A stretch of 64,000 bases of DNA from the NCBI RefSeq assembly GCF_014925385.1, contig NZ_JACSDK010000009.1:1-64000 (forward strand), written 5' to 3'. Below, piece by piece: positions 1 through 64,000 of the stretch. This stretch comes from Pelagibius marinus (lineage in GTDB: Bacteria; Pseudomonadota; Alphaproteobacteria; Kiloniellales; Kiloniellaceae). Every line of letters begins with the position of its first letter. Position 1 is the stretch's first letter. The translations under genes and the position numbers were made by a program. The notes below the pieces were generated by a model. It searched no databases, had not been told where the DNA came from, and saw only the letters and a program-made list of their open reading frames with translations.

Positions 1-374
1 CCCCAGTGCCTATACCGAGAACCTCCGGATCATGCCAAACGACACAATCCGCCGCCCGCGTATCCCTTCCAAATCTACAATGTCAAACAGCAGAGCGGCA
101 GCGCTCGGCCGGGGGCCGTTTGCTGCCGGGAGGCCGGGTTATAGGGCCGCCCCCGGGGGACTGTCAAACTCTTTATGAAAACTTTTTTACGCTGTTCGCG
201 CAGAAACTGGACTCGGAGGGCCCAAAGCCCACCTGTTAACCGCCTTTAAGGTTGACAACTCCTTGTATGACCAGCCATTTTCAAAAATTGGTTAACGATT
301 TGATGGTAGAACATTTACCGCCAATCCGTTCTGCCTAGGGGGGCAGCCATCCAACCCGTCGAGCCACGGAGCTA
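1..374. other. Non-coding left edge upstream of the M23 peptidase
   Basis: No supported gene lies here. A short open frame in the first 240 bases has no recognisable protein character and is not called. A TTGACA hexamer at 252-257 lacks a good partner -10 at 16-18 bases, so no promoter is asserted. The last 130 bases are AT-rich relative to the following gene and probably hold its promoter. Confidence 0.4.
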
Positions 375-1991
375 TTGTCGGTCGTGACGAGTCATAAATT
401 CGAGGCCGAATCGCTGATTCGATTCGCCAAAAAGGTCAGTTTTCCCGCCATCTTAGCCATTCCTCTCATCGGTGGAGCCGTCGCAGCTTCCTGGTCGACG
501 GCGGAGACCGCCCAGGCCGAAGTCGAGCCGGCCGGCGCGCCGGCGCCAGCGGCGACGCCGCTGGCGGCCAGCGGCACCCCGATGGAAACCTCGGCCGACG
601 CCGAGGGCGGCGCGGCCTCCGAGGTCCCCGGCCCCACGTCCCTGGCCCCGGCCACCGAGGATTCGTCCGCGCGGGACAGCCTGCCCGGCGAGAGCGATGC
701 CGAGACCGCTTCAGGGGCGGCGCCGGCGCTGCTGCAGCAGGCGGCCCTGACGCCCGCCGACGAAGCGGCCGAGGAGATCCAGGCCGTCGAAGAGGTCGAG
801 CCGGAACCCGCCACCATCGTCCGCGAGATCACCGTGGCCCCGGGCGACACCCTGATGAACCTGCTGATCAAGGCCGGCGCGGAGCGCGTCCAGGCGCACC
901 AGGCGGTCACCGCCATGGAGCCCGTCTACAGCCCCCGCCGCCTGATGCCCGGCCAGGAACTGAAGATCGCCTTCGCCGACAGCGGCGCCGCCGAGCCAGG
1001 CGCGCTGCTGTCCATCAGCTTCAGCCCCAGCCGCGAGCGCGACATCGAGATCAGCCGCTCCAGCGACAGCGACGAGTTCTTCGCCGAATCCATCGACCGC
1101 CCGGTGGCCCGCCAGCTGGCCTACGCCGAGGGCTCGATCTCCAGCAGCCTGTCGGTCGCCGCCTCGGACAAGCGGGTGCCGAACCCGGTGCTGGTCGAAG
1201 CGATCCGCGCCTACAGCTACGACGTCGACTTCCAGCGCGAGATCCAGAAGGGCGACTCCTTCGAGTTTCTCTACGAGATCTTCGTCGACGAGGAAGGCGC
1301 CCTGGTGCGCACCGGCGATCTGCTCTACGCCGCCATGACGCTGTCGGGCAGCCGTACCGAGCTGTTCTATTACGAGCGTGCCGACGGCAGCGCCGACTTC
1401 TACACCGCCGACGGCTCTTCGGTGCGCCGATCCCTGATGCGCACGCCGATCGACGGCGCGCGCCTCTCCTCCGGCTTCGGCATGCGCAAGCACCCGATCC
1501 TCGGCTATTCGAAGATGCACCGCGGCACCGACTTCGCCGCGCCGCGCGGCACGCCGATCTACGCCGCCGGCAACGGCGTGGTGGAATTCGCCGGGCGCAA
1601 GGGCGGCTACGGCAAGTACGTGCGCATCCGCCACGGCGGCAGCTACATGACGGCCTACGCCCACATGAAGGGCTTCGCCAAGGGCATCAAGAAGGGCGCC
1701 CGCGTGAAGCAGGGCCAGGTCATCGGCTACGTCGGCACCACCGGCCGCTCCACCGGCCCGCACCTGCACTACGAGGTCATGGTCGACGGCAAGCAGGTCA
1801 ATCCGCTGAAGGTGGCCATGCCGCGCGGCGAGAAGCTGAAGAAGGCCGAGCTGGCCGACTTCGCCTCGACCCGCAGCGAGATCGAGCGCCAGATCGCCCT
1901 CGCCCAGGGTGGTGTCATGATGGTGCAGCGCGCCTGTGAGCCGCAGGGCGAAATGGTCGAGCAGGGCTCGGCCGTCGACCGGGACTGCTGA
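375..1991 (+). CDS. M23 family metallopeptidase (membrane-anchored murein endopeptidase)
   Basis: Predicted zinc peptidase that cuts peptidoglycan cross-bridges in the periplasm. A hydrophobic segment near residues 22-41 acts as signal anchor. It is followed by a long Ala/Pro/Glu-rich linker (about 45-145), a LysM/OapA-like domain (about 147-205, with a V-x-P-G-D-T-L-x-x-L-L start) and a C-terminal M23 (lysostaphin-type) domain (about 365-480). Zinc ligands are visible as H382 and D386 in HRGTD and as the HLH motif (H463, H465). The start is uncertain: TTG at 375 or GTG at 384, and neither has a clear ribosome site. At 538 residues it fits MepM/NlpD-like proteins of alphaproteobacteria. It may act in cell separation or wall growth, but whether it is active alone or an amidase activator is not decided by sequence. 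Confidence 0.9.
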   Translation: MSVVTSHKFEAESLIRFAKKVSFPAILAIPLIGGAVAASWSTAETAQAEVEPAGAPAPAATPLAASGTPMETSADAEGGAASEVPGPTSLAPATEDSSARDSLPGESDAETASGAAPALLQQAALTPADEAAEEIQAVEEVEPEPATIVREITVAPGDTLMNLLIKAGAERVQAHQAVTAMEPVYSPRRLMPGQELKIAFADSGAAEPGALLSISFSPSRERDIEISRSSDSDEFFAESIDRPVARQLAYAEGSISSSLSVAASDKRVPNPVLVEAIRAYSYDVDFQREIQKGDSFEFLYEIFVDEEGALVRTGDLLYAAMTLSGSRTELFYYERADGSADFYTADGSSVRRSLMRTPIDGARLSSGFGMRKHPILGYSKMHRGTDFAAPRGTPIYAAGNGVVEFAGRKGGYGKYVRIRHGGSYMTAYAHMKGFAKGIKKGARVKQGQVIGYVGTTGRSTGPHLHYEVMVDGKQVNPLKVAMPRGEKLKKAELADFASTRSEIERQIALAQGGVMMVQRACEPQGEMVEQGSAVDRDC

Positions 1992-2000
1992 GCCCCACCC

Positions 2001-2054
2001 ATGACCCTCATCGTCGCCGACTACCTGGAAAAACGCTCGCGTCGCCGAGGCTAG
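2001..2054 (+). CDS. Possible 17-residue Lys/Arg-rich leader peptide upstream of the LysE exporter
   Basis: ATG at 2001 opens a 17-codon frame reading MTLIVADYLEKRSRRRG, with one Lys and four Arg among the last seven residues. It starts 9 bases after the peptidase stop and ends 93 bases before the start of a LysE-family amino-acid exporter. A perfect palindrome (CGAGGC-TA-GCCTCG, 2046-2059) covers its stop, and a longer GC-rich stem can form between about 2090 and 2130. This layout would suit translational attenuation that senses basic amino acids. Against it, no Shine-Dalgarno sequence precedes the ATG, and short frames arise by chance. Confidence 0.22.
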   Translation: MTLIVADYLEKRSRRRG

Positions 2055-2147
2055 CCTCGCGCCACCGCCTTGCTCTCCGCAGAGGGGAGCGGGCGGGGCG
2101 CCGCTTCCGCCTGCCTCGCCCGACTTCTTGAGTGGAGATTTCCAGAA

Positions 2148-2786
2148 ATGTTTGCGGCCTTTTTTCCAAGCGCCTCAGCGGCGCTTGAAGGCTTCGGCCT
2201 CGGCGCCGGCCTCATCATCGCCATCGGCGCCCAGAACGCCTACGTGCTGCGCCAGGGCCTGCGCCGGCAGCACGTTTTCGCCGTCGCCGGCCTGTGTTTC
2301 CTTATCGACTGCGCCCTGATCGCGGTGGGCGCCGGCGGCTTTGCCAGCCTGCTGCACGCCTTCCCGAACCTGCCGCGCATCGCCGCCTGGGGCGGCGCGA
2401 TCTTCCTCGCCGGCTACAGCCTGCGCGCCTTCGCCGCGGCGCTGCACCCCGGCAGCCTGAAGGCCGAGGGCGCCGCACCCGGCGGTGCCGGCCTCAGGGC
2501 CGCCCTGGTGACGGCCCTGGCGCTCAGCCTGCTCAATCCGCACGTCTATCTGGATACGGTGGTGCTGCTCGGCGGCCTCGCCGCCCAATACCCGGGCAAG
2601 GAGCGCCTGGCCTTCGCCCTGGGCGCCATGGCGGCCTCCGGCCTGTGGTTCTACGGCCTCGGCTACGGGGCGCGCCAACTGGCCCCGCTCTTCGCCCGGC
2701 CCGCCGCCTGGCGGCTGCTGGACGGCTTCGTCGGCTGCGTCATGGCCGCCCTGGCGGTCAGCCTCGTAATCAGCCAGCTTAGCTAG
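2148..2786 (+). CDS. LysE/ArgO family amino-acid exporter
   Basis: Integral inner-membrane transporter of the LysE superfamily, which exports basic or other amino acids (lysine, arginine) and thereby limits toxic accumulation. The N-terminal helix carries the family hallmark around residues 14-35 (GLGAGLIIAIGAQNAYVLRQ). About six hydrophobic segments follow, and the 212-residue length is typical. The ATG at 2148 is preceded by GAGTGGAGA; an in-frame upstream start at 2070 would add a non-hydrophobic stretch and is less likely. Its similarity is closest to the ArgO/LysE branch with the I-G-A-Q-N signature rather than the RhtB branch, so arginine or lysine export is the likeliest role. No LysG/ArgP regulator lies next to it here. 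Confidence 0.85.
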   Translation: MFAAFFPSASAALEGFGLGAGLIIAIGAQNAYVLRQGLRRQHVFAVAGLCFLIDCALIAVGAGGFASLLHAFPNLPRIAAWGGAIFLAGYSLRAFAAALHPGSLKAEGAAPGGAGLRAALVTALALSLLNPHVYLDTVVLLGGLAAQYPGKERLAFALGAMAASGLWFYGLGYGARQLAPLFARPAAWRLLDGFVGCVMAALAVSLVISQLS

Positions 2787-2859
2787 GCGAGCCTGGGAAG
2801 TTGAGGCGCTTCACATCAGCAGGCCGCCACACTCACCGCCCCTGTCCGCCGAAGTCAGC

Positions 2860-2940
2860 TAAGCACTAATAAGCGGCCCCATCCGTGGCGGAAAGACGAC
2901 AGCCGCTTTGTGCCACTGGCGGACATTCTGCGCAGCTTCA
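2860..2940. repeat. Degenerate intergenic repeat with alternating CCGC / GCGG blocks
   Basis: Two imperfect ~29-bp units, AGCGGCCCCATCCGTGGCGG and then AGCCGCTTTGTGCCACTGGC, follow each other and end in GGACATTC. The pattern of GTCCGC, TGGC and AAAGCGG blocks recalls a family of dispersed intergenic repeats that I remember from alphaproteobacterial genomes. The copy here is worn, and membership is recalled rather than tested. Confidence 0.3.
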
Positions 2941-3126
2941 AGGCAGGGGATAGACTTGCGCCGGTTTTTGAGGGAGGGCTCCGCGCAGATCGCCGCCTGC
3001 CGCCAGAACACAACAGTCTGAACCAGCGAGTGGTACCAGGGGCAAGTCAGGGAAGCTGTAAAATTTGTTTGCAGTGGCCTGTTTGATGAGCAAGCAGATC
3101 CTCGATAAATCAATAACTTGGCAAGA

Positions 3127-3142
3127 TGGAACGAATATTGCT
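3127..3142 (+). promoter_or_regulatory. Sigma-54 (RpoN) type -24/-12 promoter for the exosortase locus
   Basis: TGGAACG-AATA-TTGCT matches the consensus TGGCACG-N4-TTGCW at all but one position, with the GG and GC doublets exactly 12 bases apart. Transcription would start near 3153, giving a 45-base leader before the small secreted peptide at 3199. RpoN with the PrsK/PrsR two-component pair is known to control PEP-CTERM/exosortase genes in other bacteria, so the position is meaningful. No activator site was identified upstream. Confidence 0.55.
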
Positions 3143-3198
3143 GAACACTGTTTGTGGCACACAAATAACGGCCAAATTATGCCTTGGGAGAAATTGAT

Positions 3199-3363
3199 AT
3201 GCGTTTAGCGGTTCTCAGCCTTCTCGGCTTGCTAGCAACCCTGTCTCCTGCATTCGCTCAGGTTCAACTCGGAACGATTGTTCCCGTTGTGGACGGTGGC
3301 CTGGCGGCCATTGCCGCAGCCGGCGTGATCGGCGGCATCTGGCTTACCCGCCGTAAGAAGTAG
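3199..3363 (+). CDS. 54-residue secreted peptide with exosortase-type C-terminal sorting signal
   Basis: ATG at 3199 is preceded by GGGAGA at a 9-base spacing, a good ribosome site. Residues 1-20 form a signal peptide ending in SPAFA-Q. The rest is 34 residues: a seven-residue stretch, then VPVVDGG, a hydrophobic segment (about 35-50) and the basic tail TRRKK. This tripartite end (short motif, membrane helix, Arg/Lys cluster) is the layout of exosortase targets such as PEP-CTERM. The VP-x-x-D-G form is nearer to what I recall of VPEID-type signals. The gene stands two genes upstream of an exosortase on the same strand. After removal of both signals almost nothing would remain, so the product could be a tiny anchored peptide, a building block or a signalling peptide. 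It is too short for ordinary gene finders. Confidence 0.72.
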   Translation: MRLAVLSLLGLLATLSPAFAQVQLGTIVPVVDGGLAAIAAAGVIGGIWLTRRKK

Positions 3364-3398
3364 GCTGTCCAACTGAGATCAGTCCGGGGCTTGAAGGA

Positions 3399-3416
3399 GC
3401 GGCTTTTGTAAGCCGC
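3399..3416 (+). promoter_or_regulatory. Stem-loop between the small peptide gene and the enzyme genes
   Basis: GCGGCTT-TTGT-AAGCCGC is a perfect 7-bp stem with a 4-base loop, 36 bases after the peptide stop. No T-run follows, so it is not a standard terminator. It may stabilise or separate the abundant peptide message from the downstream hydroxylase and exosortase message. Confidence 0.4.
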
Positions 3417-3453
3417 AGCCACCCTCGCACTACGGCTGCAGAAAACACAGGGC

Positions 3454-4320
3454 ATGGAAAGCCTTGCCACGCTGACAGGAACGCTTTTCTTTGGTGCAGC
3501 GGCGCTATTCGCGGTCGCCGAGTGCCTGTCGCCTGCGCGCGCCCCGACCTCCCCGATCGGGCGTCGCTGGCTGACTAATCTTGCGCTTTTCTTCTTTGGT
3601 TTCCTCATTCATCGGATGCTGCTGCCTTTCACCGCCCTGATCGCAGCGCAGGCGGCGGGCGAGCTGGGGAGTGGCTTGTTCCAGAAGTTGAGCTTGCAAG
3701 CAGCTATCGCCGTGCCACTCGGTGTGCTGTTTCTGGATTTCTGGAAGTATATCGAGCACCGATTGTTCCATGGCGTGCCGCTGCTGTGGCGGCTCCATAG
3801 GGTCCATCATTCGGACGTGGACGTGGATTTCACCACGACAGAGCGCCATCATCCGCTCGAAGTCTGCGTTTCCATGCTCTTTCTTCCGTCGGCTGTCTTC
3901 ATCTTGGGCGTGCCGGACTTGGCCGTCGGGGTCTATGTGCTGCTGGGGTCGATCGTGGCGCTGTTTTCTCATAGCAACGTCGAACTCGGCCCGGCCTTCA
4001 ACCGACGGCTCTCCTGGCTGATCGTGACACCAAGGGTGCACTGCATACACCACTCGGCAGACCCGCCTGAGACCAACAGCAACTACGGCATCTTGCTGAC
4101 GCTTTGGGACCGTGTGTTTAAGACCTTTCGGCAGGAAGTGGCGAAGAGCCGTGGCCGGCAGCGTCTCGGACTTGAGTACTTCCGAGACGCCCGTTCCGCT
4201 CGCCTCGACCGCGTGCTTCTGCAGCCCTTTCTGCCGGCCCCGACTGAACAACGGCCTGCGGCCGGGCAAGGCGCGCTCGAACGGGGCGGCCAGGCTGAGA
4301 ATCTGGAGACTTGGGGATGA
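3454..4320 (+). CDS. Sterol desaturase / fatty acid hydroxylase superfamily protein
   Basis: Membrane di-iron oxygenase of the fatty-acid-hydroxylase superfamily, which hydroxylates or desaturates lipids. Several transmembrane helices fill the first 110 residues. The histidine clusters that bind the iron pair are present: EHRLFH, HRVHH, a following HH (in TTERHHP) and HCIHH near residue 196. At 288 residues it matches the family. The ATG at 3454 has a weak ACAGGG site. Its stop overlaps the exosortase start by four bases (ATGA), so the two are translationally coupled. That coupling suggests it makes or modifies the lipid to which the exosortase substrate is joined, or a lipid needed by the same surface structure. 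That role is inference, and the substrate is unknown. Confidence 0.85.
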   Translation: MESLATLTGTLFFGAAALFAVAECLSPARAPTSPIGRRWLTNLALFFFGFLIHRMLLPFTALIAAQAAGELGSGLFQKLSLQAAIAVPLGVLFLDFWKYIEHRLFHGVPLLWRLHRVHHSDVDVDFTTTERHHPLEVCVSMLFLPSAVFILGVPDLAVGVYVLLGSIVALFSHSNVELGPAFNRRLSWLIVTPRVHCIHHSADPPETNSNYGILLTLWDRVFKTFRQEVAKSRGRQRLGLEYFRDARSARLDRVLLQPFLPAPTEQRPAAGQGALERGGQAENLETWG

Positions 4321-5870
4321 GTGTCGTACCGCACGCCAAGCCGGAACCGCCCCTGGCAAGGCGCTCTACCGCGCGTTCGCCCGGTGTACCCTGTAAGGCC
4401 TGGTTCCCGACATTACTCGGGATCGGCCTCGCCCTGCTTGCGTTTGGTTTTGCGTTCCACCGGGAGATCGCCGAGATCACCGACATTTGGTCCAAATCGA
4501 AGACCTACAACTTTGGTTGGATCGTCATGCCTACGGCCGCCTTTCTGCTGTGGACGCGCCGCCACGTGATCACCCGGAGCTTGCCGCGCGCCAGCCTGTG
4601 GGGACCGGCCCTCGCGGTGGCTGCCAGCGCGCTTTGGCTCGCCGGGGACATCCTGGCAATCGCCGAAGTGCGCCATTTCGCGCTAGCCGCGGCACTGCTG
4701 TGCCTGACGCTCGCCGTTTGCGGTGCCGGCCGCTTCCGGCAGCTCCTGCCATGCTTGCTGCTTGTACCTTTTATCGTGCCGACGGGTCAGTTCCTGCTCC
4801 TTCCGCTCCGGCATCTCGCGATTGAGATCGTCGCAGGATACAGCGCGCTGGTCGGGCTCGACTTTACGCGTGATGGCTTTACCTTCTTCGTCGATCAGAA
4901 TCGCTACGTGATCGTCGATGACTGTGCCGGATTGTCCTACCTGATCGTCGGCGCGATGCTTGGGGTCACCTTCGGTGCCTTGAGCGTTTTGCCGCTATGG
5001 CGCGTTGTCACATTCGCTGTGCTAGGGGCTGTCTTGGGTGTCGTCGCCAATGCCGCGCGCATTGTCGCGATCGTCTCGTACGATTACCTCAGCCATACGC
5101 AGATGGAGCTTGCCGCTCACCACCCCTTCGAGATTTTGTCCTGGGTCCTGCTGCTTGTTCTGCTCCTCGCCTTGCACGCGCACGCCGGTAGGAAGAGCGA
5201 GCCCCAGGTCGAGCTACACGAGTCGACTTCGGCTGCACCCTCGGCCACGGCGGCTCGAAACCTGGCCGTCCCGCTCACCTGTGCCCTGATTCTGGTATCG
5301 GGTCCTTTGTTGACCTCAAACCCGGGTGCTGCGGGGACGCCGGCACCGGCTGCCCCCAGCTTTCCCGAAGTTGTCGGCCGCTGGGCCCTGGACAAGAATG
5401 CAGCAGCCCCCTGGCACCCTAGGGTCCGCGGCGGCCTGGCGCAGTCGCTCGCGGTTTACAGCGATGTAGAGGGCGGAAAGGTCAGTCTCTTCCTCGTTCG
5501 AGCTGAACGACGGGAGCAGAAGTTCAGCGATTATAAAATCAACTTTATGGGGTCAGCCTCGCTGGACGACACTTGGATACCGGCGCGCAGAACCAGCGAG
5601 CGGCTTTGTGCAAAGAATACTTGCTACGAGGTCGTCCATGAAACCTATGTGAGGGAAAAACATGAGGATGTCCGCCGCGTCTACTGGTTATACCGGGTGG
5701 GCCGGGAGACCGCCGGATCGTTATTCTTGCTGCGCCTACGCCGAGCTCTCGCTGATTTGCGCGGCGAGACGGCATCGGCCGAGATGGTTGCCTTAATGAC
5801 ACAGGCGCCGAACCCGCAAAGCTTGGTGCTGGACCCTGAGGAGGTGGTAGCTTTCCTCCTCCGCTTATGA
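4317..5870 (+). CDS. Exosortase fused to a C-terminal EpsI-like domain
   Basis: Multi-pass membrane transpeptidase expected to cut proteins at a C-terminal sorting signal and join them to a surface acceptor. Residues 30-295 form the exosortase (EpsH) core of about eight helices, beginning with the YNFGWIVMP motif. The catalytic triad is visible: C203 in DDCAGL, R248 in NAARI and H268 or H269 in the AHHPFE motif. After a linker and one more helix (about 318-335), residues 345-517 form a soluble domain like EpsI (DUF3485), starting at PEVVGRW. A fused exosortase-EpsI layout is, as I recall, also found in the VPLPA-specific XrtD enzymes. The start ATG at 4317 overlaps the upstream stop; a TTG at 4311 is the alternative. 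Its only obvious substrate here is the 54-residue peptide at 3199. GC content is lower than in the flanking core genes, which suggests acquisition. Confidence 0.88.
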   Translation: MSVVPHAKPEPPLARRSTARSPGVPCKAWFPTLLGIGLALLAFGFAFHREIAEITDIWSKSKTYNFGWIVMPTAAFLLWTRRHVITRSLPRASLWGPALAVAASALWLAGDILAIAEVRHFALAAALLCLTLAVCGAGRFRQLLPCLLLVPFIVPTGQFLLLPLRHLAIEIVAGYSALVGLDFTRDGFTFFVDQNRYVIVDDCAGLSYLIVGAMLGVTFGALSVLPLWRVVTFAVLGAVLGVVANAARIVAIVSYDYLSHTQMELAAHHPFEILSWVLLLVLLLALHAHAGRKSEPQVELHESTSAAPSATAARNLAVPLTCALILVSGPLLTSNPGAAGTPAPAAPSFPEVVGRWALDKNAAAPWHPRVRGGLAQSLAVYSDVEGGKVSLFLVRAERREQKFSDYKINFMGSASLDDTWIPARRTSERLCAKNTCYEVVHETYVREKHEDVRRVYWLYRVGRETAGSLFLLRLRRALADLRGETASAEMVALMTQAPNPQSLVLDPEEVVAFLLRL

Positions 5871-6234
5871 TGACCCGGTTCATCGCGATAAAGGCCCCGA
5901 CTCATACGTCCGATAATGTGAAAGGTCGACAGCTTCTTCCGGCAAGCTAACTGCGAAGACAAGTGCCTGGATCCGTGAAGATTCCATGGCCATGTCCCCA
6001 AGGATGGACAAAGCGATCTTCAATCTGGCATCCACTGGTATCAACTTCGGCAAGGATGCCTTCAACATTGTCGCCTATGGGTCAAAAACTGCTGTCACAT
6101 CGGGCAGCAGGAGCTGTCCGCTGAGAACCGGACAGCCGACCTTCTCCACCGGCACGGGGCCGCCTTGGGCTCAGCCTCGCGCCGCAATCGGCTTTACGTG
6201 AATCTCCGAGTCTTTGCGTGAAACGCCGTAGAGT
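5871..6234. other. Intergenic stretch after the exosortase
   Basis: No intact gene is supported. It contains a possible transposase relic (6004-6110) and a hairpin GCTGTCCG-N8-CGGACAGC (6113-6136) that lacks a T-run. It is the boundary between the AT-richer island and the GC-rich core. Confidence 0.45.
6004..6110 (+). pseudogene. Possible decayed N-terminus of an IS110-family transposase
   Basis: The frame from ATG 6004 contains GINFGKDAFNIVAYG, which resembles the GIDxGKxxFHxVG start of IS110-type (DEDD) transposases. After about 35 codons the similarity stops, and the conserved Asp is replaced by Asn. No terminal repeats are visible. If real, it is a scar of an insertion at the right edge of the exosortase island. 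The match is short and made by eye. Confidence 0.25.
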
Positions 6235-6891
6235 TTACTCCGCCGCGTCGCTGCGGCTCTTCACCGGCCCCTCCGGACGCTTGATGGAGAAGACTTCCTC
6301 CACCAGGCAGTAGTCCATGTAGCCGAGGCGCGCGATGGGCTTCACCTTGGCCATGTCGACCAGGCCGTTGGTCAGCACCGAGTCGTCGATGTGGATGCCG
6401 ATCACCTGCCCGAAGACCACGGCGTTGCGGGAGTCGGGAATGTCGGAGGGCAGGTCGACGGTCTGCAGGTAGCTGCACTCCAGGTGGATCGGCGAGGCCG
6501 CGACCCGCGGCGGCTTCACCAGCTCGGCGGGCACCAGTTCCAGCCCGGCGATCTCCGCCTCGTTGGTGCCGGCCGGCGCGGAGGCCGAGGTCATGTTCAT
6601 CTGCTCGCGCAGGTCCCAGGTCACCACGTTGCAGACGAACTCCCTGGTGCGCTCGGCATTGGCCAGCGAGTCCTTGGAGCCGTCGGGCGGCCCGTCTGCC
6701 TTGCGGCCGCCGGCGGCGAACATCACGACGGGCGGATCGCCGGCCACGCCGTTGAAGAAGCTGTAGGGCGCCAGGTTCACCTGGCCCGCTTCGTTCATGG
6801 TGGTGATCCAGCCGATCGGGCGCGGCACCACACAAGCCTTGAAGGGATTGTGCGGCAGGCCGTGGTCGCCGGTCCGCGTGTCGTAGAACAT
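6235..6891 (-). CDS. Flavin reductase family protein (FMN-binding)
   Basis: A 218-residue protein of the DIM6/NTAB (flavin reductase-like, FMN-binding split barrel) family, which reduces FMN with NAD(P)H or binds it in oxygenase-like reactions. The family start is clear: CVVPRPIGWITTMNEAGQ near residues 20-37, followed by NLAPYSFFNGVAGDPPVVM, which contacts the flavin. The branch with PRPIGW is the larger flavoprotein group rather than the short monooxygenase-partner reductases. The ATG at 6891 follows a purine-rich GGAGAGG on the minus strand. It lies just downstream of clpB on the same strand with a 61-base gap. The specific electron acceptor is unknown. Confidence 0.88.
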   Translation of the reverse strand: MFYDTRTGDHGLPHNPFKACVVPRPIGWITTMNEAGQVNLAPYSFFNGVAGDPPVVMFAAGGRKADGPPDGSKDSLANAERTREFVCNVVTWDLREQMNMTSASAPAGTNEAEIAGLELVPAELVKPPRVAASPIHLECSYLQTVDLPSDIPDSRNAVVFGQVIGIHIDDSVLTNGLVDMAKVKPIARLGYMDYCLVEEVFSIKRPEGPVKSRSDAAE

Positions 6892-6952
6892 GAACCTCTC
6901 CTTCGCAGGCGGTGGCTCAGGCCGCCGCCGCCATCTCTCCCCGGCGGGGGCC

Positions 6953-9544
6953 TTATGCCGCCGCCACCATCTCTCCCTTGGTGGCCAGCCCTTCGGGGCC
7001 GGCGCTGGCGGTCACCTTGTCGCCGTCGCCGATCTTGCCTTCCAGGATCATGCTGGCCAAGGGGTTCTGCAGCTCCCGCTGGATCACCCGCTTCAGCGGA
7101 CGGGCGCCGTAAACCGGGTCGTAGCCCTTGTCGGCCAGCCAGGCCTTGGCCTGCTCGTCCAGCTCCAGCGCGATCTTGCGGTCCTCGAGCATCTTGTGCA
7201 GGCGCTCCAGCTGGATGTCGACGATGCCGGTCATCTGCGGGCGTGTCAGTCGGTGGAACAGCAGCACCTCGTCCAGGCGGTTGAGGAACTCCGGCCGGAA
7301 GGCCTGGCGCACCACTTCCATGACCTGGCCGCGCACCGCGTCGCTGTCCTCGCCCTCCGGCTGGGCCGCCAGGATGTCGGCGCCCAGGTTGGAGGTCAGG
7401 ATGATCATGGTGTTGCGGAAGTCGATGGTCCGGCCCTGGCCGTCGGTCAGGCGGCCGTCATCGAGAACCTGCAGCAGGATGTTGAAGACGTCGGGGTGCG
7501 CCTTCTCCACCTCGTCGAAGAGCACCACCTGGTAGGGCCGACGCCGCACCGCCTCGGTCAGCGCGCCGCCTTCCTCGTAGCCGACATAGCCCGGCGGAGC
7601 GCCGATCATGCGGGCCACCGCGTGCTTTTCCATGTACTCCGACATGTCGAGGCGGACCATGGCCGTCTCGTCGTCGAAGAGGAAACGCGCCAGCGCCTTG
7701 GTCAGCTCGGTCTTGCCGACGCCGGTGGGGCCGAGGAAGAGGAAGGAGCCGATCGGCCGGTTGGGGTCCTGCAGGCCGGCGCGCGCGCGGCGCACGGCGT
7801 TGGAGATCGACACGATGGCGTCCTCCTGGCCGATCACGCTCTCGCGCAGGGCGTCTTCCATGGCAAGCAGCTTCTCGCGCTCGCCTTCGAGCATCTTGTC
7901 GACGGGGATGCCGGTCCAGCGCGACACCACCGCGGCGATGTCGTCCTCCGTCACCTCCTCGTTCAGCATCTGGTGCTCCTGGGCCGCCTCGGCCTCCGAG
8001 AGCTGCTTCTCGAGCCCGGGGATGACGCCGTACTTCAGCTCGCTGGCCTTGTTCAGGTCGCCCTCGCGCTGGGCGATCTCCAGGTCGCTGCGCGCCTGGT
8101 CGAGCTGCTCCTTCAGCCTCTGGGCGCCGGCCAGCTTGTCCTTCTCCGCCTTCCAGCGGCCGGTCAGCTCTTCGGTCTTGGCTTCCAGCTCGGCGATCTC
8201 GGCGGTCAGCTTCTCCAGGCGCTCCTTGGAGGCCTTGTCGCTTTCCTTCTGCAGGGCGTTTTCTTCGATCTTCATCTGCACAAGGCGGCGGTCCAGCTCG
8301 TCGATTTCCTCCGGCTTGGAGTCCACCACCATGCGCAGGCGGCTGGCCGACTCGTCGACCAGGTCGATGGCCTTGTCGGGCAGGAAGCGGTCGGAGATAT
8401 AGCGGTTGGAGAGCGTCGCCGCCGCGACGATGGCGGCATCGGTGATGCGCACGCCGTGGTGCAGCTCGTACTTCTCCTTCAAGCCGCGCAGGATGGAGAC
8501 GGTCTCCTCGACGCTCGGCTCCGGCACGAAGACCGGCTGGAAGCGCCGCGCCAGGGCGGCGTCCTTTTCGATGTACTTGCGGTACTCGTCCAGCGTGGTG
8601 GCCCCGACGCAGTGCAGGTCGCCGCGCGCCAGCGCCGGCTTCAGCATGTTGGAGGCGTCCATGGTGCCTTCCGCCTTGCCGGCGCCGACCAGGGTGTGGA
8701 GTTCGTCGATGAAGACGATGATCTCCCCGCCGGCATCGGCGATCTCCTGCAGCACGGCTTTCAGGCGCTCCTCGAACTCACCGCGGAACTTGGCGCCGGC
8801 GACCATGGCCCCGAGGTCGAGCGACATGAGGCGCTTGTCCTTCAGATTGTCGGGCACGTCGCCGTTGACGATGCGCTGGGCCAGGCCCTCGACGATGGCG
8901 GTCTTGCCGACGCCGGGCTCACCGATCAGCACGGGGTTGTTCTTGGTGCGGCGCGAGAGCACCTGCACGGTGCGGCGGATCTCCTCGTCGCGGCCGATGA
9001 CCGGATCCAGCTTGCCCTCGCGCGCCACCTCGGTGAGGTCGCGGGCATACTTGTTGAGGGCTTCGTACTGGTCCTCGGCGGTGGCCGAATCGGCGCGCCG
9101 GCCCTTGCGCATGGCGTTGATCGCCTGGTTGAGCGACTGCGGCGTCACCCCGGCGGCGGCCAGCGCCTTGGCGGCGGTGGTGCCGGGCAGCATGGCGATG
9201 GCCAGCAGGATGCGCTCGGCGGTCACGTAGGAATCCCCGGCTTCCTCGGACAGCTTCTCGGCCTGGCCGAAGAGGTCGTTGGTCTCCTGCGCCAGGTAGA
9301 GCTGGCCGGCGCCCGCGCCCTCGACCTTCGGCTGCTTGGCCAGCGCCTCGTCGATGGCCTTGACCGCGGCTTCCGGCTTGCCGCCGGCCTGGCGGATGAG
9401 GTTGCGCGCCAGGCCCTCCTCGTCGTCGAGCAGAACCTTCAGCAGGTGTTCGGGAGTGAGGCGTTGGTGGTGCTTACGGCTGGCGAGAGTTTGCGCGGCC
9501 TGGAGGAACCCGCGCGAGCGTTCGGTATAGCGATTGAGATCCAT
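6953..9544 (-). CDS. clpB: ATP-dependent disaggregase ClpB
   Basis: Hexameric Hsp100 chaperone that, with DnaK, pulls polypeptides out of aggregates after heat stress. All parts are present in 863 residues: the Clp N-domain (1-150), AAA1 with GEPGVGKT near 200, the long coiled-coil middle domain (about 400-525) rich in Lys/Glu, and AAA2 with GPTGVGKT near 605. The C-terminal D2 small domain follows with the GARPLKR motif. The middle domain distinguishes it from ClpA and ClpC. The ATG at 9544 has GGGGAAAT upstream. A heat-shock promoter lies about 130 bases before the start. The length is normal and no defects were seen. Confidence 0.98.
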
Positions 9545-10050
9545 CTATTTCCCCTTTCCCGCACCCGGTGAGCGGCATGCAGGTGACCAGATCCATAATA
9601 CTGCAGCGATCGCGCCCATCCCAGTGGCACGCGCCCGCCTTTGCCGGCCGTGGCGGCCCGGCTTCCTTAGGAGATATGGGGCTGTTGCAAAAAAGACACA
9701 AGAGCTGAAAGGGGCAAAAAAATCCGCCGGAAAAGCCACCTTTCCGGCCGCCCCCGGTGCTGCCGGGAAAGCCGCCGGCAGAACGCGGCCGGGAGCGCGC
9801 CTGCCCGCCGCCATCGCTCTGAAAGGGCACCACCGGCTGTCGCGAATTGACAACCATTGATACTGTATTGAGCGATTTGCTAGGTTCGAAAGATTGTAGG
9901 ATGGCCGCTCACAATAAGAACAGGCAAAACATACCAAGCGACAGTTATTGCACAGTCATGTAGGCCTGATAATGCTGGAATACCAGCACTAGTACTGTGG
10001 GATTTCTATATCTCTATTTAAGATGCCTGAAAGTCAAAGGGGGGCAAAGC
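9545..10050. other. Divergent control region between clpB and the BCCT transporter
   Basis: No gene is supported. The clpB side holds a sigma-32-like promoter (9674-9702). The transporter side, from 9845 on, is AT-rich and contains the hairpin TGCTGG-AATA-CCAGCA (9973-9988) and the near-palindrome CAGCACTAGTACTG (9984-9997), possible operator sites for osmotic or betaine control. Confidence 0.45.
9674..9702 (-). promoter_or_regulatory. Heat-shock (sigma-32, RpoH) promoter of clpB
   Basis: Read on the minus strand, CTTGTG (9702-9697) is followed by a 15-base spacer and CCCCATAT (9681-9674). This matches the RpoH consensus CTTGAA / CCCCATnT with correct spacing. Transcription would start near 9666, giving a leader of about 120 bases before the clpB ATG. 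ClpB is a classic RpoH target, so position and gene agree. Confidence 0.7.
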
Positions 10051-11658
10051 ATGAGCAATCCCGAGGTTACTGAATACGAAGTCGGCCAAGACAATATACA
10101 GCCCTTCGGCCTCGATATTCACAATCCCGTCTTCGTCGTTTCCGCACTAAGCATCACCATCTTCGTCCTGCTGACACTGGCCTTCCAGACGGAGGCGACC
10201 GCGTTCTTCGGCTGGCTCAGGCCCTTCCTGACCTCGACCTTCGACTGGTTCTTCCTGCTCTCGGCCAACATCTTCGTCCTCTTCGGCATTGTGCTGGTGA
10301 TTACGCCTCTGGGGTCGGTGCGCCTGGGCGGCGCCGACGCCAAGCCGGAGTATTCCTACCTCGGCTGGTTCGCCATGCTCTTCGCCGCCGGCATGGGCAT
10401 CGGCCTCATGTTCTTCGGCGTGTCGGAGCCGATGTCCCACTTCGGTTCCTCCATGGGCGGCACCGTCCTGGAGAACGGCGTGCGCACGGACTGGGCGCCG
10501 CTGGGCGCGGCGGCCGGCGACATCGAGGCGGCGCGCAACCTGGGCATGGCCGCGACCATCTTCCACTGGGCGCTGCATCCCTGGGCGATCTATGCCGTGG
10601 TCGCCCTGGCCCTGGCCTTCTTCGCCTACAACTACAACCTGCCGCTCACCCTGCGCTCCGCCTTCTATCCGATCTTCGGCGAGGCGGTCTGGGGCTGGGT
10701 CGGCCACATCATCGACACCCTGGCCGTCTTCGCGACGCTCTTCGGCCTCGCCACCTCACTGGGTTTCGGCACCGAGCAGGCGCTGGCCGGCCTGAACTTC
10801 CTCTTCGACACACCGACGGGCAACGGCGCGCGCGTGCTGTTGATCTCGGCGATCACCGCCGCCGCCCTCATCTCGGTGCTGCGCGGCCTGGACGGCGGCG
10901 TGAAGGTGCTCTCGGAGATCAACATCGCGCTGGCCCTGCTGCTGATGGTCTTCATCCTCGCCGTCGGCCCGACGGCGGCGATTCTGGAGACCGTGGTTTC
11001 CGGCGGCATCGCCTACGTCAAGGAAGTCGTGCCGCTGTCCATGCCCTTCGGGCGCGAAGACGCCAACTTCTCCCAGGGCTGGACCTCCTTCTACTGGGCC
11101 TGGTGGATCTCCTGGTCACCCTTCGTCGGCATGTTCATCGCGCGGGTCTCGCGTGGCCGCACGGTGCGCGAGTTCATCATCTGCGTCGTCTTCGTGCCGA
11201 CCATCGTCAGCATCTTCTGGATGGCCGTCTTCGGCGGCACCGCCATCGACCAGGTGATCGCCGATCCGCAAGCCTCGGTGCAGTCCGCCTCCCTGGAGCT
11301 GAAGCTCTTCGAGATGCTGAAGCACCTGCCGCTGGCCTGGCTGACCTCGATCCTCGGCATCATCCTGGTGATCGTGTTCTTCGTGACCTCCTCGGACTCC
11401 GGTTCGCTGGTCATCGACACCATCACCGCCGGCGGCAAGACCGACGCCCCGGTGTCCCAGCGCGTCTTCTGGTGCACCTTTGAGGGTCTGGTGGCCGCGG
11501 CCCTGCTGCTGGTCGGCGGCGCGGGCGCGCTGACCGCCCTGCAGGCCATGGCGGTCTCCACGGGCTTTCCTTTCACCATCGTGCTGCTGCTGATGTGCGT
11601 CAGCCTGCTGATCGGGCTGAACCGGGCGCGCAAGGACTCGGCGCAGACCACGAATTAA
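10051..11658 (+). CDS. BCCT family transporter (betaine/choline/carnitine)
   Basis: Twelve-helix secondary transporter that imports compatible solutes such as glycine betaine or choline using the sodium or proton gradient. Family motifs are present: GMGIGLMFFGVSEPM near residues 115-130 and the BCCT signature GWTSFYWAWWISWSP near 340. The GMGIG glycines in helix 3 fit the sodium-coupled members better than carnitine exchangers. The product has 535 residues, with a short C-terminal tail and therefore no long osmosensing domain. The ATG at 10051 has a strong AAAGGGGGG site; an upstream frame start at 9997 is discarded. A strong terminator follows at 11716. Substrate choice among betaine, choline and ectoine cannot be fixed from sequence. 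Confidence 0.93.
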   Translation: MSNPEVTEYEVGQDNIQPFGLDIHNPVFVVSALSITIFVLLTLAFQTEATAFFGWLRPFLTSTFDWFFLLSANIFVLFGIVLVITPLGSVRLGGADAKPEYSYLGWFAMLFAAGMGIGLMFFGVSEPMSHFGSSMGGTVLENGVRTDWAPLGAAAGDIEAARNLGMAATIFHWALHPWAIYAVVALALAFFAYNYNLPLTLRSAFYPIFGEAVWGWVGHIIDTLAVFATLFGLATSLGFGTEQALAGLNFLFDTPTGNGARVLLISAITAAALISVLRGLDGGVKVLSEINIALALLLMVFILAVGPTAAILETVVSGGIAYVKEVVPLSMPFGREDANFSQGWTSFYWAWWISWSPFVGMFIARVSRGRTVREFIICVVFVPTIVSIFWMAVFGGTAIDQVIADPQASVQSASLELKLFEMLKHLPLAWLTSILGIILVIVFFVTSSDSGSLVIDTITAGGKTDAPVSQRVFWCTFEGLVAAALLLVGGAGALTALQAMAVSTGFPFTIVLLLMCVSLLIGLNRARKDSAQTTN

Positions 11659-11715
11659 TCCCCCCGGAATGAAGAAGGGCGACGCGAGCCGCCCTTCTCA
11701 CTCCGAACTGAGAAA

Positions 11716-11743
11716 GGCTCCGCCGCCCGGCGGAGCCTTTTTT
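11716..11743 (+). terminator. Rho-independent terminator of the BCCT transporter gene
   Basis: GGCTCCGCC-GCCC-GGCGGAGCC is a perfect 9-bp stem followed directly by six T residues, 57 bases after the transporter stop. A smaller stem (GAAGGGCG / CGCCCTTC, 11674-11697) lies just before it. Confidence 0.92.
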
Positions 11744-11748
11744 CCGCT

Positions 11749-11844
11749 GGAGCAACCCGCGCCGGCACGGGCGCGGATAGGTTGCTCCAAACTTCAACGA
11801 TAGATCAGTTTCCCCTCGATCAGGTGAGTCCTCCTGATCGAGGG
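11749..11844. repeat. Two inverted repeats between convergent transporter and usp genes
   Basis: TGGAGCAACC pairs with GGTTGCTCCA across 11749-11789, with an inner CGCGCC / GGCGCG pair. CCCTCGATCAGG pairs perfectly with CCTGATCGAGGG (11813-11824 with 11833-11844). Neither is followed by a T-run in either direction. The second sits right after the minus-strand usp gene and may end its transcript or protect its 3' end. Confidence 0.6.
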
Positions 11845-11849
11845 TTGCC

Positions 11850-12263
11850 CTAGCGCACGATAAAGACCGAGATGTCCGTGTGGGATGCCAGGTAGCCGGC
11901 ATTGGAGGAGAAGATATGCTCGGCGAAGCCCGGCACGTGCGAGGCCATGATGATCAGGTCGGCGCCGATCTCGTGCGCCTCGCGGCCCAGCTTGTCGTCC
12001 AGGTCGATGGTCGGGTCCGGGCTGACGATGGCGTGGGCGCCGATCTCGATGCCGTACTTGGCGCCCTGCGCCGCGGCGTATTCGCTGAGCTTGGCCTCGA
12101 ATTCCTTGGGATTGTGGGCCACCGAAGAGGGCGCGGAAGCGGTCACCGCCACCATCTGCACCGGCGCCTTGTAGTGATTCGACAGGTCGGCGGCCGTCGC
12201 CACGGCCTTGTCCAGCTTGTCCGCGTGGCGCAGATCGACCGGAACCATGATTTTCTTATACAT
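11850..12263 (-). CDS. Universal stress protein (UspA family)
   Basis: A 137-residue single-domain Usp protein, a Rossmann-like fold that often binds ATP and supports survival under stress or starvation. The start KKIMVPVDL and the C-terminal ADLIIMASHVPG segment are family hallmarks. The end of the nucleotide loop is unusual: where ATP-binding members have G-x2-G-x9-G-S/T, this one reads VPGFAEHIFSSNAGYLASH, so ATP binding is uncertain. The ATG at 12263 has GGGAGCG upstream on the minus strand. It converges with the osmolyte transporter, which fits a stress-related neighbourhood but does not prove shared control. Confidence 0.88.
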   Translation of the reverse strand: MYKKIMVPVDLRHADKLDKAVATAADLSNHYKAPVQMVAVTASAPSSVAHNPKEFEAKLSEYAAAQGAKYGIEIGAHAIVSPDPTIDLDDKLGREAHEIGADLIIMASHVPGFAEHIFSSNAGYLASHTDISVFIVR

Positions 12264-12510
12264 GAGGCGCTCCCGTTATATTTGCGCGGCCGCGTTCCCC
12301 TGCCACCGCTCTATATCAGCTAAAGAACTACTCAGGCCGCGAGCCTATACAAAGGCAATGCGTCGGGTCAAACCGACCTGCCGGCGATTCTATATTCACT
12401 TTTCTTACGGATATTAGCTCCGGCGGCGACAGACCCGGGAACCTTTAGCGCATAACTTCCGATTTGCTTTCGCCCCAGGCGACCACGTCATGGCCATTCG
12501 CGCCGTCCGA

Positions 12511-12550
12511 GAAAAAAAGAGCCCCGGCGCCGCTGCTGCGGGGCCGGGGC
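12511..12550 (-). terminator. Intrinsic terminator of the candidate small RNA
   Basis: GCCCCGGC (12521-12528) pairs with GCCGGGGC (12543-12550), with an inner CCGC / GCGG pair and a TGCT loop. On the minus strand it is followed by TC and seven T residues (12518-12512). No protein gene on the minus strand lies upstream for thousands of bases, so it must serve a non-coding transcript. Confidence 0.8.
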
Positions 12551-12675
12551 GGGTCATTGCCCAAAAGTAGGATCAGGAGAGATCAATGCTTACCCCGCCG
12601 AAGCCCCCGGTCTTTCCCCTTGGGGAATGTCTCCTTGAGCACGGCAGCGAAGAGCATGAGGGGGACCCTAAGGCG
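12511..12675 (-). ncRNA. Candidate Fur-repressed small RNA of about 165 nt
   Basis: On the minus strand a promoter (TTGCTA at 12710-12705, 17-base spacer, TTAAGA at 12687-12682) predicts a start near 12675. A strong intrinsic terminator ends the transcript at about 12511. No convincing frame lies between. A Fur-box-like operator fills the spacer. The RNA would contain a pyrimidine-rich, anti-Shine-Dalgarno stretch, GATCTCTCCTGATCC, about 100 nt from the 5' end, able to pair with ribosome sites. The design parallels RyhB-type iron-sparing RNAs. No known family is recognised, and expression is not shown. Confidence 0.5.
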
Positions 12676-12688
12676 ATTCGTTCTTAAT

Positions 12689-12703
12689 TGCAAATGATTA
12701 TCA
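12689..12703. promoter_or_regulatory. Fur-type iron box
   Basis: TGCAAAT-G-ATTATCA matches the 7-1-7 Fur consensus TGATAAT-n-ATTATCA at 12 of 14 arm positions. It lies exactly between the -35 and -10 elements of the minus-strand promoter, the standard place for repression. It stands 216 bases before the MOSC gene, too far to be an obvious operator for that gene. Confidence 0.6.
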
Positions 12704-12918
12704 ATAGCAACGCTAAAGAGGGAGTTGGCTGGTTTTCCGGCCTCAGCGGGGGCCCGGAAGGGGTGCGTGGTCTGTCCGACAGGCCGCCGGGGCGGGCCGA
12801 ACGCCGCAGGGCCGGGGCGCCGCTTGACAGGGCGGCGGGCGGCGCGATGAACTGCGCTGCAGCAAAGCCGTAACGACCGCGTGCCCCTTTCCGGGCCGAG
12901 AAGGGAAATTCAGGCCCG

Positions 12919-13656
12919 ATGTCGACCACCGTGGAACAGATCTACCGCTACCCCGTGAAGGGGCTGAACGGCGAGCCCCTGGAACGGGTCATGCTGACGC
13001 CGGGCGAGGGAATCCCCGAAGACCGCCGCTACGCCATCGCCTATGGCCGCGGTACCGGTGCCAAGCCCGGCTTCTTCGAGTTGACCCAGGAGGAGCGGCT
13101 GGCCCAGCTGCGCATCGCCTACGATCCGGGAGACAATTCGGGGGGGCCGACGCTCACCATCAGCCGCCAGGGCCGCCAGGTCGTCACGGCCAAGCCCAGC
13201 GACCAGACCGGGCAGATGCTGCTCAACCAGTTCTTCGCCGGCTTCCTGGCCGGCTCGCCGCGCGGCACGCCCGCGTTCAAGGAGATCGGCCAGGAGGCCG
13301 CCCGGCCCGCGCCCGTCTCCCTCATCAATCTGGCCAGCCTGCGCGACTTCGAGCGCGTAGCGCGCCAGCCGGTCGATCCACGCCGCTTCCGCGCCAACAT
13401 CCTGATCGACGGCCTGCCGGCCTGGGGCGAGTTCGCCTGGCTGGACCGGGAGATCCGTATCGGCGGCGCCAAGCTGAAGATCATCGAGCGCATCCAGCGC
13501 TGCGCGGCCACCAACGTGAACCCGCAGACCGCCGAGCGCGACATGAACATCCCGCTGACCCTGCGCAAGGGCTTCGGCCACATGGATATGGGGGTCTATG
13601 CGGAGGTGGTGGAAGGCGGCGAAATAACGGTCGGCGACACGGTCGGCGACGCCTAG
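12919..13656 (+). CDS. MOSC domain-containing protein (YcbX/mARC-like)
   Basis: A 245-residue protein with the MOSC N-terminal beta-barrel (residues 1-100, starting QIYRYPVKGL) and a C-terminal MOSC domain. The conserved Mo-cofactor-binding cysteine appears in ERIQRCAATNVNP near residue 195. Relatives reduce N-hydroxylated compounds using molybdenum cofactor. Unlike E. coli YcbX it lacks a ferredoxin domain, so it needs a separate electron donor. The ATG at 12919 follows AAGGGAAA. It stands alone between a regulatory region and a minus-strand gene. The substrate is unknown. Confidence 0.88.
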   Translation: MSTTVEQIYRYPVKGLNGEPLERVMLTPGEGIPEDRRYAIAYGRGTGAKPGFFELTQEERLAQLRIAYDPGDNSGGPTLTISRQGRQVVTAKPSDQTGQMLLNQFFAGFLAGSPRGTPAFKEIGQEAARPAPVSLINLASLRDFERVARQPVDPRRFRANILIDGLPAWGEFAWLDREIRIGGAKLKIIERIQRCAATNVNPQTAERDMNIPLTLRKGFGHMDMGVYAEVVEGGEITVGDTVGDA

Positions 13657-13764
13657 AGGGTCGCCGCAACCCGGCGGGCAGAGAGACCTATCCGGCTTCC
13701 TGCAGCCGGCCGGAGCGGATCTCCGGCCGCAAAATCAGCACAATGAAATTAAGGGATACGGCCT

Positions 13765-14409
13765 TCAGGGAACGACCGGATCGCTCTCGCTTTCGGAAGA
13801 AGCTTCCTTTTTGCGCGGCTGGCCGTCTTCGCTGGCCCGCGGCTTGCGCGCGCGGCTGCGGCGCGGCTTCTGTGGGGCTTCGCCGCCAGCGTCCTGGCCG
13901 CCGTCCTGGCCGTTGGCCCCAGCGGAAGCCGGCACGGCCTCGATCTCGGGCTGCTCGGCGCCAGGCTGGCTGACTTCGGGCTGCTCGGCCGCCGGCTGAT
14001 CCGCCGCGGACGTCACGCCGTTGTCCTTCGCCGCTTCCCCGCCATCCGCCACGGCGTTGCCGTTGGCTTCCTCGCCTTCGGCGCCGCTATAGGGCTGCTG
14101 CGGCTGACGCTCTTCCTGGCGGCGGCCGCCCGATTGCGGATCGGTGCTGTCGCTGAGGATGCGGAAATAGTGTTCCGCATGCTGGTAATAGGCTTCAGCG
14201 GCGACCCGGTCACCGGCAGAAGTCGCATCCCGCGCCAGGGTCAGGTACTTCTCGTAGACCTGACGGGCATTGCCGCGGACTCGACCGTCGGGGCCGTTGC
14301 TGTCGAATGTGTGGGTCCGCGACTGTCCGCCGCCGCCGCCACCACCACTGTGCTGTTTGCGATTTGTGCGGCCACGCGGCCGACGTCCGCTATTGGAACC
14401 TTGTCTCAT
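13765..14409 (-). CDS. DUF4167 domain-containing protein
   Basis: An alphaproteobacterial protein of unknown function with a short conserved N-terminal domain. Residues 1-30 are basic and Gly-rich (RRPRGRTNRK, then seven glycines), suggesting nucleic-acid binding. Residues 35-85 hold the DUF4167 core (VRGNARQVYEKYLTLARDA... AEAYYQHAEHYFRI), which looks helical. The rest is a low-complexity tail rich in Glu, Ala, Pro and Gln that ends in a basic KPRRSRARKPR patch. The ATG at 14409 starts right before the conserved MRQGSN block; a longer frame from 14469 is rejected. It is commonly found just after prmC, as here, which hints at a link with translation or RNA. Confidence 0.82.
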   Translation of the reverse strand: MRQGSNSGRRPRGRTNRKQHSGGGGGGGQSRTHTFDSNGPDGRVRGNARQVYEKYLTLARDATSAGDRVAAEAYYQHAEHYFRILSDSTDPQSGGRRQEERQPQQPYSGAEGEEANGNAVADGGEAAKDNGVTSAADQPAAEQPEVSQPGAEQPEIEAVPASAGANGQDGGQDAGGEAPQKPRRSRARKPRASEDGQPRKKEASSESESDPVVP

Positions 14410-14670
14410 CGTTCGCTTTTTTGCTTCAGAATGGATTTCTTGCCACTCGCGCCCTGCGGAATCGCTCACTTGGCGATTTCGCTAGCTCTAAACCACACAC
14501 AAGTTAATTTTGGGTGGTGTTGCGTCTCCCCGAGACGCGGGAGCCATTTGGCTCGGCCCATTCAACGTAGAGGGCTTTGCCCGGCTTTCCAACTCTTTTT
14601 TTCACTTATCCACGGCTCTCTTCAGCCTTGGAACCCGCATTATTCCGCGCTTTGGCGGCCTGCTCACGGT

Positions 14671-15534
14671 TCAGCCCCCCGCCGCTGCGACGGCCAGCAG
14701 GCAGCGCTCGATTCCCGCGAGATCGCGCGCACGCCGCAACGGCCTGAGCCCCGCCGCGACGAGCAGTTCCTCCACCGCCGCCGCCTGCCCCTGGCCGATC
14801 TCCAGAGCGAGCAATCCGCCGGGCGCCAGGACCGCCGCGGCGGCCGGGATCAGGCTTCGATAGGCCTCCAGTCCGTCGGCGCCGCCGTCGAGCGCCGCGG
14901 CGGGATCGTAGCCCGCGACCTCCGGCGCCAGGGCGGCGATCTCGGCGCTGGCGATGTAGGGCGGATTGCTGACGATGACGTCCCAAGGCGTCGGCGCCAG
15001 CGCCAGGCCGTCGTCCCAGGAATGCCGCAGAAAGCGCGCCCGCGCCGCCAGGCCCAGGCGCTGCGCATTGGCGGCGGCCTGGGCGACCGCCTCGGCGCTG
15101 AGGTCGATGCCGCACCCCTGCGCCGCCGGCAGCTCGCTGAGCAGCGCCAGCAGCAGACAGCCGCTGCCGGTGCCGAGGTCCAACAGACGCAGGGCGGCGT
15201 CGCGCTCGGCGACCTCCGCCAGCACCGCCTCCACCAGGGTCTCGCTGTCCGGGCGCGGGTCCAGGGTGGCCGCGTTGAGGGCGAAGGGCAGGCTCCAGAA
15301 CTCCCGCTCCCCCAGGATGCGCGACAACGGCTCGCGGGCGGCGCGGCGGTTCACCGCCGCCTCGATGCGCCCGGTCTCGCCGTCAGTCAACGCGCGCTCC
15401 GGGGAGCCCAGCAGCAGTTCCGGCCCGCCGCCCAGCAGGCGGCAGACCAGCAGGCGCGCCTCGCGCCGGGAGTCTTCGATACCGGCCGCGGCCAGGCGCG
15501 CGCCCGCCTGCGCGACGGCCTCAGCGAGAGTCAC
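14671..15534 (-). CDS. prmC: Peptide chain release factor N5-glutamine methyltransferase PrmC
   Basis: Methylates the glutamine of the GGQ motif in release factors 1 and 2, which speeds peptide release. The 287-residue protein has an N-terminal helical substrate-binding domain (1-75) and a Rossmann methyltransferase domain with the SAM loop [13 protein letters not shown] near 120 and the catalytic NPPY motif near residue 190. The start is a GTG at 15534 that overlaps the prfA stop by four bases (GTGA), so it is translationally coupled to its own substrate gene. A longer in-frame extension upstream lies inside prfA and is discarded. Confidence 0.95.
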
Positions 15535-16607
15535 TGCAGCTCCGCCAGCTTCTCGGCCTGGTCGGCGGCGATCAGCGGATCGATCAGATCGTCCAGCGCC
15601 TCGCCGGTCAGCACCTTGTCCAGCTTGTAGAGCGTCACGTTGATGCGGTGGTCGGTGACGCGGCCTTGGGGGAAGTTGTAGGTGCGGATGCGCTCCGACC
15701 TGTCGCCGCTGCCGACCTGGCTCTTGCGGCTGGCCGCACGCTCGTCGATCTGCTGTTGGCGCTGCACCTCGTAGAGGCGCGCGCGCAGCACTTTCATGGC
15801 CTTGGCGCGGTTCTTGTGCTGCGACTTCTCGTCCTGGCACTGCACCACGACGCCGCTCGGCAGATGGGTGATGCGCACCGCCGAGTCGGTGGTGTTCACG
15901 TGCTGGCCGCCGGCGCCCTGGGAGCGGTAGGTATCGACGCGCAGGTCCTTTTCCTCGATGTGCACGTCCACTTCCTCGGCCTCCGGAAGGACGGCGACGG
16001 TGGCCGCCGAGGTGTGGATGCGCCCGCCCGACTCGGTCACCGGGACGCGCTGCACCCGGTGGGCGCCGGATTCGAACTTCAGGCGCGCGAAAACGCCGGG
16101 GCCGGAGATCTGCGCGCTGGCCTCCTTGTAGCCGCCGAGCTCGTTCTCCGAGGCGTCCATCATCTCGAAGCGCCAGCCCTGCAACTCCGCATAGCGCTGA
16201 TACATGCGCAGCAGGTCGGCGGCGAAGAGCGCCGCCTCGTCGCCGCCGGTGCCGGCGCGCACTTCCAGGATGGCGTTGCGTTCGTCGGCCTCGTCCTTGG
16301 GCAGCAGCAGAATCTTCAGCTTGTGCTCCAGATCCGGCAGCTTGGCCTTCAGCTCGTGGAACTCGCTCTCCGCCAGGCCGCGCATCTCGGCGTCCGAGCC
16401 GGGGTCGGCGATCAACTCGGCCAGGTCGGCCATCTCGTGCTGGGCGCCGCGCAGTTCCTCGATGCCCTGCACCACCGGGGTGAGGTCGGAGTATTCCTTC
16501 AGCATGGCCGTATGATCGGCCGAGCCGGGGTTGGGGTGGCTCGCCACCAGCTCCTGCAGCTCGTCGTAGCGGCTGAGTACGCGGTTCAGGCTGTCGTCCA
16601 GGTTCAC
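15531..16607 (-). CDS. prfA: Peptide chain release factor 1
   Basis: Recognises UAA and UAG stop codons in the ribosomal A site and triggers release of the finished chain. The 358-residue product has the RF1 codon-reading tripeptide PVT (in [10 protein letters not shown]) and the catalytic GGQ in GAGGQHVN near residue 230. The P-x-T tripeptide, rather than SPF, identifies RF1 and not RF2. The ATG at 16607 follows an AGGTAGGACC stretch. hemA lies 11 bases upstream and prmC overlaps downstream, forming part of a hisS-hemA-prfA-prmC run on the minus strand. Confidence 0.98.
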
Positions 16608-16618
16608 GGGGGTCCTAC

Positions 16619-17917
16619 CTAGTCTTTGTCCGCCCCGGCCCCGCCTTGCGGCAGGTCGAAGAGGCGGCGGATCATGTCTTCCAGCTGCACGGCCAGGGCG
16701 GGATCTTCCGCCACCGCCCGGCGCAGGGCCTCGGAAGGGTCGTGCAGCAGCTTGTTGACCAGCAGGCGCGTCGCCGCTTCGGCATCGGTCTCGCCGCTTT
16801 CCAGCACCTGCTGACGCACCGCATCGAAATGGTGGCGCAGCGCCACCACCGAGGGGATGGCCGGGCGTTCGGCCTGGGCGCGCAGAAAGGCGGCCAATTC
16901 GTCCTCGACGATGCCCCAGGCCATAGCGCTGGCCGCGGCGCGGCCGCCCGACTGCCGGCTGGCCAGGCGCTCCAGGTCGTCCAGGTCGTAGACGAAGGCG
17001 TCTTCCAGATCGCCGGTGCCCGGCTCGATGTCGGCCGGCACCCCGGCGTCGATCAGCAGCACCGGACGGTGCCGCCGCCGCTTCAAGGCCGCGGCGACCT
17101 GCGCGTGGCCCAGGGTGAAGCGGCCGGTGCCGGCGTCGGAGATGACGATATCGGCTTCCGCAAGGTGCTGTTCAAGCTCTTCCCAGGGCGCGAAGTTGCA
17201 GCCCAGACGCCGGGCCATGGCCTCGGCGCGGTGCGGCGAAGGGTGCATGAGCAGGCGCTGTGTCACCCCGGCGGCGGCGAAGTCGTCGCTCAGCATCTCG
17301 CCCATCTCGCCGAGCCCCACCCACAGGAGGTTCAGGCCGTCGAAGCGGCCGAAGAGGTCGCGCGCCACCTGGGTCGCGGCCAGCGTCATGGAGCTGGCCT
17401 GCTGGCCCACCGGGGTTTCGCGGCGCACCCGCTTGGCCGCGGCGAAGGCCGCCTGGGCGGCGGCGGCCAGCAAGGGCCCGGCGGTCCCGGCTTCCTGGGC
17501 GGCGCGGTAGCACTGCTTCACCTGGCCCAGGATCTGCGGCTCGCCCAGCACCTGGCTGTCCAGGGAGGCGGCCACGCCCAGCAGGTGGCGCAGGGCGTCG
17601 GGCCCCATGTGGCTGTAGCTCTGCCCGGCCAGGTCGGCCGGGGCGCAGCCGGCGGCGGCGGCGATGAGCTGCAGCAGCGCGCCGGCGACCCGCTGGCCCG
17701 GCCGCGGCACCACCAGGAACTCGAGGCGCTCGCAGGTGGCCAGCACCAGCGCTTCTTCGCAGTTCAGGTTCTTCACGGCCGCGATGAGGCTGGCCTGGTC
17801 CGGGTCCTCGGCGAAGAGCGCGTCGCGCAGCGGCGCCGCGACCGTGCGGGCGTTGACGCCGAACAGCAGCAGACGGTTCAGGGGATCTTCCGTGGTCTCC
17901 GGCGCCGAGAGGGACAT
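16619..17917 (-). CDS. hemA: Glutamyl-tRNA reductase
   Basis: Reduces glutamyl-tRNA to glutamate-1-semialdehyde with NADPH, the first step of C5-pathway tetrapyrrole synthesis. The 432-residue protein shows the N-terminal catalytic domain with the nucleophile cysteine in LATCERLEF near residue 61, an NADPH-binding domain (GLGEMGEML near 195) and a helical C-terminal dimerisation domain. In most members the active-site motif reads TCNR(T/V)E; here it is TCERLE, so a conserved Asn is replaced by Glu. A C5 pathway in an alphaproteobacterium is notable, because most use 5-aminolevulinate synthase (also named hemA). The two enzymes may coexist. It lies 10 bases after hisS. Confidence 0.92.
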
Positions 17918-17927
17918 GGCGCGCCCG

Positions 17928-19199
17928 CTAAGACAGGCGGGACAGGCGCTCGGCCAGGCTATTCAGCGGGACGAGTTCCTGCTCCCCCGAATCGAGGTCG
18001 CGCAGCGTGGTGCTGTCTGCCGCCAGCTCTTCGTCACCGAACAGCAGGGCGGCGCGGGCGTTCATCTTGTTGGCGCGCTGCAGGCGCTTCTTCAGGTTGC
18101 CCGAATAGCCGAGTTCCACCACGAAGCCGGCATGGCGCAGGCCCTGGGCTACCTTCAGCGCCGTCGCCTGCGCCGCCTCGCCCACCGGCACCACGGCAAT
18201 GGGACGCGGCGCCGCGATGTCCGCTTCCAGCAGCATGGCCAGGCGCTCCACGCCCGAGGCCCAGCCGACGCCCGGCGTCTGCGGCCCGCCCATGGTCTTG
18301 ATCAGGCCATCGTAGCGCCCGCCGGCCATGACCGCGCTCTGCGCGCCCAGGCGGTCGGTGGTGAACTCGAAGGCCGTGTGGCAGTAGTAATCGAGGCCGC
18401 GCACCAGCCGCGGGTTCAGGGTGTAGGCGATGCCCAGGTTGTCGAGGCCCTGGAGGACTTCAGCGAAGAAATCGCGGCTTTCGCTGTTGAGGTAGTCCGC
18501 GAAGAGCGGCGCCCCGGCGACCAGCTCGCGGTCGCCCGCGTCCTTGGAATCGAGGATGCGCAGCGGATTGCGGGTCAGGCGCTCGCGGCTGTCCTCGGAA
18601 AGCGCATCGACGTGCGCGGAAAAGTAGGCCACCAGGGCCTCGCGGTAGGCGGCGCGGCTGTCCGGATCGCCCAGGGTGTTCAGCTCCAGGGTCACCGCGT
18701 CCTTCAGGCCCAGCACTTCCAGAATCTGCGCCCCGCAGGCGATGACCTCCACGTCGGCGAGCGGCTGCGGCACGCCGATCAGCTCGACGCCGATCTGGTG
18801 GAACTGGCGCTGGCGGCCCTTCTGCGGGCGCTCGTGGCGAAACATCGGCCCGGCGTAGAACACCTTCAGCGGCACCTGCTGGGCCAGGCCGCCGGAGATG
18901 AAGGCCCGCGCCACCCCCGCGGTGTTTTCCGGGCGCAGGGTGATGGTGGCGTTCTCTTCGTCCTTGGCACTGCCCTTACCGCTGCCCATGGCGAAGGTGT
19001 ACATCTCCTTCGTCACGATGTCGGAGGTGTCGCCCAGGGTGCGCTTGAAGACCTCCGTGAACTCGAAGATCGGCGTCGCCATCTCGTGGAAGCCGTAGAG
19101 CGCGGCGACCTCGCGTGAGCTGTCCACCACCTTGCGGTGGCGGCGCATGGCCTCGGGCAAAAGGTCGTGGGTGCCCCTGACGGGTTGCAGGCTGCTCAA
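17928..19199 (-). CDS. hisS: Histidine-tRNA ligase
   Basis: Class II aminoacyl-tRNA synthetase that charges tRNA-His. Motif 1 lies in the N-terminal third, motif 2 is visible as the FRHERPQKGRQRQFHQIG region near 115-130, and the histidine-specific motif GLDYYCHTAFEF near residue 260 is intact. A C-terminal anticodon-binding domain of about 90 residues follows. The length of 423 residues is standard. The ATG at 19199 is followed by SSLQPVRGTHDLLP, the usual HisRS beginning. It lies 21 bases downstream of ispG on the same strand. Confidence 0.97.
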   Translation of the reverse strand: MSSLQPVRGTHDLLPEAMRRHRKVVDSSREVAALYGFHEMATPIFEFTEVFKRTLGDTSDIVTKEMYTFAMGSGKGSAKDEENATITLRPENTAGVARAFISGGLAQQVPLKVFYAGPMFRHERPQKGRQRQFHQIGVELIGVPQPLADVEVIACGAQILEVLGLKDAVTLELNTLGDPDSRAAYREALVAYFSAHVDALSEDSRERLTRNPLRILDSKDAGDRELVAGAPLFADYLNSESRDFFAEVLQGLDNLGIAYTLNPRLVRGLDYYCHTAFEFTTDRLGAQSAVMAGGRYDGLIKTMGGPQTPGVGWASGVERLAMLLEADIAAPRPIAVVPVGEAAQATALKVAQGLRHAGFVVELGYSGNLKKRLQRANKMNARAALLFGDEELAADSTTLRDLDSGEQELVPLNSLAERLSRLS

Positions 19200-19220
19200 G
19201 CGATCTGCTCCAGAAAGGGG

Positions 19221-20378
19221 CTAAGAGGCGGCCGCGGCGGGGGCCGTGGACCCGGCCTCCGCCTCGGCGTCTTCGGCGGCCTTTGCCGCTTCAATCTCCG
19301 CCGCCTTGGCTTCGACCAATTCCACCAGATGGTCGACGATGTCGCCGTCCTTAAGGCGGTGGTCGGGCAGACCGTTGATGTAGACCTGGTGCGTGCCGCG
19401 CCCGCCGCCGGTGAAGCCGACGTCGGTCATCAGCGCCTCGCCGGGGCCGTTGACCACGCAGCCGATCACCGAGACGGTCATCGGGGTGGTGATGTGGGAA
19501 AGACGCTGTTCCAGCACCTCGACGGTCTTGATGACCTGGAACTGCTGGCGCGCGCAGGAAGGGCAGGAGATCACGTTGACGCCGCGATGGCGCAGGTTCA
19601 GCGCCTTCAGGATGTCGAAGCCGACCTTGATCTCCTCCACCGGGTCGGCGGAGAGCGACACGCGGATGGTGTCGCCGATGCCGGCCCACAGCAGGTTGCC
19701 GATGCCGATCGACGACTTGATGGTGCCGCTCCTCAGGCCGCCGGCCTCGGTCACGCCGAGGTGCAGCGGGTAGTCGCAGGCCTCGGCCAGCGCCATGTAG
19801 GCGGCCACGGCCAGGAAGACGTCGGAGGCCTTGCAGGAGATCTTGAACTCGAAGAAGTCCTCGTCCTCCAGGATGCGCGCGTGGTTCAGCGCGCTCTCCA
19901 CCATGGCCTCGGGGCAGGGCTCGCCGTAACGCTCAAGCAGCTCCTTCTCCAGCGAGCCGGCGTTGACGCCGATCCGCATGGAGCAGTTGTTGTCGCGCGC
20001 CGCCCTTACCACCTCGCGCACGCGCTCGCGCGAGCCGATGTTGCCCGGATTGATGCGCAGGCAGGCGGCGCCGGCCTCCGCCGCCTCGATGCCGCGGCGG
20101 TAGTGGAAATGGATGTCGGCGACGATGGGGACCGTCACCTCCGGAATGATCTTCTTCAGCGCCGCCGTAGAGTCCTCGTCGGGACAGGAGATCCGCACGA
20201 TGTCGGCCCCGGCCATCTCCAACGCGCGCACCTGCTCGATGGTGGCCTGGACGTCGCTGGTGAGCGTGTTGGTCATGGACTGGACGGTGATCGGTGCATC
20301 GCCCCCGACCGGCACCTTGCCGACGTGAATCTGGCGCGACTTGCGCCGCAGAATATCGCGATAGGGGCGAACGCTCAT
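19221..20378 (-). CDS. ispG: 4-hydroxy-3-methylbut-2-en-1-yl diphosphate synthase IspG (GcpE)
   Basis: Iron-sulphur enzyme of the methylerythritol phosphate pathway, reducing the cyclic diphosphate to HMBPP for isoprenoid synthesis. The N-terminal TIM-barrel begins with the conserved [20 protein letters not shown]. The cluster ligands appear as CPSC (in [12 protein letters not shown]) with a third cysteine near [10 protein letters not shown]. The ATG at 20378 gives 385 residues; the longer frame from 20444 adds a Pro-rich piece without homologous character. The C-terminus has an Ala/Glu-rich tail of about 35 residues not typical of the family. The usual gene order rodZ-ispG-hisS is kept. Confidence 0.96.
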
Positions 20379-20501
20379 GCCTACTGTCCTAAAAATGTAA
20401 CGCGGGCGGGCCGGCGGCAGAGGCCGCGGCGCCCCGGTTGGCACCTGAGCGCAACATGCGCCGAAACGCCGGAAACTTCAAGGCGGCAGCCGGAAATGAC
20501 A

Positions 20502-20533
20502 GAGGCCGGCGCCCCGTTTCGGGGACCGGCCTC
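20502..20533 (-). terminator. Stem-loop after rodZ
   Basis: GAGGCCGG (20502-20509) pairs with CCGGCCTC (20526-20533), with an inner GCCCC / GGGG-C pair and a short loop. It lies just after the rodZ stop, in its reading direction. On the minus strand only CTGTCATTT follows, so it is a weak intrinsic terminator or a processing hairpin between rodZ and ispG. Confidence 0.45.
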
Positions 20534-20565
20534 GGGTCCTTGGATTCGCCCGAAAGGGACGCCTG

Positions 20566-21946
20566 CTAGTTGCTCGCGCCGCCCAGCAGTGCTTCCGGAT
20601 TCAGCGGGATATTGCGGCGGACGGCGCCGACCGGGCCCAGCGGGGCCAGGGCGCGGCCGTCGACCAGGATCTCCAGGCCGCCGGCGTTGCCGGTCAGCAG
20701 GGTCAGGTCGTCCTGATTGGGCACCTGGTAGGTGTCGCCCACCCGCAGCACGCGGGTCAGCAGCAGGGTGCCCTGGCGGTCACGGACCTGCACCCAGGCG
20801 TCCTGGCTGGCCTTGAGGACAATCCGGGCGTCGGCGTTCTCGGCGCCGTAGACCTGCGGCTCGTGGTTGGTGAGGAAGGCCGTCGCCGGGGTGCCGTTGT
20901 CCGGCGCCGCCGGAATCGCGTAGGGCTCGCTGCTCGCCGGAGTCTCGCCGGCCGCGGCCGGCGTTTCAGCCGCCTCAGGCGCTTCGGGGGCCGCCACGGC
21001 CACCTGCGGTGCGCTTTCCGCGGCGGCGCCTGAGATGTCGGCCGCCTGGGGGGCCGCCAGAGGGTCCGCCTGGGGAGCGGTCGGCTGCGTCACCATGCTG
21101 TCCGCGGCGATCGCCGGGGCGCTCTCTTCGGCGGCGGGCGGCGCCGCCGGGGTTTCAGGGGCCGGCGCGGCGCCTTCGGGTGCCGCCCGGGCCGGGGTTT
21201 CCTCGGCCGGGGTCGCCGTCGCGGCCGTTTCTGACGTATCGGAGGCCGGCGCCTCGGCCGGCAGGGCGGCGCTCTGCGTCGGCGTCTCGGCCGCCGGGGC
21301 CGCAGGGGCCGCCGGGGCCGGGGTCCCCTTGGCGGCGCCCGCGGTCTGCGCCGTGGCCCTGGGCGCGGGGGTCGCCGTCGACCAGTTCCTGCAGGCGCTC
21401 GGGCACCGGGGCGACCAGGTCGCCGAGGCTTTCGCCGTTGTTGGACAGGTAGAACCACACACCGTAAGCACCGGCGAACAGCAGCGCCGCCACCAGGAAG
21501 ACCGCGCCGCCGGGCATCTTGCCCTCGGGCGCCGGGGTCGGGAAATGCAGCTTGGTCTGGCTGTCCAGGCCCTCGACCTCGCTCTTGAAGCGCTCGACCA
21601 CCTGTTCGCCGTCCAGGCCGAGGTAGTCGGCATAGCTGCGCACGAAGCCGACCGCGTAGGTCGCGCCGGGCAGGTTCTCGTACTGGCCGCGCTCGATGGC
21701 GTCGAGGTAGGAATAGCGGATGCAGAGCACTTCGGCGATGGAGCGCAGGTCCTGGCCGACCTGCTGGCGTGCCCGGATCAGGGTATCCGACACGCTTTCG
21801 CCCTGGAATTCCTGCTTGATGGCGATCTCAGGCGCGTCTTCCCGCTCGACCAGCTTGGGTTCCCCCAGTTTGGGTTCACCCTGCGTCGGTTCCCCGAGCT
21901 TGGGCTCTTCGCGCTTACGTTCGCTCTTCTTCAACGGGTGTGCCAC
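20566..21946 (-). pseudogene. rodZ: RodZ-like cell-shape protein, split by a one-base frameshift
   Basis: RodZ links the MreB cytoskeleton to the wall machinery. The N-terminal half (21946 down to about 21371; the open frame runs to 21155) has a tandem EPKLGE-type start, a helix-turn-helix domain (about residues 50-115, VSDTLIRARQQVGQDLRSIAE) and a membrane helix (about 147-168). The C-terminal half is in another frame (about 21370 down to 20566): an Ala/Pro/Glu-rich linker followed by the DUF4115 periplasmic domain (DARIVLKASQDAWVQVRDRQ... VPNQDDLTLLTGNAGG). The whole locus is 1381 bases, one more than a multiple of three. Removing one C from the C5 run (plus-strand G run 21367-21371) rejoins ELVDGDP to the linker frame. 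Either a sequencing error in a homopolymer or a true mutation explains this. If it is an error, the gene is intact with about 459 residues. Confidence 0.85.
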
Positions 21947-22098
21947 GGGTTCTCACAAGTTCCGGACTGGGGACTGCGCCAAATCTGTGATCAGGCGCCA
22001 ATTTTTTGGCGCGTCGAGACCGCTACGCGCTTGGCAGTCGTCTTCGCCGGCACTGCATGCCTGAACATTAACAATTTTCTCTCTGCCGCAGCAACGCG

Positions 22099-24381
22099 TT
22101 AGATCGGGATGTCGCGATCCGATGCGTAAGACCTTAACTTCTCCCGAATACTGTGATCCGGCAAAGTTAATAATTGCTTTATGGAGTCCTGCAGCGGCTC
22201 AACTTCCAGGGCGCGCACCATGGTCTTTACCTGGTCGACGGCCTGGGGCGCCATGGAGAGGCGGCGCACGCCGCAACCGATCAGCGCCATGGCCTCCACC
22301 GGGTGGCCGGCCATCTCCCCACAGGCAGTCAGCGGCACGCCGTGTTCGGCAGCCTGCTGGGCGATATTGCGCACGAAGGTCAGCACCGCCGGCGACAGTG
22401 TGTCATAGCGCCGGGCCAACCGCGGGTTGTTGCGGTCGGCGGCGAAGAGAAACTGCACCAGGTCGTTGGTGCCCAGCGAGACGAAGTCGCAGCGCGGCAG
22501 CAGCTGCGGCAGTTGCAGGGCCAGCGCCGGCACCTCCAGCATGGCGCCGATCTTGATTTCCGCCGGCAGGCGGTCGCCGAAGGCCTTTTCGCGGTCGATC
22601 TCGCGCTGCAGCAGCTCCTTGGCCGCCTCGAACTCGGCGACATCGCTGACCATGGGGAACATGACCGAAAGGCTGCGCCCGGCCGCCGCATGCAGCAGGG
22701 CGCGCAGCTGACGGCGCAGCAGCGCCGGGCGGTCGAGGCCGATACGGATGGCGCGCCAGCCCATGGCCGGGTTGTCCTCGTCGTGGCCGCGCCAGTAAGG
22801 CAGCACCTTGTCGCCGCCCACGTCGAGGGTGCGAAAGACCACGGTCTTACCCTCGGCCGCGTCCAGGATGCGGCTGTAGATATCGGTCTGGGTGGGCACG
22901 TCGGGAAAGGAGTCGCGGATCATGAAGGGCACTTCGGTGCGGTAGAGCCCGATGCCCTCGGCGCCGCCCTCCTCCAGGTGCGGCAGGTCGATCATCAGGC
23001 CGGCATTGATCAGCAGCGTGATGTCGACGCCGTCGCGCGAGACCGAGGGCAGGTCGCGCACCGCGCGAAAGGCTTCCTTCTGGCGTTCCTTGGCGGCCAT
23101 GCTCTCGACGAAGCCGGCGCGCACGGCTTCGCTGGGACGCAGCAGCACCTGCCCGGTCTCTCCGTCGACGATGATCTGGTCGCCCTCGCGCACCTCCGTA
23201 GTGATGCCGGCGCAGCGCCCGATCATGGGGATCTGCAGGGCGCGAGCGACGATGGCGACGTGGGAGGTCGGCGCCCCATGCTCCAGGACCACCGCGCGCA
23301 GGCGGCTCGGGTCGTAGTCCAGCAGTTCGGCCGGCCCCAGGTCTGCGGCGATCAGCACCATGTCATCCGGCAGCTCTTCTTCGCGCTGCCGCTCGTCGAG
23401 GCGCAGCAGGTGATGCAGCAGGCGGTTGCCCAGGTCGTCCAGGTCGGCCAGGCGCGCGCGCAGATAGGGGTCCTTGATGGCGGCCATGCGCGCGCGGGTT
23501 TCGTTCTGGATCTTCTGCACCGCCGCCTCGGCGGTCAGGCCGCCGCGCACGGCGTCGTGCATGCGCCTGAGCCAGCCGCGGTCGTCGGCAAACATACGAT
23601 AGGTCTCCAGCACCTCGCGGTGCTCGCCGTCGCGCGCCACCTCGCTGCGCGCCAGCATGACGTCCAGGGCGTCGCGCATCTCGCCCAGGGCGTCGTCCAG
23701 GCGCGTCAGCTCGGCATCCGGATCCTCGGCCACCACCTGGGTGATGACGATGCCGCGCTGATGCGGCACGGCGGTGCCGATGGCCAGGCCCTCGTTCAGC
23801 ACCATGCCGCTGAGCCGGCCCGGCATGGCGCCGCCCTCGCCGCCCGGCGTGGCGGCGGTGAGGTCCAGCAGACGGTCGCCGGCCAGCAGCTCGGCCAGGA
23901 CCATGGCCACGGTTTCCAGCGCCTCGACCTCTTCCTCGGTGTAGTTGCGCTGAGTGCGGTTCTGCACCACCAGCACGCCGAGCAGCCGCCCGCCGCGCAT
24001 GATCGGCACGCCCATGAGGGACTGGTAGACCTCTTCACCGGTCTCCGGGAAGTAGGCGAAGTTGGGGTGACTCTGGGCGTCGGCCAGGGCGACGGGGCGC
24101 GCCTGCGCGGCGATGAGGCCGACCAGGCCCTGGTTGACCCGGATCCGCAGCTTGTGCACGGCGGCCGGCTTCAGGCCCTTGGTGGCGAAGAGTTCCAGCA
24201 CCTCGCCGCTGCGCATCACGTAGATGGAGCAGACCTCGGCGACGATATCCTGGGCGATCAGGTCGACGACCTTGTCCAGACGCACCTGGCTGGAGCCGCC
24301 GCCCTTCATCAGATCGCGCAGCAGCCGCAGCAAGCGGCGCGATCCCGCCCAGCCGTGATCCGTGCCTGTCGGGCCCGTCAT
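22099..24381 (-). CDS. ptsP: Phosphoenolpyruvate-protein phosphotransferase PtsP (enzyme I-Ntr)
   Basis: First enzyme of the nitrogen phosphotransferase relay, which takes phosphate from PEP and passes it to NPr and EIIA-Ntr to control metabolism and potassium balance. The 760-residue protein has an N-terminal GAF domain (about 20-165), which separates it from sugar-type enzyme I. The phosphohistidine domain follows, with the active histidine in GAPTSHVAIVARAL near 370, and then a PEP-binding TIM barrel with DRPALLRRQLRALLHAA and the LGTNDLVQF motif. It lies 42 bases downstream of lysC on the same strand, an arrangement common in Rhodospirillales. The GAF domain probably binds glutamine or a similar nitrogen signal. 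Confidence 0.96.
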   Translation of the reverse strand: MTGPTGTDHGWAGSRRLLRLLRDLMKGGGSSQVRLDKVVDLIAQDIVAEVCSIYVMRSGEVLELFATKGLKPAAVHKLRIRVNQGLVGLIAAQARPVALADAQSHPNFAYFPETGEEVYQSLMGVPIMRGGRLLGVLVVQNRTQRNYTEEEVEALETVAMVLAELLAGDRLLDLTAATPGGEGGAMPGRLSGMVLNEGLAIGTAVPHQRGIVITQVVAEDPDAELTRLDDALGEMRDALDVMLARSEVARDGEHREVLETYRMFADDRGWLRRMHDAVRGGLTAEAAVQKIQNETRARMAAIKDPYLRARLADLDDLGNRLLHHLLRLDERQREEELPDDMVLIAADLGPAELLDYDPSRLRAVVLEHGAPTSHVAIVARALQIPMIGRCAGITTEVREGDQIIVDGETGQVLLRPSEAVRAGFVESMAAKERQKEAFRAVRDLPSVSRDGVDITLLINAGLMIDLPHLEEGGAEGIGLYRTEVPFMIRDSFPDVPTQTDIYSRILDAAEGKTVVFRTLDVGGDKVLPYWRGHDEDNPAMGWRAIRIGLDRPALLRRQLRALLHAAAGRSLSVMFPMVSDVAEFEAAKELLQREIDREKAFGDRLPAEIKIGAMLEVPALALQLPQLLPRCDFVSLGTNDLVQFLFAADRNNPRLARRYDTLSPAVLTFVRNIAQQAAEHGVPLTACGEMAGHPVEAMALIGCGVRRLSMAPQAVDQVKTMVRALEVEPLQDSIKQLLTLPDHSIREKLRSYASDRDIPI

Positions 24382-24423
24382 GATCCGGTCCCCCGGCGTT
24401 TCCGCCGTGTTGCGTGAGGCGTT

Positions 24424-25644
24424 CTAGGCCGCATCCAGGCCGTAGGCGGTGTGGAGACCGCGCAACGCCAGTTCGGTGTATTCCTCGGCGATCAGCACCG
24501 AGACCTTGATTTCGGAGGTGGAGATCACCTGGATATTGATACCGCGTTCGGCCAGTGCCGTGAACATCTGCTGGGCGACGCCCGCGTGGCTGCGCATGCC
24601 CACGCCGATGACGGAAACCTTCACCACATTGGGATCGGACAACAGCTGGTCGAAACCGAGCTCCGCCTGGCGGTCGCGCAGCACCTGCTCGGCGCGCCCC
24701 AGGTCGGCCCGGCTGACCGTGAAGGTCAGGTCGGTACGCTCGGTCTCGGCCGAGACGTTCTGCACGATCATGTCGACGTTGATGGCCGCCTGTGACAGCG
24801 GGCCGAAGATCTTGGCGGCGACGCCCGGCTGGTCCGGCACGCGCAGCAGCGTGATCTTGGCTTCGTCGCGGCTGTAGGCGATGCCGGATACAAGGGCTTG
24901 TTCCACGATCTCATCCTCGTCGACGACTAGGGTTCCGGGAGAATCTTCAAAGCTGGACACCACCTGAACCCGCACGTGGTGCTTCATGGCCATCTCGACG
25001 GAGCGGGTCTGCAGGACCTTGGCCCCCTGGGAGGCCATTTCCAGCATTTCCTCGTAGGTGATTCTATCCAGCTTGCGGGCCTTGGCAACGATGCGCGGGT
25101 CGGTGGTGTAGACGCCGTCCACATCGGTGTAGATATCACAGCGCTCCGCCTGCAGGGCCGCCGCCAGCGCGACCGCCGAGGTGTCCGAGCCGCCGCGGCC
25201 CAGCGTGGTGATGCGGCCCTGGGGGTCGATGCCCTGGAAGCCGGCGACCACGGCCACCTGGCCCTCGCCGAAGCGGCGCACCATGTCCTGCACGTCGATT
25301 TCCTCGATGCGCGCGGAGCCGTGGGAATCATCGGTGCGGATCGGGATCTGCCAACCCATCCAGGAGCGCGCCGGCACCCCCATGGACTGCAGCACGACGG
25401 CCATGAGGCCGGAGGTCACCTGCTCGCCGGAGGAGACCACCACGTCGTATTCGCGCAGATCGGCGAGGTTGGCGGCGTCGCTGACCAGCTGGACCATGGA
25501 ATTGGTCACCCCGGCCATGGCGGAGACCACCACCGCAACCTCGTTGCCGCGCTCGACCTCCGCCTTCACGCGCGAGGCCGCGCGGCGGATGCGCTCCAGA
25601 TCGGCAACCGAAGTGCCCCCGAACTTCATCACAATACGGGCCAT
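24424..25644 (-). CDS. lysC: Aspartate kinase
   Basis: Phosphorylates aspartate, the first step towards lysine, threonine, methionine and diaminopimelate. The N-terminal kinase domain begins with MARIVMKFGGTSV, and GRGGSDTSAVALAAAL near residue 150 lies in the catalytic pocket. Two ACT domains in the last 150 residues provide feedback control by lysine and/or threonine. At 406 residues it is the standard monofunctional form. An internal start giving a separate beta subunit is possible, as in other lysC genes, but not evident. It is divergent from ubiG, with a 227-base gap that shows no clear operator. Confidence 0.97.
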   Translation of the reverse strand: MARIVMKFGGTSVADLERIRRAASRVKAEVERGNEVAVVVSAMAGVTNSMVQLVSDAANLADLREYDVVVSSGEQVTSGLMAVVLQSMGVPARSWMGWQIPIRTDDSHGSARIEEIDVQDMVRRFGEGQVAVVAGFQGIDPQGRITTLGRGGSDTSAVALAAALQAERCDIYTDVDGVYTTDPRIVAKARKLDRITYEEMLEMASQGAKVLQTRSVEMAMKHHVRVQVVSSFEDSPGTLVVDEDEIVEQALVSGIAYSRDEAKITLLRVPDQPGVAAKIFGPLSQAAINVDMIVQNVSAETERTDLTFTVSRADLGRAEQVLRDRQAELGFDQLLSDPNVVKVSVIGVGMRSHAGVAQQMFTALAERGINIQVISTSEIKVSVLIAEEYTELALRGLHTAYGLDAA

Positions 25645-25871
25645 GGTCGTCCCAGCCGTCTTGCCCCCGAAATGCTGCGAGATAGAGTCCCTCGGATAGG
25701 GCGGATCTCAGCGTCCCCGTCCGGGCTTCGGCGCCTAGCCTTGGCGGTTGCCCGAAAAGCGGCGGCTATCCATACTCGCAGCGATGCCGCAGTGCAAGAG
25801 CAAGGCGGGTTTCGGCCGCCCGCGACGGGTGCAGGACGCAGGATCGAGGCACAGGTTTGAGGCAGGGAAGC

Positions 25872-26654
25872 ATGGGTGAGACGGAACGACAGCCTGGCGC
25901 CGGCGCGGCGAGCGTCGATGCGGAGGAGATCGCCAAGTTTTCCGCCATGGCGGAGGCCTGGTGGGACCCGGAGGGCAAGTTTCGCCCGCTGCACCGCTTC
26001 AACCCGGTGCGCCTGGCCTTCATCCGTGACCGGCTCTGCGCCCATTTCGGGCGCGATCCCCTGGCCGAGAACCCCCTCAAAGGCCTGAAGCTGCTGGACG
26101 TGGGCTGCGGCGGCGGGCTGCTGTCGGAGCCGCTGGCCCGCCTGGGCGCTGAGGTCACCGGCCTGGACGCCGCCGAGAAGAACATCCGGATCGCCAGCCT
26201 GCACGCGGCGGAAGCGGGGCTGAACATCGATTACCGCCACGGCAGCGTCGAGGCCCTGGCGGAGAGCGGTGGGCGTTTCGACGCCGTCATGAACATGGAG
26301 GTGGTCGAGCACGTCGCCGACGTGGAGTCCTTCCTCAGCGCCTCGGCGGCCCTGGTGCGGCCCGGCGGCCTGATGATCCTGGCCACCCTGAACCGCACGC
26401 CGAAGGCCTTTCTGCTGGCCATCGTCGGGGCCGAGTATCTGCTGCGCTGGCTGCCGCGGGGGACCCACGACTGGCGCCGCTTTCTGCGCCCCTCGGAACT
26501 GGCCCGCGCCCTGCGCCAGGCCGACATGGAGGTCACGGAGATGACCGGCGTCGCCTACAATCCGCTGACCGACAGCTGGCGCCTGGCGCCGCGCGATCTG
26601 GACGTGAACTACATGCTGGTGGCCGCGCGCCCTGAGGCCGCAGGAAAGGGCTGA
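25872..26654 (+). CDS. ubiG: Ubiquinone biosynthesis O-methyltransferase UbiG
   Basis: SAM-dependent enzyme carrying out both O-methylations in ubiquinone synthesis, associated with the inner membrane. The conserved UbiG opening ([30 protein letters not shown], about residues 20-50) and the SAM loop [19 protein letters not shown] near 72-90 are clear. The MNMEVVEHV motif follows near 135. The ATG at 25872 has GGCAGGGA upstream and gives 260 residues; a TTG at 25857 is an alternative. Its position divergent from lysC is usual for Rhodospirillales and Rhizobiales. Confidence 0.96.
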
Positions 26655-26690
26655 GGGCCTGGCAGACTTCGCCCCTGGGAGTTTTCCCTC

Positions 26691-27179
26691 TTAGGAGTTC
26701 TCTCGGGGCAGCCAGGGCACCCGCGCCACCTCGATGCCCTCGTCCTGCAATTCCTTGGCCTCGGCATCGGAGGTTTCGCCGTAGATCCCGTGCGGATCGC
26801 TTTCCCCGTAGTGGATCTTGCGTGCTTCCTCGGCGAACTGGTCGCCGACGTAGTCGCAGTTCTTCTCCACATGGTCGCGCAACTCGCGCAACATGCGGCG
26901 CAGCTCGCCGGCCTTCTCGCTGTCGGCCAGGGCCGCGGCGGCGGGACCGTTCTCCCGGGGCGACTCCTGCGGCGTTTCCTGGGCGCGGTCCGCCGGCTCG
27001 GCCTTGCCGCGCCGGCTCGTTACAACCGCCGGCGCCATCAGCGCCTTGGTCACTTTCCTGCTGCCGCAGACCGGGCAGACGACCTTGCCCGCCTCGGCCT
27101 GGGCGGTGAAGCTGGCGCTATCGGGAAACCACGCCTCGAAGACGTGGTCTTTACGGCATTTGAGGTCGTAGACGATCAT
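26691..27179 (-). CDS. DUF1178 family protein
   Basis: A 162-residue protein of a family widespread in alpha- and betaproteobacteria with no assigned role. The N-terminus begins MIVYDLKCRKDHVFEAWF, and a second CxxC pair (CPVCGS near 38-43) gives a likely zinc ribbon with the first cysteine and histidine. The middle is low-complexity, and the C-terminal helical region ends with EEARKIHYGESDPHGIYGE and then ELQDEGIEVARVPWLP, both conserved family blocks. The ATG at 27179 begins the conserved start; a longer frame from 27221 is not used. Its end converges with ubiG. Confidence 0.9.
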   Translation of the reverse strand: MIVYDLKCRKDHVFEAWFPDSASFTAQAEAGKVVCPVCGSRKVTKALMAPAVVTSRRGKAEPADRAQETPQESPRENGPAAAALADSEKAGELRRMLRELRDHVEKNCDYVGDQFAEEARKIHYGESDPHGIYGETSDAEAKELQDEGIEVARVPWLPRENS

Positions 27180-27249
27180 TGCGATCCGGAAGTTCCCATC
27201 ACAGGTCCGCCAAGGGGCCAATCAAGAACCCTTACAGGAAAGAAATAGG

Positions 27250-27852
27250 GTGAAACAGGCCGATAGTCAAAGCACCACGAAAGGCCCGGAAGGCGGGCAA
27301 AAACACCCGGGAAGCGGCGGTCCCTCGCCCTGGGTGCGGCGTTTCGCGCCCCTTGTGCCCGCTGGGGCGCCGGTCCTGGACCTGGCCTGCGGGGGCGGGC
27401 GGCACAGCCGACTGTTCCTGGAGCGCGGCCACCCGGTGCTGGCGGTCGACCGTGACCTCTCGCGCCTGGGCGCGCTGGCCGACGATCCGCGCCTGGAAGC
27501 CCTGACCTGCGACCTGGAGGGCGGCCCGCCGCCGAGCTTCCTCGAACGGCGCTTCGGCGGCATCGTGGTCACCAACTACCTCCACCGGCCGCTCTTCGGC
27601 CCGCTGGCGGCGGCGCTGGCCCCCGGCGGAGTGCTGATCTACGAAACCTTCGCCAAGGGCAACGAGCGCTTCGGCAAGCCGAGCAACCCGCACTTCCTGC
27701 TGTATGCCGGCGAACTGCTGGAAGCCTTCCAGGGCCGCCTGGACGTCATCGCTTACGAGAACGTGGTTGTCGAACAGCCCAAAGCCGCGGCGGTGCAGCG
27801 GCTCTGCGCGCGAGCCCCGGCGGAAGAAGAGGAAACGGAAGCTGGGGAATAG
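27250..27852 (+). CDS. Class I SAM-dependent methyltransferase (TehB-like)
   Basis: A 200-residue single-domain methyltransferase. The SAM-binding loop VLDLACGGGRHSRLF sits near residues 43-57, and the acidic residue that holds the ribose follows in VLAVDRDL. The later IVVTNYLHRPLFGPL and YETFAKGNERFGKPSNP blocks are seen in a conserved proteobacterial family of unknown substrate. The start is a GTG at 27250 after AGGAAAGAAATAGG. It converges with grxC, with only six bases between their stops. The substrate is not known. Confidence 0.85.
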   Translation: MKQADSQSTTKGPEGGQKHPGSGGPSPWVRRFAPLVPAGAPVLDLACGGGRHSRLFLERGHPVLAVDRDLSRLGALADDPRLEALTCDLEGGPPPSFLERRFGGIVVTNYLHRPLFGPLAAALAPGGVLIYETFAKGNERFGKPSNPHFLLYAGELLEAFQGRLDVIAYENVVVEQPKAAAVQRLCARAPAEEEETEAGE

Positions 27853-27858
27853 GGGCGC

Positions 27859-28122
27859 TCAGGCGCCGGGCTGCAGCAGCGCGTCGAGCTTGTGGCTGGA
27901 CTCCAGGGCGAAGAGCTCGTCACAGCCGCCGATGTGGCGGTCATCGATGAAGATCTGCGGCACCGAGGTGCGCCCGCCGCTGCGCGCGACCATCTCGGAG
28001 CGGCGCTTGGGGTTCACCATCACGTCGATCTCGGTGAATTCCGCGCCCTTCTGCTCCAGCAGCTTCTTCGCCCGGTAGCAGAAGCCGCAGAGCATGCTCG
28101 AATAGATCTCAACCTTCGCCAT
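27859..28122 (-). CDS. grxC: Glutaredoxin 3
   Basis: An 87-residue dithiol glutaredoxin that reduces disulphides and mixed glutathione disulphides in the cytoplasm. The thioredoxin fold begins AKVEIYSSMLCGFCYRAKKLL, with CGFC in place of the common CPYC. TSVPQIFI (cis-proline) near 55 and GGCDELFAL near 70 form the glutathione-binding site. The ATG at 28122 marks the usual start; the longer frame to 28239 is rejected. It lies downstream of comF on the same strand with a 113-base gap. This comF-grxC pair is frequent in alphaproteobacteria. Confidence 0.93.
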   Translation of the reverse strand: MAKVEIYSSMLCGFCYRAKKLLEQKGAEFTEIDVMVNPKRRSEMVARSGGRTSVPQIFIDDRHIGGCDELFALESSHKLDALLQPGA

Positions 28123-28235
28123 GGTGTCCTGGTACCCATCCCATCGACTGACCCGGCCCCGCAAAGGGGCCCAAGGGGAGAAGATGGTGTCGCCCCCCGC
28201 GCTTGTCCAGACCGGGCCTTGTTCAGGGCGCCCGC

Positions 28236-29078
28236 TCAATCCCGCAGCGCCCGGGCCAGCAGCAGCACGTCGACGGCCGCCGCCCCGGCCTTCAAGGCGG
28301 CGCGGCTGCAGGCCGCGACCGTCGCGCCGGTGGTCATCACGTCGTCGACCAGCAGCAGGCGGCGGCCCTTCAACAGCTTCGCGCGGCGCGGGTTCACCGC
28401 GAAGGCGCCGGCCACGTTGCGCTGGCGTTCACTGCGGGTGAGGCGCCCCTGGCTGGGCGTCGCCCGGCGGCGCAGCAGCAGGTCCGGGACCTCCGGCAGG
28501 CCCTGGCGCCGCGCCAGGGCCCGCGCCAGCAGGGCCGCCTGGTTGTAGCGCCGGGAAAACAGGCGGCGCCAATGCAGCGGCACCGGCGCCACGACCTCCG
28601 CCGCCGCCATCAGGTCGCGGCCGCTGCGCGCCATCCAGGCGGCGTAGGGCGCGGCCGCCTCGGTGCGATCCCCGTGCTTGAAGCCCAGCAGCAGCGGCCG
28701 GCTGCCCTCGTCGTAGCGCATCACCGCGCGGGCCCGCTCGAAAGGCGGCGGTTCGGCCAGGCAGGCGCCGCACGCCAGGCCGCCCCCCTCGGCACTGCCC
28801 GCCGTCCCGTCACCCGCCGTCTCGTCACCCGCCGTCTCGTCATAGGCGAAAGGCAGCCCGCAGCGCCGGCACTGCGGCTCGGCCAGGAAGGTGATGCCCG
28901 ACCAGCAGGCCGGGCAGAGCGCGCCCTGGTTCTCGACCAGGTCGCCGCAGCCCAGGCAGCGCGGCGGCAGCACCAGGTCGAGGGCGCGCACCACGGGGCG
29001 CAGCAGGGGGAAGCGCGGCCCCGGCGCCTGCCCGCGCGGCGGCGCTTCTGTCGCAATCGTCTGCTTGATCCCCCACAT
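28236..29078 (-). CDS. ComF family protein (double zinc ribbon plus phosphoribosyltransferase)
   Basis: A 280-residue relative of ComF/GntX, used in DNA uptake or DNA transactions; the molecular role is not fully settled. The N-terminal zinc part has CLGCGD, CPAC, CRRCG and CGAC. The C-terminal phosphoribosyltransferase domain shows KHGDRTEAAAPYA, APVPLHWRRLFSRRYNQA, and the PRPP loop LLVDDVMTTGATVAA near 240. The ATG at 29078 begins MWGIKQTI. Three 15-base tandem repeats encode GDETA units between the third and fourth zinc pairs, an unusual insertion. It is divergent from a methyltransferase gene at 29173. Confidence 0.92.
   Translation of the reverse strand: MWGIKQTIATEAPPRGQAPGPRFPLLRPVVRALDLVLPPRCLGCGDLVENQGALCPACWSGITFLAEPQCRRCGLPFAYDETAGDETAGDGTAGSAEGGGLACGACLAEPPPFERARAVMRYDEGSRPLLLGFKHGDRTEAAAPYAAWMARSGRDLMAAAEVVAPVPLHWRRLFSRRYNQAALLARALARRQGLPEVPDLLLRRRATPSQGRLTRSERQRNVAGAFAVNPRRAKLLKGRRLLLVDDVMTTGATVAACSRAALKAGAAAVDVLLLARALRD
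28798..28842. repeat. Three tandem 15-bp repeats inside comF
   Basis: The unit CCCGCCGTCYCGTCA occurs three times end to end, differing at one position. Read in the gene it gives five-residue GDETA/GDGTA units, in frame. A length change by one unit would keep the reading frame, so this is a potential slippage site. Confidence 0.85.
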
Positions 29079-29172
29079 CCCGCGATGGTGGCCGAGCCCT
29101 GGTCGCCGGTCAATCTGCGGTGTTGCCGGGTGGAGCCTTTCCGCAGACGGCCCGGCGCGCCATAGTGCGGCC

Positions 29173-30117
29173 ATGAGCGACAGCCTCTCCAATGCCTCGC
29201 CGGAGATCTTCGACCGCGCCAGCCTGCGCCGCCACCGCGAGCGGGCCGCGGCCGCGATCGGCGAGCACGATTTCCTGATCCGCGAGGTGGCCGAGCGCCT
29301 GCTCGACCGGCTGCAGGACATTCGCCGCCGCTTCCCCCTGGCGCTGGACCTGGGCTGCCACCACGGCGTGGTCGCCGAACTGCTGGCCGGATACCCGGCG
29401 GGCCTGGGCGGCATCGAGACCCTGGTCCAGGCCGACCTCTCCCCGGCCATGGCCCGCCTGGCCGCGGCGCGCGCGCCCAGCCTGGTCGCCGACGAAGAGG
29501 CCCTGCCCTTCGCCGAGGGCTCCCTGGACCTCGTCCTCTCGGTGCTCAGCCTGCACTGGGTGAACGACCTGCCGGGCACGCTGCTGCAGATCGCCCGCAT
29601 GCTGAAGCCGGACGGCCTGTTCCTCGCCGCGATGATCGGCGGTGAGAGCCTGAAGGAGCTGCGCGCGGCGCTGATGCAGGCCGAAAGCGAGGTCGAGGGC
29701 GGCGTCTCGCCGCGCGTCTCGCCCTTCGCCGACCTGCGCGACCTGGGCGGCCTGCTGCAGCGCGCCGGCTTCGCCCTGCCGGTCGCCGACATGGACAGCA
29801 TCACCGTCACCTATCCCACGGCGCTTAAGCTGATGGGCGACCTGCGCGGCATGGGGGAGAGCGGCGCCGACCGCAACCGGCGGCGCGGCTTCAGCCGGCG
29901 CGAAACCCTGCTGCGCGCCGCCGCGCTGTACCAGGAGCGCCACGCGGACAGCGAGGGGCGTATCCCCGCCACCTTTGAGATTCTCTACCTGACCGGCTGG
30001 ACGCCCCACGCTTCCCAGCAGCGCCCGCTCGCCCCGGGCAGCGCGCAGGCGCGCCTGGCCGAGGCGCTGGACAGCGCGGAACTGCCGAGCGGCGACAAGG
30101 CCGACCCGAAGCGCTGA
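29173..30117 (+). CDS. Methyltransferase domain protein (BioC / NDUFAF5-like)
   Basis: A 314-residue SAM-dependent methyltransferase-fold protein. Residues 55-75 hold the SAM loop LALDLGCHHGVVAELL, residues 85-100 the TLVQADLSPAMARLA block, and LDLVLSVLSLHWVNDLPG near 120 is typical of the BioC and NDUFAF5 group. NDUFAF5 hydroxylates an arginine of complex I in mitochondria, and alphaproteobacterial homologues are its closest bacterial relatives, so a complex I assembly role is possible. It lacks biotin genes around it, which argues against BioC. The ATG at 29173 is preceded by no strong ribosome site. It converges with a ribbon-helix-helix gene. Confidence 0.85.
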   Translation: MSDSLSNASPEIFDRASLRRHRERAAAAIGEHDFLIREVAERLLDRLQDIRRRFPLALDLGCHHGVVAELLAGYPAGLGGIETLVQADLSPAMARLAAARAPSLVADEEALPFAEGSLDLVLSVLSLHWVNDLPGTLLQIARMLKPDGLFLAAMIGGESLKELRAALMQAESEVEGGVSPRVSPFADLRDLGGLLQRAGFALPVADMDSITVTYPTALKLMGDLRGMGESGADRNRRRGFSRRETLLRAAALYQERHADSEGRIPATFEILYLTGWTPHASQQRPLAPGSAQARLAEALDSAELPSGDKADPKR

Positions 30118-30150
30118 TTCACCCTCCGTCCGCGCCCGCGCGAAAACCGG

Positions 30151-30459
30151 TCAGCCGTGACCGTCGCTCTTGCCGCTGTTGCCACTGTTGTGGTTGCGGC
30201 GCTGCAAGGCCAGGGCGTGGCCTTCCTCGGTCGCCGCGTCACGGAAATAGTTGAGGATGTAGACCCGCACGCCGGCGGTGAGCCCGGACTGGTCACGCTC
30301 CTTGTCCACCTGGGCACAGATGTCGTGCAGGCTGCGCCCTTCCCGAGTGCAGATCTCGGTCAGTGCGTCCCACATCTCTGGTTCCAGGCGGATGCTCGTT
30401 CGCCGATCCGCGAGTGTAATATTGCGGCTAATAAGCGTAGACACGAGACACTTGAGCAA
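30151..30459 (-). CDS. Ribbon-helix-helix domain protein
   Basis: A 102-residue protein with an RHH_4-type domain: ADRRTSIRLEPEMWDALTEI (about residues 17-36) followed by EGRSLHDICAQVDKERD. The strand-helix-helix pattern of small DNA-binding repressors is present, and this subfamily is conserved in alphaproteobacteria. The tail (RRNHNSGNSGKSDGHG) is low-complexity. The start at 30459 or a downstream TTG around residue 9 are both possible. The DNA target is unknown, and it stands as a single gene with a 126-base AT-richer upstream region. Confidence 0.8.
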   Translation of the reverse strand: MLKCLVSTLISRNITLADRRTSIRLEPEMWDALTEICTREGRSLHDICAQVDKERDQSGLTAGVRVYILNYFRDAATEEGHALALQRRNHNSGNSGKSDGHG

Positions 30460-30585
30460 TCACATAAAAATATTGAGCAGAAACTTGCACTGAACATTCT
30501 ACCCGCCAGCAACCGCCAGTAGCAAGTTTTCTCGTTTCGCTCACGGAAATGTCGCAGAAGGCAACGGCGCCAGGGCCGGGCCGTG

Positions 30586-31044
30586 TTACAGCAGGTCGCG
30601 CAGCAGGGCGACCAGCGGCACGTCGGCCGGGGGCATGTCGTAGTCGCTGAGCCGCGCCGGCCTCACCCAGGCCAGCGCCTGTCCCTCGCGGCCGTGCGGC
30701 TGGCCCTCCCACTTGCGGCAGGCGAAGAGCGGCATCAGCAGGTGGAAGTCGTCATAGGCGTGGGAAGCGAAGGCGATGGGCGCGAGGCAGCTTTGCCGCG
30801 TGTCGATTCCCAGCTCTTCGTGCAGTTCGCGCACCAGCGCGGCTTCCGGGGTCTCGCCCTCGGCCACCTTGCCGCCGGGAAACTCCCAGAGGCCGGCCAT
30901 GGAACGGCCTTCCGGGCGCTGGGCGATCAGCACCCGGCCGTCGATGTCCACCAGCGCCGCCGCGGCGACCAGCAGAATCGGCCTGGCCGGCGCGGCGCGT
31001 TCGTCGGCCTGCCAGCATCCGGCGTCGTCCGCTGCCTCGTTCAC
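30586..31044 (-). CDS. mutT: MutT-type (d)GTP pyrophosphohydrolase
   Basis: Nudix hydrolase that removes mutagenic 8-oxo-dGTP from the nucleotide pool. The full Nudix box is present: GGKVAEGETPEAALVRELHEELG, with its conserved REL-x-EE-x-G, near residues 57-79. Upstream, LIAQRPEGRSMAGLWEFPGG gives the substrate-binding strand typical of MutT. At 152 residues it is slightly longer than E. coli MutT because of an N-terminal extension. The ATG at 31044 lies 5 bases after the argJ stop, so the two share a transcript. The argJ-mutT pair is common in alphaproteobacteria. Confidence 0.93.
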   Translation of the reverse strand: MNEAADDAGCWQADERAAPARPILLVAAAALVDIDGRVLIAQRPEGRSMAGLWEFPGGKVAEGETPEAALVRELHEELGIDTRQSCLAPIAFASHAYDDFHLLMPLFACRKWEGQPHGREGQALAWVRPARLSDYDMPPADVPLVALLRDLL

Positions 31045-31049
31045 GGCGC

Positions 31050-32282
31050 TCAGCTCCGGTAGTCGGCGTTGATCGAGATGTAGCCGTGGGTCAGGTCGCA
31101 GGTCCAGACCGTGGCCCGGCCGCGGCCGATGCCGATGTCCACATCGATGTCGATGTCGCTGCCCTTCATGTGGGCGGCCACCGGCGCCTCGTCGTAGCCG
31201 GGCACAACTTCGCCGGCCTCGGCGACCTGCACGCCGCCGATGGCGATCGACAGGCGGTCGCGGTCGGCGCGCTCGCCGGACTTGCCCACGGCCATGACGA
31301 TACGCCCCCAGTTGGCATCCTCGCCGGCGATGGCCGTCTTCACCAGCGGCGAATTGCCGATCGCCAGCCCGATGCGCCGGGCCGCGCCCTGCGAGGCGGC
31401 GCCACGCACGTTGATGGTGATGAACTTGCTGGCACCCTCGCCGTCGCGCACCACCTGCTGGGCGAGGTCGCGCAGCAGGTCCTCCAAGGCCCGGCGGAAA
31501 TCGGCCAGGCGCGGATCGCGCGGATCACTGATGCGCGGATGCTTCGCCTTGCCGGTGGCGCCGAGCAGCAGGGTGTCGCTGGTCGAGGTGTCGCCGTCGA
31601 CGGTAATGCAGTTGAAGGTCCTGTCCGCCGCCTGGCGCAGCAGGGCCTGCAGCACCGGGCCCGGCAGGCGCGCGTCGGTGAAGGCGAAGGAGAGCATGGT
31701 GCCCATGTCCGGCGCGATCATGCCGGAGCCCTTGGCGATGCCCGCCAGCGTCACCGGATTGCCGCCGATTTCCGCCTTGCGCAGCGCACCCTTGGGATAG
31801 GTGTCGGTGGTCATGATCGCCCGCGCCGCGGTCTTCCAGCCGTCGGCCTTCAGCTTTTTTGGCAGGCCCCTCACGGTCTTGATGATGCGCTCGGTGGGCA
31901 GCGGCTCGCCGATCACGCCGGTGGAGGCCGCCAGCACGTCCTGCGGCCGGCACCCCAGGGCGCCGGCAACCGCCTGGACCACCCGCTTGACCGAGGTCTC
32001 CCCGGTCTTGCCGGTGAAGGCGTTGGCGTTGCCGGAGTTGACGATGACAGCACGGGCGCGGCCGTGGGGCAGCTGCGCCCGGCACCACTCCACCGGCGCC
32101 GAGGCGGTCTTGGAACGGGTGAGGACGCCGGCGACCGTGCTGCCCGGATCCAGCACCATGAGGCAGACGTCCGGCCGCCCCCTGTACTTTACGCCGCAGG
32201 CGGCCGTCGCAAACTGCAGGCCGTCGATCTCCGGCAGGCCCGGAAAGCGCTTCGGCGCAAGGGGAGAGACCTCTAAAGCCAT
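31050..32282 (-). CDS. argJ: Bifunctional glutamate N-acetyltransferase / ornithine acetyltransferase
   Basis: Recycles the acetyl group from N-acetylornithine to glutamate in arginine synthesis, and can also acetylate glutamate from acetyl-CoA. The precursor cuts itself into two chains at the conserved KGSGMIAPDMGTMLSF motif near residue 190; the threonine after MG becomes the nucleophile. Other conserved parts are NSGNANAFTG near 85 and the C-terminal GRATVWTCDLTHGYISIN. The 410-residue length is standard. mutT is 5 bases downstream, and a parvulin-type foldase gene lies 66 bases upstream on the same strand. Confidence 0.96.
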   Translation of the reverse strand: MALEVSPLAPKRFPGLPEIDGLQFATAACGVKYRGRPDVCLMVLDPGSTVAGVLTRSKTASAPVEWCRAQLPHGRARAVIVNSGNANAFTGKTGETSVKRVVQAVAGALGCRPQDVLAASTGVIGEPLPTERIIKTVRGLPKKLKADGWKTAARAIMTTDTYPKGALRKAEIGGNPVTLAGIAKGSGMIAPDMGTMLSFAFTDARLPGPVLQALLRQAADRTFNCITVDGDTSTSDTLLLGATGKAKHPRISDPRDPRLADFRRALEDLLRDLAQQVVRDGEGASKFITINVRGAASQGAARRIGLAIGNSPLVKTAIAGEDANWGRIVMAVGKSGERADRDRLSIAIGGVQVAEAGEVVPGYDEAPVAAHMKGSDIDIDVDIGIGRGRATVWTCDLTHGYISINADYRS

Positions 32283-32348
32283 GGCAAAGCTTCCCGGCAG
32301 GTCGTCGCAGGCATCTTCAGCATCCCTGGTCGGTTGGGTTGGGCCGGC

Positions 32349-33344
32349 CTAGTTGTTCTCCGGCGCGGGATCGGTATCGGCCTCGCCGCCGCCCTGCGGC
32401 GTCGCCTCTTCCTCCGGCTGGCCGAAGAGGACCTCGATCTCGGCACCCTCGCGCAGCTCGGCGATGACCGCCGCGGCGGCCTCCTGGGAAAGCTGGTCGC
32501 GCAGCTCACCCTCGACGGCCTCCTTGGTCGGCGGCTCGGTCATGGAGCTCTCTTCCAGCAGAATGACGTGGAAGCCGAACTGGGTCTTCACCGGTTCCTT
32601 TGAATAGGTGCCGACCTCCATGCCGAAGGCGGCGTCGGAGAACTCGGGCACCATCTGGCCCTCTTGGAAGGGCGGCAGCTCGCCGCCGTTGGCGCCGCTC
32701 GGCCCGGTCGACTTCTCCTTGGCCAGTTCCGCGAAATCGGCGCCGCCGTCCAGCTCGGTGATGACCGCCTTGGCCTCGTCCTCGGTCTCCACCAGGATGT
32801 GGCGCGCTTTCAGCTCACGCTGCGGCGGGTTCTCCTCCAGGTACTTCTGGTAGGCCGTCTCCAGCTTGTCGTCGGTCACCTGCTCGTCGATGGCGCGCTG
32901 CAGGTAAGTCTGGCCGACGATGAGGTCCTCGACCTTGCCGAGCTGGCTCATCACCTCGGCGTCCTGGGCCAGTCCGGCCTTGTGGCCGGCCTGGGTCGCC
33001 AGTTCGTTGTTCACCACCTGCTCCAGGATCTGCGGCATCAGCATCTGGGCCTGGGCCTGCAGCTGCGGGGGCAGCCGCTGGAGGAAGGCGACGAGGTCGG
33101 ACTCGTAAAGGTTCTGGCCGTTGACGATGGCGATGGGATCGCCTTCATCGCCGGCGCCTTCGCCCTCGGCGGCCATCTGGCTCTCTTCGGACTCCGCGGC
33201 GGCCTCCGGCTCGTTCATGGAAGATCCGGCCATGCCCGGCCCGGTCATGCCAGATTTGGCCAGGTAGGTCTGGATGCCATAGCCCCCGGCGGCCCCTACC
33301 AGCAGGGCGACGACCACGGCGACGACGGAAGACGATTTAGACAT
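32349..33344 (-). CDS. Parvulin-type peptidylprolyl isomerase (PpiC/PrsA-like foldase)
   Basis: A 331-residue envelope protein with an N-terminal membrane anchor (about residues 6-27), an acidic linker, a SurA-N-like helical chaperone region (75-185) and a parvulin rotamase domain (about 190-285). ARHILVETEDEAKAVITEL marks the rotamase start, GELPPFQEGQMVPEF lies in the middle and VKTQFGFHVILL marks the end. It helps fold exported proteins in the periplasm. The C-terminal tail is Glu/Pro-rich. A paralogue lies 122 bases upstream on the same strand, and secA is divergent beyond it, so export and folding are neighbours here. Confidence 0.93.
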   Translation of the reverse strand: MSKSSSVVAVVVALLVGAAGGYGIQTYLAKSGMTGPGMAGSSMNEPEAAAESEESQMAAEGEGAGDEGDPIAIVNGQNLYESDLVAFLQRLPPQLQAQAQMLMPQILEQVVNNELATQAGHKAGLAQDAEVMSQLGKVEDLIVGQTYLQRAIDEQVTDDKLETAYQKYLEENPPQRELKARHILVETEDEAKAVITELDGGADFAELAKEKSTGPSGANGGELPPFQEGQMVPEFSDAAFGMEVGTYSKEPVKTQFGFHVILLEESSMTEPPTKEAVEGELRDQLSQEAAAAVIAELREGAEIEVLFGQPEEEATPQGGGEADTDPAPENN

Positions 33345-33466
33345 GAAAAAATTCTCCTTGAAGGGCCGCGTACCCCGGCGGCCCGATGAACAACGGCCCG
33401 ACTATGCTTTTTTTGCGGAAACTTCCACGGGCTCGAATTCTCTCTCGCAGACTGCGGGGCGGCGGC

Positions 33467-34489
33467 TCATTGGGCGCTTCCCGCCCCGGACGTGCCGTCC
33501 TCGGGAAACATCTCAACAGAGGCCTCGCGGCGCAGGCTGAAGACCAGCTGGTCGACGGCTTCTTTCCTAGCCTCTTCGCGCAGTTTGTCCTGCATGTCCA
33601 GAAAGGAAGGAATGTTATCGGCGCGCCGGTCGACCAGCAGGATGACGTGCCAGCCGAATTCGGTGCGCACCGGCGCGGCGGTGTACTCGCCGGGCTCCAG
33701 CGCCAGGGCGGCCGCGGCGAAAGCCGGCGCCATGCGGCTGGGATGGAAATAGCCCAGGTCGCCGCCGCGCGCGGCCGAGGCTCCTGTGGACAGTTCCTTG
33801 GCCAGGGAGATGAAGACTTCGCCCTGGTTCAGGCGGGCGATGACTTCCTCGGCCGTTTCCTCGCTCTCGACCAGAATGTGCCGGGCGCGGATCTCCTGGT
33901 CGCCGCGCCGCGCCGCCACCAGGGCGTCGTAACGCGCCCGCAGGTCGGCGGTGGAGACCTTCTCGTTCAGATAGCGCTCCAGCAGGACACTCGACAGGAC
34001 CCGGTCCTCGAAGCTCGCCAGGCGCTCGCGGACGACGGGATCGTCGCGCAGGCCCTCGGCCCGCGCCGCGTCGGCCAGCAGGCGCAGGTCGACCAGGCGG
34101 TCGAGCAGGGCCGGAAAGACCGACTCGATCTGATCGCGGTAGCGCGGCGGCAGGTCCTGGGCCGAGGCCACCACCTCCGCCCAGCGGATGCCGTGCCCGT
34201 TGACCCGCGCCACCACGGGATTCTGCGCGTTCATTTCCTTCAGCGCGTCCTTCAGGCGGGCGACCTCGGCCTCGGAGGCCTCGCCTTCGCCGCCCGGCGT
34301 TGGCAGGGTCAGCGGCAGGGGATCGCCCCCTTCCTGCGCCTGCAGCGGCCGGCCCGCGGCCCCCGCGATCAGCACCGAAAGCAGGGTCGGCAGCAGCACG
34401 GCCGCAGCGCGGCCACGGCGCCTGAAAAGGCCGGAAATCCGGGGCCTCTGCGCAAAAGGGGAAATCCTCTGGGGTCTGCGACGCGCCAT
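33467..34489 (-). CDS. Parvulin-type peptidylprolyl isomerase (SurA-like foldase), second paralogue
   Basis: A 340-residue exported protein. Residues 1-50 form an unusually long, Arg-rich signal sequence (MARRRPQRISPFAQRPRISG then RRRGRAAAVLLPTLLSVLI) with cleavage probably after LQA. A helical chaperone region (85-195) precedes one rotamase domain, with ARHILVESEETAEEVIARLN near 200 and VRTEFGWHVILLVDRR near 285. It is divergent from secA with a 231-base gap. The two paralogues share domain order but only moderate similarity, so they likely serve different clients. The signal peptide also resembles a twin-arginine one, but no RRxFLK motif is present. Confidence 0.93.
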   Translation of the reverse strand: MARRRPQRISPFAQRPRISGLFRRRGRAAAVLLPTLLSVLIAGAAGRPLQAQEGGDPLPLTLPTPGGEGEASEAEVARLKDALKEMNAQNPVVARVNGHGIRWAEVVASAQDLPPRYRDQIESVFPALLDRLVDLRLLADAARAEGLRDDPVVRERLASFEDRVLSSVLLERYLNEKVSTADLRARYDALVAARRGDQEIRARHILVESEETAEEVIARLNQGEVFISLAKELSTGASAARGGDLGYFHPSRMAPAFAAAALALEPGEYTAAPVRTEFGWHVILLVDRRADNIPSFLDMQDKLREEARKEAVDQLVFSLRREASVEMFPEDGTSGAGSAQ

Positions 34490-34633
34490 GGCTACGCATC
34501 ATGCACGGCGCGGGCCATATCACAAGGGTTCGCAAGGGGGCGGCGGGGGCGGATCCAGGCGTTCCGGCGCCTGCCGGCGCATCGACCCCGGGTAGAGCGC
34601 GGGCGGCCCCGGGCGACACCCCCGGGAGCATCG

Positions 34634-34662
34634 TTGACAGCCTGAAGCCGGGGCCCTATGTG
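34634..34662 (+). promoter_or_regulatory. Sigma-70 type promoter of secA
   Basis: A perfect TTGACA (34634-34639) is followed after 17 bases by TATGTG (34657-34662). Transcription would start near 34669, giving a leader of about 50 bases. It is the only good -35/-10 pair in the secA upstream gap. Confidence 0.5.
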
Positions 34663-34720
34663 TCACACCACGTAAAAAAGGGGGCTCCGGCCGCCACTCA
34701 CCAAATCGTAAGGATCTCGC

Positions 34721-37456
<2,736 letters not shown>

Positions 37457-37489
37457 AGGCTTAGCCTACCCTCATTCCCAGACATAATT

Positions 37490-37583
37490 GTCACCCTCGG
37501 GCTTGACCCGAGGGTCCATGGTGCCGCCTCCACGAGCCGGTCCTTCATGGAAATGGATGCTCGGGTCAAGCCCGAGCATGACG
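37490..37583. repeat. Paired palindromic (REP-like) element after secA
   Basis: Two palindromes face each other: CCCTCGGG-CTTGA-CCCGAGGG (37494-37514) and GCTCGGG-TCAAG-CCCGAGC (37559-37576). The second is nearly the reverse complement of the first, including the flanking GTCA / TGAC, so the 90-bp unit is itself a large inverted repeat. Such GGGCTTGACCC elements are, as I recall, scattered in intergenic regions of many alphaproteobacteria. It lies between the converging secA and acyl-CoA dehydrogenase genes and probably ends or protects both transcripts. Confidence 0.8.
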
Positions 37584-37593
37584 GCTTGTGCGG

Positions 37594-38802
37594 CTACTCC
37601 CCCGCCCGCGGCAGGTTCAGGTAGCCGTCGCGCGTCTGCGGCAGTTTGCGCTCCAGGATGCGCGAGGCGATGACCGTGCGCAGGATCTGCGCGGTGCCGC
37701 CGCCGATGGTGAACATGCGCGCGTCGCGCACCATGCGCTCCAGCGGATTGTTGCGCGAGTAGCCGGCGGCGCCGAAGACCTGCAGGGCGTCGTTGGTGAC
37801 CTTGATCGCCATCTCCGAGGCGAAGACCTTGGCCTGCGCCGCCTCCAGCACGTCGGGGAAACCCTTGCCGCAGTCGGCGGCCTTGTGGATCAGGGCGCGG
37901 GCGGCGGCGAGCTGCGTCGCCATGTCGGCCAGCATCCACTGCAGACCCTGGAATTCGGCGATCGGGCGGCCGAACTGCTCGCGCTTGCCCGCGTAGGCCA
38001 GGGCCTGCTCGTAGGCGCCCTGGGCGATGCCGAGGGCCACGGTGGCCGCGCCGACGCGCTGGGCGTTGTAGGCGGACATGAGCGCGCCGAAGCCGCGGCT
38101 GAGACCCTGCGGCGGCATCAGCAGCCTGTCCTCCGGGATCTCCAGGTCCTCGAAGAGGATCTCGGTCTCGGGAATACCGCGCAGGCCCATGGTGGGCTCG
38201 CGCTTTCCGATGCGCAGGCCCTTGGGCGTGCCCTTTTCCGGATCGCGCAGCGCGATGAAGCCGCCGATGCCCTGCTCGACCCCGTCCTCGAAGACACGGG
38301 CGAAGATCAGGTGCAGCTGCGAGACGCCGCCGCCGGTGATCCAGTGCTTGCCGCCGTTGAGGATATAGCGGTCGCCCTTCTTGTCGGCCCGCGTGGTCAT
38401 CTCGGTCGCGGCGCTACCGGCGCCGGGTTCGGTGATGCAGATCGCCGGCTTGTCGCCGGAGAGCACCTGTTTCGCCGCGATCTGCTTCTGCGCTTCGCTG
38501 CCGTAGGCCATGATGGCGCTGACCGCGCCCATGTTGGCCTCCACCGCGATGCGCCCGGTGACGCCGCAGACCCGCGCCATCTCCTCGATGACCAGGGCCA
38601 CCTCCAGGAAGCCGAGGCCCGGGCCGCCGTAGTCCTTCGGGATGGTCATGCCGAAGAAGCCGGCCTCGCGCAGGGCCCGGCAGTTGTCCCAGGGATAGGC
38701 CTCCTCGCGGTCGACCTCCGCCGCGCGCGGGGCGATCACCGCCTCGGCCAGTTCCCGCGCCTTTTCCCGGATGCCTTCCTGCGCCTCAGTCAGCCGTGTC
38801 AT
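37594..38802 (-). CDS. Acyl-CoA dehydrogenase
   Basis: FAD enzyme that introduces a trans-2 double bond into acyl-CoA in fatty-acid or branched-chain catabolism, passing electrons to ETF. The family signature ICITEPGAGSAATEMTTRA near residue 120 binds FAD, and RDARMFTIGGGTAQILRTVI near 365 holds the C-terminal FAD loop. The expected catalytic Glu of short- and medium-chain enzymes is replaced in this region by Gly (in TIGGG), so either the base lies elsewhere or specificity differs. The ATG at 38802 has GGGAGGGAAGAG upstream, giving 402 residues. The electron carriers are not in this window. Confidence 0.92.
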   Translation of the reverse strand: MTRLTEAQEGIREKARELAEAVIAPRAAEVDREEAYPWDNCRALREAGFFGMTIPKDYGGPGLGFLEVALVIEEMARVCGVTGRIAVEANMGAVSAIMAYGSEAQKQIAAKQVLSGDKPAICITEPGAGSAATEMTTRADKKGDRYILNGGKHWITGGGVSQLHLIFARVFEDGVEQGIGGFIALRDPEKGTPKGLRIGKREPTMGLRGIPETEILFEDLEIPEDRLLMPPQGLSRGFGALMSAYNAQRVGAATVALGIAQGAYEQALAYAGKREQFGRPIAEFQGLQWMLADMATQLAAARALIHKAADCGKGFPDVLEAAQAKVFASEMAIKVTNDALQVFGAAGYSRNNPLERMVRDARMFTIGGGTAQILRTVIASRILERKLPQTRDGYLNLPRAGE

Positions 38803-38991
38803 GGCGACTCTTCCCTCCCGTTGCATTTTGCAGGAAGTATCCGGGCCGGAGTGGGGGCCGGTCAAGCCGCCGCCACGCTTTGGCCTAGCTGCGCGGTTTC
38901 CGCTGTGGGCCGCGCCGCGCCGGTGCTAACCTCTAGAACGTCGGTTCGCAAACCATCTGGTTCTGATCGGGACAAGGTCGGGAGAGAACAG

Positions 38992-39333
38992 ATGACGATC
39001 TACATCACACAAGGCCATTACAGCCGCGAAGCGATCAGAGGCATGGTCGCAAAGCCAGAGGACCGAGCAGAAGCTGTCGCCGGTCTGGTCAAGGCCGCGG
39101 GCGGCAAGCTGCTCAACTACTACGTCACCTTCGGCGAGTACGATTTCCTGGTGGTCATGGAGAGCGACAAGAACCTCACCGACCTCATGTCGGTACTCTT
39201 CGTGGCGGCCGCGACCGGCGGCGTCACCGATCTGCACACTACGGTCGCGGTGACCTCGAAGGAAGCGACCAAGGCCATGAAGCAGGCCAAGAAGATCCAG
39301 GGCGGCTTCAAAGCCGCGGGGCAAGCGGCCTGA
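38992..39333 (+). CDS. GYD domain-containing protein
   Basis: A 113-residue protein of the GYD family (named for its Gly-Tyr-Asp motif), here GEYDFLVVMES near residues 45-55. The ferredoxin-like fold is expected to form a dimeric alpha/beta barrel. The N-terminus ITQGHYSREAIRGM and the block AAATGGVTDLHTTVAVTSKEA are typical. The ATG at 38992 has GGGAGAGAAC upstream, a strong site. No biochemical role is established for the family. It converges with the oligopeptide transporter operon, with only 9 bases between the stops. Confidence 0.88.
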   Translation: MTIYITQGHYSREAIRGMVAKPEDRAEAVAGLVKAAGGKLLNYYVTFGEYDFLVVMESDKNLTDLMSVLFVAAATGGVTDLHTTVAVTSKEATKAMKQAKKIQGGFKAAGQAA

Positions 39334-39342
39334 AAAGGTCGC

Positions 39343-40328
39343 TCACTCGCGCCAGTGGTGGCAGGCGACCTTATGCAGGTCGCCGCTGCCGTCTTCCTCC
39401 AGCGGCGGGGCCTGCTGCGCGCAGAGCTCCGTCGCCCTGGGACAGCGGGTGCGGAAGACGCAGCCCGAAGGCGGCGCCAGCGGCGAGGGCAGGTCGCCCT
39501 GCAGCACCAGGCGCTGCTTCGCCTGCTCCTTGTCCGGGTCGGGGATCGGCACGGCGGAGATGAGCGCCTGGGTGTAGGGGTGGCGCGCGCGCGAGTAGAT
39601 CGCCTCGCGGTCGGCGATCTCCATCACCTTGCCCAGGTAGAGCACCATGATGCGGTGGCTGATGTGGCGCACCACGGAGAGGTCGTGGCTGATGAAGATC
39701 AGCGTCAGGCCGAATTCCCGCTGCAGGCGCATCAAGAGGTTCACGATCTGCGCCTGGATGGAGACGTCGAGGGCCGAGACCGGCTCGTCGCAGACGATCA
39801 GCTTCGGTCCCAGCACCATGGCCCGGGCGATGCCGATGCGCTGGCACTGGCCGCCGGAGAACTCGTGCGGGTAGCGGTTGATCATCTGCGGCAAGAGGCC
39901 GACCTTGGCCATCATGTCCTTCACCCGCGCTTTTACCGCCTGGCGGCCCAGGCCCGGCTCGAAGGTGCGCAGCGGCTCGGCGATGATCTCGCCCACGGTC
40001 ATGCGCGGGTTGAGGCTGGCCAGGGGATCCTGAAAGATGATCTGCATGTCCTGGCGCCGGGCCCGCATCGCCTTGGGATCCAGCGCGGCGAGGTCGTCGC
40101 CCAGCCAGACGGCACGTCCGGCGGTCGGCTCGATGAGGCGCAGGATGGCGCGGCCCAAGGTCGACTTGCCGCAGCCCGACTCCCCGACGATGCCCAGGGT
40201 CTCGCCGGCCTGGAGGTCGAAGCTGACCCCGTCCACCGCCTTCAGCGGCCGGTAGCGCCCGACGAAGATGCCGCCGACGCGCATCTGGAAGTGGACCTTC
40301 AGGTCGTCGACCGACAGCAGGGTCTCGC

Positions 40329-40332
<4 letters not shown>
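39343..40332 (-). CDS. oppF: Oligopeptide ABC transporter ATP-binding protein OppF
   Basis: Second ATPase of the peptide importer. It has the Walker [16 protein letters not shown] near 55, the signature [15 protein letters not shown], the Walker [13 protein letters not shown], and a C-terminal extension with [14 protein letters not shown] typical of the Opp/Dpp ATPases. That extension's cysteines probably bind an iron-sulphur cluster in this family. The length is 329 residues. Its start overlaps the oppD stop by four bases. Being last in the operon fits the usual order A-B-C-D-F. Confidence 0.93.
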
Positions 40333-41327
<995 letters not shown>

Positions 41328-41328
41328 C

Positions 41329-42228
41329 TCAGCGGTCCTTCGGATCGAGGGCGTCGCGCAGGCCGTCGCCGATGAAGTTGAAGGCGAAGAGCGTCACCGC
41401 CAGGAAGGCCGCCGGGAAGAACAGCATCCAGGGCGCGAACTCCATGACCTTGGCGCCTTCAGAGATCAGCACGCCCCAGGAGGTCAGCGGCTCCTGCACG
41501 CCCAGGCCCAGGAAGGAGAGGAAGGATTCCGTCAGGATCACCTGGGGGATGGTGAGCGTCATATAGACGATGACCGGCCCCAGCACATTGGGGATCACGT
41601 GACGGAAGATGATCTTGGTGTTGGAGACGCCGCCGGCCTGGGCCGCCTCGATGAACTCCTTGCGCTTCACCGAGATGGTCTGGCCGCGCACGATGCGCGC
41701 CATGGTCAGCCATTCCACCGCGCCCAGGGCGACGAAGATGAGGAAGATGTTACGCCCGAAGACCACCATCAGCATGATGACGAAGAACATGAAGGGCAGC
41801 GAATAGAGCACGTCGACGATGCGCATCATCAGGTTGTCGATACGCCCGCCCATGAAGCCGGCGATGGCCCCATAGGTCACGCCGATGACCAGGGAGACCG
41901 TGGTGGCCAGCAGGCCGACGGCCAGCGACACCCGGGCGCCGTAGAGCACGCGGATGAACATGTCGCGCCCGTTGCCGTCGGTGCCGAACCAGTGGGCGTT
42001 GGCGAAATCGGGGCCCGCCTGGATGCGGTCCCAGTAGATCTCGTCGTAGGGGTGCGGGCTCAACAGCGGCGCGAAGATCGCCATGACCGCGATGATGCCC
42101 AGCACCACGATGGAGACCACCGCCGCCTTGTTGCGCAGCAGGCGCGCCAGGGCGTCCTGCCACAGGCTGCGCCCCTTGACTTCCTCTAGGGCGGCCAGGC
42201 CGTCGCCGGGTGCCGTGGTGTGGATCAT
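41329..42228 (-). CDS. oppC: Oligopeptide ABC transporter permease OppC
   Basis: Inner-membrane subunit of the peptide importer. It has a cytosolic N-terminus, a first helix near residues 35-55 (AAVVSIVVLGIIAVMAIFAPLL) and five more helices. The DxFxxVRGQTISVKRKEFIEAA region (about 190-212) contains the EAA loop that contacts the ATPases. The OppC/DppC N-terminal domain is present. The length is 299 residues. Its start shares one base with the oppB stop (TGATG). Confidence 0.92.
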   Translation of the reverse strand: MIHTTAPGDGLAALEEVKGRSLWQDALARLLRNKAAVVSIVVLGIIAVMAIFAPLLSPHPYDEIYWDRIQAGPDFANAHWFGTDGNGRDMFIRVLYGARVSLAVGLLATTVSLVIGVTYGAIAGFMGGRIDNLMMRIVDVLYSLPFMFFVIMLMVVFGRNIFLIFVALGAVEWLTMARIVRGQTISVKRKEFIEAAQAGGVSNTKIIFRHVIPNVLGPVIVYMTLTIPQVILTESFLSFLGLGVQEPLTSWGVLISEGAKVMEFAPWMLFFPAAFLAVTLFAFNFIGDGLRDALDPKDR

Positions 42229-43151
42229 CAGCCGTACCTCACCTTGGGGTCGAGCACGGCGTAGAGCAGGTCGACCACCAGGTTGAGCAGCATGATCAGC
42301 ACCGCGTAGACGATGACCACGCCCATCACCAGGGGGTAGTCGCGGTTCAGCGCCGCGTTGACGAAGTAGGTGCCGATGCCGGGCACGCCGAAGATGGTCT
42401 CGATGACCACCGAGCCGGTCATCACCGCCGCCGTGGCGGGCCCGAGGTAGGAGACCACCGGCATCATCGCGCCCTTCAGCGCATGGCGCACCACCACCAG
42501 CTGCTCGCGCAGGCCCTTGGCCCGGGCGGTGCGCACGAAGTTGGAATGCAGCACCTCGACCATGGAGCCGCGGGTCAGGCGCGCGACGTAGGCGATCTGC
42601 GGCAGGGCCAGGGCGACCACCGGCAGCACCTTGTAGCGCAGCTCGCCGCTGCCCCAGCCGGAGGTCGGCAGCAGGTCGAAATAGACGCCCAGCACCAGGG
42701 AAAGCAGCGGCGCCATGACGAAATTAGGCACGGCGATACCGATCATGGAGACCGACATGACCGAGAAGTCGGTGCCGCTGTTCTGGCGCAGGGCCGCCAG
42801 GGTACCGAAGCTGACACCGATGACGAGGGCCAGGAGGATGGCCGAGAAACCGAGCTCCATGGAGGCCGGGGCGCCGGAGGCGATGAGCTCGCCGACCGAG
42901 AAATCGCGGATCTTCAGCGAAGGCCCGAAGTCACCCTTGAGGATACGGCCCAGGTAGATGAGGTACTGCTCGACCAGCGGCTTGTCGAGATCGTAGGCGG
43001 CGTTGATGTTCTTCTCGATCTCCGGCGGCAGCGCGCGGTCCGAGTCGAAGGGCCCGCCCGGGGCCAGCCGCATCATGAAGAAGGCCACGGTGATGATGAC
43101 GAAAAGCGTCGGCACCGCGGTCACGAGTCGTCTCAGCGCATAGGACAGCAC
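42228..43151 (-). CDS. oppB: Oligopeptide ABC transporter permease OppB
   Basis: Permease partner of OppC, 307 residues. It begins with the conserved MLSYALRRLVTAVPTLFVIITVAFFMMRLAPGGPFD, the OppB/DppB start with the first helix and the ADP-like GGPFD motif. Five further helices and the EAA-type loop (RLTRGSMVEVLHSNFVRTARAKGL) follow. A stem-loop separates it from oppA upstream (43182-43216), and the gap to oppA is 83 bases. Confidence 0.92.
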   Translation of the reverse strand: MLSYALRRLVTAVPTLFVIITVAFFMMRLAPGGPFDSDRALPPEIEKNINAAYDLDKPLVEQYLIYLGRILKGDFGPSLKIRDFSVGELIASGAPASMELGFSAILLALVIGVSFGTLAALRQNSGTDFSVMSVSMIGIAVPNFVMAPLLSLVLGVYFDLLPTSGWGSGELRYKVLPVVALALPQIAYVARLTRGSMVEVLHSNFVRTARAKGLREQLVVVRHALKGAMMPVVSYLGPATAAVMTGSVVIETIFGVPGIGTYFVNAALNRDYPLVMGVVIVYAVLIMLLNLVVDLLYAVLDPKVRYG

Positions 43152-43181
43152 CAGCAGACTCCCTTGGAAGAACGGCGAAGG

Positions 43182-43216
43182 GGACGGCGGACCCCCAGTC
43201 CAAGGATCCGCCGTCC
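43182..43216 (-). promoter_or_regulatory. Intercistronic stem-loop between oppA and oppB
   Basis: GGACGGCGGA (43182-43191) pairs perfectly with TCCGCCGTCC (43207-43216). No T-run follows on the minus strand. In many Opp operons a hairpin at this point stabilises the oppA message and lowers read-through, giving more binding protein than membrane parts, which is the likely role here. Confidence 0.6.
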
Positions 43217-43234
43217 ATCTTCAGGAAGCTGCGA

Positions 43235-44818
43235 TTACTGCTCCAGGTCCAGGAAGCGCGTCGGGTGCTTGTCCGGCGCGTTGTCGACCCAGCCGATCAC
43301 CTTCGGCGAGATCAACTGCTTGGAGACGTAGTAGTAGATCGGCGCCACGGGCTGACCGTCCATGGCGACTGCCTCGGCCTCGCCCAGGATCTTGGCGCGC
43401 TGGCCCAGGTCCGAGACCGCTTCCGCCTCGGCCATCAGGCCGTCGAACTTCTCGTTGTTGAACTTCGAGTAGTTGATCGGCCCGCTCTTGCTCTCCATGA
43501 GGAAAAGGAAGTTCTGGGCGTCGTTGTAGTCGGCGATCCAGCCGGCGCGGGCGACCTGGAAATCACCCTGCTTCAGGTCGGCGTAGTGGATCTTGCCGTC
43601 GGTGTTGAACAGCTCTGCATTGACGCCGATCTGCTTCCACATGTTCTGCACCGCCACGGCAATGCGCTTGTGGTTCTCGGAGTTGTTGTAGCGCAGAGTG
43701 ATGTTCAGCGGCTTGTCCGGGCCGTAGCCCGCATCGGTCAGCAGGGCCTTGGCCTCCTTTACCGCTTCGCCGTAGGACTTGCCTTTGAAGTCGGCGTACT
43801 TTGGCTCACCGTAGTTGCCGGTGCCCGGCGGCACGAAGCTGTAGGCCGGCAGCTCGCCGGTGCGCAGCACCTTGTCGGTGATGACTTCGCGGTTGATCGC
43901 CATGGAGAGCGCTTTGCGCACCCGGGCGTCGGTGAAGGGCTCCTTGTCGGAGCGGAAGACGTAGTAGTAGATGCCGGCATAGGGCGCGATGCGCAGGCTG
44001 TCGGCCATGTTCTCGCGCAGCCAGTCAATCTGCTCGGAGGCGATGTCGCGGGCAATGTCGATCTCGCCGGCACGAAAGCGCTTCTGCATCGCCGTGCGAT
44101 CTTCCATGGCGTAGTAGATGACCTTGTCGATGGCGACGTTGTCGGCGTCATAGAACTTGTCGTTCTTGACCAGGGTGGCCTGCACCTTCGGCTGCCATTC
44201 GGTCAGGATGTAGGGACCGTTGACGACGATGTTCTCGGGCTTGGTCCAGTCGCGGCCGTACTTCTCGACCGCATGCTTGGGCACGGGGAAGGCGGTCTGG
44301 TGGGCAAGCTGTGCCAGGAAATAAGGCGCCGCTGCGGTGAGTTCCACACGCAGGGTCTGGTCGTCGACCGCCTCGACACCCAGGGCTTCGGGGCCGGCCT
44401 TGCCGGTATTCAGGTCCTCGGCGCCCTTTACGATGTAGAGCAGCGAGGCGTATTCGGCGCCGGTGTCGGGCGCCAGCAGGCGGCGCCAGGCATAGACGAA
44501 GTCGCCGGCTGTCACCGGCGTGCCGTCGGACCAGACGTGGTCGCGGATCTTGAAGGTGTAGGTCTTGCCGTCTTCGCTGATGGTCCAGCTTTCCGCGGCC
44601 CCGGGGATCGGTTGGCCGTCCTGGCCGTAGGTCAGCAGGCCGATGATCATGTCGTCGGAGAGGCGGCTGGTCTGCACCGTGGAGATGTAGTGCGGGTCCA
44701 TGGACTGCGGTTCGCCGTCGTTGCCGACCCGCAGGACCTTTTCGGCCTGCGCGCCGCCGGTGAGCGCCACGGCCAAGCCGAAGCCCAGCGCGGCGCGTCT
44801 AAAGTTCTTGAGAAGCAT
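43235..44818 (-). CDS. oppA: Oligopeptide ABC transporter substrate-binding protein OppA
   Basis: Periplasmic binding protein (SBP family 5), which captures peptides and delivers them to OppBC. A signal peptide occupies residues 1-27 (MLLKNFRRAALGFGLAVALT then GGAQA, cleaved before EK). The mature part begins VLRVGNDGEPQSMDPHYIST, typical of cluster C binding proteins, and contains ADDYNDAQNF-like ligand loops near the C-terminus (RAGWIADYNDAQNFLF). The ATG at 44818 marks the signal peptide start; the longer frame to 44938 is discarded. At 527 residues it fits OppA/MppA. Peptide length preference is not predictable. Confidence 0.94.
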   Translation of the reverse strand: MLLKNFRRAALGFGLAVALTGGAQAEKVLRVGNDGEPQSMDPHYISTVQTSRLSDDMIIGLLTYGQDGQPIPGAAESWTISEDGKTYTFKIRDHVWSDGTPVTAGDFVYAWRRLLAPDTGAEYASLLYIVKGAEDLNTGKAGPEALGVEAVDDQTLRVELTAAAPYFLAQLAHQTAFPVPKHAVEKYGRDWTKPENIVVNGPYILTEWQPKVQATLVKNDKFYDADNVAIDKVIYYAMEDRTAMQKRFRAGEIDIARDIASEQIDWLRENMADSLRIAPYAGIYYYVFRSDKEPFTDARVRKALSMAINREVITDKVLRTGELPAYSFVPPGTGNYGEPKYADFKGKSYGEAVKEAKALLTDAGYGPDKPLNITLRYNNSENHKRIAVAVQNMWKQIGVNAELFNTDGKIHYADLKQGDFQVARAGWIADYNDAQNFLFLMESKSGPINYSKFNNEKFDGLMAEAEAVSDLGQRAKILGEAEAVAMDGQPVAPIYYYVSKQLISPKVIGWVDNAPDKHPTRFLDLEQ

Positions 44819-45089
44819 CTTTTGAGTTCTCCCGTTCCGTTTATGAAAAGCCTCCCCCACCTGCGGGCTGGCCGCGGCATTCCAGTCTTGTTGCGCAGGT
44901 GGTCCGTCTATTAGTCCCCCTTCGCCGGTGTGATTCAAGAGCCATGCTGTGCCAAATTGCGACGAAGGGTTGCGGCGCGCGTGCCCCGGACCGGCGGCCC
45001 GGGGAGAAAGGCCGCGATTCCGGCTTCGGCGGCTGCGATCGCCGCAACGCTCTGCAATTTGGTGGGGAGAAGCCTCCGGGCGGAGAGGC

Positions 45090-46046
45090 TCAGCCGAGGC
45101 CCTTCTGGCCCATATCCAGGAATTTCTGGCGGCGGGCCTGTTTCAACTGCAGGCCGTTGTCGCGGACCAGCTCGCGCAGGCCTGCCTCCAGCTTGTCGCC
45201 GACGCCCTTGATGGTCATCTTGGCCGCGCGGTGGGCGCCGCCCAGGGGTTCCGGGATGATGTCGTCGATGACGCCCAGGCGTAAGAGGTCCTGGGCCGTC
45301 AGCCGCAGGGCCTCCGCGGCCTCCTGCGCCTGCTCGCCGGAGCGCCAGAGGATCGAGGCGCAGCCTTCCGGCGAGATCACCGAGTAGATCGAGTGTTCCA
45401 GCATGTAGACGCGGTTGGCCGCGGCCAGCGCGATGGCGCCGCCGGAGCCGCCTTCGCCGATGATCACCGACAGCAGCGGCACCTCGACGTTCAGGCAAAC
45501 CTCGATGGAACGGGCGATGGCCTCGGCCTGGCCGCGCTCCTCGGCGCCGATGCCGGGATAGGCGCCGGCGGTGTCGACCAGGGTGATGACCGGCAGGCCG
45601 AAGCGCTCGGCCATGCGCATCAGGCGCTGCGCCTTGCGGTAGCCCTCGGGCCGGGCCATGCCGAAGTTGTGCTTCACGCGCGAATTGAGGTCGGCGCCCT
45701 TCTCGTGGCCGATGACCATGACCGAATAGCCGCGGAAGCGGCCCAGACCGCCGACGATGGCGTGATCCTCGCCGAACAGGCGGTCGCCGGCCATCGGCGT
45801 GAAGTCCTCGAACAGGGCCGAGATGTAGTGCTGGAAATGCGGGCGGTCGGGGTGGCGGGCCACCTGGGTCTTCTGCCAGGCGGAAAGCTTGCCGTAGGTC
45901 TGGCGCAGCAGGCGGTCGACCTTGCCCTGCAGCTTTTCGACCTCGTCGGCGATGTTGATCTCCCCGTCGTCGGAGAGATGCCGCAGTTCTTCGATTTTGC
46001 CTTCGAGCTCGGCGATCGGCTTTTCGAAGTCGAGAAAATTGTGCAT
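45090..46046 (-). CDS. accA: Acetyl-CoA carboxylase carboxyltransferase subunit alpha
   Basis: Half of the carboxyltransferase that moves CO2 from biotin to acetyl-CoA, giving malonyl-CoA for fatty-acid synthesis; AccD is its partner. The 318-residue length equals that of E. coli AccA. It starts [20 protein letters not shown], and the crotonase-like core contains [20 protein letters not shown] near 178 and the [21 protein letters not shown] block with [10 protein letters not shown]. These glycine-rich loops form the oxyanion hole. It is monocistronic here, with a terminator-like stem belonging to the next gene beyond its upstream region. Confidence 0.97.
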
Positions 46047-46199
46047 GGGCCTCTATCTAACACAGCATTTCGCGTCTGGCACGCCTAACTGTCGCCCGAA
46101 AATGTAGGGCGCGAGGCGGCCGGCGAAACCCTTTGCCGCAATTTTTCTCCGGAATCAAGCGAGGCAAATCAAGTGAGGCCGATCACGACGGCCGAACGG

Positions 46200-46240
46200 A
46201 AAAGCCGGCGGCTCCCCCAACGCAGAGGGGACCGCCGGCT
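46200..46240 (-). terminator. Terminator of the malyl-CoA lyase gene
   Basis: AGCCGGCGG (46203-46211) pairs with CCGCCGGCT (46232-46240), with an extra CCCCC / GGGG inner pair. On the minus strand the stem is followed by TTTTCCG. It lies 38 bases after the lyase stop, in the correct orientation. Confidence 0.75.
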
Positions 46241-46277
46241 CTGAAAGGTCGCACCGAAAGGTCTGGAAGGGGCCGGA

Positions 46278-47255
46278 TCAGCCCTTGGCGATCTGGCGCG
46301 CCTTCTTGACCATGACCTCGGCCTGCTTGATGGAGGCGATGTCGATGAGGCGGCCGTCCAGCGAGACCGCGCCCTTGCCTTCCTTCTGGGCCTGGCGCAT
46401 GGCCTTGAGGATGCGCTTGGCCTTGTCGACCTCGGCCTTGGAGGGGCTGTTCTCCTCGTTGGCCAGGCCGATCTGGCTCGGGTGGATGGCCCACTTGCCC
46501 TCGCAGCCCAGCACCGCGGCGCGGCGCGCCTGGGCGCGGAAGCCCTCGGGGTCGGAGAAGTCGCCGAAGGGGCCGTCGATGGGACGCAGGCCGGCGGCGC
46601 GGGCGGCGACCACCATGCGCGCGACGGCGTAGTGCCACATGTCGCCCCAGTGATAGAGGCGTTCGCCCTTGTCGTCCGGGTCGGTCAGCACGCCGTACAG
46701 CTCGTTCGGGCCGCCGATGACGGTGGTGCGGGCCTTGGTGGAGGCGGCGTAGTCGGCGACGCCGAAGTGCAGGCTTTCGTTGCGCGGCGAGGCCTTGGCG
46801 ATCTCGTCGACGTTGGCCATGCCCAACGCGGTTTCGATGATCATCTCGAAGCCGATCTTCTTCTTGCGGCCGACCGCTTCCTCGGCCTGGGTCACCAGCA
46901 TGTCGACGGCATAGATGTCGGCGGCGGTGCCGGCCTTGGGGATCATGATCAGGTCCAGGCGCTCGCCGCCCTGCTCGATGATGTCGATGACGTCGCGGTA
47001 CATGTAGTGGGTGTCGAGCCCGTTGATGCGCACCGACATGGTCTTGTTGCCCCAGTCGATCTCGTTCAGGGCCTTGATGATGTTCTTGCGCGCCTGCGGC
47101 TTGTCGTCCGGCGCCACCGCGTCCTCCAGGTCGAGGAAGATGACGTCGGCATCGGATTCCGCCGCTTTCTTGAAGAGTTTCGGGTTGCTGCCCGGGACAG
47201 CCAGCTCGCTGCGGTTCAGGCGCGCGGGAGCCTGCTCGACGATGGTAAAGCTCAT
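46278..47255 (-). CDS. mcl: L-malyl-CoA / beta-methylmalyl-CoA lyase
   Basis: HpcH/HpaI-type (CitE-like) aldolase that splits malyl-CoA into acetyl-CoA and glyoxylate, and beta-methylmalyl-CoA into propionyl-CoA and glyoxylate. It acts in the ethylmalonyl-CoA pathway or related glyoxylate metabolism. The 325-residue chain has the metal-binding LDLEDAVAPDDKP near 43-55, KAGTAADIYAVDMLV near 110-124 with the Asp/Glu ligands, and the conserved IHPSQI. The opening RLNRSELAVPGSNPKLFKKA and internal GPNELYGVLTDPDDKGERLY match Mcl1 more than citrate lyase. No other pathway genes are near. Confidence 0.9.
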   Translation of the reverse strand: MSFTIVEQAPARLNRSELAVPGSNPKLFKKAAESDADVIFLDLEDAVAPDDKPQARKNIIKALNEIDWGNKTMSVRINGLDTHYMYRDVIDIIEQGGERLDLIMIPKAGTAADIYAVDMLVTQAEEAVGRKKKIGFEMIIETALGMANVDEIAKASPRNESLHFGVADYAASTKARTTVIGGPNELYGVLTDPDDKGERLYHWGDMWHYAVARMVVAARAAGLRPIDGPFGDFSDPEGFRAQARRAAVLGCEGKWAIHPSQIGLANEENSPSKAEVDKAKRILKAMRQAQKEGKGAVSLDGRLIDIASIKQAEVMVKKARQIAKG

Positions 47256-47391
47256 GGAAATTCCCCTGCTTTGTCAGAGAACGCTATTGCTGAATGTCGG
47301 CCTGCCCGGGGGCGCTAAAGCCCAGCCAACTCAGCTGCGGAAACTGGTCATACCAATGGGTCTTGTCAACCGGAAGAATCGACGCGCCCGC

Positions 47392-48372
47392 TCAACCCGG
47401 CCGATTCCGACCGGCCGCCAGAGGATGATGGTCCTGAACCAGGGATTTCAGGCGCTCGCTGAGCACGTGGGTGTAGATCTGCGTGGTCGAGATGTCGGCA
47501 TGGCCCAGCATCTTCTGCAGGGCCCGCAGGTCTGCTCCGTGGTCCAGCAGGTGGCTGGCGAAGGCGTGACGCAGCACGTGGGGGGAGACCTTGGCCGGGT
47601 CGATCTCCGCCCGGCGGGCCAGATCCTTCAGCAGCTGGGCGACCCGGTGGCGGGTGATGTGTCCCGCGGCGCTGCGCGAGGGGAAGAGCCAGGGCGAGAC
47701 CGCCTTCACCGCCTTGGCGCCTTTCCCCCCCGGCGCTTTTCCCGAATTCGCGAGGAAGTGGTCGCGCGCGGCCAGGTAGTCCGAGAGGCTCTCGCGCGCC
47801 GCCGGACTGAGCGGCACCATGCGCTCCTTGCCGCCCTTGCCCTGAACGATCAGCAGACGCTGGTCGCGCTGGGCGGCGGCGAGGCGCAGGCCGACCAGCT
47901 CGGAGACCCGCAGGCCGGTGGCGTAGAGCAGCTCCACCAGGGCGGCGAGACGCAGCGCCTCGGGCCCCTCCCCCGCCTGCGCCTCGGCCAGCAGGGCGCC
48001 GACCTCCTCCTCGCTCAGGATCTTCGGCAGGGCGCGGCCTTGGCGCGGGCTGTCGACCTCGGCGCTGGGGTCGTCGCCGCGCAAATTCTCGCTCAGCAGG
48101 AAACGGTAGAACTGGCGCAGGGCCGAGAGCCGGCGCGCGGCGGTGCGCGGCGCCATGCCCGCCTGGGCGAGACGGCCCAGGAAGGCGCGGATGTCGTCGG
48201 CCGTGGCCGCCTCCAGGGCCCGCCGCTTGCCGAGAAACTCGGCAAAAGCCGCCAGGTCGCGGCGGTAGGCCTCCAGGGTGTTAGCCGCCGCGCCGCGCTC
48301 GGCGGCCAGCATTTCGAGGAAGGCGTCGATCAGCGCTTCGGCCTTGGAGCTCCTGGCGGGCCCGGAGGGCAT
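47392..48372 (-). CDS. xerD: Tyrosine recombinase XerD
   Basis: Site-specific recombinase that, with XerC, resolves chromosome dimers at dif. The 326-residue protein has an N-terminal SAM-like domain (about 12-100, [27 protein letters not shown]) and the C-terminal catalytic domain with the conserved Arg in [12 protein letters not shown], the [12 protein letters not shown] box and the nucleophilic Tyr in [15 protein letters not shown]. It lacks mobile-element neighbours, so it is the housekeeping XerD and not a phage integrase. It lies 9 bases downstream of the large secreted protein gene, so they may share a transcript. Confidence 0.95.
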
Positions 48373-48381
48373 GGAATCGGC

Positions 48382-50274
48382 CTAGAGCCGGGCGGCCAGC
48401 GCCGCCTCGATGGCCAGGGCGCGGGCCTCGTTGCCGAGGCCGACGGCGGCCAGCGCCGAGACGGCGTAGCCCAGCGCCAGGGGATGGCTGTCGGCCGGCG
48501 CCGCGACGCCCAGCGCCTCCACGGCCAGCAGCACGCTCTCGCCGCGCTTGCCTTCCGCGGCCGCGTCGCCCAACGCAAGCAGACTGGGCAGACGCTCCAG
48601 GGGCCGCGACGTCGCCGCCTCGTCGCGGGCAAGCTGGTTCCAGGTCAGCGGCTCCTTCTGCCCCAGCGCCCGGGACAGCATCAGCGCCAGCAGGCGCTGC
48701 TCGGCGGCGGCCGGGCTCTCCGCCGCGGCGCTTTCGGCGTTCAGGGGCCCGGCGCTCAGGGGCTCGGTCCCGCCGGCGAGCCGGCGCAGCGGCGTCAACT
48801 CGTCGTAGGCCGCTTGCGATTCCGGATGCTTCAGGCCGTCAATGCGCAGCACCGACATCCAACCGCCGGCACGCTCGAACTGGCCGATGCGGTACAGGGT
48901 GCGCGCCGCCAGGGGCGCGAACCACGCCAGCTCCGGGCTCGGCGCCAGTTCGCCGAGCAGCGGCGTCAGGGCGCGGGCCATGGCGTTGGCACGGCCGTCC
49001 GCCTCCGCTGAGAGCAACGCGGCGCGCAGGATCTCCGCCTTGGCCGCCGCCATGTTCTCGCGGTTGGCGGCCCGGTACAGCAGGGCGCGGCCGCGCACGG
49101 CATCGCCCTGGGCCGCCATTTTCTCGGCTTGCACCAGGGCGTCGGCCAGGTCGGCATCGGTGAACTCGAAGGCGGCGTAGGCCCCGGCCAGGCGCTCGCC
49201 CGGCAGGGCCCCGACCTCCGCCAGGCGCTCCACCGCCGCGGCGTGGACGGCGTGGTCGCCCCCGGTGAGCTGGGCGATGCCGTGCAGCTGCGCCGGAGTG
49301 GCGCTCGCCACGGTCTCGGGCGAGACCGCGCCGCCGGTCTTGCGCAGGATCGCCAGGTTGAGCGGGGTCAGACCGTCGGCCTCGACCGCGCCGGGCGTGC
49401 CGCTGATGAAGCCGTTGGCCAGGGTGAAGAAGGCGAGGTCGCTGTCCGGCGCCTGCTCGCGCAGCAGGTCCAGCCCGAGCAGCGCCTGGTCGCTCTGCTC
49501 GGCGAGAAACTGGCAGTAGACCTGGGCCTTGGCCCAAAAGAGGTCCTGCGGGTAGCGGGCCAGGCCCGAGGGCACCTCGCCGCAGGCCCGGCTCTCCTTG
49601 CCGGCCAGCAGCAGGCCGTCGACCTTGGCCCGGGCCAGCCAGGGGTCCTCGACCCGCTGCGGCACCAGGGCCAGCAGGCGGTTGAAGCCGGCCAGCGCCC
49701 CCAGGGCATAGAGCCGCTCGGCGCGCAGCCGCAGGAAGTCGCTTTCGCCGGCTTCGGTCTTCTGGACCGTGGCGAGAGCATCGGCCACGGTCGGGCCAGT
49801 GGGGGGCGCCGCCCCGCCGCCGGGCGGCGGCGCGCTGGTCAACAGCAGCCGAGCGGCCAGGCTGTGGAGGGTCGGCGAGGCGATGTCGGCGGGCAGCCCG
49901 GCCACGAGGGCCTCGATCAGCGGGCGCGCGCTGCCGGCCCAGACTCGCGGGCCCATGCCGCCGCTGCCCAGGTCCAGGATGCCCAGCGCCTCGGGGTCCA
50001 GCTCGCCCAGGCGGTCGATCTCGATGCCCTCGGCCCCCGCGCCTTCCACCTGGGGTGTCTCGGCGGCGCGCTCGGACGGCAGCGACGGCTGGTCACCCTC
50101 CGTGGCCGGCGGCGTATCCGGCGCCACGGTCGGCGGGAAGAGGGAGATCGGGGCCTCCTGCGCCACAGCGCCGGGGGCGGCGGCCCAGAGAGCGGCCCAG
50201 AGAGCGCTCGCGCAACACAGGGCGGCGGCGCGCGGAAGCTGGCGGCGCCCTCGGCTAGCGGGGGAAGCGTTCAT
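48382..50274 (-). CDS. Secreted Ala/Leu-rich helical-repeat protein of unknown function
   Basis: A 630-residue protein I do not recognise. Residues 1-38 form a signal peptide (Arg-rich start, hydrophobic core, cleavage near VAQEA). A Pro/Glu-rich stretch to about 90 is followed by roughly 500 residues of predicted helices rich in Ala, Leu and Glu, resembling a TPR-like solenoid (for example ALGALAGFNRLLALVPQRVE and AVHAAAVERLAEVGALPGER). No catalytic motif is visible. Its start overlaps the upstream 46-residue peptide gene by 20 bases and xerD follows 9 bases after it, suggesting one transcript. It is likely periplasmic or outer-membrane-associated. Confidence 0.75.
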   Translation of the reverse strand: MNASPASRGRRQLPRAAALCCASALWAALWAAAPGAVAQEAPISLFPPTVAPDTPPATEGDQPSLPSERAAETPQVEGAGAEGIEIDRLGELDPEALGILDLGSGGMGPRVWAGSARPLIEALVAGLPADIASPTLHSLAARLLLTSAPPPGGGAAPPTGPTVADALATVQKTEAGESDFLRLRAERLYALGALAGFNRLLALVPQRVEDPWLARAKVDGLLLAGKESRACGEVPSGLARYPQDLFWAKAQVYCQFLAEQSDQALLGLDLLREQAPDSDLAFFTLANGFISGTPGAVEADGLTPLNLAILRKTGGAVSPETVASATPAQLHGIAQLTGGDHAVHAAAVERLAEVGALPGERLAGAYAAFEFTDADLADALVQAEKMAAQGDAVRGRALLYRAANRENMAAAKAEILRAALLSAEADGRANAMARALTPLLGELAPSPELAWFAPLAARTLYRIGQFERAGGWMSVLRIDGLKHPESQAAYDELTPLRRLAGGTEPLSAGPLNAESAAAESPAAAEQRLLALMLSRALGQKEPLTWNQLARDEAATSRPLERLPSLLALGDAAAEGKRGESVLLAVEALGVAAPADSHPLALGYAVSALAAVGLGNEARALAIEAALAARL

Positions 50275-50395
50275 CGGGCAGCACCTTCTCGACCGGCGCC
50301 GAGGGCGGCGGGATGTCCCAGGTCAGCAGAAAGAAGCCGCCGGAGACAATGAGACCGGCAAGAACGACAAGAGCAACAAGGGTGGTCTTTTTCAT
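50255..50395 (-). CDS. 46-residue membrane peptide overlapping the secreted protein gene
   Basis: ATG at 50395 opens a 46-codon frame: two lysines, a hydrophobic helix (about residues 6-25, LVALVVLAGLIVSGGFFLLT), then WDIPPPSAPVEKVLPDERFP. The hydrophobic stretch and Pro-rich tail look like a real small membrane or lipid-facing protein, and I recall similar WDIPPPSAPVEKV peptides in the same place in Rhodospirillales. Its stop lies 20 bases inside the downstream gene, which suggests translational coupling. It is divergent from aroK. Automatic gene finders would probably miss it. Confidence 0.65.
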   Translation of the reverse strand: MKKTTLVALVVLAGLIVSGGFFLLTWDIPPPSAPVEKVLPDERFPR

Positions 50396-50598
50396 CAAAT
50401 ACGTCGCGTGCGGCTGAAGACTGCGTGAACAGGAATGGCAGCAGTGTCACGCTTTTCCGCGCCGGAGCCGGCCGCTGGTCGGGCAACACTGTCTACTTGT
50501 GCCGTCAAGATGGTTTTATGGTAAGGTCCGAATCTGGCGCGAATGCGGCAGTTTACCTAGGGTCTTTCAACGTTGCAACGATCAGCAGGCGAGTCTTG

Positions 50599-51213
50599 GT
50601 GGTTCATACAAGCGGAGAGGTGGCGGAAGCCGGGGACAGCCCCCTGGCCGTGCCACGCACCATTGCCCTGGTGGGGCTGATGGGCGCCGGCAAATCCTGC
50701 ATCGGCCGCCTGCTCGCCGCCTCGCTGGACCTGCCCTTCGTGGATGCCGACAAGGAGATCGAGGCCGCCGCCGGCTGCTCCATCGAGGACATCTTCGCCG
50801 CCCACGGCGAGGAGGCCTTCCGCGACGGCGAGCGCCGGGTCATCGCCCGCCTGCTCGACGAACCGAAGATGGTGCTGGCCACCGGCGGTGGCGCCTTCCT
50901 GGACCCGGAGACCCGCCAGCTGATCCGCGAGCGCGCCACCTCCGTGTGGCTGCGCGCCGACGTCGATCTGCTGCTGCGCCGCACCTCCCGGCGCAACAAC
51001 CGCCCGCTGTTGAAACGTGGCGACCCGCGCCAGATTCTCAACGACCTCATCGAGCAGCGCTACCCCGTCTACGCCGAGGCCGATGTCGTGGTCGATTCAG
51101 TCGACGGCCCGCCGGAAACGACCTTGGCGCGCGTCATAAAAGGACTGCGGCGCCACTTCGAGGAGAGCGGCGCGGCGGCACAGGGCGCGGCGCCCCGGAG
51201 CGCCTCGCAATGA
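50599..51213 (+). CDS. aroK: Shikimate kinase
   Basis: Phosphorylates shikimate with ATP in aromatic amino-acid synthesis. Walker A is GLMGAGKSCIGRLLA near residue 28, and the shikimate-binding DADKEIEAAAG and EEAFRDGERRVI (with the conserved Arg) are present, as is the GGGAFLDPETRQLI block. The R-x-x-RPLL lid and adenine-binding region follow. The start is uncertain: a GTG at 50599 gives the usual ~204 residues, and an ATG at 50518 would add 27 residues without conservation. Its stop overlaps the aroB ATG by four bases, so the two are coupled. Confidence 0.93.
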   Translation: MVHTSGEVAEAGDSPLAVPRTIALVGLMGAGKSCIGRLLAASLDLPFVDADKEIEAAAGCSIEDIFAAHGEEAFRDGERRVIARLLDEPKMVLATGGGAFLDPETRQLIRERATSVWLRADVDLLLRRTSRRNNRPLLKRGDPRQILNDLIEQRYPVYAEADVVVDSVDGPPETTLARVIKGLRRHFEESGAAAQGAAPRSASQ

Positions 51214-52388
51214 GCCCGCACCAGTCCCTGCGCGTCGAGCTGGGCGAGCGCGGCTACGACATCCTGATCGGCACCACGGTGCTGGCCGAGGCCGGCAAGC
51301 TGATGCGCCCGGTGCTGAAGAGCGAGCGCGTGATCGTCGTGACCGACGCCAACGTGGCGGAGCTGCACCTGGCGCGCCTGCAGCGCGCCCTCGACGACGC
51401 CGGCCTGCAGCACGACAGCCTCGTCGTGCCGCCGGGCGACGGCTCCAAGAGCCTGGACCAGCTGGGCGCCCTGGTCGGACGCCTGCTCGAGATGAAGGTC
51501 GAGCGCTCGACCACCCTGGTGGCGCTGGGCGGCGGCGTGATCGGCGACCTCGCCGGCTTCGCCGCGGCGGTGACCCTGCGCGGCATCGACTTCGTGCAGA
51601 TCCCCACCAGCCTGCTGGCCCAGGTCGACAGCTCCGTCGGCGGCAAGACCGGCATCAACGCGCCTCAGGGCAAGAACCTGATCGGCGCCTTCCACCAGCC
51701 GCGCCTGGTGCTGGCCGACACCTCGATCCTCACAACCCTGCCGCGCCGCGAGATGCTGGCGGGCTATGCCGAAGTGGTGAAGTACGGCCTGATCCGCGAT
51801 GCCGGCTTCTTCCACTGGCTGGAGGCGCACGGCGCCGACCTGGTCCAGGGCGAGCGCGCCGAGCTGCAGCACGGCGTGCTGGAAAGCTGCCGCGCCAAGG
51901 CCGACGTCGTGGCCGCCGACGAGCGCGAGAGCGGCCAGCGCGCCCTGTTGAACCTCGGCCATACCTTCGGCCATGCCCTGGAGGCCGAGACCGGCTACGG
52001 CGACGAGCTGCTGCACGGCGAAGGCGTCGCCGTGGGCATGGTCATGGCCTTCGACCTCTCGGTGCAGCGCGGCCACTGCCCGCCGGAAGACGCCGACCGG
52101 GTGCGCCGCCACCTGGCCGCCGTCGGCCTGCCGACCGGCTTTGCCGACCTGGCGCCGCGCCACTGGGACGTGGAGCGCCTGATCACCCATATGTCGCGCG
52201 ACAAGAAGGTGAGCGGCGGACGCATCACCTTCGTGCTTGTGCGCGGCATCGGCGAGGCCTATCTGGACAACACCGTCGAGCTCGACGAGGTCCGCGCCCT
52301 CTTGACCGCGGCCCTGAACGACGCCGACCAGCTCGCCCGGGAGAACGAAGCCCCCGGCGTGACGACCCGCGCCACCCTCGGCAGTTGA
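51210..52388 (+). CDS. aroB: 3-dehydroquinate synthase
   Basis: Second enzyme of the shikimate pathway, an NAD- and zinc-dependent cyclase. NAD-binding motifs PPGDGSKSLDQLGALV and GGGVIGDLAGFAAA are visible in the first half, followed by PTSLLAQVDSSVGGKTGIN. Zinc ligands lie in the GHTFGHALE block near 255 and a later His (LLHGEGVAVGM). The 392-residue length is slightly above the usual 360-370 because of a C-terminal tail. The ATG at 51210 overlaps the aroK stop. Part of a longer open frame upstream of 51210 is only a shadow of aroK. Confidence 0.96.
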   Translation: MSPHQSLRVELGERGYDILIGTTVLAEAGKLMRPVLKSERVIVVTDANVAELHLARLQRALDDAGLQHDSLVVPPGDGSKSLDQLGALVGRLLEMKVERSTTLVALGGGVIGDLAGFAAAVTLRGIDFVQIPTSLLAQVDSSVGGKTGINAPQGKNLIGAFHQPRLVLADTSILTTLPRREMLAGYAEVVKYGLIRDAGFFHWLEAHGADLVQGERAELQHGVLESCRAKADVVAADERESGQRALLNLGHTFGHALEAETGYGDELLHGEGVAVGMVMAFDLSVQRGHCPPEDADRVRRHLAAVGLPTGFADLAPRHWDVERLITHMSRDKKVSGGRITFVLVRGIGEAYLDNTVELDEVRALLTAALNDADQLARENEAPGVTTRATLGS

Positions 52389-52487
52389 ACGCGGAGAGCC
52401 CGGCCCATGAACGCCAGCGTTTTGGGGCCAGCGTTCGGGGCCGCCCGCAACACATGACGCCTCTGCAGCAACCTGAATAGATCGCCC

Positions 52488-53798
52488 ATGGACATCGACC
52501 TCGCCATCACCTTCGGCGCCATCCTGGCGCTGCTGGTCTTCTCGGCGTTTTTCTCCGGCTCGGAGACGGCGCTGACCGCCGCTTCGCGCCCGCGCCTGCA
52601 CAACCTCGCCCAGTCCGGCAACCGCCGCGCCAACGTGGTCAACGACCTCTGGCACGAGAAGGAGCACCTCATCGGCGCCATCCTGCTGGGCAACAACCTG
52701 GTCAACATCCTGGCCTCGGCGCTGGCGACCAGCGTGCTGATCACCCTGTTCGGCGACACCGGCGTGGTCTACGCGACCCTGGGCATGACCATCCTGGTGC
52801 TGGTCTTCGCCGAGGTACTGCCCAAGACCTACGCGCTGCAGAACGCCGACCGGGCGGCCCTGGCCGTCGCGCCGGTCATGCACGTGATCGTCGTGGTGCT
52901 GAAGCCCTTCTCGCTGGTCATCCAGATGATCGTCCGCGTGGCGCTGAAAGGGTTCGGCGTCGAGGTCCGCCACGCGCTGACCGCCGAGGCCTCCGAGGAA
53001 CAGCTGCGCGGCGCCATCGACCTGCACCAGGGCGAAGGCGAGGAGGAACGTCACGAGCGAGAGATGCTGCGCTCGATCCTCGACCTCGGCGACGTCTGGG
53101 TGGAGGAGATCATGGTCCACCGCAAGGAGGTGGTGGCCATCGACGTCGACCTGCCCCCGGCGGAGATCGTCGAGGCGGTGCTGGCCAGCCCCTTCACGCG
53201 CATCCCTCTGTGGCAGGAGGACCCGGACAACATCGTCGCCGTGCTGCACGTCAAGGCGCTGCTGCGCGCCGTGCAGGCGGCCGGCACCGACCTGGACAAG
53301 CTGGACGTCAAGGCCATCGCCGCGGCGCCCTGGTTCATTCCCGAAACCACGGACCTGCTGTCGCAGCTCCAGGCCTTCCGCAGCCGCCACGAACACTTCG
53401 CCATCGTCGTCGACGAGTACGGCGAAATGCTGGGCATCGTCACCCTGGAAGACATTCTGGAGGAGATCGTCGGCGACATCTCCGACGAGCACGACGTGGA
53501 CATCGAGGGCGTGCAGCTGCAGCGCGACGGTACCATGATCGTCGACGGCAAGGTCACCCTGCGCGACCTGAACCGCCGCTTCGAATGGCGCCTGCCCGAC
53601 GAGGAGGCTTCCACCATCGCCGGCCTGATCCTGCACGAGGCCCGCTGCATCCCCGACGCCGGCCAGGTCTTCACCTTCCACGGCTTCAAGTTCGAGATCC
53701 TGGGGCGCAAGCGCAACCAGATCACCTCGGTGCGGATCAGCCCGACCGACGACGCGGCGGCCAAGGACGACGGCGGCAAGCAGGCGGCACAAGGCTGA
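52488..53798 (+). CDS. CNNM/CorC family protein (DUF21, CBS pair, CorC_HlyC)
   Basis: Membrane protein linked to magnesium or cobalt efflux. The N-terminal DUF21 (CNNM) domain of about 180 residues has four hydrophobic segments and the SGSETALTAASRPRL motif near 22-36. Two CBS domains follow (about 210-330), with VEEIMVHRKEVVAIDVDL and FAIVVDEYGEMLGIVTLEDI. The C-terminal CorC_HlyC domain (about 350-420) contains GLILHEARCIPDAGQVFTFHGFKFEI-like features. The length is 436 residues, and hemolysin is a historical misnomer. The ATG at 52488 has a weak ribosome site. aroB ends 99 bases upstream. Confidence 0.93.
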   Translation: MDIDLAITFGAILALLVFSAFFSGSETALTAASRPRLHNLAQSGNRRANVVNDLWHEKEHLIGAILLGNNLVNILASALATSVLITLFGDTGVVYATLGMTILVLVFAEVLPKTYALQNADRAALAVAPVMHVIVVVLKPFSLVIQMIVRVALKGFGVEVRHALTAEASEEQLRGAIDLHQGEGEEERHEREMLRSILDLGDVWVEEIMVHRKEVVAIDVDLPPAEIVEAVLASPFTRIPLWQEDPDNIVAVLHVKALLRAVQAAGTDLDKLDVKAIAAAPWFIPETTDLLSQLQAFRSRHEHFAIVVDEYGEMLGIVTLEDILEEIVGDISDEHDVDIEGVQLQRDGTMIVDGKVTLRDLNRRFEWRLPDEEASTIAGLILHEARCIPDAGQVFTFHGFKFEILGRKRNQITSVRISPTDDAAAKDDGGKQAAQG

Positions 53799-54012
53799 TC
53801 ACGCCGGCGCCTGGTTCGCGCGCCGGTTGAGCCGATGCCCCTTTGGTGCCGCTTGACCCCGATTCCGATGCCCTGCACAATTGGTTGTATCAAGAGACCG
53901 GTAGAGTCTCCGTGCAAGCAATTGCACCCCGTATAGCGCCTTGCAACACAGGCTCAGGCCCTTGAATTCCCTGAGTCTTCCAAATTGGCCTTTGCGAGCG
54001 GGAGGAAACGAC

Positions 54013-54459
54013 ATGCACCGTAAGGTTGTGCCCGATATTGTCGATCAGCAGAAGATCGAGCTTTTGCCCAGCAGCACCCTGGTCCGCGCTGCCGCCCGCA
54101 ACATGGCCGAGCGCCATATCGGCGCGGTGCTCGTCGGCAGCGGCGGACGGCTGGAAGGCATCTTCACCGAACGCGATCTGCTGATCCGGGTCGTGGCGCG
54201 CGGCCTCGATCCCGACGGCACGCCCTTGAGCGCGGTGATGACCGCGGATCCCGACACGGTCGGCCCCGACGACCTGGCCTCCCTGGCCCTGGAGCGCATG
54301 CGCACCTCCGGCTACCGCCACGTCCCGGTGGTCGAGGACGGCGAGGTGGTCGGCATCGTCTCGCTGCGCGACCTCTACGCCGCGGCCAAGCGCGAACTGG
54401 AAGAAGACCTGCAGCAGCGCGAGGCCTTCATCTTCGACACCGGCTACGGCACCGGCTGA
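54013..54459 (+). CDS. CBS-domain protein
   Basis: A 148-residue cytosolic protein made of one CBS pair, which binds adenosine nucleotides and acts as an energy sensor in many proteins. The first CBS has AARNMAERHIGAVLV and TERDLLIRVVARGLDP, and the second LALERMRTSGYRHVPVVEDGEVVGIVSLRDLY. No other domain is attached, so it is probably a regulator of some partner. The ATG at 54013 has GGGAGGAAACG upstream, a strong site; a longer frame from 53941 is dropped. It lies 214 bases after the CNNM gene. Confidence 0.92.
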   Translation: MHRKVVPDIVDQQKIELLPSSTLVRAAARNMAERHIGAVLVGSGGRLEGIFTERDLLIRVVARGLDPDGTPLSAVMTADPDTVGPDDLASLALERMRTSGYRHVPVVEDGEVVGIVSLRDLYAAAKRELEEDLQQREAFIFDTGYGTG

Positions 54460-54508
54460 CCCCCAAGCTGAACGGCTGACTTGCCCGGGTTCGCTTGACG
54501 CCCCTTGC

Positions 54509-54536
54509 TTGACGGGGGGGCCCGGCGACCTATAGT
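54509..54536 (+). promoter_or_regulatory. Sigma-70 type promoter of the DUF2889 gene
   Basis: TTGACG (54509-54514), a 16-base spacer and TATAGT (54531-54536). The start would be near 54543, 31 bases before the ATG at 54574. A second TTGACG lies 15 bases upstream (54494-54499). This is one of the best -35/-10 pairs in the window. Confidence 0.65.
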
Positions 54537-54573
54537 CGCGGGTTCCCTGTCCAGAACCACGTGGTACCCGGTC

Positions 54574-55125
54574 ATGCCCCTCTCGCCCCCCGCCGAGCGC
54601 AGCTGTCTGCATAATCGAAAGTACGATTTCCAGGGCTATCAGCGCGCCGACGGCCTGTGGGACATCGAAGGGCGCATCGTCGACACCAAGACCTATCCCT
54701 TCAGCAACCGGGACCGCGGCGAAATCCCGGCGGGCGAGGCGCTGCACGACATGTCGATCCGCCTGACCATCGACGAAGACTTCAAGGTCCACGACATCGA
54801 GGCGGTGACCGACTTCAGTCCCTTCCGCCTCTGCCCCAACATCACCCCGAACTTCAAGCGCATGATCGGCAGCGAGATCAAGGCCGGCTGGACCCAGCAG
54901 GTGCGCCGCCAGCTGGGCGGCGTCGAAGGCTGTACCCATCTGGTCGAGTTGTTGATCGCCATGGCCACGGTCGCCTTCCAGACCCTCTATCCGGTGCGCG
55001 CCGCCAAGGCCGCCAAGCGGCCGCCCGGTCAGCGGCCGGGCCTGCTGGAGACCTGCCACGCCTTCGCCACCGACAGCCCCATCGTCAAGCGCGACTGGCC
55101 GGAGTTCTACACCGGCGAAGACTAG
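54574..55125 (+). CDS. DUF2889 domain-containing protein
   Basis: A 183-residue protein of a family found in alpha- and betaproteobacteria without a proven role. It has RYDFQGYQRADGLWDIEGRIVDTK-like residues 16-38 (here KYDFQGYQRADGLWDIEGRI), then the MSIRLTIDEDFKVHDIEAVTD block and CTHLVELLIAMATVAFQT near 130. The conserved His, Asp and Cys residues might form a metal site but this is unproved. The ATG at 54574 suits the promoter and the usual family start. Homologues are often near aromatic-acid or lipid metabolism genes; here the neighbours give no clue. Confidence 0.85.
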   Translation: MPLSPPAERSCLHNRKYDFQGYQRADGLWDIEGRIVDTKTYPFSNRDRGEIPAGEALHDMSIRLTIDEDFKVHDIEAVTDFSPFRLCPNITPNFKRMIGSEIKAGWTQQVRRQLGGVEGCTHLVELLIAMATVAFQTLYPVRAAKAAKRPPGQRPGLLETCHAFATDSPIVKRDWPEFYTGED

Positions 55126-55146
55126 GCGCTAGCGGAGCCAGGCCCC

Positions 55147-55818
55147 CTAAAGCCAAGCCAGGGGATTGAGCCCAATGACGGGCTCGTGCAGGTGCAGCAG
55201 CGCGGCGTAGAGCAGGACCCCGGCCAGCAGGTCGATCAGAGCAAAGAGCCGCACCACCCGCCGCAGCCGCGCGCCCGGGCCGCCGGCCGTCTGGGCCGTC
55301 GCCGCCGCATAGTCCGCTTCTGAAAGCCGCGCCCGCGCGCGCCGCTCCATGCGCTTCATGCCGGCCAGGCTGAAGGCCGCCAGGCTGGCGAAGAGGATGA
55401 AGCTCACCAGATCGCCGTTGGCCACCAGGTGGCTGGCGGCCCAGAGGAAGAAGGCCCAGAGCACCGGATGGCGGACCTGGGCCACCAGGCCGGCGCGGCG
55501 CGGATCGGCCAGGCCACCCCGGAAGGAGACCGACAGCGGGCTCGGCTGCCAGAGCGCCCCGGCGAGCAGGATGCAGGCGGGCAGCATGGCGATCAGCGGC
55601 ACCAGGGCCGTCCCCCGGCTGGGCGCCCAGAGCTCGACGTAGGGCGCGCCCAGGGCCGCGGCGATCACCCAGGCGATGCTTGCCAGCGAGACCAGCGAAT
55701 AGAGCGCCAGGTAGGCCGGCCGGCCCATTTTGTCGATCAGCAGGGCGCGCAGGCCCGTGGCCGCCGGCAGCACATGGGCGGCCAGGAAGACGGCGATGGC
55801 GGCAAAGAACTCGATCAT
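55147..55818 (-). CDS. NnrU family membrane protein
   Basis: A 223-residue inner-membrane protein with about six hydrophobic segments and the family block RHPVLWAFFLWAASHLVANGD near residues 118-138. NnrU was first found near nitric-oxide and nitrite reduction genes in Rhodobacter and is related to isoprenylcysteine-methyltransferase-like membrane enzymes. No denitrification genes are present here, so it is more likely a general paralogue. The ATG at 55818 begins a typical membrane N-terminus. It converges with the DUF2889 gene. Confidence 0.88.
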   Translation of the reverse strand: MIEFFAAIAVFLAAHVLPAATGLRALLIDKMGRPAYLALYSLVSLASIAWVIAAALGAPYVELWAPSRGTALVPLIAMLPACILLAGALWQPSPLSVSFRGGLADPRRAGLVAQVRHPVLWAFFLWAASHLVANGDLVSFILFASLAAFSLAGMKRMERRARARLSEADYAAATAQTAGGPGARLRRVVRLFALIDLLAGVLLYAALLHLHEPVIGLNPLAWL

Positions 55819-55965
55819 GCTGCTGGATAGCGCCCCCGCGCCGACACCTCAACCTCCGCTTTTCCCCTGGGCGGCCGACGGCCCCCGCCTTTCGGCGCGC
55901 ACGCGATCCGGGTATGCTGGCCGGCGAATTCACCCAGCGACAGACCAACAGGATCTTACCGGACT

Positions 55966-56544
55966 ATGCCTTCTCTTATGACCAAGGGGGCCGTCGCACT
56001 TGCCCTGTGCATGCTGATCGCCGCCCCCGCCGCGGCGCAGGCCGCCTGCCCCACGCAAGCCACCGTCGCCAAGGGCTTCCTCCTGCGCGGCAGCACCGCC
56101 GAAACCGAGGTGCGGCACCTGGACGACCACTTCGTGCAGGCCCGCACCCGCTACCCGGACGGCGTGGTGCAGACCGACCTCTACTACGACGGCCTGCTGG
56201 CGGTCAGCCGCTTTTCCCAGCGCGGCGCCAACATGATGCTGGGCGCCGACCTGGAGGCCTGGGAACTGGAGCTGAAGAAGGGCGCCAGCGCCAGCCTGAC
56301 CTACATCCCGGTGGCCGACTCAAAACCCTTCCCGAAGACGACCCTGGAACTGGAGGTCAAAGGCAGCGAGACCCTGAAGCTCGGCGACTGCAGCTTCGAG
56401 GTGCTGGTGATTTCGCAGACCCGGCGCAGCGGCCAGCGCGCGCGGGAGTACGACCAGCTGTTTTCGCCGCTGCTGCGCTTCGTCATTGCCCGGCGCTACC
56501 CGGACGGCGAAACCCGCGCCTACCTCGGCGCCTCCTCGATGTAA
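55966..56544 (+). CDS. Secreted protein of unknown function (192 residues)
   Basis: I do not recognise the family. A signal peptide covers residues 1-25 (VALALCMLIAAPAAAQA), and a cysteine at about residue 28 pairs possibly with C146 (GDCSFEVL). The mature part is mostly beta-strand, with Tyr and Arg-rich strands (TRYPDGVVQTDLYYDGL and FVIARRYPDGETRAYL). Such layout suggests a small periplasmic binding or structural domain. The ATG at 55966 has a weak ribosome site; an internal ATG four codons on is an alternative. It is a single gene between divergent nnrU and converging bolA. Confidence 0.72.
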   Translation: MPSLMTKGAVALALCMLIAAPAAAQAACPTQATVAKGFLLRGSTAETEVRHLDDHFVQARTRYPDGVVQTDLYYDGLLAVSRFSQRGANMMLGADLEAWELELKKGASASLTYIPVADSKPFPKTTLELEVKGSETLKLGDCSFEVLVISQTRRSGQRAREYDQLFSPLLRFVIARRYPDGETRAYLGASSM

Positions 56545-56593
56545 GGGGGTCCATGTAAGGGAACGATGCGGGCAGCGCGAAAACGCGAGGGGG

Positions 56594-56866
56594 CTAAGCG
56601 TCTTCTTCGGGGGTCAGGGTCTTGAGCTGCAGGGCGTGAACGCCGGCGGCCAGTTCCTCGGCCAAGATCTCGTAGACCCGGCGCTGGCGCGCGACGCGGT
56701 TCTGGCCGGTAAAGGCCTCGGAGACCACTTCGACGCTGAAATGGGTTTCGCCGCCCTCGCGGTAGCCGGCATGGCCCTTGTGCTTTTCCGAATCATCAAC
56801 GATCTTAAGGCGTTGCGGCGCGAGGGCCTGCGTCAGTTTGTGTTCGATGGTCTCCGCGACTGCCAC
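56594..56866 (-). CDS. BolA family protein
   Basis: A 90-residue BolA-like protein. Members work with monothiol glutaredoxins in iron-sulphur trafficking or as transcription regulators of the cell envelope. The fold is seen as KLTQALAPQRLKIVDDSEKH at residues 10-29, followed by HFSVEVVSEAFTGQNRVARQ and RRVYEILAEELAAGVHALQL. The conserved His of the C-terminal block (VHALQL) is present. It is in the usual bolA / J-domain / cobS neighbourhood of alphaproteobacteria but on the opposite strand. The ATG at 56866 fits the family start. Confidence 0.92.
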   Translation of the reverse strand: MAVAETIEHKLTQALAPQRLKIVDDSEKHKGHAGYREGGETHFSVEVVSEAFTGQNRVARQRRVYEILAEELAAGVHALQLKTLTPEEDA

Positions 56867-57020
56867 GGCTCTGCTCCTTCACCGACGATCCGCTGCGCCT
56901 GACCGGCGCGCTCAGAAAGTGGGTCGCCCGCCCCGGTCTGTCAACGTCCGCCTGATCGGGGCCGTCCGACAACGCCCAATGCCCGACTGCCGCCGGGGCA
57001 GGCCACCAGGAATCGCCTTC

Positions 57021-57995
57021 GTGTCAACCAAGACCACCCCCTCCGCCGCCCTCAGCCCCGCCGCCGCGCGGCTGCTGCTGGTTTGTGTGGTGGTCCTCTG
57101 GGGCGCCAACTGGCCGGTCATGAAGGTCGGCCTGCAGTCCATGCCGCCGGTCTGGTTCGCCGCCGCGCGCATGACCCTGGGCGCGCTCAGCCTCTTCGCC
57201 ATGCTGGCCGTCCTCGGCCGCCTGAAGCTGCCGACGCGCCGCGACCTGCCGGTGGTCTTCACCGTCGGCGGCCTGCAGATGGCGGTCTTCCTGGTGCTGA
57301 TAAACAGCGGACTGCAGTACGTCGGGGCCGGGCGCTCCGCGATCCTCGCCTACACCACGCCGCTGTGGGTGACGCCCGGGGCGATGCTGCTGCTGGGCGA
57401 GGGCATGAACCGGCGCAAGCTGCTGGGCTTGGTGCTGGGCCTCTGCGGCGTGGCCGCCCTGTTCAATCCCCTGGGCTTCGACTGGACCAGCCGCGACGCC
57501 CTGGTCGGCAACGCCCTGTTGCTGGCCGCCGCCCTGGTCGGCTCGATCCCCATCCTCCACGTGCGCGCCCACAAATGGGACTCCTCGCCCCTGCAGCTCG
57601 CCCCCTGGCAGATGGTCCTGGCGGCCGTCCCCCTGGCGGTGCTCTCGTGGTCTACCGAGGATTGGTCGGCGATCCGCTGGTCCGACGAACTGGGGGTGAT
57701 CCTGGCCTACAACGGCCCCCTGGCCACCGCCTTCTGCTTCTGGGCCACGGTCAGCGTCACCCGGGCCCTGCCGGCGGTGACCTCCTCGCTCAGCCTGCTG
57801 GCGGTGCCGGTGGCCGGGGTGCTGGCCTCGGCGGTCTTTCTGGATGAGCCGCTGACCCCCACCCTGATCGGCGGCCTGGCGCTGATCCTGGGCGGCACGG
57901 TGCTGGTGAACCTGGCCGACTTGCGCCGCGAGCGCGCCGCCCGGGCCCAAGGGGCGGAGAAGGCCCCCGAAAACACCGGTACAATGATCGACTAA
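57021..57995 (+). CDS. DMT superfamily (EamA) transporter
   Basis: A 324-residue inner-membrane permease with ten predicted helices in two EamA repeats (about 20-145 and 165-300). The first helix has VVVLWGANWPVMKVGLQSM and the second repeat contains PALVGSIPILHVRAHKW-like features. EamA proteins export amino acids or metabolites; the substrate here is unknown. The start is a GTG at 57021 with AGGAATCG upstream at proper spacing. An ATG at 56979 would add 14 residues. It stands between bolA and a J-domain gene and is an insertion into that otherwise conserved cluster. Confidence 0.88.
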   Translation: MSTKTTPSAALSPAAARLLLVCVVVLWGANWPVMKVGLQSMPPVWFAAARMTLGALSLFAMLAVLGRLKLPTRRDLPVVFTVGGLQMAVFLVLINSGLQYVGAGRSAILAYTTPLWVTPGAMLLLGEGMNRRKLLGLVLGLCGVAALFNPLGFDWTSRDALVGNALLLAAALVGSIPILHVRAHKWDSSPLQLAPWQMVLAAVPLAVLSWSTEDWSAIRWSDELGVILAYNGPLATAFCFWATVSVTRALPAVTSSLSLLAVPVAGVLASAVFLDEPLTPTLIGGLALILGGTVLVNLADLRRERAARAQGAEKAPENTGTMID

Positions 57996-58031
57996 CAGCC
58001 CGGAATAGCGCAGTTTTGAGCCGTCGCTCCC

Positions 58032-58061
58032 TTGCGCTGGTCCCGCGCCATCCCACATAAT
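58032..58061 (+). promoter_or_regulatory. Promoter placing the J-domain gene start at or near its ATG (leaderless)
   Basis: TTGCGC (58032-58037), an 18-base spacer and CATAAT (58056-58061) are followed by only six bases before the ATG at 58068. With a start seven bases after the -10, transcription would begin on the A of the start codon. No Shine-Dalgarno sequence is present, as expected for a leaderless message. Confidence 0.4.
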
Positions 58062-58067
58062 CTGCGG

Positions 58068-58670
58068 ATGTCCGGTTCCCCCCAGAAGCCTCACGGCAAT
58101 CCCTTCCATGAAGGCCCCTACCGCACCGGCGACGCCGGCTCGGACGCGGGCCTGCGCCGCTGCGAGCGACCGGGCTGCGCGGCCGAGGGGCTGCACCGGG
58201 CGCCGCGCTCACGCGACGACCTCACCAGCTACTACTGGTTCTGCCTGGAGCACGTGCGCGAGTACAACCTGGCCTGGGACTATTTCAAGGACCTGGACGA
58301 GGACGATATCGAGCGAATTCGCCGCGGCGACGCGGTGTGGCAGCGCCCGACCTGGCCCCTCAACGGCGGCCTCGGCGGACGCAAGACTGGTCCGCACAGC
58401 AGACCCCTCCACGACGGTTTCGGCTTCTTCACCGAGGAAGCGGCGGACCAGGAACAGCACAAGGGCCGCTTTCCGCCCGCTTCCCGCCAGGCCAAGGCGC
58501 TGCGCACCCTGGAACTGGCCCCCAACGCCACCCTGGCCGAGGTCAAAGCGCGCTATAAGTCCCTGGTGAAGGAGCTGCATCCGGACATCACCGGGGGCGA
58601 CGGCCTCTCGGAAGAGCGGCTGAAAATCATCAATCTGGCGTATTCGGACTTGAAGGCGGCCTTCGACTGA
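58068..58670 (+). CDS. J-domain protein (DnaJ-like, with N-terminal Cys-rich region)
   Basis: A 200-residue protein with a C-terminal J domain (about 137-200) containing the HPD tripeptide in KELHPDITGGDG, so it can stimulate a DnaK-type ATPase. The N-terminal 100 residues have CERPGC and a later FCLEH, a possible zinc site, and the conserved block LAWDYFKDLDEDDIERIRRG. This architecture is a conserved alphaproteobacterial family just upstream of cobS. No ribosome site is visible, in line with the promoter lying next to the ATG. The partner chaperone and client are unknown; cobaltochelatase assembly is only a guess from context. Confidence 0.9.
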   Translation: MSGSPQKPHGNPFHEGPYRTGDAGSDAGLRRCERPGCAAEGLHRAPRSRDDLTSYYWFCLEHVREYNLAWDYFKDLDEDDIERIRRGDAVWQRPTWPLNGGLGGRKTGPHSRPLHDGFGFFTEEAADQEQHKGRFPPASRQAKALRTLELAPNATLAEVKARYKSLVKELHPDITGGDGLSEERLKIINLAYSDLKAAFD

Positions 58671-58731
58671 TGTTCAACAGCCTTTGAGCCCTGATTAACT
58701 CCTTAAATTCAAACGACGGAATTCCTACTTC

Positions 58732-59736
58732 ATGGCGACAGCAGACCCCATGGCCAGCGACGGCGAGATGCCGACCAGCGGCCCCGATATCGAAGTTTCG
58801 GTGCGCCAGACCTTCGGCATCGACTGCGACATGCAGGTGCCGGCGTTCAGCCAGGCCAACGACTACGTGCCGGCGGTGGACGAGACCTACCGCTTCGACC
58901 ACGACACCACCCTCGCCATCCTGGCCGGCTTTGCCCATAACCGCCGCGTGATGATTCAGGGCTACCACGGCACCGGCAAGTCGACCCACATCGAGCAGGT
59001 CTCCGCGCGCCTCAACTGGCCCTGCATCCGCATCAACCTGGACAGCCACATCAGCCGTATCGACCTGGTGGGCAAGGACGCCATCGTGCTGAAGGACGGC
59101 AAGCAGATCACCGAGTTCCGCGAAGGTCTGCTGCCCTGGGCGCTGCAGCGCCCGACGGCGCTGGTCTTCGACGAGTACGACGCCGGCCGCCCGGACGTGA
59201 TGTTCGTCATCCAGCGGGTGCTGGAAGTCGACGGCAAGCTGACCCTGCTGGATCAGAACCGCGTCATCCGCCCGCACCCGGCCTTCCGTCTCTTCTCCAC
59301 CACCAACACCATCGGGCTGGGCGACACCACGGGGCTCTACCACGGCACCCAGCAGATCAACCAGGCGCAGATGGACCGCTGGAACATCGTCGCCACGCTG
59401 AACTACCTGGAGCACGACGCGGAGGTCGAGATCGTCCTCGCCAAGTCGCCGGAGTACGACAGCGCCGAGGGCCGCGAAAGGGTCTCCGCCATGGTGGCGC
59501 TGGCCGACCTGACGCGCAGCGGTTTCATCAACGGCGACATCTCCACGGTGATGAGCCCGCGCACGGTGATGACCTGGGCCGAGAACGCCACCATCTTCGG
59601 CGACGTCGGCTTCGCCTTTCGGGTCACCTTCCTCAACAAGTGCGACGAGATCGAGCGCCCCATCGTGGCGGAGTACTACCAGCGCTGCTTCGGCAGCGAG
59701 CTGCCCGAGTCCGGCGTCAAGGCGCACATCACCTGA
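58732..59736 (+). CDS. cobS: Cobaltochelatase subunit CobS
   Basis: AAA+ ATPase of the aerobic (CobN-CobS-CobT) cobalt chelatase, which inserts cobalt into hydrogenobyrinate a,c-diamide in vitamin B12 synthesis. The Walker A motif is [13 protein letters not shown] near residue 77, Walker B is in [14 protein letters not shown] near 140, and [17 protein letters not shown] near 185 holds the sensor 1 region. The 334-residue length is standard. The ATG at 58732 begins MATADPMA; an internal ATG four codons on is possible. cobT follows with a 28-base gap. CobN is not in this window. Confidence 0.96.
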
Positions 59737-59764
59737 GAGCATCCTGGACCAGAGACGCTTCTAG

Positions 59765-61639
59765 ATGAGCCAGCCCGAGAACCCGCTCGACGTCTTCCGG
59801 CGGACCACCGCCGCGACGGTGCGCGCGATCGCAGAGCGTGACGACATCAACGTCACCTACGCGCCGCGCGGCCAGGGGCTGGTCGGCAAGGAAGTGAAGG
59901 TGACGCTGCCGGCGCGCAACCTGCCGCTGGAGGACGCGGCGCTGGTGCGCGGCGAGGCCGATGCCGCGGCGCTGCGCCTGCGCCACCACGACGGCGGCCT
60001 GCATGCCCATGCGCGCCCGCGCTCCCAGGAGGCGCGGGAGATCTTCGACGCCGTCGAGCAGGCGCGCTGCGAGGCGCTGGGCATGCGACGCATGGCCGGC
60101 GTGGCGCAGAACCTGGACGCCGCCCTGGAGGAGCAGTACCGGGTGCGCGGCCTGAACCGCGCCCAGAACCGCGAGGACGTGCCCCTGTCGGAGGCCCTGC
60201 GCCTGCTGGCCCGCGAAGCCATGACCGGCACGCCGTCGCCGGCCGGCGCCAAGGGCGTCATCGACCTCTGGCGCCCCCTGCTGGGACAGGAGATCCTGCA
60301 GGACCTCAAGGAACTGGGGAAGCGCGCCGAGGATCAGGCGCTCTTCGCCGAGACGGTGCGCGACATGCTGCAACACCTGGACATCGACGTCGGCCTGGAA
60401 GACGAGCTGGATCAGGACGACGACGAGCAGGAGCAGCAGAAGGACGATTCCGAGGAAGACAGCAGCGGCACCCAGACCGACGGCGACGAGAGCGCCGAGT
60501 CGCCGACCTCCATGGAAGGCGAGGACAGCGACGGCGACGAGTCGGAGGCCGCCGAGCCGCAGGCCGCCGAGGCCGACAGCGAGATGATGGAAGGCGAGGG
60601 CGAGGAAGACCCGGGCCGCCCGGGCCAGCTGCCCGAGCTGTTCGGCCACAATGCCCGCGACAACGAGCCCTATCACGCCTTCACCACGGAATTCGACGAG
60701 ACCATCGAAGCCGAAGAGCTTTGTGACCCCGACGAGCTGACGCGCCTGCGCCAGCTGCTCGACCAGCAGCTCGCCCATCTGCAGGGCGTCATCGCGCGCC
60801 TGGCCAACCGACTGCAGCGCCGCCTGCTGGCCATGCAGACCCGCGCCTGGGACTTCAACCTGGACGAAGGCATGCTGGACACCGCGCGCCTCGCCCGCGT
60901 CATCGTCAATCCCATGCATTCGCTGACCTACAAGCAGGAGCGCGACACAGAGTTCCGCGACACCGTGGTGTCGCTGCTGATCGACAACTCGGGCTCCATG
61001 CGCGGCCGGCCGATCACCGTGGCGGCGATGAGCGCCGACATCCTGGCGCGCACGCTGGAGCGCTGCGGCGTGAAGGTGGAGATCCTGGGCTTCACCACGC
61101 GCATGTGGAAGGGCGGCCAGGCGCGCGAGCGCTGGATCGGCGCCGGCAAGCCGCCCAACCCGGGCCGCCTCAACGACCTGCGCCACATCATCTACAAGGC
61201 CGCCGACGCGCCCTGGCGGCGGGCGCGCAAGAACCTGGGCCTCATGCTGCGCGAGGGCATTCTGAAGGAGAACATCGACGGCGAGGCTCTCTTGTGGGCG
61301 CACAACCGCCTGATCGGCCGCCCCGAGCAGCGCCGCATCCTTATGGTGATCTCCGACGGCGCGCCGGTCGACGACTCGACCCTCTCGGTCAATCCGGGCA
61401 ACTACCTGGAGCGCCACCTGCGCGACGTCATCGCCTACATCGAGAACCGCTCACCGGTGGAACTGCTGGCCATCGGCATCGGCCACGACGTGACCCGCTA
61501 CTACCGCCGCGCCGTCACCATCGTCGACGCCGAGCAGCTGGGCGGCACGGTGATGGAGAAGCTGGCCGAGCTCTTCGAGGAAGAAAGCGCCGCCGCCATG
61601 GCGGCCCCCCGCGCCCGCCGCGGCGCGCGCGTTCACTGA
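59765..61639 (+). CDS. cobT: Cobaltochelatase subunit CobT
   Basis: VWA-domain partner of CobS in the aerobic cobalt chelatase. Of 624 residues, the first 200 are helical with the conserved [17 protein letters not shown] start. Residues about 215-290 are an extremely acidic Asp/Glu/Ser-rich stretch ([18 protein letters not shown]), and the VWA domain lies in the last 230. The metal-ion site is visible as [18 protein letters not shown] (D-x-S-x-S) near 405. The acidic region probably binds the AAA ring or metal. The ATG at 59765 follows GACGCTTCTAG, a weak ribosome site. Confidence 0.96.
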
Positions 61640-61641
61640 CC

Positions 61642-62619
61642 TTGCGGACGGCGCACCTCACCGCCCTTCTCCTCTGCCTGCTGTTCCTCTCCGCGCCCGC
61701 CGCGGCCCAGACGCCGCTTGAACTGCGCACGACGCCGCTGCGGCTCAACGCCGAGGACAAGACCGAACTCACCGCCGGCGACCTGCGCTGGCGCGGCGGC
61801 CTGCTGCTCAGCGCCGGGGATCCGCGCTTCGGCGGCTTCTCCGACCTGGTGATCTCGCCCGACGGCAGGCGCATCACCGCCGTCACCGATGCCGGGCGCT
61901 GGCTCACCGCGCGACTCGCCTACGACAAGGCCGGCAACCTCGCCGGCATCGCCGAGGGCCAGTGGGGGGCCCTGCGCGACACCAGGGGCCTGCTGCTGAG
62001 CGGCAAGGCCGAGCAGGACGCCGAGGCCCTGACCCGGCTGGCCGACGGCAGCCTGCTGGTCGCCTACGAGCGCCACCACCGCCTGCGGCGCTTTCCCGGC
62101 GGCGACCTCACAAAACCGCCGGCGGAGATCACCGCGCCCGCGAGCCTCGCGGCGGCCGAGGACAACGGCGGCATCGAGGCCCTGGTGGCGCTGGCCGGCG
62201 ACCGCCTGCTCGCCTTCACGGAAGGCCAGAGGATCGGCACCGGCTACGCGGTCTATCTGCGCGACGGCGCCGGCCTGTGGCAGGGCCTGGCCCTGAAGCC
62301 CAAGGGCCTCTTCTACCCGACCGGCGCGGCGCAGCTTCCCTCCGGCGACGTCATCCTGCTGGAGCGGCGCTTCACCCTGCTGGGCGGCCTCAGCGCCCGC
62401 TTAAGACGCATTCCCCTCGCCGCGATCCAACCGGGCGCCCTGCTGGACGGCCTCGAGATCGCCGAGTTGCGCCCGCCGCTCACCCTCGACAACTTCGAGG
62501 GCGTGGCCGTCCACCAACTCAGCGACGGCACGACGCGGATCACGCTCATCTCCGACGACAACTTCAGCCCCCTGCAGCGCAGCCTCCTCGTGCAGTTCGA
62601 TCTGCTGAAGGGCGGTTGA
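61642..62619 (+). CDS. Esterase-like activity of phytase family protein (secreted)
   Basis: A 325-residue secreted protein with signal peptide at residues 1-23 (LTALLLCLLFLSAPAAAQ). The rest matches the phytase-like esterase family (PF13449-type) as a beta-propeller-like fold: FSDLVISPDGRRITAVTDAGRW near 70 and a repeated AEDNGGIEALVALAGDRLLAF block, then DNFEGVAVHQLSDGTTRITLIS near the end. Substrates are unknown; enzymes of the family have reported phosphatase or esterase activity. The start is a TTG at 61642 overlapping nothing but just 3 bases after the cobT stop, which suggests a shared transcript. Confidence 0.85.
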   Translation: MRTAHLTALLLCLLFLSAPAAAQTPLELRTTPLRLNAEDKTELTAGDLRWRGGLLLSAGDPRFGGFSDLVISPDGRRITAVTDAGRWLTARLAYDKAGNLAGIAEGQWGALRDTRGLLLSGKAEQDAEALTRLADGSLLVAYERHHRLRRFPGGDLTKPPAEITAPASLAAAEDNGGIEALVALAGDRLLAFTEGQRIGTGYAVYLRDGAGLWQGLALKPKGLFYPTGAAQLPSGDVILLERRFTLLGGLSARLRRIPLAAIQPGALLDGLEIAELRPPLTLDNFEGVAVHQLSDGTTRITLISDDNFSPLQRSLLVQFDLLKGG

Positions 62620-62749
62620 GAGTCTCCGCCGTCGACAACTTGCCGGAGATCACCTCGGCGCAGAATTGGTAGCAGACAAAGTTCGCGTTCCCACCACGCC
62701 GCGATTTCGCCTAAGCTATCCGCCTAGACAAAGCAGAGGGGGAAGCCGC

Positions 62750-63328
62750 ATGCCGTCACCGCAAGCCAAGGACCAGCCCTACACCTTGGAAACCTACGTC
62801 GAGGATTTGCGGCGCATCACCGCCGAGACCGACGACGAGGACGAGATCATCCGCCGCGTCGGCCCGCTGGCCCAGCGCCTTGCCGTCAACAAGAGCTGGC
62901 TGCAGGACAAGCACTACGTGACCAACGCCGAACAGGGCTTCAACGCCATCCTATTGCACGAGGAACCGGACCATTCCCTGGCGGTCTTCGTCGCAAACTG
63001 GCTGCCCGGCCGCGGCGCGCCGCCGCACGACCACGGCACCTGGGCGGTGGTGGCCGGCATCGAGGGCGTGGAACGCAACACGCGCTACGCCCGTGTCGAC
63101 GACCGCAGCCGACCCGACTACGCCGAGCTGGAAGTGAAGAACGAGATCGACGCCGACGAGGGCGAGCTGATCTGCATGAAAACCGGCGGCATCCACTCGG
63201 TACGCAACGAGACGGACAAGGTCACCCTGTCATTGCACACCTACGGCCGGCATGTGAACCACACCGTGCGCTCTCAGTACAATCTGGAGACCGGCGAGAA
63301 GAAGGACTTCAAGGTCCACGTCGACTGA
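62750..63328 (+). CDS. Cysteine dioxygenase-like cupin protein
   Basis: A 192-residue mononuclear-iron cupin resembling cysteine dioxygenase and 3-mercaptopropionate dioxygenase, which oxidise thiols to sulphinates. The first cupin motif has PPHDHGTWAVVAGIEGVERN (His, His and Glu/Thr ligands) near residues 84-103, and the later KTGGIHSVRNE and SLHTYGRHVNH near 145-170 supply the third His and substrate-binding tyrosine. The ATG at 62750 has AGAGGGGGAAG upstream, a strong site. It lacks the Cys-Tyr cross-link residues that I can clearly assign, so substrate choice is open. Confidence 0.88.
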   Translation: MPSPQAKDQPYTLETYVEDLRRITAETDDEDEIIRRVGPLAQRLAVNKSWLQDKHYVTNAEQGFNAILLHEEPDHSLAVFVANWLPGRGAPPHDHGTWAVVAGIEGVERNTRYARVDDRSRPDYAELEVKNEIDADEGELICMKTGGIHSVRNETDKVTLSLHTYGRHVNHTVRSQYNLETGEKKDFKVHVD

Positions 63329-63497
63329 GGGGCAGTAAGTCGCCGAAAGCGCGAAGCGAGCCAAGCCGGCGGCAGGGTGTCGCAGGAGAATCGAAAGCCG
63401 ATACGAACAGGCCACGTCCGCTTGCCGGCCCCACTTCGAGTTCAAGGCCTGAGCAAATCGTGGCTGGGATCAAAGGGAATCAGCGGGGACCGAAGAG

Positions 63498-64000
63498 ATG
63501 CCGATCTTTCTGGACCGTCACGACGTGGGCGAGGCGTCCGCGGAAGACATCGCCGAGCTGCACATCCGGGATCTGGAAATTCAGGACAAATACGGTGTGA
63601 GGTTCCTGACCTATTGGTACGATTCCGAACGCCGGACGACCTTCTGTCTCGTGGATGCGCCGGACAAAGCCATGGCCGACCGGGTCCATGCGGAGGCCCA
63701 TGGACACGTCGCCAACGAAATGATCGCCGTGGAGCTCTCGGCCGTCGAAGCCTTTCTCGGCCGCATCCAGGATCCGCCCGCTGCCAAGGCGGCGCCGCTC
63801 GACGATTCGGCCTTCCGCGCCATCATGTTCACGGACATGGTCGGTTCGACGGAAATGACGGAACAGCTCGGCGATACGATGGCGTTGGAGCTGCTGAGGG
63901 CGCACGATGCGATCATTCGGCGGTCCCTGGAACAGCATGGCGGTTCCGAGGTGAAGCATCTCGGGGACGGCATCATGGCGTCGTTCAACGATGTGCCGGC
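63498..64000 (+). CDS. DUF4242 domain plus class III nucleotide cyclase (cut by window end)
   Basis: The first 167 residues are visible. Residues 1-80 form a ferredoxin-like nickel-binding or sensory DUF4242 (SCO4226-type) domain: PIFLDRHDVGEASAEDIAEL and the FCLVDAPDKAMADRVHAEAH block with conserved His and Cys. A short linker leads to a class III cyclase domain from about residue 110: FRAIMFTDMVGSTEMTEQLG, whose Asp binds metal, and later KHLGDGIMASF with the second Asp. Together these make a predicted soluble adenylate or guanylate cyclase with a sensor head. The frame is open at base 64000, so the C-terminus is unknown. The ATG at 63498 has CGAAGAG upstream. Confidence 0.85.
   Translation, partial: MPIFLDRHDVGEASAEDIAELHIRDLEIQDKYGVRFLTYWYDSERRTTFCLVDAPDKAMADRVHAEAHGHVANEMIAVELSAVEAFLGRIQDPPAAKAAPLDDSAFRAIMFTDMVGSTEMTEQLGDTMALELLRAHDAIIRRSLEQHGGSEVKHLGDGIMASFNDVP

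Follow-up and report, generated by a model that had tools for sequence, protein, structure and literature searches.

We describe a three-gene operon that pairs a 54-residue peptide with a lipid-type hydroxylase and an exosortase, located in a 64-kb window (the whole stretch of DNA analysed here). We give about an even chance to the reading that it is a dedicated one-substrate exosortase module, in which a short uncharged peptide is transferred to an acceptor, our best guess for which is a hydroxylated membrane lipid. As judged by comparison of sequences, the three genes form a recurring unit with one strong target per genome, an exosortase clade of its own, a peptide under selection and a common type of control region. 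The features of the locus are as follows.

2783–6235, no strand assigned: lineage-specific insertion carrying the module
3056–3074, + strand: palindromic box CTGTAAAATTTGTTTGCAG, the probable site of PrsR, an enhancer-binding response regulator
3127–3142, + strand: sigma-54 (-24/-12) promoter TGGAACGAATATTGCT
3199–3363, + strand: exosortase substrate of 54 amino acids
3454–4320, + strand: membrane oxygenase of the FA_hydroxylase superfamily (di-iron, lipid-type)
4317–5870, + strand: exosortase of a distinct clade with a C-terminal EpsI/DUF3485-like domain

The promoter and the three genes all lie between 3127 and 5870, where the original prediction had placed them. That prediction also described the genes as running in one direction and partly overlapping: all are on the + strand and the hydroxylase and exosortase genes share 4 nt (ATGA, 4317–4320), but the peptide gene does not overlap the hydroxylase gene. 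The neighbours of the module in the window are M23 peptidase-, LysE-, flavin reductase- and ClpB-like genes, and the 3.4-kb insertion is flanked by the LysE-type exporter gene and the flavin reductase-like gene (all named by eye). The insertion is missing from all six congeners readable at this site, in which the flanks are collinear; in genome G053 the flanks are only 88 bp apart, with no module between them. Its GC content (0.601) is lower than that of its surroundings, and the anticipated difference in composition extends to the module itself (GC 0.616 versus 0.679±0.026 for equal-sized windows across the 64 kb; GC3 0.61–0.73 versus 0.88–0.95 in five flanking genes). An Rfam scan of 2700–6300 gave no match, a sigma-70 scan gave 0 sites, and terminators numbered 4 against 3.6 expected. 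We rejected a plasmid-borne system: 72,556 plasmids contained no exosortase match at E 1e-5. Hydroxylase matches were present in 224 plasmid records, each below 60% identity.

The order peptide–hydroxylase–exosortase recurs in seven of seven loci, which were found through the hydroxylase or the exosortase and never through the peptide, so the peptide, as expected, accompanies the hydroxylase and an exosortase of this clade at every locus. Module hosts include Porticoccaceae and Sphingomonadales MAGs, and the spread is sparse. The C-terminal signal and PrsR counts and alignments A4–A6 cover hosts other than G807. In a phylum search, the exosortase profile matched 6 of 398 genomes besides the module's own at E≤1e-50, all six of them outside the module clade, and the unspecific hydroxylase profile matched 168 of the 398; divergent members could be hidden by the search thresholds (1e-30, 1e-50 and 1e-80). 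A scan of contigs by exact short motifs matched 21 stretches, three of which were confirmed.

The peptide is laid out as a signal peptide ending in AFA, an 8-residue linker (QVQLGTIV), PVVDGG, a hydrophobic helix and RRKK, matching the combination of signal peptide and sorting tail that had been proposed. We regard the gene as very likely genuine, given its counterparts in all seven loci and a dN/dS of 0.10 that indicates purifying selection (one pair, L047 versus L049, both Porticoccaceae copies); a chance open reading frame is rejected on the same grounds. Pre-peptides range from 51 to 75 residues and their linkers from 4 to 26 (cut sites placed by eye), from which it follows that the processed product would be only a few residues long, as had been suggested. 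The linker is preceded by [AV]xA at all seven loci and by a strict AxA at five, again with cut sites placed by eye. Linker residues are confined to L, G, S, T, V, A, Q, P and I, and none of the 94 is charged. Conservation resides mostly in the motif, helix and tail. The cleavage signal itself shows some variation, since the G116 peptide has PTLPGP where others have P-x-x-x-G-G and the L048 peptide has a shorter PVSGG.

When the TIGRFAM and Pfam models called for by the original prediction were run, the exosortase family was recovered over cut-off and the peptide fell under the PEP-CTERM and PID-CTERM cut-offs. None of the seven peptides exceeded any Pfam family cut-off, the best PEP-CTERM score (TIGR02595) was 13.1 against a cut-off of 16, and no peptide matched a GlyGly-CTERM model at E up to 1. 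What weak NCBIfam matches there were fell on sorting-signal or anchor domains, or on unrelated families. Operon position and constant co-occurrence would also fit an accessory protein that serves the exosortase or the hydroxylase, whether as small membrane subunit, as chaperone or as inhibitor. We consider such an accessory role quite improbable: the full sorting architecture is present (signal peptide, Pro/Gly motif, helix and basic tail), conservation is distributed as in substrates, and the nature of the weak NCBIfam matches also argues against it.

Searches of whole genomes support the proposal of a single target. In the module's own genome, a whole-peptide model recovered the peptide at E 7e-22, with the next match at 0.096, and a model of the C-terminal signal recovered it at 1e-14, with the next at 1.95. 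The C-terminal signal had one strong match in each of six module genomes (E≤5.4e-13; next best 0.02). Together with the co-occurrence at seven of seven loci, this supports the idea of a dedicated mini-system. The same genome encodes a separate, standard XrtA/PEP-CTERM system (on C14 and C4), with PrsK, PrsR, PrsT, XrtA and FemAB, and three PEP-CTERM genes over the Pfam cut-off. Given those three genes, and given that XrtA is the best specific model of the window exosortase (159 bits), we weighed whether the enzyme is an ordinary XrtA paralogue with many PEP-CTERM targets elsewhere, the peptide being one among them. This reading is disfavoured to the point of being very improbable, and we rejected it on the genome searches, the clade and the sub-cut-off scores: all seven module exosortases fall under the XrtA cut-off (TIGR03109, 134–184 versus 208 bits), they form a single clade (100/100) apart from XrtA, the C14 exosortase of the same genome is itself XrtA at 285 bits, and the signal has its one strong match in each of the six genomes. 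L017 and L025 were left out of the exosortase tree because they lacked a clean open reading frame.

The predicted fusion of an exosortase to an EpsI domain held firmly for its first part and moderately for its second. The window exosortase scores 122 bits against PF09721 (cut-off 25.7) and 109.7 against TIGR02602 (cut-off 105.55); all seven module exosortases pass the PF09721 gathering cut-off (111–151 bits) and four of the seven pass that of TIGR02602. The EpsI identity of the C-terminal part is moderately supported, being over the cut-off for PF11984 (34.2 versus 26.1) and under it for TIGR02914 (28.5 versus 42.8). Catalytic C203, R248 and H268 are invariant in the six aligned exosortases (G807 lies outside the alignment), and a C431-x4-C436 pair is conserved. 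Identity between the window enzyme and the other module exosortases is only 25–33% in the six-row alignment, so its role could have shifted between hosts. An AF2 model reached a pLDDT of 79.7; Foldseek comparison with the PDB returned nothing at E≤0.001 (best PsbP, 0.11), and thus no solved relative was found. The module exosortases are a clade with its own signal, claimed by no NCBIfam type model.

The partner enzyme is a lipid-type di-iron oxygenase, in line with the prediction, scoring 107.2 bits against PF04116, whose cut-off of 31 is exceeded by all seven module hydroxylases (89–110 bits). They form one clade (support 100/99), in which G116 is a flagged long branch, and share a private motif, DFTTxERHHP (DFTTTERHHPLE in the window copy); at this position 23 of 29 other PF04116 relatives have D[VA]TT..RFHP, and the remaining six gave no pattern match. 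The window enzyme has 37–49% identity with the other five module hydroxylases in the alignment, and H102, H106, H115, H118, H119, H132, H133, H173, H196, H199 and H200 are invariant in all six. OlsE (NF052566) is the only NCBIfam match common to these six, at 80–90 bits in the three members with scores printed against a cut-off of 475. The structure model of the hydroxylase is poor (pLDDT 62.7). None of 29 loci taken from the phylum search with the hydroxylase profile (L062–L090) has an exosortase in the flanking DNA read.

A sigma-54-like promoter is present as predicted, 72 nt 5' of the peptide ATG at 3199. It scores 14/15 against a weighted -24/-12 consensus (P~0.004 when the preceding 200 nt were dinucleotide-shuffled 1000 times), and only two sites scoring at least 14 occur in the entire window on both strands. 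Placement by eye at TGGCACACAAATAACG (3155–3170) was rejected, as this site lacks the GC and the scored scan favours 3127. In the six readable module upstream regions the best site lies at -72 to -118, with a score sum of 76.5 versus 60.4±2.3 for dinucleotide shuffles; L048, with only 27 nt upstream, was left out of the promoter tests. The palindromic box lies 52 nt before the sigma-54 site and matches 10 of the 14 specified positions of a model, CTGTCAGnnnnnCTTACAG, built from the C4 PEP-CTERM genes of the same genome. Alone it has a P of 0.04 and is statistically the weakest of six; the five other readable loci have boxes of 10–12/14 at gaps of 49–62 nt, and the six sum to 65 versus 46.6±2.0 in shuffles. 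The box was defined after the module upstreams had already been inspected, so this test is not fully blind.

Within the window, boxes scoring at least 10 occur at 32 places when the two strands are counted, and in 19 cases some GG-N10-GC follows downstream; matches scoring at least 9 with such a downstream element number 69+54; the box alone therefore proves nothing. Only the module has a box of at least 10 with a sigma-54 score of at least 12.5 at a gap of 45–69, under thresholds picked after the hits had been seen. The C14 PEP-CTERM gene of the same genome has a box of only 10/14, at a gap of 81. PrsR exceeds its 502.6-bit cut-off in all six module genomes searched (G807 being outside the search) and in none of 14 control genomes, a link to control of the module that is suggestive only. 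Taken as a group of six, the upstream regions appear to carry the control region of the PrsK/PrsR regulon, a sigma-54 site with a box ~50–80 nt upstream; PEP-CTERM genes are described in the 2006 report (PMC1569441) with the same two elements at a comparable distance. The module is probably switched on together with the main surface-protein sorting system. Its two-part control region is of the XrtA/PEP-CTERM type, and the module thus seems to be a satellite of the PrsK/PrsR–XrtA surface regulon and not a free-standing minimal system.

In the mechanism that we propose, PrsK/PrsR and sigma-54 would drive synthesis of the 51–75-residue pre-peptide, signal peptidase would remove its N-terminus, and the C-terminal helix would hold it in the inner membrane. 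The module exosortase, through its Cys/Arg/His residues, would cut in the P-[VFT]-x-x-G-G region and transfer the short, uncharged, Gly/Ser/Thr/Leu-rich peptide to an acceptor, at best guess an amine-bearing membrane lipid modified by the partner hydroxylase. With such an acceptor the outcome would be a peptidolipid of ribosomal origin, which may reach the envelope or the exopolysaccharide matrix alongside XrtA/PEP-CTERM proteins. The lipid acceptor is suggested by analogy with the haloarchaeal case: archaeosortase is a distant homologue of exosortase (PMC3237569), and its branch offers a precedent for C-terminal lipid transfer (PMC7157517). N-acyl amino acid synthases, which make lipids, adjoin PEP-CTERM/exosortase genes, as stated in PMC7293339.

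Two other fates of the peptide deserve weighing. The exosortase may act as a peptidase only, freeing a secreted signal or surfactant-like peptide while the hydroxylase separately alters the lipid environment; the product would be pheromone-sized, linker variation (4–26 residues) may suit a species-specific signal, and a receptor could sit elsewhere in the genome. Linker composition is nevertheless similar across loci, unlike a specific code, the hydroxylase at seven of seven loci is left unexplained, and characterized archaeosortase chemistry includes lipid attachment (PMC7157517), so that we think cleavage alone unlikely. We are likewise rather doubtful that the peptide is a minimal matrix component of PEP-CTERM-like kind, with exopolysaccharide or some other periplasmic nucleophile, not a lipid, as its acceptor. 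Such an acceptor would suit the type of PrsR/sigma-54 control that the module appears to share with PEP-CTERM proteins, the link of these proteins to exopolysaccharide retention (PMC9850573) and the unknown periplasmic nucleophile of the 2006 model (PMC1569441), but inspection by eye recognized no polysaccharide gene within the module or immediately beside it in the window, and the only constant partner seen is a lipid-type hydroxylase. Returning to the lipid acceptor, we tentatively suggest, at rather less than even probability, an undescribed ribosomal lipopeptide: instead of sorting a protein, the exosortase would conjugate an uncharged, nearly passenger-free peptide to a lipid hydroxylated by the partner enzyme, giving the PrsR/PEP-CTERM surface programme a small-molecule branch.

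To our knowledge, the group attached by bacterial exosortases to their substrates is still unknown, and the module could help to reveal it: a 54-residue substrate is encoded beside its own enzyme and a likely lipid-tailoring partner, and the whole product would be small enough for direct mass spectrometry. A literature search, with subscription literature mostly outside its scope, returned no account of such a system among the matches listed and no paper for 'PID-CTERM' or for 'exosortase' with 'sterol desaturase'; the matches on 'exosortase' and 'hydroxylase' look unrelated from their titles and abstract openings.

Among known systems, PID-CTERM goes with XrtX, and PID-CTERM proteins are often short. 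Its model (NF046080) is the best-scoring sorting-signal model for the L048 peptide (19 bits, the highest among the seven) and matches two more weakly, but all are below the 26-bit cut-off, and the window exosortase scores 16.7 bits against XrtX (NF046081, cut-off 170). The module hydroxylases share the PF04116 core and histidine boxes with OlsE and other PF04116 oxygenases; they differ from OlsE in their private motif and in scoring far under its cut-off. Archaeosortase A resembles the module in its C-terminal motif, helix and basic tail and in needing lipid enzymes for maturation, yet it is archaeal, with many large substrates, a PGF motif and PssA/PssD rather than a hydroxylase (PMC7157517). 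Dedicated rhombosortase/GlyGly-CTERM systems (PMC3237569) likewise encode an enzyme together with a single target with Gly-Gly in its motif; the module enzyme is a PF09721 exosortase, not a rhomboid protease, and its target has almost no passenger. The XrtA/PEP-CTERM system under PrsK/PrsR/PrsT control (PMC1569441) shares with the module the exosortase family, with XrtA the best-scoring specific model, the tripartite C-terminal signal, and a sigma-54 promoter with an upstream response-regulator box at similar spacing. The module differs in having one target instead of many, a target that is almost all signal and lacks a PEP motif, an additional hydroxylase, a separate exosortase clade under the XrtA cut-off, and a position outside any exopolysaccharide cluster, no such cluster with FemAB/amidotransferase surrounding the exosortase in the window.

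The original prediction proposed a minimal exosortase system with a single substrate, and the promoter and three genes that it named are all present, running in one direction:

3127-5870, + strand: sigma-54 site and three genes, encoding a peptide of 54 residues, a membrane hydroxylase (PF04116) and an exosortase (PF09721)

The partial overlap it described is seen where the hydroxylase stop codon overlaps the exosortase start codon in a shared ATGA. The peptide reads, from N- to C-terminus, MRLAVLSLLGLLATLSPAFA / QVQLGTIV / PVVDGG / LAAIAAAGVIGGIWLTRRKK. Divided by eye, it starts with a probable signal peptide, which is followed by a linker of 8 residues, a Pro/Gly-Gly motif and a hydrophobic helix, with a basic tail at the end.

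We were interested in how widely this arrangement recurs. The exosortase query matched 20 of 61 genomes of the order (own genome counted), with only one close relative (G059; 36%, E 6e-86; next match 2e-39), upstream of which lie a hydroxylase 49% identical and a similarly organised peptide. Within a class sample of 385 genomes, the only other genome below E 1e-50 (G116) carries the hydroxylase and a 51-residue peptide. In a hydroxylase-alignment scan of a named genome collection, three of 21 pattern matches were confirmed as loci, two from Porticoccaceae MAGs and one from a Sphingomonadales MAG; at each of them the peptide and exosortase genes accompany the hydroxylase in the order seen here. 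Searching 112 genomes from the family of one of these MAGs gave three matches at E <= 1e-80; two of these had been found before, and the third (G807) has a locus that holds all three genes. Peptide, hydroxylase and exosortase share order and strand in 7/7 loci including the window, and the peptide never served as a search handle in finding any of them. The module is rare, because a phylum sample of 398 genomes gave no further clade member at E <= 1e-50.

The target was described as almost pure sorting signal, whose processed product would be a few residues long, and the sequences of the family agree with this: in the seven peptides the linker (division by eye) spans 4-26 residues, is preceded by AxA (5/7) or VxA (2/7), and has no charged residue among 94, being built of L, G, S, T, V, A, Q, P and I only. 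Peptide dN/dS between the two Porticoccaceae copies is 0.10 (61 codons), no higher than the values of the hydroxylase (0.13) and exosortase (0.18) in that pair; the peptide value is rough because it comes from a single pair with synonymous sites near saturation (dS 1.3). The peptide gene is very likely real and under purifying selection. None of the seven peptides reaches an NCBIfam or Pfam cut-off; PID-CTERM is nearest in E-value, the Sphingomonadales peptide scoring 19 bits against a cut-off of 26.

A whole-peptide model recovered only the peptide's own gene in the P. marinus genome (7e-22; nothing else below 0.09), and a model restricted to the C-terminal signal gave one strong match in each of six module genomes (E 1.3e-15 to 5.4e-13), the next best in any being 0.02, as expected of a single visible target. 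The P. marinus genome also encodes a standard XrtA locus outside the window, on contig C14 (PrsK, PrsR, PrsT, XrtA, FemAB and amidotransferase, each above cut-off), and three PEP-CTERM genes above the Pfam cut-off.

A maximum-likelihood tree that sets the seven module exosortases beside 32 further ones recovered by the same searches unites the module enzymes in a single group on a long stem (support 100/100). The module hydroxylases likewise group together against 29 relatives (100/99); all seven share DFTT[TAS]ERHHP[LI]E, whereas 23 of the 29 have D[VA]TT..RFHP at that place and six leave this pattern unmatched. Both trees place G116 as the earliest branch and differ in within-clade order. 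As classified by phylogeny, module exosortases and hydroxylases are distinct subfamilies. All seven exosortases score 134-184 bits with the XrtA model (TIGR03109; cut-off 208), and none reaches a type-specific NCBIfam exosortase cut-off among those listed. Six further exosortases from the same order (loci L018-L022 and L026) also group together with 100/100 support; the stem of this second group is very long (2.63), and it may represent another exosortase type without a name.

The proposed fusion to an EpsI domain held in part, PF11984 (DUF3485) passing its cut-off in four module exosortases and failing in three. The catalytic-type Cys, Arg and His are invariant in 6/6 aligned sequences, and so is a Cys-x4-Cys pair within the EpsI-like domain at the C-terminus. 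This pair (residues 431-436; gene 4317-5870) lies between two predicted strands and may possibly form a disulfide. An AF2 model from a six-sequence alignment (pLDDT 79.7, pTM 0.71) is helical in one half and rich in beta structure in the other, C-terminal half, and matched no solved structure at E <= 0.001. One target per genome, a separate clade, a constant three-gene order and the predicted co-occurrence in 7/7 loci all point to a dedicated exosortase-substrate module, a reading in which we place high confidence.

Proteobacterial PEP-CTERM genes have been reported to carry a sigma-54 motif and, separated from it by ~63 nt, an upstream 17-nt motif that ends in TTTACA, a pattern tied to the response regulator PrsR (PMC1569441, Haft et al. 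2006); one PEP-CTERM gene whose promoter is of this kind was reported to depend on RpoN (PMC9850573). In all six module loci with enough upstream DNA, the top-scoring sigma-54 site is 72-118 nt upstream of the ATG (single P 0.004-0.05; sum 76.5 versus 60.4 +/- 2.3 in dinucleotide shuffles). Two PEP-CTERM genes on contig C4 of P. marinus carry CTGTCAGTATTTCTTACAG 51 nt upstream of a sigma-54 site scoring 14-14.5, and the C14 PEP-CTERM gene has a 10/14 copy 81 nt upstream of a site scoring 15. With the C4 box as query, all six module upstreams match at 10-12/14, 49-62 nt from the sigma-54 site (sum 65 versus 46.6 +/- 2.0; without the window 55 versus 38.6 +/- 1.8). The window's own box is the weakest (10/14, P 0.04). 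Boxes scoring >= 10 occur 32 times on both strands of the window; paired with a sigma-54 score >= 12.5 at a gap of 45-69, thresholds chosen afterwards, they occur once, at the module. PrsR exceeds its curated cut-off in 6/6 module genomes searched and 0/14 control genomes, which is suggestive. Given the sigma-54 site, the PrsR-type box, the PrsR genes and the published promoter pattern, the module therefore probably belongs to the PEP-CTERM regulon. PrsR/sigma-54 control is likely, and from its sequence we infer that PrsR would bind the module box. The paralogous C4 genes (L131, ~8.9-9.1 kb) have identical PrsR boxes and nearly identical sigma-54 sites; at L131:9055 a short tandem repeat of GCGGAACACATCATGAG type reaches and crosses the start codon.

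The flanking flavin reductase-like gene is found in six of seven other genomes of the genus, and in all six 2783-6235 is absent and the window flanks are collinear, with a gap of 88 bp (G053), ~1.1 kb (four genomes) or 2.7 kb (G057) holding other ORFs. The composition does differ from the flanking genome, as predicted: GC is 0.601 and GC3 0.61-0.73, against 0.88-0.95 in neighbours. Collinear congener flanks lacking the module, together with lower GC and GC3, therefore argue that it was probably gained recently by horizontal transfer at a variable site. No module-clade exosortase occurs elsewhere in the seven congeners; the single exosortase match (G056) falls outside the clade. The equivalent LysE/flavin-reductase junction (L139-L144) is itself variable: by eye, the 1.1-kb insert encodes a 293-residue dienelactone-hydrolase-type ORF and the 2.7-kb insert a 761-residue chemoreceptor-like ORF.

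Exosortases are thought to act at the periplasmic face, where they would cut a C-terminal signal and transfer the substrate. The lipid-type hydroxylase in 7/7 modules fits a tailored lipid acceptor, and thus the most likely product would be a hydroxylated lipid that bears a small, uncharged peptide. In the archaeal branch, C-terminal lipid attachment requiring lipid-making enzymes has been reported (PMC7157517), and N-acyl amino acid synthases reportedly adjoin PEP-CTERM/exosortase genes (PMC7293339). We give the lipid-conjugate step an even chance at best. The literature matches listed, from a search that most subscription papers fall outside, hold no account of such a system. Dedicated sorting systems are an idea already reported (PMC3237569); as far as our searches show, the novelty lies in the clade and its signal, in a target with almost no passenger, in a hydroxylase present at every locus, and in the module's probable membership of the XrtA regulon.
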